From positions 39,504 through 103,503 of the forward strand of contig JAODUO010001659.1 of assembly GCA_025642075.2 (NCBI GenBank): a stretch of 64,000 nucleotides of DNA. The letters run 5' to 3'. Shown one piece after another: positions 1 through 64,000 of this stretch (positions are counted from its first letter, which is position 1; each line of letters starts with the position of its first letter). Below the pieces are notes generated by a model. That model was given only the letters and a program-made list of their open reading frames with translations. It did not search any database and was not told where the DNA came from. The position numbers and the translations under genes were made by a program. The DNA comes from Ridgeia piscesae. Taxonomy: Eukaryota > Annelida > Polychaeta > Sabellida > Siboglinidae.

Positions 1-149
1 CGTTGTAAATGAACATTTGTGAAATAAAGATTATACGTTTACATCAAAAGATGATGCATTATCTAAATTGTATAGTTGCCCTTGACGAAGCAATCTCTAT
101 CGAACATGTCTGCATAATTCTGAATGGCTTAATACATACTATGCACTAG

Positions 150-227
<78 letters not shown>

Positions 228-954
228 CATTTGCGGCACTTTCGGTGAGGAATACACGGACATTTTATAAATGTAAAGGCAACATTCATCTCCAATTCTG
301 CTGGTGACGTTTCGTTCTGCTCGTGATCAATCAGTAATACATAATATTAAAAACAAGTGTGATAATTGTTTTGATTCTTCCTGTACATTTGCAAGTTTAA
401 CAAGTGTGTGGCAGTTCAATAATAAAACACATCAGTTGCATATGCTAAAGTGTGTTTTGAATCAACACTAGTAGGTGCAGGTGGTTATATGGTTGAATCT
501 TCAACCATAGTCATAACATAACTTTTAAAGTTTTGAGGCGATAATCGTGTTAAGTATTCGTATTTTACTAAGTCTTTATGGTGATTTCCTAACATTTACC
601 GCCTGAACGAGATAGAAAGAGAAATGTTTTCACAAGTGTTTTGCCACTTTAGCGTTGTAACTTGTTGTAAAATATGAATATTTTTCCTTTTCGATACAAG
701 ATTGTCGCATTCTACTAAGTATTACTAAGTCAGCAAGATAATCACCTAAGATTTTACCATATCAACGAGATAACGTGTAGTAAGTTTTGATTATTCTAGC
801 GTTTCGGCGCGATAGCTTTATAATTCTGTCGTACTTTACTAAATCAGTGGTGCTAACTTCGTAGCATTTCGTAACGTTTCACTGTTCCATCGCGTTAGAC
901 AGGTGGTGTTTTCATATATTTAACTAAGTTAGCCTTGTGACTTGTAGTCAAATC
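1..954. other. AT-rich non-coding stretch with (TA)n
   Basis: No coding sequence is recognised. A pure TA dinucleotide tract runs from about 152 to 224. From about 600 onward, short phrases (TTACTAAGTC, GCGATAGCTTT) recur loosely and lead into the better-preserved dispersed repeat that begins near 955. Confidence 0.6.
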
Positions 955-1350
955 AGAACATTTTATTGTTTCGAAGACATAGCTTTGTCACTTTGTCGTA
1001 TTTTACTACGTCATCTTGGTACTTTCGTCACTTTCTAAGCGAAAACTATGGCGCTTTCGATCATAAAATAACACATTTGGTGGTTTCTCTTACGAAATCA
1101 AGAAACAAATGTTGGGTTGTGAAATCATTAATTAAACAGCTGGCGCCGTCTTGTGGCTGAACGCTATGCAAATGTGAAGCCTTCGATCATAAAATGACAA
1201 ACTTGTAGGTTAATCCTACGACAGAGAATTTGTTTACCATAATGTAAAAAAATCTTGTTGTGACGTCACAACGGTAGATGCTAGCCACATCTAGATAATA
1301 ACTCTTACACCACATGAAACGCTAGCGCCATCTAGCGGGCAAATCAACCA
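955..1350 (+). repeat. dispersed repeat, copy 1 (second copy at 36710-37345)
   Basis: This stretch and 36710-37345 share a long series of phrases in the same order and orientation: ATAGCTTTGTCACTTTG, a TACGTCATCTTGGTA-like block, CGATCATAAAATAACA followed by TTGGTGGTTT, GCTGGCGCC, TTGTGACGTCAC and AACGCTAGCGCCATCTAGCG. I see no open reading frame and no matching ends. It is probably a non-autonomous or decayed mobile sequence. The short reading frames in it are not supported as genes. Confidence 0.7.
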
Positions 1351-1645
1351 GGAAGCGTCACTTTGACGAAGTTATGTTTTCCATGTGACACGAGCGGCCG
1401 TGTGACGGAAGTTGTGGTATGGACGTTATGAGGGCTGCTATTTTTACAGAAGTTATGATATGGATTTGGACAGAGCTTAAAACATTCCTTTTTATCTCGT
1501 TGAGTCGGATAATGTTAGGAAATCTCCATATTGACTTAAGGGGGTGAGACACGATGACTCGACTGGTGTCACCCGATTCACTCGTACAAGTCAAAGTCAA
1601 ACGACAGGTTTTTGTGGCTTTATCTTGTTGTTGGCACGTTTTTTT

Positions 1646-2818
1646 TTCAATTCAATTCAATTCAATTCAATTCAATTCAATTCAATTCAATTCAATTCAA
1701 TTCAATTCAATTCAATTCAATTCAATTCAATTCAACAATTCAATTCAATTCCAATTCAATTCAATTCAATTCAATTCAATTCAATTCAATTCAATTCAAT
1801 TCAATTCAATTCAATTCAATTCAATTCAATTCAATTCAATTCAATTCAATTCAATTCAATTCAATTCAATTCAATTCAATTCAATTCAATTCAATTCAAT
1901 TCAATTCAATTCAATTCAATTCAATTCAATTCAATTAATTCAATTCAATTCAATTCAATTCAACTCAACTCAACTCAACTCAACTCAACTCAACTCAACT
2001 CAACTCAATCTCAACTTCAACTCAACTACTTAACTCAATCACTCAACTTTCAACTTTCAACTCAACTTCAACTCTCAAACTTTAACTCAATCTCTCAATT
2101 CAATTACATCTCATCAACTCATCAACTCAATTAACTCAACTCAACTCAACTCAACTCAACTTAACTCAACTAACTCAACTCAATCTCAATAATAACTCAA
2201 TCAACTTCAACTCAACTCAACTCAACTCAACTTCTAACTCAACTCAACTCAACTCAACTCAATTCAATTCAATTAATCTAATCTAATTAACTTTCAATTT
2301 CAATCAACTATAACTTAACTAATAACTTAACTCAATCTCAACTCAACTCTCAACTCAACTCAACTTCTAACTCAACTCAATAACTCAACTCAACTCAACT
2401 CAACTCAATCTCAACTCAACTCAACTCAACTCAACTCAACTCAACTTCAACTCTAATCTCAACTCAATCAATCTCAATCTCAACTCAACTCAACTTAACT
2501 CAACTCAACTCAACTCAATCTTCAACTCAACTCAACTTCAACTTCAACTCAACTCAACTCAACTCAACTCAACTCAACTCAACTCAACTCAACTCAACTC
2601 AACTCAACTCAATCTCAACTCAACTCAACTCAACTCAACTCAACTCAACTCAACTCAACTCAACTCAACTCAACTCAACTCAACTCAACTCAACTCAACT
2701 CAACTCAACTCAACTCAACTCAACTCAACTCAACTCAACTCAACTCAACTCAACTCAACTCAACTCAACTCAACTCAACTCAACTCAACTCAACTCAACT
2801 CAACTCAACTCAACTCAA
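1646..2818. repeat. pentanucleotide satellite (TTCAA)n to (CTCAA)n
   Basis: A 1.17-kb tandem array. From 1646 to about 1959 the unit is TTCAA with rare slips. It then changes to CTCAA, passes through a degraded stretch (about 2010-2520), and becomes homogeneous CTCAA again to 2818. The apparent SIQFN-repeat reading frames across it are repeat translations. The array ends directly against the 3' end of a minus-strand LINE. Confidence 0.95.
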
Positions 2819-3858
2819 TTAAAAAATAATTCAATATATTTCAAAACACACAACATTAAAAAGCAAGCAATACAAATACAAATAATAATAAGTCACATGG
2901 TACGAATGAAATACAATTAAGAAATATGTTTTGAAAAGGAGTAGACATGAAGTGAAACACTTATATGTGTCTACCCCTGTGAACACGTTTCATAAAAATG
3001 ATAAGAGGCAATTCTTAGTTTTTAATTTTAATGATGCTATTACACAACAAATAAATACGTGCACACAACACATGTTAATTTGTCGTTATAATCATGTATA
3101 TTTACATGGTATATGTGCCGATGAGAATATTAATGTAATGACGTTTAAATGTATATTTGGACATTATTTTAACAAGCCATTCGTTGAGAGAATTCCAACA
3201 TTTCACGCCGAGTACAGGTATGGACATTGCTCTCATATTTATGCGGACATTTTCTCTGATGAATTGATGTGTTCTACGTGCAGAATATAATGGAATAGAT
3301 TTTATGAATAACTGTTGAAGATCGTATGGTAAAACATTATGATAGGCATCAAACTTAAATAAAATTGTTTTTAGTTCAACTATGTCATTGAATTCATAGA
3401 ATAAGTTATTTGTATGATCCCGTCGATTGGCACCGTTGATCAGTCTAATTACTCTTTTCTGTATTAATAATACATTGTATGTTTGTCACATATGTATTTC
3501 CCCATATTTCACAACAATACATTAAGTGAGGTAAAAATAATTAACAATATAGAATACGCATGCTAGAGTGGTCGATACAATGGCTAACTTTGTAAATAAC
3601 AGATGCAACTTTCGATAGCTTGGATTTCACCATGTTAATGTGGTTCTTCCAGTTTAACGATTCATCAGTTAAGACACCAAGAAATGTAATGGCTTGAACT
3701 CTCTGTATAGTAACATTATTGATAATGATAGCAACATCTTGTTGATGGGTATATCTGCCAAATAATATATAATTCGTTTTAGCAATATTTAATGACAGTT
3801 TGTTTACACAAAACCACTTGTACATCTTATCAAGCTCCGTATTTAGTTTTGTCACTGG
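2819..3858 (-). mobile_element. 5'-truncated non-LTR retrotransposon (RT C-terminal part and 3' UTR)
   Basis: The minus strand encodes the C-terminal part of a non-LTR reverse transcriptase. It includes an LSLNIAKTNYILFGR block, the FLGVLTDESLNWKNHI block and a PHLMYCCEIWGNT block. These are followed in another frame by KRVIRLINGANRRDH and a final VKCWNSLNE segment at about 3190-3290. An in-frame TAA separates ILYC from the PHLMYCC block, and at least one frameshift follows. Similarity stops abruptly at about 3858, as expected for a 5'-truncated insertion. The 3' untranslated part (2819-3190) runs straight into the pentamer satellite. The clade is not certain; CR1/Jockey-like. It is not functional. 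Confidence 0.8.
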
Positions 3859-5190
3859 ACCGCATTTTGTGGGAATGGTATGTGTCCAACTCTTTGGTGT
3901 GGCTACCTGTTGTGCGGACCGACACTGTTCCCGGCCGCTGTTTTATTGTTGCATGTCATCGCATGGTAGGTGGTGCTGTCTCTCAAGGTCTTGTTTGGCT
4001 GTGGCTTGCATGATCCGTCCTTCGTGCCTGTCTTACAAGTCTGGGAACATCATGTTTGACTAATTCACCTCTCTTGTTTCAGTGATGCTTACAGTATCGG
4101 CTTGTTGACTGGACAGTCGATTTTGCTGACCGTGTTGTATCAGACATTACGTTATGCAAGAGAGCAGTGATGAAGCCGGCCCCCGGTATGCAAATGTTTT
4201 GGCAGACGGCCTGCATTTGAATGATCTTGGTTTGGCCTAGTCTTAATTATATCTGCGTCGTGCTGCTATTAGATGCTTTTCTCCCAACTTTGTTGGCACA
4301 CTCACTCCATCGATTGACTTGTACTCCTGCTTACCGTTTCTTACTGCACATGCTACATTGCTACTTGCAGGAGTTCCCCTTGTCTGCATGGTCGCTGGCG
4401 GGTCTGGTAACGCTATGCCATGGAGTTACTGTTCACATGTCTTGGATGTTCTGCATTCAGATGTGCAATTTTGGTTTATTTGTCTGTGATGTGCCTTACC
4501 ATCTTTCGACACGCTGTGCTGTGAGGCCGATATCCCTAACTACTACGTTTATATAGTAGTTGGTGCAAGGCATTGCATTCTTACATGCGCTAAATCTGCA
4601 TGCGTGTTTTGAGTCTGTAGATTGTCTTCTAGGATGAGGATAATGTTCCGCTGCCACATCGTTCCGTCTTGCACAGGCTATGTTGCGGACCATGTCTAGA
4701 TTGTTGTCCTTGCCCAGGGTGATGACGACTTGATTCACACCGATATATATATATCGGTGTGAATCAAGTCGTCTACAGCCTGGCTACGTGACTGCCTGGG
4801 GTGGTGATGTGTTTCACACCATTTCTTGTATGCGTTCGTGCCTATCTGCATGAACTTGCTGTTGTAGACCACATATTTATAGTTGGGCGTGCATTGTGGT
4901 CGGCCCAGGGTGATGATGTATTCCGCACCCTTTTGTGTCTACGAGCCGGTATGCATTCACAGGCTGTAGGAGAACACACCTTTGTTTTTAGTGTTGCCTT
5001 GCAGTTTGTCCTGGGTGATAACGGTGCACTCCATACTCTTATATGTTACGAGCCTGACTGCTTCCATGGCCCTTGTTGTTGACCACGTTTTGTTTCTTAG
5101 GCTTGCATTACGGTCGGGCCTATGTGATGGCGCATTACTCCACATCCGTCTGGATATGAGCCGGGCGGCATGTTTCCCCTATGTTCTAGA
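3859..5190. repeat. degenerate ~107-bp tandem repeat
   Basis: Repeating phrases such as GGGTGATGATG, a CACACC or CATACTC block, CGAGCC, TTGTTGACCAC and TTGCATTGTGGTCGGCCC recur at about 106-108 bp (for example near 4799, 4907, 5013 and 5121). The similarity weakens upstream but can be traced to about 4180. No convincing coding sequence was found. A perfect palindrome interrupts the array at 4724-4773. Confidence 0.6.
4724..4773. repeat. perfect 50-bp palindrome
   Basis: Two 25-nt arms with no spacer. The left arm GACGACTTGATTCACAC plus CGATATAT is exactly mirrored by the right arm. It lies inside the degenerate 107-bp array, and the left arm matches the local repeat phrase. It would extrude as a hairpin or cruciform. 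Confidence 0.95.
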
Positions 5191-5214
5191 CAATACAGCT
5201 TCATCCACGTCTGA

Positions 5215-5763
5215 TATTCGCCTGCTACAACGAACAGTTTGTTAAATGAAAGTTACACCTACGGCGACATTGTTCAATCGAGTTTTGTCGAAGTTAACAG
5301 TAATCTCACATACAAAGCGTTCTCAGCATTGAAGTAGGTATCGCTGTATTGCAGCAACGTCAAGTTCGTGTTAAAATCTGACGACGACATATTCGTGAAC
5401 CCGATTACGTTGATGAAGTACCTTGGTGTAGACAAACCAGTTAAGGGTATTATCATCTGCAAAGTGAACGAGCGGGGTCAGGTAGTTCGTGCTGGCTACC
5501 ATCGAATCGTGTCACGGGATGATTATGCTGTTGCCCATTACCCTCCCTTCTCTTCTGGGTCTGCTCACCTCATGACACCGGATGTCGTCATCGCCATTTA
5601 TCATACATCATACACCGTCGGTTTCTTCTGGCCTGACGATGTCTTCATCACCGGTCTGGTGCCATTTAAACTTGGTAACATCACGTTTGTTCAAATAGCG
5701 AACAGGATGGATGTGTTAAACAGACAAGGAGGTTGCTTCAGCAATGACAGGCCAGAAAATTAA
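5215..5763 (+). pseudogene. GT31 beta-1,3-galactosyltransferase-like domain, interrupted
   Basis: The frame encodes a segment typical of glycosyltransferase family 31, Golgi type II enzymes that transfer Gal or GlcNAc in beta-1,3 linkage. Visible motifs are YTYGDIVQ, then the metal-binding triad in VLKSDDDIFV (about 5368-5397), YPPFSSGSAHLMT, and WPDDVFITG near the place of the family's EDV motif. The reading frame ends at a natural-looking TAA at 5761-5763. A TAG at 5335-5337 falls where the family usually has Trp (the LKW-V stretch), so the domain is broken unless this is an error. The cytoplasmic tail, transmembrane anchor and first half of the domain are absent upstream; the sequence there is tandem repeat. 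It is most likely a pseudogene or a last exon with one lesion. Confidence 0.75.
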
Positions 5764-6394
5764 ACGATATATTTTCGGACACGTACACGATATCAATCTT
5801 TTCCGAAAGACATGGTTAACATCCACTACACCGCAATAATAGTGTGATCGCAAACAGGCGTCGCCAATCGCAAGTTGGTAAATCGAACACCACAACGATT
5901 AAACAACCGGGCAAAAAATGAAAGGCTCGAACGTGTGCAGCAAGCTCTGGTGGCTATAATTGCACGATTACTACGAGGGAAAAAACAACGTTCAGTCTAT
6001 TTAGGCGAGAAATTGCAAAGTGGTCGTACGACTAATGGGCCCACCGAACAGATGGCCTGCCTTATTCGACAGGCGGCGCTGACTGAACCACTAATGTCAC
6101 AGATTCGCATGTGTCTTATTTCATCTCATGAATATATCGCTGTTATGTGTTTAAATCACACTATATAAACTTGCAGCATACGCGCCTGAATTAAGTACCG
6201 TCTGAATTATTGATTAATTATTAGGATGTTTTAATGTGTACCTGTTATTGCATTGTATATTTGTATTAGTAAGATATGTTAAAAGGGGAAATATTATATT
6301 AAAAGGTGTTTGGAACAATTAGAATAGTGATTGTTTTATACAATCATGGTATATAATATGTATGTTAATGTGTGTATGAAGCTCCGAGTGTGTT
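5764..6394. other. no recognised feature
   Basis: An open frame of 97 codons at 5875-6168 has no recognisable motif, and I do not support it as a gene. The rest is AT-rich and non-coding. Confidence 0.5.
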
Positions 6395-7026
6395 TTATGT
6401 AGAAGCTATGTGTTTGGTTGCAACATTTTCCAAAAGATCCTGGAATTCTTCGAAGAAGTTAGCTGGGTGACCTGGAAGGCGATAAATACAAATGAAAAAA
6501 CCAGAGAAGCACGAATGTGATATGTTAACACACATAGATTCAAAGCTAGTGTGGTCAAGGCTGGTGTGTAGGTTTGTGTTGATAAGTTTTGAGGAAACCA
6601 ACACCACCGCCTCCAGCTGGACGTGGTCGACGGTGGAAGGTATAGCCAGGAGGAGAAATATCGGCAATACATGCAGCTGTGTCATGCTGTCTGAGCCAGG
6701 TCTTAGTGACAGCAATATTGTCTATCGTTTTAGAAATTATAAGATCGGTAAGAGGTGGTTTTTTAACGAATGGAACGAATATTAGTGGTGGGCAGGCGAA
6801 TATTGTGCCTGATCGCAGGTCTAGGATTAAGACTAACATCTCCCGCTAGCAGTAGGATTAAGGCCAATTTAAATGTTAGCCTGGAACGGGGTATTGGTAG
6901 TAATTTTCGGTTGAAACAAAGATTAAGGCATGGCAGACTGTGTAAATATGTCAACGATTCATGTGTGGTCATGTATTTGGAAGGTGTTGAAATTACATCT
7001 GACCACTGTGCCAGTGTGTTATACAA
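6395..7026 (-). mobile_element. non-LTR retrotransposon fragment, ORF2 N-terminus and endonuclease start
   Basis: The minus strand begins with the hallmark opening of CR1/Jockey-like ORF2 proteins, LLLAGDVSLNPRP, followed by TTNIRSIR, the endonuclease motif TKTWL (normally TETWL) and a glycine-rich GGGGVGFL patch. After a frameshift it continues with ICIYRLPGH, matching the family YRPP region. The frames are shifted at about 6840 and 6600. Nothing of the RT follows below 6395. It is a dead fragment of the same general type as the copy at 44380-47405. Confidence 0.8.
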
Positions 7027-7277
7027 GGAAAATCATGGCTTCTAGAAGCTGCAAAACAGGATAAAAATAAAACACACAATGAAAACAATGGTGACATTTG
7101 ACAAAATCTGCTCAAGTGATATAATTAATGTATCATAAAATGATTAATGACTGAGAGTAGCCAGACGTTCTAAAATAATGTAAATGTTTTAATGTTTGGG
7201 TAAACAGTATTAAAACTTAATAAATAATATATAATAAATAAATAGATGAGAGTGAAAAATAGCAGACAATATATATA

Positions 7278-7340
<63 letters not shown>

Positions 7341-7520
7341 GTAAATAAATAAATAATGTATTATAAAATAAATATTACATAGACATAATCAAGTGGTATT
7401 TAAAATTAATAATAAAATAAATAAGTAGTTTCAGATGAGTTTGTAAAATGCTAAATGTAGAAAGAGTCTTTAAACAATGTAGACTGGGATGTCTTTCCGT
7501 ATGAATCGGATGCCCAAAGT
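7027..7520. other. AT-rich non-coding DNA with (TA)n
   Basis: A TA dinucleotide tract occupies about 7278-7334. It is surrounded by AT-rich sequence with AATAAATA clusters. No coding sequence is recognised. Confidence 0.6.
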
Positions 7521-7524
7521 GAGG

Positions 7525-7660
7525 TAGTGATTGATTTGACTTTATTTGGGTATGAACTAAACAAAAATATTGGGGTACATTGTTTTAGACACCTGTAAGG
7601 CCCAAAATCCAAGATGTCCGCCATCACTCATGGAAAATACAGAAAATGATAAATGGAGCA
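7525..7660. repeat. terminal-like repeat shared with 49300-49430
   Basis: The block TAGACACCTGTAAGGCCCAA plus AATCCAAGATG, with its flanks (GTGATTGATTT upstream, CTCRTGGA then ACAGAAA downstream), is found again at 49303-49420 in the same orientation. There it precedes a decayed copy of the CXC/XPG-like protein. It is probably a solo end of that element. Confidence 0.6.
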
Positions 7661-7674
7661 ATGTGGAGTGAACA

Positions 7675-7755
7675 ACATGTCCCAAAGGCATAGGATTCGA
7701 ACCCGGGTCCTCTTATTCTAGAGTCCGAAGTGATACCGCTGAGCCATATAGTGAT
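7675..7755 (-). repeat. tRNA-derived SINE head (A and B boxes)
   Basis: On the minus strand a perfect polymerase III A box, TGGCTCAGCGG, is followed about 37 nt later by a perfect B box, GGTTCGAATCC. The intervening CTTCGGACTCTAGAATAAGA resembles the related head at 56341-56410. The acceptor and anticodon arms do not fold cleanly, so this is a SINE-type promoter or tRNA relic and not a working tRNA. It abuts the LINE fragment at 7740. Confidence 0.6.
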
Positions 7756-8460
7756 TTAATGCACTCTTAAAAACGTCATCGTTGTACAGTTATCGTATTG
7801 GAAAAGGTAGTCGTTTCCAAAGCTCTGTAGCAGCTGCGGGGAAATTCGCGTCTCCTGCTTTGCATTTTGATTTAGGTCTTTTAACCTGTATGGTTCCTGC
7901 AGAGCGAAGGGATCGGTTTGACGTGTAGATGTAGGTAAGGTCACGCAAGTACTTTGGTCCACGACAGTTGACTGCTCTGTGGACAAGTAGCATTACATTG
8001 AAACAGACACGTTCCCGGACCGACAACCAATCAAGTTATTTCAGCACAGGCGTAATGTTGGCATATTTTGGCACACGCATGATCAGTCTAGCAGCCGTAT
8101 TTGCAATAGACTGACAAAGTTTTTGCCAAATGTGCATTAACAGAGAATAACAATAAGCAAGTCTTGATGTCACTAGTTCTTTGACCACCCTCTCCCTCGT
8201 ATGTATCGACAAGAACGAAATGAAATAGCAGCATCGAACGATTTTTTATGTGTTGGTAGACATGTTCTTGTGATTGTCCAAGTTGACGTCAAGGTTATTT
8301 ACTTTATCAAAGGCTTGGATGAGTGCACCACCAACATTGATGCTGAGTTCGTTAACTAATTTATTTACAGACACTGTCACAATTGGAAGGAACTCCGTTT
8401 TCTATTAATTTTATTTGAGATAATTTGAGGTGAGCCACTCCCAAATCTCAACTATGCAGT
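7740..8460 (-). mobile_element. non-LTR retrotransposon fragment, RT C-terminal region
   Basis: The minus strand reads through the thumb and C-terminal region of an L2/CR1-like RT. In order it shows INVGGALIQAFDKVNNLDV, then ELVTSRLAYCYSLL, NTAARLIMRVPKYANITPV, LDWLSVRERVCFNVMLL, AVNCRGPKYLRDL and, at the end, ELWKRLPF. There is one in-frame stop between ITPVLK and LDWL, plus several frameshifts. The palm domain and endonuclease are missing. It is a dead copy. Confidence 0.8.
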
Positions 8461-8659
8461 CTTGAAGACGTGGTATGACTTTGAATAATAACTTAGAAAT
8501 TAGAGCAAACGCATACATCAATTGCAGTTCGGCAGCGTAGTTTTCAGCTCCCTGCATTGTGTCTTGGTAGCTCTGGTCGACGTACATATAATCGTTTTCA
8601 TCAGTCGATCATGACGATTATCACTATGTTCATACATGTTTAAAATCATCTATAGTTCG

Positions 8660-10278
8660 CCGTATGCTTCACACGTAAAAACACAGATAGTCGGGGCGCA
8701 ATGGTCTATTTTTGGTTGTCCTGTATTTTATTAAACTTCAAACCCTCCCGAATAATATTCCAGATGGCAACCCTCTCAAATCAATGTACCTCACTTCAAA
8801 AATTGTACTTATATCCAGGCCTATAATGGCCCCATTGTATATGTTTCTCTTTCCACATTTTCACAGCAACAAACATAAGTGTAGTATAGACTAATCAGGA
8901 ATGACGAGAACTAATATATGTGGCAATATGTTGTTGATACGCTTATTTTTCAAGATGCCAGATACAAAACATTGGTCAAAATAACGATAAATCAGTTCGG
9001 TTTCGCAGTTGACAAAACGAGTCATAGTTACATTAATATGTAATCAATATACTTATGTAATATATAAAATAATGTACATTCACTTACCTACTGAATATTG
9101 CAAAGCAATAATAAAATAGTACTAAGTTATAAGCAATTACGAGCCACCCCACCCCCTAAGTGTTGTGCAATCGTGACGTGACGCATATCGGAGTGGATTT
9201 CATTGATTGTATAATTTTCGCATTCCTTAGGGTAATGTACACTATTGAAGACAAAGTAATGGTGCATAACCTACTGCTGGTTATCAATGCGATGTTTGTT
9301 AAGACAATATAACATTATGATAACACGCATTATATGAAAATAAAAATATATCAAGGTGTTACTCAATCATATAATCATATCTTAAACATTGTTCTGTGTC
9401 ATCTGCGTCATTCTTGTCACAGCCATGGTTTCCAGCAAGAGTCCGAACAGGTGTTACTCGCCCACATTTTGTATCGTTCCCTTTGCACTTGCAAGCAGCA
9501 CAACGCGGCAGTTGGGATTTAGCGCCCAAAATATTCCAGCTTGCTCCAGTAGCCCATTTGAAATATCATGCAAAGCCTGATCAGCCATAGCTACTGTGTG
9601 TTTCACCCCAAACATGTTGGCAAACATTGCTGCATATTCTAAGCGGATCTATTTGACCAGAATGGACCATTAGGCCATATATAGCAAGTGGCTAGCACTT
9701 TTGACGCCAGTGTTGTGAAGAAAACATTTCAACCTTGACAGTTGTTGCTTTCGAGCTCTACTTTCTTTATGGGTGACGAACGGCAAATTTACCATGCCAC
9801 AATCATCAACTGGAAGTATTGATCACACGTAGGTTGCAAATCTACAGTCCTCGTCTTTTCAAGTGATCTGGCTTTACGCTTTTCGCACAAAGAAATGTAG
9901 CGTGGTTCAATTGGAAAAAGCATGGCCCTCGACAATGAAAGTTTCAATATGTTATGAAGATAACAGTGCGAAAATCTTCGTCCTTGCCGTCACCAAATTG
10001 TTATCTTCAACAATCAAAATAGCTTATGCAGACGACAAGTTACCGTTTTTTAGACGTCAACAATAGTGCTGTCACATACTATATAACAATTTTGGTAATC
10101 ATATGTATCCGTTGTTTTAATTTTGTTAGTTTCGTAGGTATTGTCGATAAAACACGGTGGACACCAAAATAAGTTAAATGACTGATACGTTGTAAAATAT
10201 GTCAATCAAACTTTATAACAAACCTCATGTATTTGAAAACAAAAATACATTATATTTAATTTACACATTATACGCAAC

Positions 10279-10319
<41 letters not shown>

Positions 10320-10890
10320 CAACATTTGCGTCACATCACGATTGCGCAACACTTAGGGGGTGGGGTACATATTTGGCTCGTGATTGCGTATAACGTAGCA
10401 CTATTTTACTATTGCTTTGCAATATTCAGTATGTGAACGAATTTACATAATGTTGATATATTACATAAATATATTGAATACATATTAAGGTAATTATAAC
10501 TCCTGTTGTGAGATGTCAACTGCGAAACCGAACTGATTTTTCGATTTATTGTCGAAGGTTTTGTAATTGGCTTCCTAAAAAATAAACATATCAATACGAT
10601 ATTGTCATAAATATTAGTTCTCGTCATTCCTGAGTTTGTTGTCAAACATTTACTGTGAAAGTGTGGAAAGAGAAATATATGCAACGCGGCCATTAAGAGA
10701 CCACATAGACCTGAATGTAAATGCAATTTTCGGAGTGAGGTACACTGATTTGAGAGGGTTGCCCTCTGGAATATTACTAATGAACGTTTGAAGTTTAGAA
10801 AACGACAGGGCAACCAAAAATAGCACGAGGTGTTCACTTCGATCCCCGTGCGCCCCAACTAAGAACTGTACACAATTGTAAACGTAAAAG
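8660..10890. mobile_element. foldback element with ~530-bp inverted arms
   Basis: The arm at about 8660-9188 and the arm at about 10326-10890 are inverted copies. The outer portions share GGGGCGCA, CTATTTTTGGTTG, TAAACTTCAAAC and GGCAACCCTCTCAAATCA, then GTACCTCACT. The inner ends share CGAGCCA, CCACCCCCTAAGTGTTG and GCAATCGTGA. Identity looks roughly 75-80 percent with small indels. The ~1.1-kb centre holds a decayed coding stretch and a TA tract (10281-10315). Long inverted arms around a short coding centre suggest a DNA transposon of foldback/TIR type. No target-site duplication could be fixed by eye. Confidence 0.75.
9359..9960 (-). pseudogene. decayed coding stretch with Cys-rich tail inside the foldback element
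   Basis: The minus strand gives a mostly open protein-like translation with a few stops. It includes THKESRARKQQLSRLKCFL, a stretch with YAAMFANMFGVKHTVAM and DQALHDISNGLLEQAGIF. After a one-base shift it reads GAKSQLPRCAACKCKGNDTK plus CG and runs to a stop at 9359-9361. The closely spaced cysteines (CAACKCKGNDTKCG) look like a small zinc-binding tail. I do not recognise the family. It is presumably the former transposition protein of the surrounding element, or a fragment of one. Confidence 0.4.
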
Positions 10891-11033
10891 ATCAACTGAT
10901 TACAGTGATATTAGCATGCGCCTAATTAAAAAGTGATGTTCACAATAATTAAGCTTTTTGGTTATATATGTAATGTATAATTTCAAAAGGGTGTTTTTTC
11001 CCAACAAAATAAAAATAGCTAAAGTGATCCCAC

Positions 11034-11083
11034 CATACATGTATGTAGAAAAAAATCCATACATGTATGTAGAAAAAAATGTT
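11034..11083. repeat. two tandem 24-bp units
   Basis: CATACATGTATGTAGAAAAA plus AAT is repeated twice in direct tandem. Each unit holds the self-complementary CATACATGTATG core. It lies in the gap between two inverted-repeat elements (10891-11149), which otherwise shows nothing. Confidence 0.8.
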
Positions 11084-11149
11084 TATTTTTAAAATAAATT
11101 ACAGGCCAATGTCTCCATTACCACAGTTATCTTGTAAAACAATGCAATA

Positions 11150-11576
11150 ACGTAATAGTCCGGGAGCAGAGAGGGTTGACCCTGCATTGTTGTATTAAGT
11201 TTTCTTTACTGTTGATTTTGTCTCTATTTTCAGAAACTGCTTGATGACATGTTGTCACCCTTGAGCAATTTGAGAAATTCAAGACGGCGTCCAAGATGGC
11301 CGCCATTACATATAAATGTCTATAACTCCCAACCTGTTCATCATAGGAAGGTGATTTGTGTCTCTATACCTAGGTTTTAGGGGTCTAGCTTTCCATCACA
11401 ACTAAGTATTATGTTAATATTGTATTACATAATGGCAATTTCCAAGATGGCTGTCAAAATGGCCCCCGTAACACTAAAACTGGCATATCTCCTTAACTAT
11501 TTACTCCAAATTAGTCGTGAATGTGTCTATCACTGGGTATTTTGGTGACACATCTATCTGTATCAGATCAAAGTTC
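11150..11576. repeat. left terminal inverted repeat
   Basis: Pairs with 14440-14848. Subterminal copies of a CAAGATGGC-like motif are seen near 11280, 11294 and 11452, with another just outside the arm at 11607. The similarity to the right arm stops sharply after TGTATCAG. Confidence 0.8.
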
Positions 11577-11880
11577 ATATACTGATGATGTCATCTAGAA
11601 ATTCAAGATGGCTGCCAGTTTACAAGCCCTGGTATATCTTCTATACTATTCAATCTTGGGGGAAATATGGAAAGGTAAACGACCACAGGTGTTATATTAT
11701 AACAAAATAATGCCAACATTAAAGAACATTTAATGTTCTTTAATTTTAAATCTGAATTCTCACACCGACTAGCAAAAGCATATTATACAATTCATATTTA
11801 AGGATGGCTACCACTTCACCAAATAATTTACACTGTTGTACATTGTGTTTCCCATGTGCATCGCAAAGACATGCAATGAA

Positions 11881-14440
11881 CTATAATGTCGGGTTACAGC
11901 AACCCTGACTATAGCAGGCGCAAAATGTTGTGCATTTCATTTTTGCACAGTTGCAACTACAAGCACATGAACTGCATGGAGTAGTTCTGTGGCATCCACA
12001 TTTTATTAGACGTAATACCATCTCTGGGACTAGTTCGACTTCATCAGAGTTGGAGGGACTTGTTTTGCTCATCCTTTACCCAACCATATTCCGTTGAGTC
12101 CAACTCGGGTCGATTCTGCGCTTCCAGTTACTGCCAAAAAAAGCCTTATTGTGAGCTCTTTAAACATTTTCTTTGAATGCCTCAGTTGTTGGTGGCAAGG
12201 TACACAACTTCGGTGTCGATTACCCTTTGCCTGTTTTTTGACAGCCATACCTTTAACCTTGTCTCTGACATTGTACAGTTTGCACGCGGAAATGAAGGAG
12301 GTAGCCTATTTAATAACAGATTCCATAGAATGCACTGGTGCATCCAACAAGTTAAGTGAGTGCCCCGATCGAAGTGTTTTGAGAAAGATAGTGGCCTTTC
12401 CAATTCCAAAATAGGAGGCAACGGTGTCACAGCCAGAAAGTGCATGTGCCGGGAGTATTCCTACGACTATCTCAGAATGCTTACGCACAGTTGTGCCTAT
12501 ATCAACCACCGTCCTTCCTTTGATGGGGGACTCCATCAATACAACATTCTTGAGATTTGCCATGTGATAATAATGCAGCAACAGTACAAAGACGTCAGTG
12601 TCATCCGCAACAACAGTGATTTTGCTTTCTGCATTTTCCGCGGCATAACTCAATACCTGTTGGACAATGACGTTATCTGCTTCTTCGTGTGAAGTTGTCA
12701 GATCTGCCCGTGAGATGACAACTCCGCCTTCACTGATTTCGATTGGCACCGCATCTGCTCCTGTTACCGCTAACTTGTGATGTCGTGTATTGTCCTCGTG
12801 AAACTTCGTATCCTGGACTAGATCATCAACTATCAGTTGCATCAGTTGCTTCTTGTTTTTAGAAGAGGCTAGTAGAATGAATCTTCTGCGTTGGAAGTTT
12901 ACTGTTGACTTGCAAATGATGAACCCTACTGACACCAGTTGCCCTAGATCCTGTGGTAGCACTCTTTGTGCTGTAATCATATTATCTGTCAAATATCAGA
13001 TATACGTCCTCGACCCGTAACCTTTTTCCTGTGGCATATTTGAAGTTCGCTATATAGTCATTGACAGAGCCATCAGCAGGCCAGGGAACTACCCAGAGTA
13101 TTGCTGAGCCATCGAGCACACTAACATTTGCACCACCAGCAACTCTATCAGACACCTCAATTTGGAGAATTTTCTTCAAGGTAGATTTCGATTTCGCAAT
13201 CCTCATATCTCCAGAATCATCAAACATGGACGTTGGAACTGGCGCAAGTTCATGACCAAGCACATCCTTAATGTCAATGTCCCGCCCACTGTCCTGTAGG
13301 CCAATCACCCTTGAGTAACTCAAATTTGTATCAAACACTTTCACAGCTCCGAACTTCACATGCTTCCTTGCATGATCCATAGTAACAACCTTCTTCGTGA
13401 TGATTTCATAAAGTCCCTGCGGTAACCGACTTTCGAAAAATTTCATTTGTTCAGTCCCGATTGTGACAGCATTGTGGACATTGACTTCAGTTGAACCAAT
13501 CTGGCCGCTAACTACATTGACTATACCACTGGGGTATGCCGCAGAATCTAAAGGATTAATGGAAGTGTCGAGTTTTTGTCTGATTCCATCTCGGTCTCTC
13601 TTGTATTGAGCGATCCTGGCTTTTGCCTCTTCTTTGTGTGTTGTCACCACCTTGCTTTGAGCGTCCTCATCCGTCATGTCATCCATATCAGATTCCAACC
13701 TGATGCATGCATGCAAACTAAGGGCCCATACCTTCAGCGTTTCTGGCTTAAGCGTGAGGCCAACTATCCCCCCAGGAGCATGCCCATACCGCATGAAGGT
13801 CGTCTCAATCATTATATCACTCCAGACGCCATTCCATAAGCCAGCAGAATGGTGCATGACATGCTCATCCTTCATGAAGTGTGACAACACCTCTTGTGGT
13901 AGCCGTTCCATTTCACGAAGGTAGCAAAACCCATATTTCGCATAGTTCATATGCCCCGCAGCAAGGAAGTATGGTAGCATTTGCTTGTAGGTTGCCAGAT
14001 AAGTAGCCAGTCACTTTCGCGCTCAGCCCGTACGAACATCATGGTGAGCAGGACAGGTTTTATCAAGACATCAAACCCAAAGTTTGGTAGTTTGACTCTT
14101 GCTGGCTTCAGTTTCGATAATTTGCATGAGGTAACCACTGCAATGTAGTGATATATCCTGAATGATTCCGCGAAGTGCCTCTTCAGCTACCATTCGTAAT
14201 GCTCTGACGTTCTGGGGAAACTTTTATTACAGTGAGCATTTTTGACACACCGCCAAACACAGCCGACATTATATCTGACAGACCGGTATCAGCCATCAGT
14301 GTTCCGATAGATCCAACGAAGCTCATTAGAGACTGCATCCCTCCCAACCGTAGGATAACATTTGAGAACCTTTCTGGATAAGTCCACTGAACTTCTAGAG
14401 CGACCCTGTACAGCTGATCACAAGTAAAAACTACGAACTG
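11881..14440 (-). pseudogene. XPG/FEN1-like nuclease with CXC tail, transposon-borne, decayed (copy 1)
   Basis: Pieces in family order on the minus strand: LYRVALEVQWTYPERF and GIGTLMADTGL (14200-14420); FPQNVRALRMVAEEAL; LIKPVLLTMMFVRAERESDW (about 14010-14075); a 332-codon frame (13980-12982) with MLPYFLAAGHMNYAKYGF; then a frame at 12992-12306. The nuclease-like motifs are LDGSAIL (D at about 13113), YLIFDR (about 12988), HEEAD (about 12675), VVADDTDVFVLL (about 12600) and HALSGCDTVASYFGIGK (about 12420). This order and spacing match FEN1/XPG enzymes: N-terminal Asp, second Asp, EAEA-like acids, DxD, then GxD and an H3TH-type GIG. The C-terminus (12072-11881) is a CXC cysteine-rich domain, CGCHRTTPCSSCACSC then CTTFCACYSQGCCN, likely DNA-binding. 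At least five frameshifts and several stops show it is dead, but the acidic residues are intact. The nuclease assignment is inferred from motifs. Confidence 0.75.
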
Positions 14441-14848
14441 ATACAGATAGATGTGTCTCCAAAATACCCAGTGATAGACATCTTCACGACTAATTTGGAG
14501 TAAATAGTTAAGGAGATATGCCAGTATTAGTGTTACGGCGGCCATCTTGGCAGCCATCTTGGAAATTACCATTATGTAATACGATATTAACATAATACTT
14601 AGTTCTAATGGATAGCTTGACCCCTAAAACCTAGGTATAAAGACAAAAATCACCTTCCTATGATGAGTTATGGTCATTTATATGTAACGGCGGCCATCCT
14701 GGACGCCATCTTGAATTTATCAAATTGCTCAAGGGTGACATGTTATCAAGCAGTTTATGAAAATAGAGACCCTTGGCTACCAAAATCAACGGTAAAACAA
14801 TGCAAGGTTAAGGGGGAAAAATGGCAGTTGGCTCCCAGACTATAATGC
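14440..14848. repeat. right terminal inverted repeat
   Basis: Inverted partner of 11150-11576. It contains CGGCCATCTTGGCAGCCATC near 14540 and GCCATCCTGGACGCCATCTTG near 14693, which are the reverse-strand forms of the CAAGATGGC motif. The coding frame of the element begins at or just inside its inner edge. Confidence 0.8.
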
Positions 14849-15930
<1,082 letters not shown>

Positions 15931-16295
15931 GGGCCGGTATTCTCGAACGACTTACGAATTTCTTAGCGCCATTTTTTCGTAAAAATGGCGTCGAAACTTC
16001 CGTAAGTTACGATTTTTCGTAATTGCTATTCTCGAAACAGTTACGATAAGAATATTCGTAAATATGGTGTCGAAATTTCGTAAGTTACGAATTTTCGTAA
16101 ATGCTATTCTCGAAACACGATAATATGCGTAAATATGGCGTATTTTTCACCGTAACTTACGAAATCGAGATAGGTCCCGTAACTTTTTCTTAGGTGTTGT
16201 GTTAGTTCATTCAGACATAAATTTCTCAGTTAGTAGTGTATGATAACATCGCCAACATAATATAGTTAATAAATAGTGTACGCTTTATTGACACT

Positions 16296-16298
<3 letters not shown>

Positions 16299-16370
<72 letters not shown>
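16299..16370. repeat. (GT)n microsatellite
   Basis: An uninterrupted GT dinucleotide tract of about 70 nt. The HTHTHT reading frame on the minus strand is a translation of it. Confidence 0.95.
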
Positions 16371-17020
16371 TTTATTGGCCATTGTAACTTCATAAATACC
16401 GTCTTTAGAGACAGATTCCGCATAGATCCATTGCGCCAATGCAAAAAGCCACAATAAAATATCAATAACCGGGACCAGCCATTAGGCGGAACCGATTAGT
16501 AATTCGCCGCATTTTGTGTAGTCCGCGTGTTATTATTTTTGTAGACCTCGTAGACCGATAGTTATTATTTATGTAGGCACGTTTAGCTACACATTAACGT
16601 TTCCGCTTAATAATAACATTGTATTGCACACGTGAATGTAACGGCATGGACATCTACATAATTTATTGTTATCCTACAACATAATTACACTATCTTTTTA
16701 TAAAATAAATTCAAACATCCTGGATATATGATTAACAAATAAATCTTATTACACGATATGAACTATACAGTACGTTAAGAGATTATATTTCACATCTGAC
16801 ATATGTGGGGTTTTATTTATGGAGGAGATATAACAATACAGATGGTATTCGATCAGTGCTACTAGCATGTTTAGAGTGCACGAATATTGTGCCAACATGT
16901 CTTTAGTGATTGCATATTTTATTAAATCAATGACAGTACTGTAGTTATGCAAATACACCTATTTTGTGTCAACAAAATGAGCGTGATGTGGTGATGTGCA
17001 ATCATTCATATGAAGGTCCC

Positions 17021-17188
17021 TTACAAAAAAGCCAATGGTATACCACTCATTACCATTGAATACAATTCAGTATCATTCAGTACCATTGGAACATCCAATG
17101 ATATTTTAGGATTCAGTGCTACTCTCAATGGTAATTTAAAATGTCATTCAATACCACTGAATTGTATTTGAATGGTATATTTTTGTAA
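17021..17188. mobile_element. 168-bp MITE-like inverted repeat
   Basis: The left end TTACAAAAAAGCCAATGGTA and the block ACCATTGAATACAATTCAGT are mirrored by ACTGAATTGTATTTGAATGG and TATATTTTTGTAA at the right. The arms of about 45 nt are imperfect, and the centre is rich in CATTCAGTACCATTGG-type phrases. It has no coding capacity. It lies in the otherwise featureless interior (16480-19480) of the larger element. Confidence 0.6.
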
Positions 17189-20079
17189 ACGCATTTATTT
17201 TCTCTCCAAAACAACTGACAGTGACACAAATATATATATTTTGACATTATATTTACAGATCAGCATTTGTAATTTTGATCAATATAAAGATTATTTACTT
17301 ACTGCTGCTACCAGTAGATTATTGGAATACCATGTAATATGTATGTACAAATTTACCTATTATTTATGTGCATCCTATAAATCCTTATCTGGTTTTTGTT
17401 AACAAGTACCATTGTTATAATTAATTTTTTTTAATAATATTATGAAATATAATAATTTCATATTATCAGAAAACAAATAGCACCACTGAAATGAATAGAC
17501 ACACTAAACAATATAGTATTCATATACACACTCATTCAATATACATGCAGTATTTCTAGTGTTCACAACATGTTCAGGTTTCAGTGTATATTTAAAAAGA
17601 ACATTGCACTGGGAAGAAATGTGCCACATTCACAGATAGCATTGCAAGCAATGGAGAACCAGGTGGATGTAATAAACTGTTGATGTCATTGCTGCACAAC
17701 CCCATGGTGCAGCACACATTGTGCATTATTGGTAGAACGTTTGACAACTTCAGAATGGTATGTAGCTAAACTGTCATCTTGGTGCTGCAGCAAGTTCAGT
17801 TGCAATCTGCATATTTTAAAATGCAAGTTGCAGCAGTCATTCTCATCCATTGTCTCTCTGAAATATACATATCATGTATTTATATAACACATCATCAAAT
17901 TTTTTTATTTCACCTGTTAATCAATACAAGGAAAATTAGTCAGTTTTTAATTCTATTATAGCTGAGAAACAATCACATTGTTTACACATACAATGCAGTT
18001 TATAGATACATATATTAATTGATGAGACTTGGGGTAGATAGATACTACATACCCCACAGAGGGTAGTAGAACTTTAAGTGTAATTTAAACCATATGAATA
18101 AGGTAACATATTCTCATCAATCAAGCTCAGAAGCAAATACAGACAATACATTACATTCATATGAAAACTGTGTATGGTATGCAATATTCAAGTTGTAAAC
18201 CGATGCAACATATAACAGCTTGTTTATGCTTACATTTTGGGTAAAGACAATTTTCAGATGTTTTAAATGGTCACTCTTTAGTCATTATTTCTAAGAAACA
18301 ATGTTCTTTATTGTTATGCCATCAATATAATAAACTTAGTTGTAACTTGTAAGCACCATGGTGACGAAAGGTACATGTATTAATACAAGACATTATGACG
18401 TTTGATTATATATCAGTACTGCACTAATAAATAAGTAGGATGGTGTGGGGTAGGTGATCTGTCAAGTTATAGGTATGTGCCAAGATGCACATACCATCAC
18501 ACAATGACAACATATTGTAACTCACCTGTTGTTCTTACCATTGTTTAGCCTGACTGTGTCATCTTAGTTATTTGGTAGATTATGCTAGGCTGTGTTCTGT
18601 AAGTATACAAACTATATGATAGTTTATAGCAATGCAAAACTGTACATGAAAGAACTTAATTATATTATTTACAGTGACAGTGTATTTTAATTGTGTAATA
18701 TTAGTATATATCATTATAACATACATGTACTGTGTGTATGGACTACTGATCTTTGAAATAATCTTGATGCTTCGCCAATATGTTAGAAAGTTAGTCTCAT
18801 ACATTAAAACACCATCTAACACAGTTCATATTTCTGAACTTGTCCCAGTTTGTAGGCGAACATTTTGCGTTAAATGAGTAAATACTAAAACATAATTTAC
18901 CAGGTCATGTTGAAACCCCATGTCAGCCATGACACACACCTGTGTCGAACGTCTCCCTGTGTACCTCTAACGGTTGTTCCAGACATTGCGACACCTAGGT
19001 CCTAATCCTGGCGATACAAATTACAATGAATCACTGACTCAGTGATTTGTCTTCTTATTTAAATCTTGCATTTGTTGATTTGTCGCTTAGCCTTATACCT
19101 TAGTCTTAGTCTGCATAGTAACCGATATTACATACGTACGAACACTGACCTGTATGCAGTATATATTAAGGTAGTTAGCCCTCGCGTAGCAGCAAATTCA
19201 CTGCAACTGTAAACCTTGACATTCCGTTGACTGTCAACACAGCCTGCTGTGTGACAACCGAGTGTGTCCTTGTTTGCGTTCTGATCAAATACTTCGCTTT
19301 TGTTATGTCCGTTATTTTATGTGCATGAATATTTCTCAGTGGCTCAGCTTCATTGTGTTACGTATCATATCTACACTGACTAATCACCAGTTTTCCTTGG
19401 ATAATTATCCGTGTTTTTTTCTTCCATTCACTGCCAGAACATGTGAGCAGAACTAAAACGACAAAACATCCCAAAAATCAGTGATCGTGCCCGTTGCAAG
19501 GCAAACAAAACTTCGCAGATTTTCGTACGTAAGATACGAAATTCTTAGCTGCGAAAATTCTTAACGCTTTCGAGAATACGAACTTACGAATTTTCGCAGC
19601 TAAGTAAGAATCCGCCATATTTACGAAAATTCTTACGTACGATGTAATTTTCTTCGAGAATACGGGCCCAACCAATGAGCAGGACCATTTAGTAACTTAT
19701 CGCAATAATTGAAAGCTTACTATACGATTATGATTATGTTGGCACATATGGTTAATTACAGAAGAAATTAGTTTCTATTTCAAAATAAACGAAATCTAAG
19801 CATGACAATACATTGAGGAAATGTTTAATAGGTATAGATATTATATATTTATTCTAAATAATATAAGTGCATGTCATATCAATCTACCATGTCCACGGCA
19901 CCTATAATCGGAAGTTAACTTGTTTTGGCATGGAATAATTGTTTGAGTAACGGGGTATTCCTTTTAGATTTGAGAGCAAACCGATAAATTCAGTAGTATA
20001 GTCTCCTCCCCATGAAATACATGGGGAGGAGAAGAATAAGCACACGGAGGAAGGAGACGGAAGGAGACTGGACGAGGCC

Positions 20080-21664
20080 GAGCGGAAGAAGATGACGGTG
20101 GAGCTGGAGAAGTACAGTCACCCCTCTCAATGACCAGCAACCAGGTGTCTATAACATCTGCAATGGCCAAGGGGCGCCAGACACAGTGAATGTTCAGAAC
20201 GCAATTAGCCATCGGGAGTGAGCAGAGCAGGCAGTTCTCCGCTTCGCTTCGCTAAGCAGTGAATTCCACAAGACAATAAAGAAGAAGGTCAAAACAATGG
20301 AGTTGCTCAAGAAGGCAGTTACTGTCAAGGGGAAGGCCATCTACGACGTCGTGACGCTGTTCAGTCGGCTGTTAGTCGTGGGGCAGCAGCGCAGCGTTGA
20401 TATAGCCGATGTCTTCCAGTTTGAACTGAGTCCTGATCGATGAGTACGGCTGCTTGAGGAAAGGAGACAAGGCCGTGCTCGTCAAGTCTCTCAGTGTCTC
20501 TGTCACGACTCCATGTCCTCCAGACGTGGTGCTGGTTGATGCCGGTCAGCTTCTGTATCACGTCGTCTGGCCAGTCTCCGAGACTACAGGAGACCTGGCT
20601 GCAAGCTTCGGCACTCGACTGGCCCACTACCCTCCTGTCTCCAAGAAAATCGAAGAAGCTCCAAGCGCAGAGGACCATGAGTGGACGAGAAGAGGAAGAG
20701 CCAAAGAAGTACATCTAACCCCAAACCCCTCCTTCCATGCCGATATATTATTCTTCACAATTCCAAGAATCTGCTTAACAACATTCTATGCAGCTAGCCA
20801 CTTCCACACAACATCCAACTCGTCAACATGCTGGAGTGTGTCATTACTCATGAGGAGGCAGACGTCACCCTCTGCAGTTACATGCTGAAAGCGGTGGCAG
20901 CAGGCGCCCAGACCATCCGAATCCTCAGTGATGATACCGCCGTCTTCGTTCTCTTGGAGTATTGGACATCAATGATGCGCGTTGTCGCCAAGATTCAAAT
21001 GGAAATGTGGAATGGCAATATGTTGTACATCAACGAAACTGTTCAGCGGTTAGGCCCCAAAAAGTGCAGTCAACTTATCGGTATCCACGCACTATCAGGC
21101 TGCGAGTTAGTGTCATACCCCTTTGGAAAAGGCCAGCGCTCAAGCTCCTAGAGATAGATATACCAGGTCTCGATCAAGTGCTCGGACAACCTGGGGCGAA
21201 CCACGCGCAGCTCCAGGAGGCATTCTTCTTACCCCTCTACGGACAGAAGGGATGTACAACAATGAATGACGCACGTGCTCACTTCTACCGTGGCCATAAC
21301 AAACCTCCGCAACTGAAGAAACTTCCACCGACTGATGCCAACCTCCTGTTGCATGTGCTCCGAGCTCATCTTCAGATGCTACTCCGGAAGGCTGCGGAAC
21401 AACGTGATCCACATGTAGAAGCTATTAATATTGCCAACTTTGGTTGGAATATCGAAGGCTCCGTCATCACACCGGCCGTCTCAACAGCGCCAGTAGCTCC
21501 CCAAGCACTACTGGATATAATTAGCTGTAGCTGCACTGCAGCGCAGGCCTTTCGTGCACGGACTACTGCAAATACGAGGGAGGAGACATCTGCTGTAGTC
21601 CTTTCATCAGCAAGCAGATGGATATCGAAGACGATGAAGGGGAGACAAGTGTCGATGATGAATA
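20080..21664 (+). pseudogene. XPG/FEN1-like nuclease with CXC tail, decayed (copy 2)
   Basis: Plus-strand pieces of the same broad family as 11881-14440. They are VYNICNGQGAPDTVNVQNAI, VKTMELLKKAVTVKGKAIYD, LLVVGQQRSVDIADVFQF, then MRKGDKAVLVKSL and PDVVLVDAGQLLYHVVWP (first acidic motif, about 20520-20570). Next come APSAEDHEWTRRGRAKEV, a frameshifted LLNNILCS stretch, CVITHEEADVTLCSYML (about 20830-20880), IRILSDDTAVFVLL, HALSGCELVSYPFGKG (about 21090-21135), PPTDANLLLHVLRAHLQMLL and ISCSCTA. The CXC tail is split by a frameshift: after CSCTA the other frame reads YCKYEGGDICCSPF and ends at a TAA at 21662-21664. The key residues are damaged: the DDTD motif reads DDTA, and the GCD motif reads GCE. 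It is the more diverged paralogue. Confidence 0.75.
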
Positions 21665-21689
21665 AATATACTCTTTATTTCCTTGTTAT

Positions 21690-22035
21690 GCACAGTGTAT
21701 ATACTTGCATATCAAAATGGCTGACAAATAAATTCAAATTCACATGTTTTATTTTCTTAATGTATACATGCATTCTGAGAAATGCTAAAGGTTGTGCAAG
21801 TAAATTTGACCTTTGATCTCTGACTTGACCTTGACATTGACCCCGGATCCAAAACATAACTTCAGAAATGGGCTCCCCATCCTGGAAAACCCTTAAAACG
21901 AGGTATTACACGACCCTCTATGTCATCGAGATCAAAGGTTGACAATTTGCCGACATTTAAGATGGCCGAGACCGCCATCTTGAATTCTGAGAAATGCTCA
22001 AGGTTGCACAAGGTGCAACCAAGCTAATTTTGCTC
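21690..22035. repeat. terminal-like sequence downstream of copy 2
   Basis: GACATTTAAGATGGCCGAGA followed by CCGCCATCTTGAATTCTGAG and AAATGCTCAAGG resembles the right arm of the 11150-14848 element (CGCCATCTTGAATTTATCAA, ATTGCTCAAGGGTGACA). A short duplicate of TCTGAGAAATGCT with AAGGTTGTGCA-AG occurs near 21774. This is probably the 3' end of the mobile element that carries copy 2. No matching left arm was found. Confidence 0.5.
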
Positions 22036-22419
22036 TCCTAACCATATAAAATACATTTCCATAAAAAACGTTTACAGTAGTTAACATTGCAAGGTCATCA
22101 TTATGGCAACTTGACTAATTAATTACACGATCTCTGTACCAGCGTTACATAAACATAAAATATTGTATTACAATATCGGATTAGCTAATTACATCAATAC
22201 ATTATTAAATGGTATATTTACATGCAAATGGTCATAAAGTATGCACAATAAACATATCCAGTACGTATTTTGAGATGTTTGTCTCGACATAATTTATCCA
22301 AGCGTCATGTTTCTTTGAATTATTTTTCGTAGCTGACGACAGAAACAATATGCGCCTTTTATATGTTGTGACATGGGTATATAAGTTACAACAAAATTCA
22401 ATATATGATTACATTTATA
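22036..22419. other. no recognised feature
   Basis: AT-rich sequence with no coding pattern, repeat or inverted structure that I can support. Confidence 0.5.
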
Positions 22420-22700
22420 ATGTCCATCGTTGGACGAAGGCCTCAGCATGTAATTGTCTTGCTCTATCCTCCGTCAGATGGTGCCCTTCCAGTACTCGTT
22501 TTGTTTCGTTTCTCCACGATCATCTCAATAATCACATTGTCATCTGAATCGTTTCCATTCGTATGAGTACGAAATAATGAATGATGTGCATTGTCTATCG
22601 GTGTGCTCTGCCCAAGTATTCTTCCGTCTGATGATTTTTCAAGCAAGTCTATGGCGTCTCTTACCCAGATGTTATGTTGTTGTCTCTATTTGTGCAGCAG
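22420..22700 (-). repeat. decayed LINE 3'-end-like repeat (related block at 31075-31400)
   Basis: ATGTCCATCGTTGGACGAAG plus GCCTCAGCATG at 22420-22450 is echoed at 31076-31106 by ATGTCCTGTGGTTAGGCAAA plus TGCCTCAGCATG. Both are followed by CAGATG or GATGATAC and then CTTCCAGTA. A CATCGTTGGAC-AGGCCTC phrase is typical of RTE-like LINE 3' ends. The minus strand gives an interrupted basic translation but no full domain. From 22701 to 22974 nothing further is seen. Confidence 0.45.
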
Positions 22701-22974
22701 TTAGCTTACTTTTACCTGAATGCTGAATGTTCACGTTTCCGAGCCTTATGGCATTGACATAAATATGAGCGAGTTGTTAACTCCGACTGCGTCTACCCTT
22801 GAATTTGTTACGGAGCTAAATGAAGGGTGATCGCTCATAGTGTGGCTCTTTCAGCACTACAAACTCCTCAAGTACGCAATGAAGATCATGGAGAGGGTCT
22901 AGAACTGAGAGTAATATAACAAGTGCAGATCAATAAAATGCAGATTAGCTATTATGTCATAGAAAGAAACGATA

Positions 22975-24630
22975 GATGCCATTACTAAGTTCGAAGGGAG
23001 AGAGTTTGACTATTTAGGACAACTAATTGTAACCCCAACAATGGTAGCTATGAAAATAAGAGATATGAAGGATAATAAATCACCTGGAGTGGATGGGATT
23101 CCTCCCAAATTACTATTGGAAATTGTAGAACAAATCAGCATACCGCTTGCAACAGTGTTCAATTTGTCATTAGAGGAGGGAATAGTTCCGTTAGAATGGA
23201 AAGAAGCAAACATTATACCATTATTTAAAAAAGGTTCGAGAAACAAGTCAGAGAACTATAGACCAGTGAGTTTAACATCGGTGATTTGCAAACTATTAGA
23301 AAGACTAATTAAAGATCACCTGGTTGATTTTCTTGTTAAAAATAAATTGATAAACCCATCTCAACATGGGTTTTTAAAAGCGAGGTCATGCTTAACAAAT
23401 ATGTTATGTTTTTTGGAAGATGTCACAAAGTGGCTAGATGAGGGATCACCAGTAGATATAATCTACTTAGATTTTAAAAAAGCCTTTGACAAAGTGCCAC
23501 ACCAAAGACTACTACTTAAACTAAAGGCCCATGGCATAGGAAATGGAATGATCAACTGGATAGAAAATGGCTTATTGGTAGAAGACAAAGAGTAGTAGTT
23601 GATGGGGAGGTTTCAAACTGGAAAGCGGTTTTGATTGGAATACCGCAGGGATCAGTACTGGGACCTATTTTATTCTTAATATATATCAATGATTTGGATG
23701 ATGACATAACAAGCAAGGTGTTGAAGTTTGCGGACGACACAAAAGTGTTTAGGAAAATTAAAAGTGATGCAGATAGACAGCATTTACAAGATGATCTTAA
23801 TAAGTTGATAGAATGGTCTGAGAAGTGGCAAATGCTGTTTAATTTTGGAAAGTGTAAGTGCCTTCACACAGGACATGGGAATGAAGATGCACAATATACA
23901 ATGGGTGATACTGTACTAAATACTACCTTAAAGGAAAAGGACTTAGGGTTAACTATTAGTGCTGACATGAAGGTATCAGAGCAGTGTGGAATTGCAGCAG
24001 CGAAGGGAAACCAAATTCTTGGATTAATTAGGCGAAATATAGTGTACAAAGAAAAAGAACTAATAATACCGCTGTATAAAACAATAGTTAGGCCTCACTT
24101 AGAATATTGTATACAAGCATGGAGGCCATATCGCAAGAAGGATATTGATATGCTAGAAAGAGTACAAAGGAGAGCAACCAAAATGATACCAAAACTCAGG
24201 AATATTAGCTATGAAATGCGTCTAAAAGAATGTGGCTTAACAACACTAGAAACCAGAAGATTGAGAGGAGATCAGATTGAGGTGTTTAAAATATTGAATG
24301 GATATGAAAATATCGACAGAAATATTTTTTTCACAGTCAAGGAAGAGAGAAGGACTAGAGGACATGGAGTTACATTAGCAAAGAAGCAGTGTAGACTAGA
24401 TATTAGAAAATTTTCATTTTCACAAAGAACAATAAACGAATGGAACAGATTATCAGCTGATTGTGTAGGTGCTAGCAGTGTTAATATATTTAAAAATAAA
24501 ATCGACATATACCTAAGAAGGGCGGGGTATACTTAGATAGATAGGTTGGACTCTCGATAAGCCAAATGGCTTCCTAGTCCACCTGCCATCTAGAGTTGAA
24601 TCTCTAGGTGGCAATCTTGTTAAATCTTGT
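22975..24630 (+). mobile_element. non-LTR retrotransposon, nearly intact reverse transcriptase
   Basis: The frame enters the RT domain at about 22980 and includes MKDNKSPGVDGIPPKLL, ENYRPVSLTSVICKLLER, the catalytic YLDFKKAFDKVPH block, IPQGSVLGPILFLIYINDL, and LKFADDTKVF with the catalytic FADD box intact. It continues with IVRPHLEYCIQAWRPY and a C-terminal FSQRTINEWNRL to a stop at 24534-24536. One lesion is visible: a base missing from an A-run near 23566 shifts the frame between NWIE and KWLIGRRQRVVVDG. The endonuclease is absent (5' truncation). The 3' UTR ends with AATCTTGTTAA repeated in tandem at about 24612-24635, as CR1-type elements do. It is the youngest-looking LINE in the window. 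Confidence 0.9.
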
Positions 24631-24649
24631 TAAATCTTCATCGTGAGAC

Positions 24650-24905
24650 AAATGCTCTACCCTGGAAAAGGCGTTTGACAGGGTACCAAAGGAGGCAATA
24701 AGATGGATCATTAGGAAATCGTGTATATATGAGTGGTTGGTGAGAACAGAGATTACATTGTACAGTGAGGCGAGTACTGCGGTGAGACCGGGGCAAGGAG
24801 ATAGCAATAGCTTCGATGTGGAGATGGTGGCGCGTCAGGGTTCAGTACTCAGCCCTCTGCTGTTTGCCATTGTGATAGACTTCACCTTCACCTATCTCGT
24901 AGTCT
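24650..24905 (+). mobile_element. RTE-like reverse transcriptase fragment
   Basis: The translation EKAFDRVPKEAIRWI, then EWLVRTEITLYSEASTAVRP, then VARQGSVLSPLLFAIVIDF matches the RT palm of a family distinct from the element just upstream. That family has the characteristic EKAFDRVP and HQGSxLSPLLF boxes. Only about 85 codons survive. It begins immediately after the 3' end of the preceding LINE, so that LINE probably inserted into or next to it. Confidence 0.75.
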
Positions 24906-24999
24906 TAGTGGACCGTTGGGGCGACACAGATGACCTGGCAACCAGCTCCCTCCACTCCACTCGCCTCTCAGTCTTCCTCATGGCGGCCTTCCTTATTGT

Positions 25000-25970
25000 G
25001 ATAGACATAGTGACAAAATAAGCATAAGTGAGAGATGAAAGAGTATGTTGCATGGAATCTGTAGCAAGGTTTGCTGTTGTCTTGCTTGAACGTACGAAGT
25101 GGGTTCATAAGGGATGCAGTGGTATGAAGGTAGGCTGCAGGTAGTGAGCGCACCAATTTTAATGCAATATATCTCAGGGAGAGGTACCACCTGCAGAGAC
25201 GATAGAAGATGACAAGGAGGTGGTTGGATAGATATGCAACATAGTAGGCTTATTCTGTCATATGTGGGGGACCTATCGAGTTCGAAGGATGGGGAAGATG
25301 CTACAACAACATCATGAGTAAGATGTGCCTGGCTGAAATTCAGGAAGATATGGTCAATGAGAGTGGCTGAGTGTATAGTTACTCTGGTAGGCTTTGTGTT
25401 TGTAGGAATGAAGCCATTTGACATCAACATGTCAAGATAGTCAGCGCTGTAAATATTATTTTCATAAATGTTGTAAGTTAATATTAGCATCACCACACAT
25501 AATGATGTGTTTGTTTTCATTTTGTATTCATTTCGTTATTAGGTGAAGGTCTTGAGTAAATCAGTTATGAGTATTGGGTCCGGCGATCTATAAATTGATA
25601 CTATTAATAATTTGTTGTGAGTGGCATCATGGGTGTTATTTAACATTTCACTAAATATACAATCATAGTTATTACAGGTATTTAAGAAAGTAATATCGTT
25701 TCTTATGTCATAGTTTATGCCATTGTTGACTATATACATAAGTCACCCCTTCTTTAATTGTAGGTTTGTGTTTGCACATCAATTGGTAAACTTCAAAATG
25801 TGCAAGTTGTAGATTTTCATTTAACCAGGACTCTTATATGGTCATTACATCAAAGGTTAATTTGTTTGTGGAGTTTAGTTCATAGAGTAAAGCTTCAAGC
25901 TGTGCTTTGTTTTTAGTAAGCTTCTTATATTTCTATTTAAGACAAAGACATATTTTTAATAATGATTTTG
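25000..25970 (-). mobile_element. non-LTR retrotransposon endonuclease fragment
   Basis: The minus strand gives the apurinic-like endonuclease region: DVMTI then a stop, ESWLNENLQLAHFEVYQL (the S/TE-WL motif), then NNGINYDIRNDITFL, LLIVSIYRSP, a YLDMLMSNGFIPTNTKPTRV segment and TLIDHIFLNF. Two frameshifts and a stop break it. The RT is not found downstream, below 25000. It is probably a Jockey-like element, and the orientation is opposite to the LINE at 22975-24630. Confidence 0.75.
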
Positions 25971-28425
25971 TCTAATTTATAACCCGGGTTCATTTCGGGA
26001 ATAATTTTGTGATTCATTTATAATATAAGGTTAATCTTCATTATTTAGAACCATCTTTCTAGTAAATGATATTTACATAACAATGAAATGATAAATATTG
26101 TTTAAGTAACAGTGTAACAAAATGAATACTTGCATAAATGTTAATAATAATATAAACATCATCAAATTATTTTCCCCATATAAGTTTCGTAACGTTCACT
26201 GATACAATTTAAAAATAAATTTATACTGATATGATCGTTCACTGATACAATGCAAAATAATACAGATGTTGGTAGCGTACATAAAGATGAATACCTCCCA
26301 GATTTATGGTAAAAATTTAAGACATTGATAAATAAATTATAATAATCATAGCAAACATAATGAGATACACAGCAGATATGAGTAGATATATAACAGACAA
26401 GATTAGATACAGAGCAAGTCACATGAAATGTCATTAGATACCACGAAAATGAGACCACTGTGAATGTTATCATGGCATTGCTATTGTCAGCAGGATCCAT
26501 AAGTGTTTTGGCCATAAGTTTTTTAGATAAGTAATGTTGATGGGCACTAATCAGGGGAGCGTTTTGAAGTAACTGGTGTACATGATGTGATTTTTGTGAC
26601 TTTTATCAGCATATAAATTCTATATAAATGTTCATTTCTTGATAATCTGACAAAATATATCGCTGTGTCCTTTGTTGTCTACAAGTACAATAACTAACCA
26701 GGTAATCGTTCTTCATCAGCCATACTATTGTCAGTGCATGGTGCATGGTTAGCATGGTCTACCCATCACTACACTGTGTACATGGGCGAAGCTGGAAGAA
26801 AAAACAATATATAATATGAAAATTTTATAATGAAAATTCATTCAATATATTCAATGTAAATGGACCAAGAGGCCTGGACGTCCGTTGGACTATAACAATA
26901 GCAAGTTCAGTTGGTAATTATGTATGATATGTGCTTTGGTAAATCATAGTCACTGCTTAGTATCTTCACCATAATTACTTAATTGGCATTTTCTGTGATT
27001 ATTCATGAGATGACCAAAAACACCCACATTTCACGAATGCAGCATACAATAGCAATAGTGTATGAATGTTAACTATTTAGTTGTCCAAAAAATGAATTGT
27101 GTATCTTTGTCATGCTCCTTGTATAATATTTATTTAACCAGTAGACACCACAGGCATACAATTTTAAAGACAATTAATCAAGCACCAAAATAAACACATC
27201 TCACAGTTACAGAAAACCAGTAGTTTTGAAGATATAGCTTAAACCATGCAGGCAGGTATTGTCCACTTTAACAGTGATCTACTGTGTTATTGATACAGCC
27301 CCTACCACGGCTGCCACTGCAATTAATCAAGGTGCCACAACAACAATACAAGGCCAGGAATATCCAGCGTCACTATGGCCGAGTCAGGGCCTCTAATGGA
27401 ATATACATATATCCACAGGACGTCTTGTCGTCTGAGAGGAGCTAATGTTTACGCAGAACGGAAACATTTTAACAATTTCCTTTTTTGGGATGACCGTAGC
27501 TGAAGACTAGTGAACTAAAATGTCTTGTGTACAATGAAAACACCCCCATATATGACACTATCTGTCTAGGCAAAATAAAAGAAGACGGCTACAAAACATT
27601 TTAATAAGAACACTGAAAATGTACCAGTTTGAAGGTCTTAGAGGATCATAGGAGGGTACAAAAAGAGTCAATCAAATTAAAATGTAGTGCACTACATTCT
27701 ACATTGAAAACATTAATGTTAGAGCAATCCAGTATATACTGTAAAATATAGCAGAACAAAAGAAAAACAGTCTATCTAATACTGCATATTTAAATACACG
27801 ACTATAGTATCTAACATTACAACCATCTCCTGAATAAATCACTAGGTAATTTTCATGACATTAGAACGTTTTCCATCATTGTGTTGTGTCTGTTAAAAAT
27901 ATGGATGCCTGCCAATGTTGGTTCATACTCCAGCAAACGTACTTCAGTATGGTTGTATGATGCATGCAGTAAATGTATACTAAACATGTTTTGTAGAGAT
28001 GCTCTTGAATCCGAAGTCAAATGACATCACCGAAGTAGTTATTAAAAGGAAGATTTATTCTGAAATGTTATGAATACCAATTATAAAGTTGTCAATACAG
28101 TACTGTATCTAGCAGACATCACTAGTCATAATGGTGTCTATGCAATAATTATATGAAGAGAACAAGATTATTTTATACCAGGCATGTCATAATAATTGTA
28201 TAACTCAATCATACCCCTGAAAGTACATCAGTTATGATGCAAAGGCTTATGTATCAATATATTTGGATAAACACATTCACATTAGTTATACATACATGAA
28301 GCAGAACATTAATTTTATTTTATTGCAAAGTAATTTATGTGGTAATATGTTGAAATACAGAAAAAGCACTTTTGGGGTACATTTTTGCCAGTCATACAGT
28401 GTTTGATGAACAGGTGCATATTAAG
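25971..28425. other. 2.4 kb without recognised features
   Basis: AT-rich sequence. The 117-codon minus-strand frame at 26162-26515 is hydrophobic and low-complexity with no motif, and I do not support it. No inverted repeats or tandem arrays were noted before the TA tract at 28426. Confidence 0.5.
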
Positions 28426-28426
28426 T

Positions 28427-28493
<67 letters not shown>

Positions 28494-28498
28494 TATAT
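28426..28498. repeat. (TA)n microsatellite
   Basis: A TA dinucleotide tract with two short interruptions. The flanks to 29004 are AT-rich and featureless. Confidence 0.9.
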
Positions 28499-29003
28499 CT
28501 AATTAATATTCTAGCCAGTTGAGATGTGTGTTAAGACCTGAAATAAACTATAAATACACGTGTGACACCCATTTTCAAGGCACAACTGACAATATCTGAT
28601 TTTTTAAATACATTTTAGTTCCTTATATATTTTACCCATCCATTGATATTTTATTATAGTGGACAGGTCTCAGCATAAAGGTATGGGGTTTACTATTCTC
28701 TACTTGCGGATGTCACCGGTAGTGTAGTTTTGCTCCGTTTTGTTTATTTTAACGCACGCACCTCATAAATTCAAAACATCAATCACAGTACATGTTCTCA
28801 TGTGTGACAATAATACACGTCCCGTTTACGTTTTCATTTATAATGTTGTGTAATATATTCGATCTTACGTATTTTACCAGAAGACGAACTCCTTTGTGTC
28901 AGTGGGGTTGGGTAACGATTGCAACCTTGATATACTGGTGAATATGAACGAATAAATGTGACATACGTACATATGTGCTATCACTTACAAACCTATAAGT
29001 AAC

Positions 29004-29980
29004 ATGCACACACGCACACACGCACACACGCACACACGCACACACGCACACACGCACACACGCACACACGCACACACGCACACACGCACACACGCACACA
29101 CGCACACACGCACACACGCACACACGCACACACGCACACACGCACACACGCACACACGCACACACGCACACACGCACACACGCACACACGCACACACGAC
29201 ACACGCACACACGCACACGCGCACACACGCACACACGCACACACGCACACACGCACACACGCACACACGCACACACGCACACACGCACACACGCACACAC
29301 GCACACACGCACACACGCACACACGCACACACGCACACACGCACACACGCACACACGCACACACGCACACACGCACACACGCACACACGCACACACGCAC
29401 ACACGCACACACGCACACACGCACACACGCACACACGCACACACGCACACACGCACACACGCACACACGCACACACGCACACACGCACACACGCACACAC
29501 GCACACACGCACACACGCACACACGCACACACGCACACACGCACACACGCACACACGCACACACGCACACACGCACACACGCACACACGCACACACGCAC
29601 ACACGCACACACGCACACACGCACACACGCACACACGCACACACGCACACACGCACACACGCACACACGCACACACGCACACACGCACACACGCACACAC
29701 GCACACACGCACACACGCACACACGCACACACGCACACACGCACACACGCACACACGCACACACGCACACACGCACACACGCACACACGCACACACGCAC
29801 ACACGCACACACGCACACACGCACACACACGCACACACGCACACACGCACACACGCACACACGCACACACGCACACACGCACACACGCACACACGCACAC
29901 ACGCACACACGCACACACGCACACACGCACACACGCACAAACGCACACACGCACACACGCACACACGCACACACGCACAT
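29004..29980. repeat. octamer satellite (GCACACAC)n
   Basis: About 120 tandem copies of an 8-bp unit, almost error-free. Slips are visible near 29198 (a lost base), 29217 (a GCGC variant), 29826 (a two-base gain) and 29938 (an A variant). The three long reading frames across it are repeat translations. The alternating purine-pyrimidine composition favours Z-DNA. The reverse complement of the same unit forms the array at 52963-53803. Confidence 0.97.
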
Positions 29981-30362
<382 letters not shown>

Positions 30363-31074
30363 TGTATTGTTGTATGCATTTTCCTTTGGGAGCATTATAG
30401 TGTGTTTATTCAGGCGAACCGTGATCACGATAGTGTTTCAGCCACGTGTAACGGTCATGTATCGTGACTCGTCAACCATACTCGTTTGGGCAAATCCATT
30501 CAGTCGAAGCTTACAGCTACAACTGTGACAACACTTGGTGATTTAGACACTTGTATGAGCAATAGGTGCGAGTAATAGCAACTAATACCACATAGAACGT
30601 GCATATTGGCATAACAGAGCACGTTATTGACGGCACGTGATCGTTTTTTCTATCAATATTACTTGTTAGCTTTGACGCATTACGATAACTAGAAGTCTTA
30701 TTGGAATGTTTTTATGAAAGTCGATTGGTGCTTATTATATTTTTTCATAACAGTGGACTGTGCCCCTTCAGGGTTTCGGAACCTTAAACAAGTTGAACAG
30801 TTTTGCGTGTGGCATGTGCATGCATGTAATTATAAGTTAAAATGTGATTTATAGTTTTGTTTGCTAAGTTTTATTAAGCCATATAAGACAAGATGTATTA
30901 AGCAGTTATTTGCTATATTGTCATTTGCAGATATGTCCTCCACCGCGGCTGAACAGTTCCACGCCGATACGTTCCTCTCTTCCCCGGATCTTGTTTGTTT
31001 CACGTAGTGATGTGCCTATCTCGCTCGTTCGTCCATCTATGTATCAACATCACCGTCACTATTGTACAGTCGTA
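30363..31074. other. no recognised feature
   Basis: Mixed-composition DNA. I found no coding pattern, repeat or inverted structure that I can support. Confidence 0.5.
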
Positions 31075-31400
31075 ATGTCCTGTGGTTAGGCAAATGCCTC
31101 AGCATGACATTTCCACGTCTTTTTTGCGCTATGATCTGCCAGATGATACTCTTCCAGTAGTCATCTAGTTCGTCTCTCCAGCGTCTCGTCGGTCTTCATC
31201 TAGCTCATTTTCCTTCGTAGGGTATCCATGTGGTAATACACGATGTTCATCGGTTATCTCGTATTCTGTTGACATGCCCTGCCCAGGTCTGCTTCCGTCT
31301 TACACATTTCTTTCTACTAATCCCTTTGGTAAAGCCTTATTATACAAGCACGTATGTGACCTTTGTCTTTTCTCTCTCTGAGATATCACAAATGTTATGT
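31075..31400 (-). repeat. decayed LINE 3'-end-like repeat (partner of 22420-22700)
   Basis: Shares the ATGTCC, GCCTCAGCATG, CCAGATG and CTTCCAGTA series with 22420-22500. On the minus strand it gives an interrupted translation (LERRTR then LLEEYHLAD) of the kind found near the C-terminus of RTE-like ORF2. The following 31401-31660 shows nothing. Confidence 0.4.
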
Positions 31401-31669
31401 GCCTGTATTTGGTGTTTAACGTACTTCTTTCTATATATGTATACGTTACATTGTCATGCTTTGTATCATATTCAGTGAGTTGTATGAATGTGTTCTTTAT
31501 CCTGCTCTGTCGTGTCTAATTTGAACTAGCTAGAACATTTTCTACGTGACGTTTAAACGTCTGGATGCTATCCCTATTCTTCCACCGATTTTATTTGAGA
31601 CTTTGAAAAAATGACGTACGGTAGAGTGGTGGCTGGTACACTATAAGTAAACTTATGAATAAAACGCCA

Positions 31670-32505
31670 CAAAGCGTTTTTTTTTTAACAAAAATTTTAA
31701 AAAAAACTTTTTAAAAAAGCATACAGTATTTTTTTTCCAATGGAACAAAGCTGATTTTGTTTTTCAAAAATAAATTGTATTTAAATTTTAATGTATTTTT
31801 TACAATGATGTACATTTTGAGAGATTACATTAAATGTAAAAAAGCACTTTTATTTGGACGTTTACTATACATTTTAAATGTTATAATAAGGTTAATATAC
31901 TCCAGCGATGAAACAATTTCACCATATTTTGCAGAGATTGGCAACCACTGATCTTTAATTCATAATACTATTTAAAACAAAAAAATTTGGGGTTACACAC
32001 TTCTAAAAGTTAAAATTCCGAAAAATTAAAAACAATCTATTATTCTTTTTGCCAACAAAAATTTTATATTGCTCTTTAAAAAAAAATTTCCTGTCTAATG
32101 GGGACCAGATTTTTTTTGAAAATGCATTTTTTGTGTTAAAAAAAAAATTAATTTGGGATTTAGGGCATCCCCACTTTTTTGAAAACCCTCTTAAAAAAAA
32201 ATGGTTTTTTGGGTAAGGGGATTTTCCGAACGGGTTTTAATTTTTTGGTTTGGAAAATGAAACCTATATTAAAACTCTGATTTTCAAATGGTTCCCAAAC
32301 TAAACGGCAGATCAAACAACCGGATAAACGAGACAAATCACTTGAAAATTTTAAAATAGTTATTTCATATCTTGGTTTTTATATTTCTAACATCAATTTA
32401 TAGGAAAAAAAAATAAATTTTTTTTTTAAAAAAAAAAAGGGGAACAAAACCCCAAATTTTTTTTATTTGTATGAAATAGGGTTTTAATAATATATATATA
32501 TATAT

Positions 32506-32538
<33 letters not shown>

Positions 32539-33015
32539 TAATAATATTCTTTTAATAATTAAATACTTTCCTTTTCAACTTCTTCCAAAAATTAATTAAT
32601 TAATTAATTAATTAATTAATTAATTAATTAATTAAATTTAAATTTAAAGTAATGTAATTAATGTAATTAATTAAATGTAATTAATTAATTAAAATAATTA
32701 AAATAATTAATTAATTAATTAATTAATTAATTAATTAATTAATAAAAAATTAAAATTATTAATTATTCTTTCTTAATTAATTACATTAAATTTCATTATA
32801 TTATATTATATTATATTATATTATATTATATTATATTATATTATATTATATTATATTATATTATATTATATTATATTATTTTATATTATATTTTATTATA
32901 TTATATTATATTATATTTTATTATATTTATTATATTATATTTTATTTTATTATATTATATTATATTATATTATATTATATTATATTATATTTTTTATATT
33001 ATATTATATTATATC
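31670..33015. repeat. homopolymer-rich block, then (TTAA)n and (ATTAT)n arrays
   Basis: From 31670 to about 32560 the sequence is crowded with runs of 6 to 30 A or T, and with doubled G and C runs. From 32590 to 32750 TTAA/TAAT units repeat. From about 32795 to 33015 a TTATA pentamer array runs with occasional extra T. The first part looks like poor-quality or collapsed sequence. No coding sequence is present. Confidence 0.8.
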
Positions 33016-33139
33016 CCGGGTGGGGTTAATTTATATATATATGCCATGTTCCCTTGGGAACAGCATGGTGTGAGTGTGTATTCATTAAGTTGCTAATCAT
33101 TCTGTTATAGATAAACCCGTTCCAACCGGAGACAAATTA

Positions 33140-34307
33140 TGGTTCGATGTCAGAACGACTGCGGCGAGACGGCCGTTAACTTCGACGACGCCGACGTGTG
33201 GCTTATCGGACTACGGAATTTCGCCGGACTAACGGCGGCACTGCTGCTGGTGGGGATCTCGCCAACGCGTACTTACTACGGGTGACCAGTTGGAGTCGTT
33301 TTCCGGTGCGCTGGGAAACGGTTCGACTAAGTCTGCGCTATTCAAGTGTCATCGACTTGTTTCTGTGCTTCGCCTTTGCCCTAGTCATTCTGTGGCCATG
33401 GGTGAACATTCACATCGGTAGTGACGTATCTTTGACATTGCGTTGCGCTCGGTTCGATATCAAACATGTGTCGCGTTTGGCATTCGTTTTCGTGGGCAGC
33501 GGCATTGTTGTGGTTTGCCGTCAAGTGTGTATGATGAACACGTTCCAACACGAGACGTCGTTGATAAATCAACACAGCGGTCGCACCTTGAAACTACTGA
33601 GAGACGTCGTCGTCAAAGTCGGTGCAATATGCGTAGTTAGCTACTTACTTGTGCCGAGTCTTGCGCCGGATATTCATCTATCTTGCTGTTTCGTCGAAAG
33701 TTGGATGACGTCACGGACCGTCTACCTGTTTCTTCTCCCAATCACCGTCAATGTCATCCTTGGTGTAATAGTACTAGCGCGAACATCGCCACCGGAAGTT
33801 GATGCTGACCGACAGGATGTGACGCAAACCACCGGTGGCGACTTTGTTGACAAAGCAATAGACTTTCTTCCGCTGCATGGTTACGAAAATGGCTTTGACA
33901 AAATAACACATTCCAGATGGAATAGATTTGTTATAGTTGCGAGCGCATCGGTTCTAACGTGGTTTGTTTTGATGGTGGCAATGGCATTGGAAGGCATTCT
34001 TCTGCAGCCGCCAAATGCTGAAACCGTCTTTGTGATGGTCAGTGTATCGACTCTATACAGCGTCTGGAGCGCCTGCTCTCTCTTCATATATTGGACGTAG
34101 GTGAGACGAAACCATTGAAATGATCGTCGCTTTTATTGTAATATTGACTGTCGCATATAACGCATTGACCAACCATTTGTGTTATAATATATAATTTTGT
34201 ATATGTGCTGATTTTCATCCTCTTTAAATAAAACTTTTCGGTGACGTTACGTTTATATATGTTCTGTTTTGCTTGGCAGCATGATGTCGCGGAGAAAGCC
34301 ACTATAG
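33140..34307 (+). CDS. class-F-like seven-transmembrane receptor (Frizzled/Smoothened-type), possibly frameshifted
   Basis: A 5' frame starting at 33140 reads MVRCQNDCGETAVNF, then the hydrophobic LIGLRNFAGLTAALLLVGIS (candidate TM1). After a shift near 33285 the long frame continues with RFPVRWETVRLSL (compare the Frizzled FRYPERPI block). Five or six further hydrophobic helices follow at about 33350-33410, 33470-33530, 33610-33670, 33720-33775, 33925-33990 and 34025-34085. CCFVESWMTSRTVYLFLLPI resembles the Frizzled ICYVG stretch leading into TM5. A donor at 34097 (GTAGGTGAG) and an acceptor at 34279 after a pyrimidine tract would join W to TMMSRRKPL and stop at 34307, giving a short basic tail. 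No extracellular CRD lies upstream; that sequence is low-complexity. The class F call is inferred from topology and weak motifs. Confidence 0.5.
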
Positions 34308-34588
34308 AGAGTACAATGACAATTACCGTCAGAGGAAGTATACTTCCTTTCAGAGATGGAGCCTGCGTGTATTCATCGCTACACGGAATTATAATTCACA
34401 CGTCAACTACACTTGAAGTGGTGCTTTTTGGCCGGAACGACAGAACGCTAGAATTATGTCTCCAATCATGCGTACATAAACTATTAATTGTGTGTGTCAT
34501 ATGAAAAGCTGGCTTTGAGACTAAGAACACTTTAGATTCAGATAGGTCAAGATGAGCTGGTAATTTGGAGAAAAAAAGTGTCAATAAT
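34308..34588. other. no recognised feature
   Basis: Presumed 3' flank of the receptor-like gene. No polyadenylation signal or further coding exon can be identified with confidence. Confidence 0.4.
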
Positions 34589-36709
<2,121 letters not shown>

Positions 36710-37345
36710 TTATTGTAGCGTTTCACAGCGATCGCTTTATCACTTTGACGTATTTGTTTAAGTCATCTTGGTAATTTCATAACTTTCCGTGGGAAAGCTT
36801 TGGTAACTTTTTATCATAAAACGGGAACCTTGGTAGTTTTTTACGACATAGAATATTTTCCTAATCATATTTTGGGTTGAAACGTCATTTCTTAGTAAAA
36901 TACGACAACGTGAAAAGGATGTCAGGCGTTCACCACCTATCCGCCACTACTATTTCGTAACATGTCCGTTAGGGCGCGTCACCAGTTCACCAGCTATCCG
37001 CTAGAGACGCTACACGACCGTTGACCTTTGACCTAGTTATGAGGTCACTTATCCGGATCCCGCTTCCACCGATCCGCACCGCGCCAGTGTATAACGATCT
37101 GTACCTACTATACTGCTTACATTAAAAGCTGGCGCCATATTGCGGATAAAAGCTATGTGGGTGTGACACTTTCTATCATAACATAACAAACTTGGTGGTT
37201 TGTCTTACGACATAGAACATTTTTCTAACCATAATCTAGCATCTAGGTTGTGACGTCACTACATTGGACACTAGCGTCATATAACGGATAACTCTATCAC
37301 TACGTTAAACGCTAGCTCCATCTAGCGAATGAAACCACTAGTTAA
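36710..37345 (+). repeat. dispersed repeat, copy 2 (first copy at 955-1350)
   Basis: Collinear with 955-1350 (shared CGATCGCTTTATCACTTTGA, AGTCATCTTGGTAATTTC, GCTGGCGCCAT, TTGTGACGTCAC, AACGCTAGCTCCATCTAGCG). Between about 36900 and 37125 it carries an extra 200 bp absent from copy 1, which may be a nested insertion. TATCATAA-AAACTTGGTGGTTT occurs twice within it. Confidence 0.7.
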
Positions 37346-37452
37346 GGTTAGGAACATAAAGAAAATTAGGGTTAATTAGTGATTGATAGATAACAAAGTT
37401 GGTATTAATTCAAGACGATAGTGTCAACATTTTTTTGTACAAAAACATCAAA

Positions 37453-37745
37453 ATATGTAAGTATGTAAGTATGTAAGTATGTAAGTATGTAAGTATGTAA
37501 GTATGTAAGTATGTAAGTATGTAAGTATGTAAGTATGTAAGTATGTAAGTATGTAAGTATGTAAGTATGTAAGTATGTAAGTATGTAAGTATGTAAGTAT
37601 GTAAGTATGTAAGTATGCAAGTATGCAAGTATGCAAGTATGCAAGTATGCAAGTATGCAAGTATGCAAGTATGCAAGTATGCAAGTATGCAAGTATGCAA
37701 GTATGCAGGTATGCAAGTATGCAAGTATGCAAGTATGTAAGTATG
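37453..37745. repeat. octamer array (GTATGTAA)n to (GTATGCAA)n
   Basis: GTATGTAA units to about 37615, then GTATGCAA units to about 37732 with one GG variant, then GTAT tetramers. The LHTYILTY reading frames are repeat translations. From 37746 to 38035 no feature was recognised. Confidence 0.95.
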
Positions 37746-38035
37746 TATTTATGTATGTATGTATGTATATATGTATCGTCGTTTTCATGTGAGTCGACGA
37801 ACATTTAGCCGCGTTCACTTCCGGTCGCACAGACGCAACTCGAACAAAACCGACGAAGGGAGAACGTGGCAACGCATGGTAATGGTAAAATAACGCGCAA
37901 CCAACGAAAATGTCGTGGAGGCGACCCGAAAATGTAGCGACGTTCATGTCGACGAGTTTTACGAAGACAAACGAACAGTCGGCGGCAGCTGTTTTCTAGC
38001 GCTGATAAACTACTTTAGCGGCACGTACACCATAT

Positions 38036-38525
38036 GGGGCCGATTTTATAAAGTCGCGTAACTCTACGAGCAATTGTGCGGTCTACTGGTCGCAGCTAAC
38101 GGCGACTATTCAGTGTTACATACAGCCAGTTTCATTCGACCAATTTAGCATTCGCGTAAACAAATCGACATAGAATTGACGTAATTGACGCGGTGGGGAA
38201 TCTTTGTATTTGTGGTGTCTCTAGACACCCTTTTCACTTTAGCTAATTCCTTTGCCGATCGTATAGCAAATGATAACCTATGATGAATGTAAATGTATAC
38301 ATTAAAAATAACAAGTTGAGGTTGGGCTTGTCGTGAGCGTCAGCGAACTTGGGTGTAAATATTTCAACTAGCATCAAGTTATAAGTACTAAACACATGGC
38401 GCAGGCTACGAGCAAATATCGAGCAGACTCTGTTAACGCAACAAGGGTAACTTTACGACGTCTTAGGATTTCGATGAGTTATCGCCCGCTACGACGTAGT
38501 AAACGGGCTTTATGAAACCGGCCCC
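38036..38525. mobile_element. 490-bp MITE with Harbinger-like ends
   Basis: The left end GGGGCCGATTTTATAAAG is inverted at the right end as CTTTATGAAACCGGCCCC, 16 of 18 positions matching. GGGGCCGRTTT-ATAAA ends are typical of non-autonomous PIF/Harbinger elements of animals. The interior is non-coding. A 3-bp target duplication is not clear. Confidence 0.65.
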
Positions 38526-38587
38526 TGGTGTCCTGTTCCGACAACGGGCGCAGTGTTGACGATACAGCGCCAGTGTGTCGACTCTAA

Positions 38588-39065
38588 ATGGTCCAACTGA
38601 AGTACTGGCAAACCAGTACATATACTGGATCAGCTAGTGTTGCCTCGTTCCATATGTCGTTGGAGCACTACCATTGGGTGCACGACGCACGGCCACGCCA
38701 ACAGTCCGGCGATTTGGCTGCGCAATGGAACCTGGTGGACTGTCGCTTATATCCGTGGATAACGGGTCGCAACATTACTCGATGGAAACACGATATGTGA
38801 GTGTCTCCGGAGAAAGTTCGATCGATTCGTGATGGTCGGCGCATCTCACATGCGCTGCATTTTCGACTACCTTTCTGGGAAGGCGATCGATGGACAACGT
38901 CTGGCGTAAACAAAGCACGATCTGGAAGAAAAGCATGCATTTCTATGTGGCCACGCAAAGCAAACATTTCGTGCCACTCTGCAAAACATAGTCTGCAGAA
39001 ACTACACTTGGCAAGGAACAGCACAGCATTTTTTTTACAGATTGGCGCTCACGCTACTGCGCATA
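38588..39065 (+). pseudogene. SGNH/PC-esterase-like (NXPE-type) fragment
   Basis: The first frame (38588-38797) reads EHYHWVHDARPR and then WNLVDCRLYPWITGRNITRW. After a shift near 38790 the next frame reads CECLRRKFDRFVMVGASHMR and CIFDYLSGKA. The GASHMR block resembles the GDSH-R nucleophile motif of GDSL/SGNH esterase-like domains (PC-esterase, as in NXPE-like proteins), with Ala where Asp is usual. After one in-frame TAA it continues with LEEKHAFLCGHAKQTFRATL and QNIVCRNYTWQGTA, and ends at a TAA near 39075. The family call is inferred from these motifs. The frameshift and stop suggest a decayed gene or an exon with errors. Neighbouring sequence is microsatellite and gives no functional context. 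Confidence 0.45.
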
Positions 39066-39099
39066 GTTGTGTAACTCACAAACAGGCACATAAACACCC

Positions 39100-39370
<271 letters not shown>

Positions 39371-40391
39371 AAACACACACTTGCGCTCACGCACGCACGC
39401 ACACTTACACGCTCATACGCACGTATATTCAGGCGCATTTACACTTGTAAACGATTAGCGCTTCATACATGACATGTAAACATCCGGTGACTGACGTACA
39501 GCTGTCACTCGAGGGCGTGCGCGGTATTTTTCACCGTCCCGCGACATGTGGATGTAACTGGGTCACATCTGATGTTTACATGTCGCGGAACAGTGTATTG
39601 TAAAGCTGGAGACGCCAGTTTCACCATAATTACCTATTAATTAATCAATTAATTTGACAGAAGTGCGCTACTCTATAATATAATTTATTATTGTATACAA
39701 TCACATAACTAATATGTTGTTTTGGTGTTATATACATAAATATGTGTATACTAACCGTTAAGTAAAAATGCGCCAGCCTGCAGCCACGCTGCTATCGGCG
39801 CGAAGGTTCACGCGCAAAGGGGCACGTGGTACATTATTCCCTCGCTAGACGGGTGCGGAGGGTAATTGATTTACTACTCTACAGACAGATCTACAGACAG
39901 ATGGCGCCAACTACTCCAGGAGAAGTTAGATAGCTCAAGAAAACAAAGTATATGTCCCCTTTAGACATGTTTCTTATTGTGTAGCTGTCTCCGCCAGCAT
40001 CGCCGTTTACCCGGATATCCTCTCCTCTTAACTACTGAAGTCACCAGTCCATCATCCACAATGACGCCACTTTCTTTATAATTGCGCCATCGCCCAGCAG
40101 ACATGTGGTTATCATGCTAGTTGCGTATAACGAAGAAATCACATGTATGGCAGAAGGGACATAGGGTCTTCACCCAAAGGCGTTCATCACGGTGAGAAAA
40201 GGTCATACGGTTGGGAGACGCAACCGGCAAGGTGATCCTGATGACAGATAGCAGGTTCGAGGCAGGCGACACCGAAACGTCCTAGCGGGAATCATTTCAC
40301 CAACCTGTTAAGCGAACATCGATACTAGACGTCGTTCTATTTGCGACATTTCGGTAGGCTCAGCTACGGTAAAATACTGTTGACTACCGGA
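39371..40391. other. no recognised feature
   Basis: Non-coding as far as I can see. ACATGTCGCGG and CCGCGACATGTGG-type phrases around 39535-39595 make a short inverted pair, and CTACAGACAGAT is doubled at about 39880. Nothing else was noted. Confidence 0.4.
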
Positions 40392-40648
40392 CGGAAAGTC
40401 GTAATCGCTTGGTGACGACGACAGCGAGTCCGGTCGCAATGCCGGCCGCGGGGTGATGCTGCACGACGGCGTGTTCGCGAGTTGGTAGGATGTCTACGTT
40501 GGTAGAATCGGCGATTAGGGCGGTGATGTCGAGCGTGGTGAATTTTCCAAGATAATACACAAAGGTGGTGTATCTGATGTTGATGATCTCGGCGGGTAAG
40601 AAATCGACGTTCGTGTTTGCATATTCAGGTGTCGTAGACTGTATGATA
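40392..40648 (-). other. possible unassigned coding exon
   Basis: The minus strand is open for about 85 codons without an ATG, following a fair acceptor (ATATATATCATACAG). It reads STTPEYANTNVDFLPAEIIN, then IRYTTFVYYLGKFTTLDITA, and ends at a stop after KRLRLSVR. The composition is protein-like. I do not recognise the family, and no linked exon is proven. A second open stretch at 40877-41104 (-) containing FDVIITLTTRQLWTTFYNK may belong with it. Confidence 0.25.
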
Positions 40649-41214
40649 TATATTTTCTGACTTTTGACAAGCCGTCAACCAAACGTATGGATGGAGATCA
40701 ACAATGTTGTCGTACGAAAACAAAATAAGTTAATAAGGTTAAGAGTCAGTTCAGTTTGAAGTATCTTTGACGTCGACGTCGCAACAGGTATAAGTGGTCG
40801 TCGCACCCCGAGTCACGAAGCATCGTTCCGATCAGGTTTATGGAAGTTGATCGCAATTTTGTCTTGGGTAGCTTTGTCAGATACCTGCGTTGTATGAGAC
40901 AATTCGGCGCATTGGCTTGTTATAGAATGTCGTCCACAGTTGTCGTGTCGTAAGCGTAATGATAACGTCAAACATTTCCGTGTCAGATACGACAGAAGTC
41001 AAGTCACGCGTCCCAAGCATCAATCGGATTGCAAAATAATACATACGTTCTGTTTGGCGACCTTGCCTCGGGCAGAAGGTCTTACCGGTGTTTGACCGAA
41101 ACACCTTACGCTTCCAAAATTGACATACCCCATAAATTACCTTTGAGCGCTAGTTGATTGCTCCGATATATAGAGGGTCTACAATCCTGTTGACACCGTC
41201 CAGACATGAATCCA

Positions 41215-42818
41215 TCAATCGACCATGCTTACCGACGAGGGAACCGCGGTTTCATTTTCGATGACTTCCATCCGCTGTACAACAAGTAATGTGACGTTCA
41301 TCATAGTGGCTATCTTCTGCCGTTTAGGGATTTCCATTTTTCTGCATGATACATTGGTAAGTACACGATTAACTCGATGGCTGTTGTCAGCGTCCACAAC
41401 TGAGGTTGGGATGATTATTCTCCCTGGGAGTGTTTCTGCTGGTTGAAACATGCCAACCAAGAATCCTTTCTGTGCTCCCATTCTTCCTTTCACGATGATT
41501 GATGTGTTTGCCATAATCACTGTATGAAGACATGAGTACATTGCTACTTACTTTTGTCTGCTCTCTGCTTTGTCAAGGTGAGCAATGGCTTCTACGATGG
41601 CGTCATCGTGGAATGTTGTCAGGATATCGGTGCCAATTATGACAGGCACAATATTGTTCGATCGACTAGGCGGCATAAAAAATGCTGGCACACAAATTAA
41701 TTCACTTTCTCCGCTTGACGACCGCAACATCACATCAACTTCGTTATAACCAAGGTAGGCTACCGACAGTCCTCCAGCTCCTTCAGTGTCCACTAGTTGT
41801 GATTGAGGTTGCAAGTCAAGGTGTGACAACCGTCCATCTTAAAAAAATCTTGGCAATGGTGGTTACCATACAACCACAATCAAGCAGCGCTACATAAGGT
41901 TTTCCTCGGATTGTAACCGTTACCTGGCATGAAACGCCAACCAGGTTACATATAGGGTTGGAATCACTGTTCTTATTTCTGATCTCTCTTTGCCATCTAA
42001 AAGAGAGCAGTCTGCATTTAAATGCACTCTTCAAAATACGGACACATGTCTTTCCATCTGCATCGGTAGCATTGTTTTAGCTGTGCTCTGATCTGCCTTT
42101 TCTTAATCATTCCCTTCAACTATTCACTTTCTTCACAAGAGCTTGCAATGTTGACTCTGCATTTCGTCTTTGCTGAACGTGACTTTGCAATTGAGCTTCT
42201 TTTTCGAAGTCTTCCTATATAGTGCGTGCCTCTGTTACCGTATCTTCGAAGTTTAGGGCATCCTTCCTGTGACGAAGCGCGTTCTTTACTTGCAAGACCC
42301 TGATATCAGCCTAGAAGCTGTCTCGTAACATGGTGGGCATTGATTCCTCTGACACCACACCCTTTTCCACGGCGACGTGACATAGGTCTTCATGTCTGGT
42401 AGACCACTTTATACAACGTTCACCTATACGCTGTGGCTCGCCATAGAAATTGTCTAGTATGGTATTTCAGACATCGCTATCCCTTACAACGACTGTAATG
42501 TTGGCGAGTGTAGCCTTTTCCCCAAATATATTAGTTCATCAGCAGCAGGACTTATAAGTGATTTCCTCACACCTGACATCACACTCTGTTTATCCCTCCA
42601 TTTGGCATCTACCATTATGATGCCACCTCACTCGCATATGTGGCATCATTGTCAGTTCCAAAGAATACTGGTAGTTTCGGAATTTCCTTCAACACGTATG
42701 GTGACAGTCCCATATGAGGAGAAACACTCCGCTCTCGTTTTACAGTTGGCTGATATGTGATTGACCCTAGTAATTCCTGCTTCTGCGCAACTGACATAGT
42801 GTTAATTATACCTAGCAA
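41215..42818 (-). mobile_element. LTR-retrotransposon gag-protease remnant
   Basis: From 42818 downward the minus strand shows a gag-like capsid segment (KEIPKLPVFFGTDND, then SVMSGVRKSLISPAADELI in pieces) and a degenerate CYRC zinc-knuckle-like patch. A retroviral-type aspartic protease follows: YVALLDCGCMVTTIAKIFL at about 41850-41900, where the catalytic D-T/S-G is D-C-G and the first motif is therefore altered. Then come GYNEVDVML, VPVIIGTDIL and a linker (IIVKGRMGAQKGFLVGMFQP). Many frameshifts and stops are present. RT, RNase H and integrase are not found below 41215. Paired LTRs could not be defined. Confidence 0.7.
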
Positions 42819-43296
42819 TTGGTAATCTATGTCACATCTATCATCCCTTCCCTTACTGCATTATAACATTTGCTTCAGCCATATTGACAGTACAATTAAT
42901 AAATACTTACACACAGTATTAAACATTTCGCAAATATTACTCACACTCCAGTCCAGACATGAGAACAAAAACAATTACATCCAAACCGTCATAGGTCAAA
43001 TGTTCAGCTTCACATGCAAAGGTCAAATGTTCAGCTTCACTGCACGTGGAGTGCAGTGGCCTGCAGCAGCACACCTGCAGAACCACGCGCTGTCTGTCTC
43101 TCTGCCAGACAAACTCTCTGTCTCTCTATCACACCATGTGCGACTATGTCCATGGTTGCCTGCAATCAACGCTCAATGTACGAACAATATGTCGGTTCGG
43201 CTTTATCAAGCCTCACATCACATCTAGCCACTTTTGCGGTTCCGCTCATCGGCAAATCGTTAGACCAAATCAATTCAACGGCACAACACATATACA

Positions 43297-43642
43297 AAGG
43301 TGTAGTCGTTTTTTAATGAGAGTCTTCAACATACATGTGAACTCTCTGATACAATAGTATTTATAATAATATAATGTAACTAGCAGCCACAATGAATGTT
43401 TATGAATTACACAAAACCATGACATACACATATGACATAAGATATATGAAAGATATATATTATCAGTGACTAGCAGTTTTAACAATGAATACATAATAAT
43501 AAGATATAACAATTTCATTCAGAATAACACAAGTACACGGATCACTTATAATTATCTATAACACAAAGGTAGAATAAAACACCGCATACGTGTAGTAAAA
43601 AAAGGTGTAATCGTTTCTAATGAGAGTCTTCCACATACATGT
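43297..43642. repeat. directly repeated block ~300 bp apart
   Basis: AAAGGTGTAGTCGTTTTTTA plus ATGAGAGTCTTCAACATACA at 43297-43340 recurs as AAAGGTGTAATCGTTTCTAA plus TGAGAGTCTTCCACATACAT at 43600-43642. Each is followed by loosely similar AT-rich sequence containing ATATATTATC. It lies on the 5' side of the minus-strand gag remnant and could be LTR or leader debris. From 42819 to 43296 nothing else is seen. Confidence 0.55.
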
Positions 43643-43819
43643 GGTTTCATCAGCCAGTATCATAACTCTGCCATGTTGACCTTTAACATGTGCTGGCTGA
43701 GGTGTCAACTATATATGTATAATAAATAGCTGCCGCACAGTGGCAGCTCTAAGACTACAATATTCCTTAATATAGGATATATATTATCTGAATAACAGAG
43801 CTTAGTGGTGTTGCATAAC

Positions 43820-44330
43820 GAGTGAAAGGCAAGGGCCCAAAAACCGAACCATGGTGAGGGGGCACCATAGGAAGTGGGCAACATATCTGAGCAGTTACCT
43901 GTTTCACTGGCTTGCGTCTATCAGTAAGATATGACGTAAACCAGCTCAGATATCCCGTACCTCGTTAATAAGCGTATAATGAGAATGTCGTGATCAATGG
44001 TGTCTAAAGCGGCGGATAGGTCAAGCAAGGTCAATGCAGTAATTTTGCCTTTACCAATGTCAAGGTTCATATAACGGTGTACTTTTAAACGAGCATTTTA
44101 TATTCAGTAAAGTCTTTTATATGCAGAATGTGATACATTGGATAAATAGTGTATGTAGATGTGAGACCTAAGACGATTTGCTACAACCTTTTCAAGTATT
44201 TTTGAAATGGAGCTAATGTTATAAATATGCCTATAGCTGTTTAGTTATGCCTTAGGCAAAGTTGTCTTACTAAGAACTGGGTTTACACGCGCACATTTAA
44301 TCAGCATCAGCAGCAAGATTTCCATGTGAT
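43820..44330 (-). mobile_element. non-LTR reverse transcriptase fragment
   Basis: The minus strand shows the RT palm start: ISSISKILEKVVANRLRSHI, YLSNVSHSAYK, then LTLLDLSAAFDTIDHDILI and RLLTRYGIS. It is broken by several frameshifts. The order and wording match the minus-strand copy at 57200-58830, so both are probably the same L2/CR1-like family. It sits directly upstream of, and divergent from, the plus-strand LINE at 44380. Confidence 0.8.
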
Positions 44331-44379
44331 GTCCTCACATCTATGATGGTTTTCCTACCATTCCACCACCATACAGATC

Positions 44380-47300
44380 CAGGTCAAATAAGACAGCAAC
44401 AACATTCATCCTACTTTTGTGCATCATCCTATCAGGAGACATCCAAATAAATCCACGCCCCATCTCCGAAGACAGCGAAATCCTGACCACTAATCATGTT
44501 GATAATATACGACTTAACGGCCTCGTTGACAGAACAAAGACAAACATCCCAAATCTATTATCTAACCTTTGGACCGAACCCCCAAAATACTTCAACCCCT
44601 GAACGTAGTAAGAAAACCCAACGAAACACACTTAACGCAATCCTGATAAATACCAACAGCATTAGATTAGTATCACCAAGACAACCCAATTAAAAACAAC
44701 CATCCAGTCAAATAATCCAGACATCATGTCCTAGAAACTACCCTACCTACTCATTTCCACCACCCAACCAACCGACAAAAAAACCCAGAAGCATCCATGG
44801 AGATGGTGTCCTCTTAGCCTTTCGAAATGACATTGTTGCCGAGCCACTTACCAACCTAAACTCAAACTGTGAAACAGTGTGGGTAAAATTGAATTTTACA
44901 CGAAATAAATCCATTTACTTTGCCTCCTACTGCCGACCCCCAATGACCAGCGCAAATCGCGTGAAGTCCTGCAAGAATATCTGACCAAACTATAAAGAAC
45001 ACAGAAAACCCCACCAAATGTAGTCATAGCAAGAGACTTCAACCTTCTTGATATCAACTGGAGTAAACAGCAAATCATTAACAACAGAACAGCCACCAAG
45101 CACAACACACTTCTAGAAATCAGTAATGAATTTGGCCTGCAAAACATGACGAGCAATCCCACACGAATTGACTTTGGCAATATCCTTGACCATATACTCA
45201 CCTCAAACCCATCAATAATCGTAAATGCTCACACCACCCCTGGCATGAGAGACCACGAAGCTGTGACCTTTAATGTAAACCTAAACCATGTCCGTAACAG
45301 AAAACCACCACACAACATCTTCCAATATAAATCTGCAAACCGGGATAAATTTAATGATGATATACATCAACACACAACAACATACTTCCACATGAACCCA
45401 AACTCAAGAGATATCTATGAAAATTGGAACTTCTTACAGGAATAATCTTACTTCGGTAGTTGACCGCAATATTCCTAGCCGAAATACCAAAGCAAAAGCG
45501 CACCTTCCCTGGATTACACATGAAATAATAAGAATGCTAAGAAAACGCAACAAAAGCCACACAAAACCAAACAAACTGGACGTAACAGTGATTGGGAAAC
45601 GTTTAGTCAACTCCGAAGACAAGCCAGCAAAGCTGCAGCCAAATCCTACTCAGACTACCAAAATAATCACATTGGAGAAAATATAAAAATAAACCCAAAA
45701 CAGTACTGGTCATTCATCAAATCAAACAAACAAGAATGCATTGGCATCCCTACTTTGCAAACAAATGGCCAAATAATCACAAATGATCGCGACAAGGCAA
45801 ATACCCTTAACAACCAATTCAGCTCCGTTTTTACCTAAGAAATCTACCCCATCCCCAAACTAGCTCCATCCGTAAAATTCGATGTCACTTTCCTCGAAAT
45901 TGGGATAGACAGAGTAGTTATGCAACTGAAAAACCTAAATCGAATTAAGCTACAGGCCCATATGAATTACCTGCTAGGGTCCTCAAAGAGACTGCAGCAG
46001 AAATAGTCCCAATTATCACACACGTTTTTCAGCAGTCATACAACACATCCAACATTCCAGATGACTGGCTCCAGGCAATAGTAACACCAATAAACAAAAC
46101 GAGCCTCAAATCAGACCCTGCCAAATACAGACCCATTTCACTATCATGCATCCTCTGCAAAGTGATGGAGCACATTATCCTTATCGACACGTGGAAACAC
46201 TTACACAAACAAAACATCATCCTCCACTTCCAACACGGTTTCCAATCAGGCTGTCTTGTGAGTCCCAACTCATCGAGACAGTTCATGACTGGATAACAGC
46301 TATAGATACAAAGAAACATATAGATGCCATCCTGCTTGACTTCGCCAAAGCCTTTGACAAAGTCCCTCATAAACGTCTCCTATCAAAATTAGCCTTCTAT
46401 GGAATAACTGGGAACACACAAAAAACTGGGTAAAATAATTAATTTCACACCGAAAACAGAGAGTTTCAGTGTCGGATAATACATGGAGTACCACAGGGCT
46501 CAGTCCTAGGACCAGTTATTTTTCTGCTATATATAAATGATATAAACAACAACATTCAATCTCCAATACGGCTCTTTGCTGATGGCAGCATCATCTATAG
46601 CAAAATCAAATCTGAACCAGATAACATCATCCTCCAATCTGACCTGATCCAACTAAAAACATGACTAAACAAATGTCAAATGTTGTTTAATATCCCCAAA
46701 TGTGTGCATCTCCCAATAACAAACAACACCACACCCAGACAACATTCGTATTCCCTCTGTGGTGTGCCACTCTCCACAGTCTCCAGCCACCCATATCTGG
46801 ACTAAAATTAGATACTACACTAACCTGGGCGAATCATGTCACTGACATAGCTTCCAAATGATCAAAATGTTTAGGTATGATCAAACGAACCCTCGGATCA
46901 TGCAAACCTGATGTAAAAGAAACTGTCTGTAACATGCTAGTCCGACCAAAACATGAATATGCCTCTCCTATATGGAATCCACTCACCATTACCCAAATTA
47001 AACATCTTGAAAAGTTACAGCACTGTGCAGCCAGATTTATCAAAAACGACCATCGACGCCAAACAGCTACAACAGACCTAATAGCCACGCTTGGATGGCC
47101 CACTCTTGAACTACGCACGATTATCAAACAAGCCATGACATCTTACAATATTTTTAATAACATAATCAACATCACACCACCAAAAACATTAAAAAAACAG
47201 TGGCCATTAGCCACCAGGTGCAGCACCAACATTGCAGTGTTCTGCTTTTACCTCCATGCAATTCGCATATGGAATATTATCCCACCACACATTACTGAAA

Positions 47301-47405
47301 TAGAAAACCCTATCGATTTTCAAGCAGCAATAATGAACATTCTCTTCACACCACCCAATCACCTAAATTGCCTGTAAAACAAACAAACAAACAAACATAC
47401 ATACA
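44380..47405 (+). mobile_element. near full-length non-LTR retrotransposon, inactivated
   Basis: The element opens with CIILSGDIQINPRP. It carries an endonuclease (GDGVLLAFRNDIVAEPL, YCRPP, ARDFNLLDINW, ILDHILTSNPS, then MRDHEAVTFN). It then enters the RT domain with SLKSDPAKYRPISLSCILCK, ILLDFAKAFDKVPHKRLL, GVPQGSVLGPVIFLLYINDI and LFADGSIIY. The catalytic FADD box reads FADG. The C-terminal region (VCNMLVRPKHEYASPIWNPL, FCFYLHAIRIWNIIPPHI) ends at 47375-47377, followed by an AAAC-repeat tail (AAACAAACAAACAAACATAC). At least eight frameshifts and stops are present. All domains are in order, so this was a full-length insertion. Confidence 0.9.
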
Positions 47406-47885
47406 AGCTATAACAAACAAACAGACAAACAAACATACAACATGCATGCGCACAAGAAGCATTACACACTCCTGCGTTAGCCCAAGTTTGGGCTGTTTGG
47501 AGTAAACTATCTGAGGCCTGAGACCTACAACTGATGCCAAGATGTTTACGCCACCGTGCAAGGCATCAGCATTGTGAATGCTGATGCCTTCACCAGTTCA
47601 GCTGTACAAATAAGGACGTTATATGTACCGTTATTAAAAATCGCTAGATAGTAACACATCAAAGACGTACTACTGATAACAGCTGTCAATCGCTAGCCAC
47701 CGACCAATGTTTTATGTGCGCCGTGTTAATTTGATGGTTTTCAAAATATACTATCATGACACATACTAACTTGTATGCATCGTGAGTGAAATTAAGTTTA
47801 ATTGTAACTAGCCAAAAGTCATTAACAAGTCCTTAATCGGTATGTATAAGTAACTTAATAGGACCTCTCTCTCTCTCTCGCTCTC

Positions 47886-47959
<74 letters not shown>

Positions 47960-48334
47960 TATTGCAATAACGTAATATATGTTACATTATAATAACATAG
48001 TTTTATATTAAGATACACTAATAAATACAATATATACAAAATACAACAGTTGTTCATGAAGTAAACTTATCTCATCAAAAACACATAATAATGTATGTAG
48101 TTGTGTAGACCAAAACGGTAGGTAATTAATTAATTACTTAGCCAAAGCAACTAGTGTACCAAAGTGACACCGTTTCCCGAATGCACAAGAAATGAAAGCA
48201 GGGATGCTCACCAATCTATATGAATAAATATTTGTAGACATACATAACTAAACTAAACAAAACATATGAAATTCTAGAACAAGGAAAACCTGTTTGCTTT
48301 GCCAAGTAAGTATTATATATATATATATATATTA

Positions 48335-48392
<58 letters not shown>

Positions 48393-49300
48393 GTGTGTGT
48401 GAATCAACACTGGAATTAATAATAACAATATGTCCAAAAGAACAAAAACTAATTATATTTAGTGGATATGGCATATCAATGGATTACATATTATTGATGT
48501 TAATACATAATTAGTCCTTGTATTGATTAACATAATATTAATACATTGACGATGAAACGTTTAGCTCAATATTTTTTATGTGCTACCAGATATTCAAAAT
48601 ATATTTCAAAGCATATTTCACGGCAATGTGTTTCGGTCTTATGTTAGGAAACAAAGAAATGGACACCTGTATGTTTGTCCCTTAACGTTTTCCTCTATCT
48701 ACGATCCAGTCGCAGGAGTTGCCGTGACAGAAACGCTGCGATGAAATGTCATACTGGCAATACGACTCTGGTAATATTGAAATGCGGTCGTCGTCTTTCG
48801 TCATGAACCCATAACTGACAAATACAATATATAAGATACAAGAACATGTATTACATTTTTCAATTTAATGGTCAGTACAAGATCATAAAATAAAATAAAC
48901 AGCAATTACATAGGCAATCGCTGACAAATATTCCACACATTCACAATGGTTCTGGCTGTTGTGTTAAGGGTACACAATTATATCAGTCATAAAATAAATA
49001 CATAAATACATACACACATATGTATTATATTTATTTAAAAATATATATATAATTTAACATTAAATACATATCTTACAAAATGTTGGTTTAAATTAAACTA
49101 TTGTTTCATTATGTTTTTAAATTCACTATAATAATGGAATGGGTATATATGTTAACAATATAACTAGCATTTATTGAAAATATTGATAACTACTTGAGAT
49201 TGATAGATAATATGATTTAGGTTTTAGTAATCAATGTTATTGATATGGTGATAAACCTCCCCCAAAACGTTTCTTCCTCTGTTAACTGATTCAAGTGAAA
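47406..49300. other. non-coding DNA with (CT)n and (TA)n
   Basis: A CT tract lies at 47866-47926 followed by TA at 47928-47952, and TA tracts lie at 48313-48390. TGATGCC and GGCATCAGCATTGTGAATGC at 47532-47590 form a short inverted pair. No genes recognised. Confidence 0.7.
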
Positions 49301-49302
49301 TA

Positions 49303-49430
49303 GTGATTGATTTCATTTCGTTTGGTTATAAAATAAAAACACTCTTAGGTAACACATTTTAGACACCTGTAAGGCCCAAAATCCAAGATGGCCGCAGTAA
49401 CTCGTGGATAAAACAGAAAGTGGCATATTT
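49303..49430 (+). repeat. terminal-like repeat preceding copy 3 (partner of 7525-7660)
   Basis: TAGACACCTGTAAGGCCCAA then AATCCAAGATGGCCGCAGTA: the CAAGATGGC motif seen in the arms of the 11150-14848 element is present here upstream of another copy of the protein. The following AACTACTTGACCAACTACAG also resembles that element's AACTATTTACTCCAAATTAG in position and phrasing. Confidence 0.6.
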
Positions 49431-49739
49431 CTGGAACTACTTGACCAACTACAGTGATGTTAGATTCTTTTGTAGGGTTTTCAAACATGCCTGATTATCT
49501 GGAGTATGTTTCACGTCGAGAGTTGTTCAAGGTCAAACAACAAGGTAAATGTAATTTATGACTCCCTCAGTGCAGAAATATGCGTGAAAATTATAACCCG
49601 ATAACATGGAAGGCACTAAAAGAGGGACACTTATGTGTGAAAAAGTCTGACTCGCCCATCACAGTACTGCTTCTCAACTGCCTCCCTCTACTCAGATCAG
49701 CTTTATCAGCTGTTTGGCTACATCGCCCTACGCTCAACG

Positions 49740-50505
49740 ATGAATGCACTGAAGCAAAGGAATTCCATCCGTCTCCACTGCGAAGTTAACCAATTCATCG
49801 TGGATACACCACTGAAGAGCATCGTATCATCAGTACTTATATCGGAAGTTGCGAATGAGGACATACTCCGCCGGGAAGATAATGGACTGGATGGTTGTCG
49901 AAAGTTTGCTAAGGAACGTCTTGTACCTGATACACCCATGTCTGACGATCACAATGAAGAATATGAAGGTCAATACGTTCAACACGTGGACGGCGAAGAC
50001 ACTGAGTGTAGGAGACAAGATCATCAAGCTCCGAGAAAAGAGACAGCTCCTTGTCCGCTTCCTTGTGATCCAACAGTCACGCCCAGACCTAGTTCCTCGC
50101 CTGCCTGCAACCATTGGTAATTGTGAAATGTCGGTCACGCCTAGGCCATGTTTGTCTCATCATTCCCACAACCAAAGCATCCATCATACATGCTGTTGAG
50201 GAGGCAAATCTCATTCGCACAGAGACACATACACCAACCGAGGCAAGCATCCAGGCACCACGTACACAAAAACACCAGTCCAGGCACCAGCAACATATGA
50301 TACACACGATGGCCTCTTCAACAAACTCATCGATGATTAAGTTCAACCTCATTACCATGTTATCATCATGGACAGTATGGCTGTAGTTCAATGTATGAAA
50401 AATATTCAGGCATGAAGAAGATTCAAATTCAATGAGGCATTTGTCAAGAGAATGACAAGGATGGTGAAAACTTACGATAAGTTGCGCATCATATTATAGG
50501 CTACT
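49740..50505 (+). pseudogene. XPG/FEN1-like transposon protein, N-terminal half, decayed (copy 3)
   Basis: Plus-strand pieces: FIVDTPLKSIVSSVLISEVA, DGCRKFAKERLVPDTPMSD; then, shifted, FNTWTAKTLSVGDKIIKLRE and FLVIQQSRPDLVPRLPATIG; then LIIPTTKASIIHAVEEANLI; then FNKLIDD, a stop, and HYHVIIMDSMAVVQCMK (about 50350-50395). The last block has the buried Asp expected at the N-terminal acidic motif of PIN/FEN-like nucleases. After YDKLRIIL (about 50490) a stop falls where the family would continue F-D-R-Y, and similarity ends. The copy was probably cut by the LINE-bearing DNA that follows. It is a paralogous subfamily of copies 1 and 2. Confidence 0.6.
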
Positions 50506-50828
50506 ACTCTGTGGCGACCAGCAGTTCGTTCGTCGTTATATTTTAATATTATACTGCCTATTTTGCGGTCGCCGCCTATATGTTTTAGTTTGAGTTTGTG
50601 AATGAGTGATCCGTGCAGTGGAGGACACCAAGTACCCGATTCTTGGACTTTTATTATGCTGTCAACTTAAACCCAAGTGTGCTAAGCCCAGCAAGGAAAC
50701 GCTGTTTGTATTGGCTTTAAACAACCGTTTACATAATGACTCTGATTTATTTTAATATAGCATTGCCTTTCCGCCTGGCATGACAGGAAACAACACCAAA
50801 CCTTGCGTAAACGAGGAAGGAAGGTGGT

Positions 50829-52000
50829 GTGCGACAAAGGCTACGAAAAACGAAACACAAGCCCCCTTTGCCATCCATGATATTGGCCAATGTCCGGTCT
50901 CAGAAAGCCCTTAAGATGGACGAATTACGTGCGAACGCAAACCTTTTCAATGAATATAGAGATGCTTGCCTTATGGCCTTTACCGAGACTTGTTGTGATT
51001 TGGATGCCCCACCCAGCTTGATCGCGACAAGCAGACGACCGGAAAGGCGAAAGGTGGGGGTGTTTGTTTATATGTCAACGGGCGTTGGTGCAAGACCGTC
51101 AGTGTGCGTGAGCCGCTCTGCACCCCGGACATCGAACTGCTGTCAGTGTCACTACGGCCACTGATCTCCTCCGCGAAAGTCCACAAAGGTTTGTGACTGT
51201 TGTTTACATACACCTCAGAACCAACGTGGATCGCGCTGCCAAGCATATATGTGACGTAACACAGAAACGTGACGGTTTTTCTACCGATGCACCCAAGTTC
51301 ATACTGGGTGATTTCAATCTGCGTAAACTCAATAATTGTCTGACAACTTACCACCGGTACGTCTCGTGCCCAACACGAATGAACAAAACAATTGACTTGT
51401 ACTGCGGTTCGGTGTCCAATGCGTATCGGTCCATTCCCAAGCCGCCGATTGGTGACTCCGATGACAACACTGTTCACTTGGTACCTATTTATAAATAAGT
51501 GCTGAAGTGTGCAAAGTGTATTGAAAGACAGGTCAAGGTGTGGGAAGAAGATAGCGTAGCGAGAGTACGAGGTTGTTTTGATTGTACGAACTGGGATGTT
51601 TTTCGGAATTCCTGTGATAGCCTTTATGAACTTACGGATGTTGTAACCAGTTACCTTTCTTTCTGTGTTGACACTGTTATACATGTGAAGAAGTCCAAAG
51701 TGTTCCCTAACAACAAACCATGGGTTTCTAAAATGCTAAAGAAAGTATTAAACGAAAAGAAAAGGGTTTATTTTCTGAGATACTTAGCTAAGCGTATGTG
51801 ATTTGAGAACAGTATGGTATGGCATTAAAACCATGAGTGACATGAAGCATTACGGACATAATTTCAATCGCTTATCCCCCTTGGGGGGTAAAGATGATGG
51901 GTCGTTTGCAGAGGATCGTTTTAATAAAAATGATTTTCGTCCTGTCATTGGTGATATTATAAGCTCCAAAAAGACAAGTGGAAACATACATACTTTCCCG
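50829..52000 (+). mobile_element. non-LTR retrotransposon endonuclease and linker region, decayed
   Basis: Plus-strand frames: SMILANVRSQKALKMDELRA, DACLMAFTETC (normally TETWL), GGVCLYVNGRWCK in a shifted frame; then VVYIHLRTNVDRAAKHI, APKFILGDFNLRKLNNCL, TRMNKTIDLYCGSVSNAY and GDSDDNTVHLVP. Catalytic GDFN is intact, while the usual SDH reads SDD. After an in-frame TAA the linker continues with KVWEEDSVARVRGCFDCTNW and KVFPNNKPWVSKMLKKVLNE, then WYGIKTMSD, up to about 52000. The RT is missing. A family with this wording is common in fish and marine invertebrates. Between 50511 and 50828 I see nothing. Confidence 0.85.
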
Positions 52001-52129
52001 TAAAAAAACATATTGTTACGAAAACATCGACCAAAAGAACTCTACTGAACATTGGAGAGGGAGGGCCTCCTGGGGATAGTACGACGCCATGCAGTGAAAA
52101 CCGTAAGGAAGCTACATCGCCGATACCCT

Positions 52130-52962
52130 TCTTGTCTTCCAAGAAAATATCAAAAATCGGAACATGGAACGTGAGAACCATGTTCGAAGCAAACAAAGCA
52201 GCCCAAATAGCAAAGGAACGACGGGCCTACAACATCACAGTATTAGGGCTATGTGAAACGAGGTGGACACAGTCGGGGCAAGTCAGACCGAATACGGGAG
52301 AAATGATACTGTACTCGGGGCATGAAGAGGAAGACGCACATCCTATGAGGCACAGAATGCTCTCATTAGTTGGGAAGCAGCGGGAACAAGGATCATCTAT
52401 GCCTCGTTCAAAACAAAGAAAGAAAACATCAAGTTCAGCATCATTCAGTGCTACGCACCCACAAACGACAAGGATGAGGAAACAAAGGAGGACTTTTACA
52501 ACAAACTGCAAACATTGTGTGACAAACTGAAGGAGAAGGACATCACAATACTCATAGGAGATTTGAACGCCAGAATCGGATCAGACAACAGCGGGTACGA
52601 AGAAGTTATGGGCAGACAGGGACTTGGCAAAATGAATGAAAATGGCGAGATGTTGGCTGACTTTTGTGCATTTAACAACATGATCATCGGAGGCAGCGTG
52701 TTCCCGCATGGAAGGATTCATAAAGCAACCTGGGTATCACCAGACCACAGAACAGAAAATCAAATAGACCATATCTGCTTAGGACGGAAGTTCAGAAGAT
52801 CAATGCAGAATGTGAGAGGCCAGATGCAGCCTCAGACCACCATCTAGTGTTGGCCAGAATGAACATGAAGCTAAAAAAGGGAGAAGTCAAGAGGAGCACC
52901 AGAACGCAGTACAATGTGGACTTCTTAAAGGACAGGGTGACAACAGAGACCTTCAGACTTAC
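52130..52962 (+). mobile_element. RTE-like endonuclease fragment ('craniofacial development protein 2'-type)
   Basis: The frame begins KIGTWNVRTMFEANKAAQIA, then LGLCETRWTQSGQVRPNTGE and, after shifts near 52325 and 52440, FYNKLQTLCDKLKEKDITIL, IGDLNARIGSDN, ATWVSPDHRTENQIDHICLG and SDHHLVLARMN. All endonuclease signature residues (N, E, D-N, SDH) can be found across frames. The coding sequence continues to VDFLKDRVTTETFRLTV, where it passes directly into the octamer satellite at 52963. The RT part is absent. Confidence 0.85.
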
Positions 52963-54046
52963 AGTGTGTGCGTGTGTGCGTGTGTGCGTGTGTGCGTGTG
53001 TGCGTGTGTGCGTGTGTGCGTGTGTGCGTGTGTGCGTGTGTGCGTGTGTGCGTGTGTGCGTGTGTGCGTGTGTGCGTGTGTGCGTGTGTGCGTGTGTGCG
53101 TGTGTGCGTGTGTGCGTGTGTGCGTGTGTGCGTGTGTGCGTGTGTGCGTGTGTGCGTGTGTGCGTGTGTGCGTGTGTGCGTGTGTGCGTGTGTGCGTGTG
53201 TGCGTGTGTGCGTGTGTGCGTGTGTGCGTGTGTGCGTGTGTGCGTGTGTGCGTGTGTGCGTGTGTGCGTGTGTCGTGTGTGCGTGTGTGCGTGTGTGCGT
53301 GTGTGCGTGTGTGCGTGTGTGCGTGTGTGCGTGTGTGCGTGTGTGCGTGTGTGCGTGTGTGCGTGTGTGCGTGTGTGCGTGTGTGCGTGTGTGCGTGTGT
53401 GCGTGTGTGCGTGTGTGCGTGTGTGCGTGTGTGCGTGTGTGCGTGTGTGCGTGTGTGCGTGTGTGCGTGTGTGCGTGTGTGCGTGTGTGCGTGTGTGCGT
53501 GTGTGCGTGTGTGCGTGTGTGCGTGTGTGCGTGTGTGCGTGTGTGCGTGTGTGCGTGTGTGCGTGTGTGCGTGTGTGCGTGTGTGCGTGTGTGCGTGTGT
53601 GCGTGTGTGCGTGTGTGCGTGTGTGCGTGTGTGCGTGTGTGCGTGTGTGCGTGTGTGCGTGTGTGCGTGTGTGCGTGTGTGCGTGTGTGCGTGTGTGCGT
53701 GTGTGCGTGTGTGCGTGTGTGCGTGTGTGCGTGTGTGCGTGTGTGCGTGTGTGCGTGTGTGCGTGTGTGCGTGTGTGCGTGTGTGCGTGTGTGCGTGTGT
53801 GCGTGTGCGCGTGTGCGCGTGTGCGCGTGTGCGCGTGTGCGCGTGTGCGCGTGTGCGCGTGTGCGCGTGTGCGCGTGTGCGCGTGTGCGCGTGTGCGCGT
53901 GTGCGCGTGTGCGCGTGTGCGCGTGTGCGCGTGTGCGCGTGTGCGCGTGTGCGCGTGTGCGCGTGTGCGCTGTGCGCGTGTGCGCGTGTGCGCGTGTGCG
54001 CGTGTGCGCGTGTGCGCGTGTGCGCGTGTGCGCGTGTGCGCGCGTG
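52963..54046. repeat. octamer satellite (GTGTGTGC)n to (GTGTGCGC)n
   Basis: About 105 units of GTGTGTGC to 53803, then about 30 units of GTGTGCGC to 54046. Single-base slips occur at about 53273 and 53968. The unit of the first part is the exact reverse complement of the array at 29004-29980. Reading frames across it are repeat translations. Alternating purine-pyrimidine throughout makes it a strong Z-DNA candidate. Confidence 0.97.
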
Positions 54047-55132
<1,086 letters not shown>

Positions 55133-55136
55133 AGGT

Positions 55137-55142
55137 TTTATT
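55137..55142 (-). promoter_or_regulatory. polyadenylation signal AATAAA for the sulfotransferase exon
   Basis: The minus strand reads AATAAA about 75 nt after the sulfotransferase stop codon. It is followed by A-rich then mixed sequence. The position is ordinary for a short 3' UTR. The signal is seen; its use is inferred. Confidence 0.5.
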
Positions 55143-55216
55143 AAAACTGTTTAATTGACTAATAAAGTTCAGTAATGGCACTCTATATCATAAAATAAAC
55201 ACTGGTGTATCCTGTA

Positions 55217-56154
55217 CTAGCAACAAGTGTCGGCACCAAACGGCGTATGGCAGAGAGCACTGTTTAACGTTCTGTCCCATTGATAACCGAACATCCGAAA
55301 ATCCAAGTCGTAGATGCGCATGAGTTGTGTAACGTGTCCTGGTGGTAGTCCAGTGAACAGGTAAGATATATTTTTCCCCTTGCTAATATCATACGTCGGC
55401 GTTCGTAAGTTGACGTTTCTCCCAGGAAGTTTCGAGTCAGAATTGAACCCTAGTTTGGGCAAAATTATTCTTGCATCTTGTTCCATGGTTTCTAGCCTGA
55501 CGATGTGATCATACTTCACGCGACACGGGTCGCATACATCGTAGTAACGCCTCCAGTGCTCGTTGAATGTAGTCGGTCTTTCGTTGAGTAAATATTTCAC
55601 AAACTCCCCGAACTTCACGTCGTGTCCAGTGTTGAGGGATTTCTTGTTAGCTTTCTTGCGGTACTTGCTGATGATGTACTTTCCGAACATTGTGTGGAAC
55701 ACTTTGTTTTTTGGACCGAATTTCTCGCGATATGCGGATGTGAGACGGTCGAATGGGTGCCGAACTACCATGAACTTGTAGTAGTTGCGCAGGCGGAATT
55801 CCACCTCCTGCCGCGTGTAGTCGCTGAGGACATGCAGCCAGAGCGTGCGCATGAAAGCGCGGCTGTGCACGGGGATTTTGTCCGGTGGTGTGTGGCTCAA
55901 CTTGCCCGTCGCGTTGATGAGTACATATTTCCACGTGGAGCAGGCGGCGTTAGCGACAAAGCAGCCCATTACCTTGTGTCTGTCGTCGACGAAGATGTTT
56001 TCGAGTATATCTGTGGTGATGTTGTCAAAACTGGAGTTGATGTTAGCGGACACATTGCATGCTCGCAACATGGTAGATCGGCGTTCAACGGGCGAACATA
56101 AACGATACGACCCGCGTTTGTCCTCAACTGTCACATCGTCGACGAAATATGTAC
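55217..56154 (-). CDS. carbohydrate sulfotransferase (HNK-1ST/CHST8-14 family), terminal exon
   Basis: Codes for a Golgi lumenal sulfotransferase domain that would move sulfate from PAPS to a glycan. The exon starts after a clear acceptor, TTTTATATTTTAG, at 56155, so the upstream TTG/ATG-like codons are intronic. Seen in order: RLCSPVERRSTMLRACN, GCFVANAACSTWKYVLINAT at the 5'-phosphosulfate loop, FMVVRHPFDRLTSAYREKFG at the 3'-phosphate site, KFGEFVKYLLNERPTTFNEH, WRRYYDVCDPCRVKYDHIVR, and a C-terminal FRMFGYQW. These match the Sulfotransfer_2 fold used by chondroitin/dermatan and HNK-1 sulfotransferases. The 5' loop is unusual: the family's P-K-x-A/G-C-x-x-W reads A-N-A-A-C-S-T-W. The frame is intact for about 312 codons to its stop. 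The exons encoding the membrane anchor are not found within the window. Confidence 0.9.
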
Positions 56155-56340
56155 CTAAAATATAAAACAATCACTCGTGTAAAGACAATTGATAGGCGAC
56201 TTATCCAGCCGGAATTTGTTTGGAATGGCGCATTTTCGTAGCCCATTAAATTATACATAGCTCTATGCCAACACAGAGAAAATGTGATACAATATATTGC
56301 CGCTATAAATACGCAGTTTTGTATGAACTGTACTTCTGCG

Positions 56341-56690
56341 TAGATCGCTGTGGCTCAGGGGTATGGCTTCGGACTATCGACTAAAAGGACACGGGTTCGA
56401 GTATTGTGCTGCTGTGTTAAAATCTTGGGCAAGTTTTTTTTTTACTCTATATTGATATATTTCACTCAGCTGTATAAATGAGTACCTGAGTATAGATAGT
56501 GGTGGATATGTGTACGAGCAGCCTTCGCGCATTAATTTGTAGCATATGGCTGAATGCTTCTCAGAGAAGTTGAGATGGAGTATGATTGATCAGGTCTCTC
56601 AAAGAAGTAAAGTGTACAGCGCATTGAGGAGTCCTGAAGATTGGATACTGCACTATATACGAACTTACCTTTACCTTTACCTTTTTATAA
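56341..56690 (+). mobile_element. tRNA-derived SINE
   Basis: The head carries a polymerase III A box (TGGCTCAGGGG, 56350-56360) and B box (GGTTCGAGTAT, 56393-56403). The sequence between them, CTTCGGACTATCGACTAAAA, is close to that of the minus-strand head at 7675-7755. The body contains GTGTACAGCGCATTGAGG and GGATACTGCACTATATACG, and the element ends in a TTTACCTTTACCTTTACCT tail. The length is about 350 bp. No target-site duplication is obvious. Confidence 0.8.
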
Positions 56691-57199
56691 CGTTAACTTA
56701 ATATATCGCATGCATCATTATCTCTAATTTCTTGTGAAAGGCAATCTTACGTTTTACACCTACTCATTGACTAAGATGTTCATAGACCTAGTCCCCCAAA
56801 ATAATAATAATAATAATATCAACAATAATGACTTCCTATCAACCAATATCCTCGAATATCAAGCACAGTGGCAGATGGACGAAGGTGTTATAAACTAAGG
56901 AGGACAATCAGCATTACAGAGATATGTTTTTGAGGCCGAATAAATGAAACTATATTTTTTCTTCTAATTTGACACTGCCACGAAGCGAACTTCACATATG
57001 TGGTGTGGCAATAGAGAAAGCTCGGGTTCCTGCTTTCGTTTTCACCCAATAAATGTAAAGTTGGTTACTATTGCTTGTTCGTAGCCGTCTGGAATTACCT
57101 GCTGGAGTGAGCATCGAATTCATGCTGGCTGTGTTGATGAGTGTGGTTGAAGAGCTATTGCATTAATGTAGAAAATAATGCGATAGTGTTTATGCAATG
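56691..57199. other. no recognised feature
   Basis: A short AAT trinucleotide run (ATAATAATAATAATAATAT) lies near 56800. No coding sequence is recognised. Confidence 0.5.
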
Positions 57200-58830
57200 A
57201 TTTCAGAATCGACACAGAACGAGAAAAAAACGAGGCGAATACGGGACTACCCTTGCTAAACAATTTTGGACATATTGACGTTTTGCAATATTCTTGTTTG
57301 TGGTATAGTAAAGGAGGGAATTGCAGTAGTCAAGTCTGCTGCTGATCAGTTGTAATGTTTTTAGCAAAGTGAGATATACCGGCAAAAATCTCGGATATGG
57401 CAAAATGATCAGCGACATATTTTCGATATCAGTTGTTTGAAGCTGACGTTTTCGTAAAACGTTACGCCGAGATTTTGTGACATTGTGACTCAAAATAATA
57501 TTATTGTGTATCGGGAAAAAACAGTCCGGTTTTCTGCGCTGCGCTGGGGTACCAATGGTGAGGAATTACGTCTTATCTTCATTAAGCTTTATTTTATATG
57601 TTTTCGTCTACAAGGAGGCGTCTTTGGTACAATCCCTGAGCTGATTAAGGCAGCGACAACTATCCGGTGTGGCCACATAAATGTAGATTTGTGTGTCTTC
57701 TGCGTAAAGGTAATTATACAAGTTGAGACTTTGCATAATACAGTTGTATGCAACATATCTGAGAACCAGATTCCTATCTTAAAGGCTTGGCGTCTATAAT
57801 TGAGGTCTGAAGAAACCAGCGCAATCATGTGCCATGTATGCCGTACCACGTTGAAAAACGTCTATTGTGAATGTCGTGGTTATCTGTGTCAAATGCGGCG
57901 GAAATCAGGGTCAGTACGGTAATGTTGTCAGTATCAGTGTAAAAGCAAATGCAATTATGTACTTTTACATTATATATGGATTGAAGTTGTTTGTTCGCAG
58001 ACTGCCACACATTGGATGAGTCACATGTGTTGATGTGAGACCTGGCACGGTTAGGTACAACCTTGTAAAGTATTTTTGAAATAAGGCTTATGTTGGAAAT
58101 GGGTATGTAGCTGTTTATATGTTCTTTAGGAAGATACTTTTTTCTGAAGAACTGGGTATACATGCGCGCATTGAGAATCATCACGAAATAAGCCGCAGTG
58201 ATATAGTTATGATGTGTGTTATTGGTATAGTTTATATGTCAATGCATGCTGTTAGATGTATTGTCGATAGTTGATCTTGATAACAGGTTTTACTTGATGG
58301 CGATATGACTTTTTTTCAATTCAGCGATTATTGCTGGTTCAAACTATGCTAGTTTAAAATTTGCTGATGAATAGTGACATATAAGTATGACATATAAGTA
58401 TGACGAATAATATTGCTTTAAAATGAGTAGAAAAAGAGTCACACAATGATTAGGTTGATGCATGAGTCGGTAGAGAAATAACAGGCCGCCTGCGCAAGAT
58501 TTGATTGATGCTTTCCCATAGCTGTTGTGGTTTAGCAGAGTTATTTTAGAGAATAGTTTCGTAATGATCCGACGTTGCTATTGTAATTTGTCGGCATGAC
58601 ATGTCAAAGGATGAACGCGATTTACGCTAAACACGGGTCACATAGTGACGGCGTCGTTTAGATGTAATGATTTCCGGGGTCATCCAAAGAGTTTTCGGCT
58701 TTTGTAACATAACTTTAAATTTAATGGGTGCACGTTTGTTAAGCACTAGCTTGTATATCTGACGGCACTGTGTCTGTATGTCTGATACATGTTCCTTAGG
58801 ATGATTGTCAAAGTGATTATATAAATCTAC
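57200..58830 (-). mobile_element. non-LTR retrotransposon, RT region, heavily decayed
   Basis: Minus-strand pieces in order: VLNKRAPIKFKVML, then SAKPQQLWESINQILRRRPV; YIPISNISLISKILYKVVPN (58100); TVLTLISAAFDTDNHDI (57880), in place of the usual LLDLSAAFDTVDH; LYNYLYAEDTQIYIYV (57700), where the catalytic YADD box reads YAED; KLNEDKTFLTIG-like text; and ISSRLDYCNSLLYYTTNK (57300). Multiple frameshifts. Same family as the fragment at 43820-44330. It is a long but non-functional L2/CR1-like copy. Confidence 0.85.
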
Positions 58831-61460
58831 CTATGGGGTTTTCTATTTTCCCCGATAAAACACTCGTCCCATATATATGTCCGCAGTGTGTAGCAGCAGT
58901 TATGCATATTATATAAGCTAATTCTTACTGTTTACTTTGTTTCTTTTCTTGGAAATAAACAATATATTATTAGCCATTTTAATAGTTGTGTAAATGGAAG
59001 AAAGGAGGAGTGGAATCACCAAAGACTAAAATAAGATATTCCTCCAAATACCAATACAACTGGGCTGTGGAATAACCTTGGACTGGGAGAAGTAGATTAA
59101 GAATAGAACACACACATTTGCAAACTCTACCATTAACATCAAAATGGACCACATAGGGAAACATGAAACAGACAAGAACATCTGACTTGCCAACACATAT
59201 AATTCGACGGCTTCTGTATTTTATAACTCTAACGCTGGGGTGTGTGACGTTGTAAATAGTGGAGTCCTTTTTGTCACTTTTTGGAGGGATGTAACTTGCC
59301 ATTTACGCTGGCCGACAAATTCACCAAGCTGTGTAAGCATTATTTTTAAGACGTTTCCTGGAACAAAGACAACTGTTATCATCGAACAGTCATTACTCCA
59401 GCTTTGGGCTTGGAACAGGATGTTGCGTGCCACTGCAGGAATGTACCATTGTCATTTGGATGTGTTTAATCAAGTGACCAAAACTATTAGAAAACCACGC
59501 CTATTATGATGACAATTTAATAGGCATATTTCGCCCTGGATATGCAGATATATAATACAGGGAGATCCCAAACATTATGTGATCACTATGATTCAGTGTT
59601 TACGGCCAAGAAGAATTATTGGAACAACAAGACGAATGTACAATAAGAATGCTTTTCTTAGTGAACATGTAAGCGATCCATTATTCAATAAATACATAAT
59701 ATGATTTTGTGATTAAAATTATAATAATAAATATACAAAGGGGCGAGCTAATGTCGTTGTATTATGTTGTGTTATGTGAATATCTATTACAAGAATTTAT
59801 TTTGGGATACTACTAAAAGGTTATTGTATTGTATTGTCCACGTGGAATTGCGGAATCCACTTGGTGAGTCAAATATTATCACCAGGACTGGTTTGTTATG
59901 GAAATAGTGTCCCCGGTAATATGGCAATGGATATATGCGTTTTGAAGAAAAAAATGTAAATAAATGTAACAAATATGACATCTCCTTAAGAGTTCTTTAT
60001 CTTAATGAAACCGTCCCATGGCCTGTTAAATGGGGGGTGAACAAAAAGCAGATTTCCACACCCAAAAACACAATAATTACATGACAGTGCACTGTATATT
60101 TGAACAATTGCCTTATTGATAGGCAATTAATTAAACCAACTTTCAGAATGTGTCATTGTGTATCAAGAAGAATTAGTTACAACATGTGACACTATATTAT
60201 AAACAGCAACATCGAAATAAAGTTAACTTATTATTAGCTGTTTTACCAAAACAGTATAATGATCAGCGATGGTCAACGGACAAGAGTGATAACACCGAAC
60301 ATTTTGAAATAAGCCATTCAAAGCAATTTAAAAAGTATATAAATTAATTAATATAATGTGTGGTAGCGCTGTATTCTTAAAATAGTGATCCGTTAAAGGG
60401 CAAAAAAGGCAACGGTTTGGTGTTATGCACCTAAAAGAGTTTACACAAGCTAACCATTTGCATCTACAATCATATTGTTCATATTAGTGGTTTACTCAGA
60501 AAGCGGTCTTAAAGTGGGAAAATCTAGATAAATCACCGCCACCATGAACGGGCCCATATTGGTCCATGAGTGCCAAGCGGTTCGTTAAAAGTGCCTTACG
60601 TCGGTTTACAATAAAATCGCGACAGCAGTATGGCACAATGTTCCTCATACGCTTGTGGCAACAGTTCAATGAAGGACAGTATCAGTTGGCTGTATGTGTT
60701 ACCCTTTGAATCAACAAGAACTGAAACAGTGGTCCAGTGGATTCGTAGGGACAGTCAAAGACACAGCGCGGATGCCAGACGACCGGGATAGATTGACCTA
60801 ACCATGAAAACGACCATCACCAGCCGCCAAACTTCTCCTCATCTATCTTGCATACATATACATACATTATGTTATAAAATAAAATCATTTGCAATTCCTC
60901 TAACGAAGACAATTCACAAAACAAACGCGCATATATTGACGGCAACTTCGTCGGACGCTCCGCGGTACCGTAAACTCGCTATATAAGTTAGCTTTACACA
61001 AAATCCATTAGGACGGCACGTTTGTGCTCCCGAATATTTACAAACTTCACTTACTGCATTCGCACGCGCGAAATAGTCTAATTACTTATAACTAATATAA
61101 TAAAAAATTATTATTATCATCACTATAATTTGTAGGAAATTATATGTTGTGTTATTATATAATAATATTTTTTTTTATTTAGCGCCACATGCATAATTGG
61201 TTGTGGCCCTTCACAATATACTGCTATTAAAATACAATAGGAAAACAATTACCCACATATACTTTTTTATAATAATGACAATACATGTGTCTATATAATT
61301 AAATAACGTGACCTATCAGTATTAAAAATAACCCATACAAATTCCATAATAACAATAGTGATAACTGAATGTATAGATAATACATAATTAAAATGGTAAA
61401 ATAATTACGACCTAACAATAATTCTCATTCAGCACATACACACACACACACACATTATTA
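58831..61460. other. 2.6 kb without firm features
   Basis: The minus strand at 58979-59433 is open in two overlapping frames (for example MITVVFVPGNVLKIMLTQLG then EFVGQRKWQVTSLQKVTKRT) and may be a transposon-protein relic that I cannot assign. The rest is AT-rich. A short CA tract (61436-61453) precedes the next element. Confidence 0.4.
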
Positions 61461-61615
61461 CGGAAGCCCGATGGTGCCACGGTGAATACATATTTTTCTG
61501 ACAGCCGCCACTTATTTAACTAGCGGCCGCCGCCCAGTAATTAGCCGTAACTCAGTTGTACCAACTATACACGTGCTGGTAGTGGGATTTTATCAGAACT
61601 GGTGCTGGTAGCCAT

Positions 61616-63142
61616 GGATCGTAAAGTTGCGGCTGCTCTGTATTTCCACACCGGGTTAAGTTACATTGAGATTATCCATACCCTGGCCATCAATCACCGC
61701 ATAGTGATTAGTATGATGATTCTTAAAAGCTGATTCTTAAACAGCATGGTTACCGTTGGATGCATCTCAAGTGCCGACAGGCAGGGATGGTTGCATCAAG
61801 AAAAGTAGTATATACACTGATGCAGGTTCTTAACCCTGAATGTATCGAACTCATGAAAAAGGGTCCATTAAAGAGGGCCCAGTTACTTGTGGCATGTAGG
61901 TTCATACGAAAATTAAAGCCGTTCGTATTGTGGATGCATTGATGAATTTTCCAGTTATACGATCTGGCTCAATCTATTTCATACAAGTAGCAATCCCAGA
62001 GTGAAGCTATTGGCGAGCTTGTTGGTTATCCGGAAATGGTCCGCGGAGATATAGGGACTGATAATGGTCACTTAGCACGAATGCATACATTCGTATCTGG
62101 ACAAGATAGTTTCCTCTACGGAATAAGCATGCACAACCAAATAGTAGAAAGTTTTTGGTACGTCTTGAGAAAGGAATGTGCTCAATTTTTGATGGACACC
62201 CTCAGAGTCTTGAAAGACAGAGGCGATTTCACCGGTGATGCAATTGCCATAAATCTGATGCAGTTCTGTTTCTCCAACTTGGTGCAAGTAAGACTATGGC
62301 TACACGTTCAACATGAGTACGAGGCCGGTTGTCCTTTTTAAATGGTATCCCAAAATTTTTTGAACAAGTTGCTTCTTCTCTGGTTTGCAAGTATTGGTAA
62401 TTTATATATGTGAACTTGAAATCATAAATTTGTCTATAGAATGTTGGTGTCACAAAGATTTGCAATGCGATACAGGCCATATGATCAACAACTGGATTGG
62501 TCACACCCCACACTAATCTTGAATATAATTATGTAAAGGGAATGCCTGTTTTGCTAAATAAAAGCTAGAAGTGTGGGTAATAGTTTGTCTTTGCATAAAA
62601 TAGTCCATTTGTAAATGGCTAACTAGTTACATATTTCATGTTGTGATATTCGAGTGCTTTTGAAATAATTCCGCCATTGTCATAATTATCTGACCGTTCG
62701 CGGAGTAACCTCAATAGCCCGATACAACCAAGAAGTGTACGTTTTATATTGTGTTGATGCCTGCCGTAAGTACCTATAATATTTTTTCTTATTCTTAAAA
62801 TAAATAGTGGCTGCTATCAGGATGACTTGGACCGCGTTGTGTCAGTCTGGAATAGCCATCGAATCCGTCCCAGTAGAACCGAAAAAGTTCGTGGGCGACA
62901 TGTGGTATTATATTCGATGCCTGAGGTATTTGCGACCAGAAACTACATGAAAATAGTGGAACGTCGATAACTGCAGAACGGAATGCATCTTCCGGGGTGA
63001 ATGTACCTGCGGCCAGGATATGTTTGAACTATTGTTATGGTACATGGTACAAGAAGGACTTACACCACCAACAAACGCACGTGAAGCAGTTGGCTTATAC
63101 CACAAACTATTGCTCCTAGTTCTTCATGATTTGTTTGGGTAA
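61616..63142 (+). pseudogene. integrase-core (DDE-type) transposon protein with one intron, decayed
   Basis: The start ATG at 61616 gives an N-terminal HTH-like MDRKVAAALYFHTGLSYIEI, then HGYRWMHLKCRQAGMVASRK (about 61745-61805) and VVYTLMQVLNPECIELMKKG. The first catalytic region is damaged: WHVGSYEN and KLKPF lie in different frames where the family has W-H-x-D-G-Y-D-KLKP. The second Asp is in MVRGDIGTDNGHLARM (62036-62083) and the Glu in NQIVESFWYVLRKECAQFLM (about 62135-62195). A donor AA|GTAAGA at 62288 and an acceptor CTATCAG at 62820 join FSNLVQ to DDLDRVVSVWNSHRIRPSRT in phase. After a one-base shift the C-terminus, CIFRGECTCGQDMFELLL then NAREAVGLYHKLLLLVLHDL, ends at 63142. This family is abundant in cnidarian, mollusc and fish genomes. 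Confidence 0.8.
62288..62820 (+). other. spliceosomal intron in the integrase-like gene
   Basis: 533 nt, phase 0. The donor is CAA|GTAAGACT and the acceptor is GTGGCTGCTATCAG|GATGAC. Removing it restores a protein sequence continuous with the family across the Q-D junction. The presence of the intron is inferred from sequence only. Confidence 0.7.
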
Positions 63143-64000
63143 ATTGGTCCTGATAATACTGTTCTCTGTTCGTTTAAAGGACCTGTATTGTCGCTTCAGG
63201 GGCATTCGCAAAATTATGACCAAAACTATTTCTGGTGGTTAGTGGTGATGATGATGAACCTGCTGTAGGAATGATGCTGTATGTAATGTCTTACAACAAT
63301 GTTGATTTTTTTAAACACATTTAAAACAGTAAATGTAAAACTGAACATGCTCATGTAAACATTACATGTCATTGTTTATGCGCACTGGTAATTACATAAT
63401 TAATATGAACCTGGCAATGCTAAAACCAAATATGCATGGCAACTACTAAAGCAAACTTGCTGTCTGCTAGGTTGAGTTATATAAATGAACAAGGAAATAA
63501 TAACATTGATGTTCTTAAACAAATTAGAGTTTACGTAACAATATTATTGTGAACGAGATTAAGTGACTGATTAAATGAATGCCTTTAAGAGTACCTTTGA
63601 AAATAACAGATCCACGCATCCTGAAAACATCATGTAATTATGGTTGTCAGAAAGGTACCCACGTTGGCAATGTTAAAACAAATTCATCACTACAGTTCAA
63701 AAGAGCAGAGCATGTTTAACCGACATCTACGTGGTGCAAACGTCAGCGTCCTCATCAGTTACTAGCCACCAACCATCTGCCTGCACGAACCCTATCTTGA
63801 TTACATTGGTAACTACCTTCACAACTATCTTGATTACTTCGGTAACTACCTTCCAGCTAATTCCGTGGCGGCCGCCAGTTAATTAAGTGGCGGATGTCAA
63901 ACAAATAATATATATTCACAGTGGCACCAACAGGCTTCCGAACATTATGCATAAGGAAATGTTATTAAAGCTATTTGTTCTACATGTGAATGCTATTTCC

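What the first reader, a model, noticed from the sequence alone, without database searches (positions are those of the whole stretch)
11150..14848. A flap-nuclease-like (FEN1/XPG-type) gene with a CXC tail carried between long inverted repeats
Seen: arms of about 420 bp in inverted orientation, and between them a broken gene whose motifs run LDGSAIL, YLIFDR, HEEAD, ADDTD, SGCD, GIGK and end in a CXC cysteine-rich tail. Known: FEN1/XPG nucleases present their acidic residues in this order (N-terminal D, second D, EAEA, DxD, GxD before a GIG H3TH loop). Inference: this is a DNA transposon whose own enzyme is a PIN/XPG-fold nuclease rather than a DDE transposase or a tyrosine recombinase. I know of no named transposon class built this way, though the protein family itself is widespread and uncharacterised.
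Basis: partly seen in the sequence, partly recalled or inferred. Interest (0 to 1): 0.85.

Follow-up and report, generated by a model that had tools for sequence, protein, structure and literature searches.

The report
Broken transposon carrying a flap nuclease
This is a decayed, partly deleted copy of an animal DNA transposon whose longer relatives encode one large protein that appears to join a cut-and-paste transposase to a flap-type nuclease; nuclease-carrying transposons have been named before, so it is most likely a new member of a known kind rather than a new class.

Summary

A nuclease-encoding Academ lineage, AcademX, with 3-4 bp target duplications, is in print (PMC10045372 passage); the one duplication candidate here is 3 bp. 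Membership by sequence could not be tested, and genome copies could not be searched. Best filing: new member of a known kind.

The parts
11156..14842 (-). whole element, internally deleted copy; candidate 3-bp target duplication TAA on both sides (11153-11155 and 14843-14845)
   Evidence: matching termini TAGTC(C/T)GGGAGC and TAA on both sides; single copy, so the duplication is not proved
11156..11575 (+). left terminal inverted repeat (gene 3' side); TIR-like DNA continues inward to about 11707 judging from other copies
   Evidence: 89% identity to right arm over 356 columns; the continuation is seen as peptide P0006 1-99 matching left-arm positions 262-558, i.e. window 11411-11707
14429..14842 (-). 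right terminal inverted repeat (gene 5' side), cut short on the inner side by the deletion
14234..14449 (-). gene piece A: remnant of the transposase half with second catalytic Asp (codon 14419-14417); the conserved GGxH His reads Gln here
   Evidence: tblastn 64%, 62%, 57% to P0021, P0036, P0034; codons located
12880..14223 (-). gene piece B: rest of the transposase half with Glu (codon 13806-13804), then start of the nuclease domain, LDG Asp 13113-13111 and FDR Asp 12990-12988; four stops (14073, 14025, 14013, 12984)
12100..12878 (-). gene piece C: rest of the FEN1/XPG-type domain, HEEAD, ADDTD, SGCDT, FGIGK; one stop (12308)
11896..12000 (-). CXC-like cysteine-rich tail
   Evidence: translation, coordinates; 12 of the 15 A1 members reach this far and carry a similar tail

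Best explanation
A dead, internally deleted copy of a terminal-inverted-repeat DNA transposon. The intact element probably encodes one protein of at least 1344 aa (perhaps about 1450) with four parts: an N-terminal Cys/His-rich segment, a DDE (RNase H-fold) transposase with a large helical insertion between the second Asp and the Glu, a FEN1/XPG-fold nuclease, and a CXC-like tail. Likely mechanism (inferred): the DDE half binds the long TIRs, cuts the ends and joins the 3' ends to a target with a short stagger of about 3 bp. The flap nuclease acts on the strands the DDE site does not join, cutting or trimming the 5' ends or flaps at the excised or integrated junctions. The tail and N-terminal Cys/His segment bind DNA. 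It most likely belongs to the AcademX kind. Shown by calculation: arms, gene, nuclease fold of a relative, conserved residues, shared TIR pieces. Supported but not proved: the DDE fold. Inferred: division of labour, TSD, AcademX membership.
Confidence: 0.74

Rival explanations
1. One reading: a transposon whose only transposition enzyme is a PIN/XPG nuclease, with no DDE transposase.
For: The window copy and some relatives begin after the first Asp. P0121 (776 aa, about 86% identical to the window pieces) is an open frame from just past the KKFPQN stretch through nuclease and CXC tail. Three copies (P0003, P0006, P0008) pass from TIR to gene at nearly the same point, KQFPQN, KKFPQN and PQN, while only 70-88% identical to each other, as if a shortened form had multiplied.
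Against: Long relatives carry the D-D-E half with near-invariant residues. P0121 and the window copy still keep its Glu region, and shortened copies can be moved by a full-length partner's protein.
Confidence: 0.08
2. A DDE plus FEN1-type fused transposase forming its own superfamily, distinct from Academ.
For: Structural matches are to hAT, IS256 and RAG1/Transib types. No sequence test against Academ was possible. The one Pfam family matched by more than one A1 member is DUF6589 (9 of 15 at E up to 0.1, best 1.3e-4; P0036 is just over the cut-off, 27.2 against 27 bits). Academ is reported as almost restricted to bivalves among molluscs (PMC10294476 passages), unlike this family.
Against: DDD/E superfamily, nuclease and 3-4 bp TSD is what the passages I read say of Academ and AcademX.
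Confidence: 0.15
3. A host nuclease gene that happens to lie between two unrelated inverted repeats.
For: Gene and arms are both decayed here, and only one locus was read at DNA level.
Against: Pieces of these arms adjoin the same gene in P0003, P0006 and P0008 on the 5' side and, as a short 14-residue match, in P0215 (Nymphon striatum) on the 3' side; P0120 mixes TIR and gene pieces. Several hits come from one species (Nymphon striatum, Nucella lapillus), and a second, distant relic lies in this same window.
Confidence: 0.03

Closest known systems
AcademX lineage of the Academ DNA transposon superfamily (Kojima 2020, not held; known here through passages of PMC10045372)
   Same: Academ is listed as a DDD/E superfamily, AcademX encodes a nuclease and makes 3 or 4 bp target duplications; the candidate TSD here is 3 bp
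   Different: protein homology not tested; the window copy is broken and lacks the first Asp; no passage I read states the fold of the AcademX nuclease
FEN1 / EXO1 / XPG / GEN1 structure-specific nucleases
   Same: fold and order of seven acidic residues, the last before a GIGK loop
   Different: 10-16% identity in the listed rows of these nucleases, fused behind a transposase-like half, CXC-like tail, no Pfam XPG match among 15 A1 members
hAT (Hermes), IS256 (ISCth4) and RAG1/Transib transposases
   Same: predicted RNase H fold with a helical insertion before the Glu; first structural matches
   Different: 6-10% identity in those rows, added nuclease; GGxH where hAT has C/DxxH

Membership tests
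Academ superfamily, AcademX lineage | encodes a DDD/E transposase | tested here: inconclusive
Academ superfamily, AcademX lineage | encodes a nuclease (print: 'nuclease'; XPG type recalled) | tested here: met
   EXO1/FEN1/XPG fold and residues
Academ superfamily, AcademX lineage | 3 or 4 bp target site duplication | tested here: inconclusive
   TAA on both sides of the matched termini in one copy
Academ superfamily, AcademX lineage | transposase related by sequence to known Academ proteins | not testable with these tools
   I found no Academ sequence or profile to compare with
FEN1/XPG nuclease superfamily (fold) | PIN-like core with helical H3TH region | tested here: met
FEN1/XPG nuclease superfamily (fold) | seven acidic metal-binding residues in order | tested here: met
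   kept in 64/66, 64/64, 51/51, 51/52, 49/49, 49/49 and 45/45 covered rows of the 67-row alignment; all seven codons present in the window copy; matching to FEN1 residues is by order, from recall
FEN1/XPG nuclease superfamily (fold) | structure-specific cleavage activity | not testable with these tools
   needs an assay
hAT / RAG1-Transib transposases | sequence membership of hAT or Transib | tested here: inconclusive
   structural resemblance only; no Pfam transposase match at E up to 0.1 in 15 A1 members
KDZ transposons with cysteine clusters (recalled) | KDZ transposase domain | tested here: inconclusive
   no KDZ family among the five Pfam families matched by 15 A1 members; not pursued further

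The most novel reading that the evidence does not exclude
A transposase in which one chain carries both a RAG1/hAT-like DDE site and a FEN1-type flap nuclease, forming a superfamily separate from Academ; within it a shortened lineage that keeps the TIRs, the nuclease and the tail but not the two Asp of the DDE site has multiplied, so that nuclease-half elements live off full-length ones.
Probability: 0.15. Interest if true: 0.6.

Novelty: new member of a known kind. Interest (0 to 1): 0.38.

Why it matters
If the fusion works as inferred, it offers a direct test of what a second, structure-specific nuclease does in eukaryotic cut-and-paste transposition: whether it replaces hairpin opening, cuts the non-joined strand, or trims flaps at the target. 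The resemblance of the DDE half to RAG1 and Hermes makes the comparison with V(D)J recombination concrete. It also gives a likely origin to a family of 'hypothetical', 'uncharacterized' and 'Tesmin/TSO1-like CXC' proteins listed for corals, echinoderms, molluscs, sea spiders and fish (names).

Tried and rejected
A nuclease-only transposon was considered and set low once long relatives were found.

Searching for other genomic copies led nowhere: A1 against viral contigs (19 pattern stretches, none confirmed) and genome contigs (80 pattern stretches, none confirmed). The searches of the window's own assembly did not complete. A blastn of the element against the window found only itself, its own arms and short internal repeats.

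Pfam on the three window pieces gave nothing above cut-off. Sequence searches of the PDB gave no credible match. In the BFVD search of the whole model many of the first rows are viral flap, XRN or XPG-type nucleases, with unnamed and uncharacterized proteins among them; aligned ranges are not shown, so nothing is claimed from it. Structural matches that did not appear in the VIA lists are not evidence of absence.

Papers (ten searches): the AcademH paper and two others asked for by DOI are not held. 'AcademX' occurs in one held paper, PMC10045372. Academ with XPG as whole words: no paper. DUF6589/PF20231: one unrelated paper. CXC domain, TSO1, transposon, nuclease, coral, four of five: two unrelated papers. 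PIN domain, flap endonuclease and transposon terms, four of six: none. These cover the held library only. Of PMC10045372, PMC9587614, PMC10294476, PMC10799480, PMC8290104 and PMC5753468 I saw passages; other papers only as search listings.

A search with the TIR-coded part of P0006 found only P0006 and P0003 among 39 candidates.

Bias to tell: the two large protein searches used queries lacking the N-terminal half and listed 120 of 178 and 120 of 169 hits, so how often relatives lack that half cannot be judged from them. Alignments A1, A2 and A3 are hand-picked long or overlapping hits (15, 67 and 49) of 218 held proteins. Not every A1 member reaches both ends.

Full report
What is there. On the minus strand of window 11156-14842 lies a TIR-bounded element. 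Its arms match over 356 columns at 89% (ungapped blocks of 238 and 76 nt at 92%), and a weaker outer stretch brings them to the termini TAGTCCGGGAGC / TAGTCTGGGAGC, 420 and 414 bp in all. TAA stands on both sides of those termini, the longest shared flank among the offsets tried. It is short enough to be chance.

The gene. Homology runs in three pieces in different frames (14449-14234, 14223-12880, 12878 to about 12100) and ends in a cysteine-rich tail at 12000-11896. There are five in-frame stops in the second and third pieces and one more in the frame of the tail piece. The gene's homology starts within about 20 bp of where the right arm's identity ends (14449 and 14429), so this copy has an internal deletion that removed the gene up to just before the second Asp, and the inner part of the right arm. 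In P0006 arm-derived sequence reads 99 residues, as far as window 11707, before the gene begins, so the undeleted arm was probably about 550 bp.

Long relatives. A search with the 342-aa piece gave 178 proteins, 120 listed. The typed read-through gave 169, 120 listed, among them a number of 1155-1344 aa, of which I aligned fifteen of 1180-1344 aa. Hits that name an organism are animals (Apostichopus, Holothuria, Porites, Nematostella, Nucella, Nymphon, and fish such as Champsocephalus and Aldrovandia), apart from one bacterial MAG entry, Sedimenticola, presumably contamination. One is named Tesmin/TSO1-like CXC domain protein (P0175). Before the nuclease they show a Cys/His segment (HCLFCGE.C in P0169 and P0175, the two A1 members that reach that far), DNFDADISSQNGK, FTxDQQLY, RLGGMH and WSDMxIETTF. 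P0168 (1344 aa) begins roughly 130 residues after the start of P0175 in that alignment, so a complete protein may be near 1450 aa; this is an estimate.

One mobile unit. TIR-coded peptides lie beside the gene in other copies: P0006, P0003 and P0008 on the 5' side, P0215 (Nymphon striatum; only 14 residues, E 9.6e-5) on the 3' side, and P0120 in a rearranged form; five of 218 held proteins. P0003, P0006 and P0008 pass from TIR to gene at nearly the same place (KQFPQN, KKFPQN, PQN), although they are 70-88% alike. A shortened form therefore seems to have spread. P0121 is an open 776-aa frame of nearly the same extent, about 86% identical to the window pieces, with KIGK where the family has GIGK; whether its start is real or a contig or gene-calling edge I cannot tell. 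A follow-up search with the TIR-coded part found only P0006 and P0003.

Comparison with what is known. PMC10045372 (passages) says AcademX makes 3 or 4 bp duplications and AcademH 9 or 10, and ties this to the helicase and nuclease they encode. PMC9587614 (passage) lists Academ among DDD/E superfamilies. PMC10294476 (passages) reports Academ consensus elements at a mean of 5565 bp; a gene for about 1450 aa plus two arms of about 550 bp would come to roughly 5.4 kb if without introns. The same paper finds Academ almost only in bivalves among molluscs, which does not sit well with the gastropod hits here. The original AcademH paper is not held. That the X stands for XPG is my recall. On this evidence the element works like AcademX; membership is likely but untested by sequence. 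DUF6589 matches 9 of 15 A1 members weakly and may be a link to fungal elements, which is speculation.

How it may work. Inferred: DDE strand cutting and joining, with the flap nuclease handling the strand the DDE site leaves. The window copy lacks the first Asp and the P0003/P0006/P0008 form both, so they would need a full-length partner. No step has been shown by experiment.

Noticed in passing
window 20111-21615, + strand: A second, older relic of the same protein superfamily (24-38% identity in the 40 rows shown, E down to 3e-24), with HEEAD, SDDTAVF, HALSGCE and a cysteine tail; the inverted repeats found in 17500-23500 are only 20-28 nt.
   Followed up: partly
P0003, P0006, P0008 (protein hits): Three diverged copies pass from TIR to gene at nearly the same (KK)FPQN point, suggesting a shortened lineage that multiplied.
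   Followed up: partly
P0091 (Nymphon striatum, named Clavesin-2): A host gene model fused to a piece of this transposon's protein; the join reads NFQDGCQ, which is also coded by the TIR.
   Followed up: no
P0183, P0185, P0191, P0196, P0216 (protein hits): Several long relatives end at or just after FDR, perhaps an intron boundary in those hosts.
   Followed up: no
window 22963-24536, 46862-47377, 51955-52847: Reverse-transcriptase and endonuclease-like frames of probable LINE elements, judged by eye.
   Followed up: no
window 55217-56170, - strand: A 317-aa frame that looks like a carbohydrate sulfotransferase, judged by eye.
   Followed up: no
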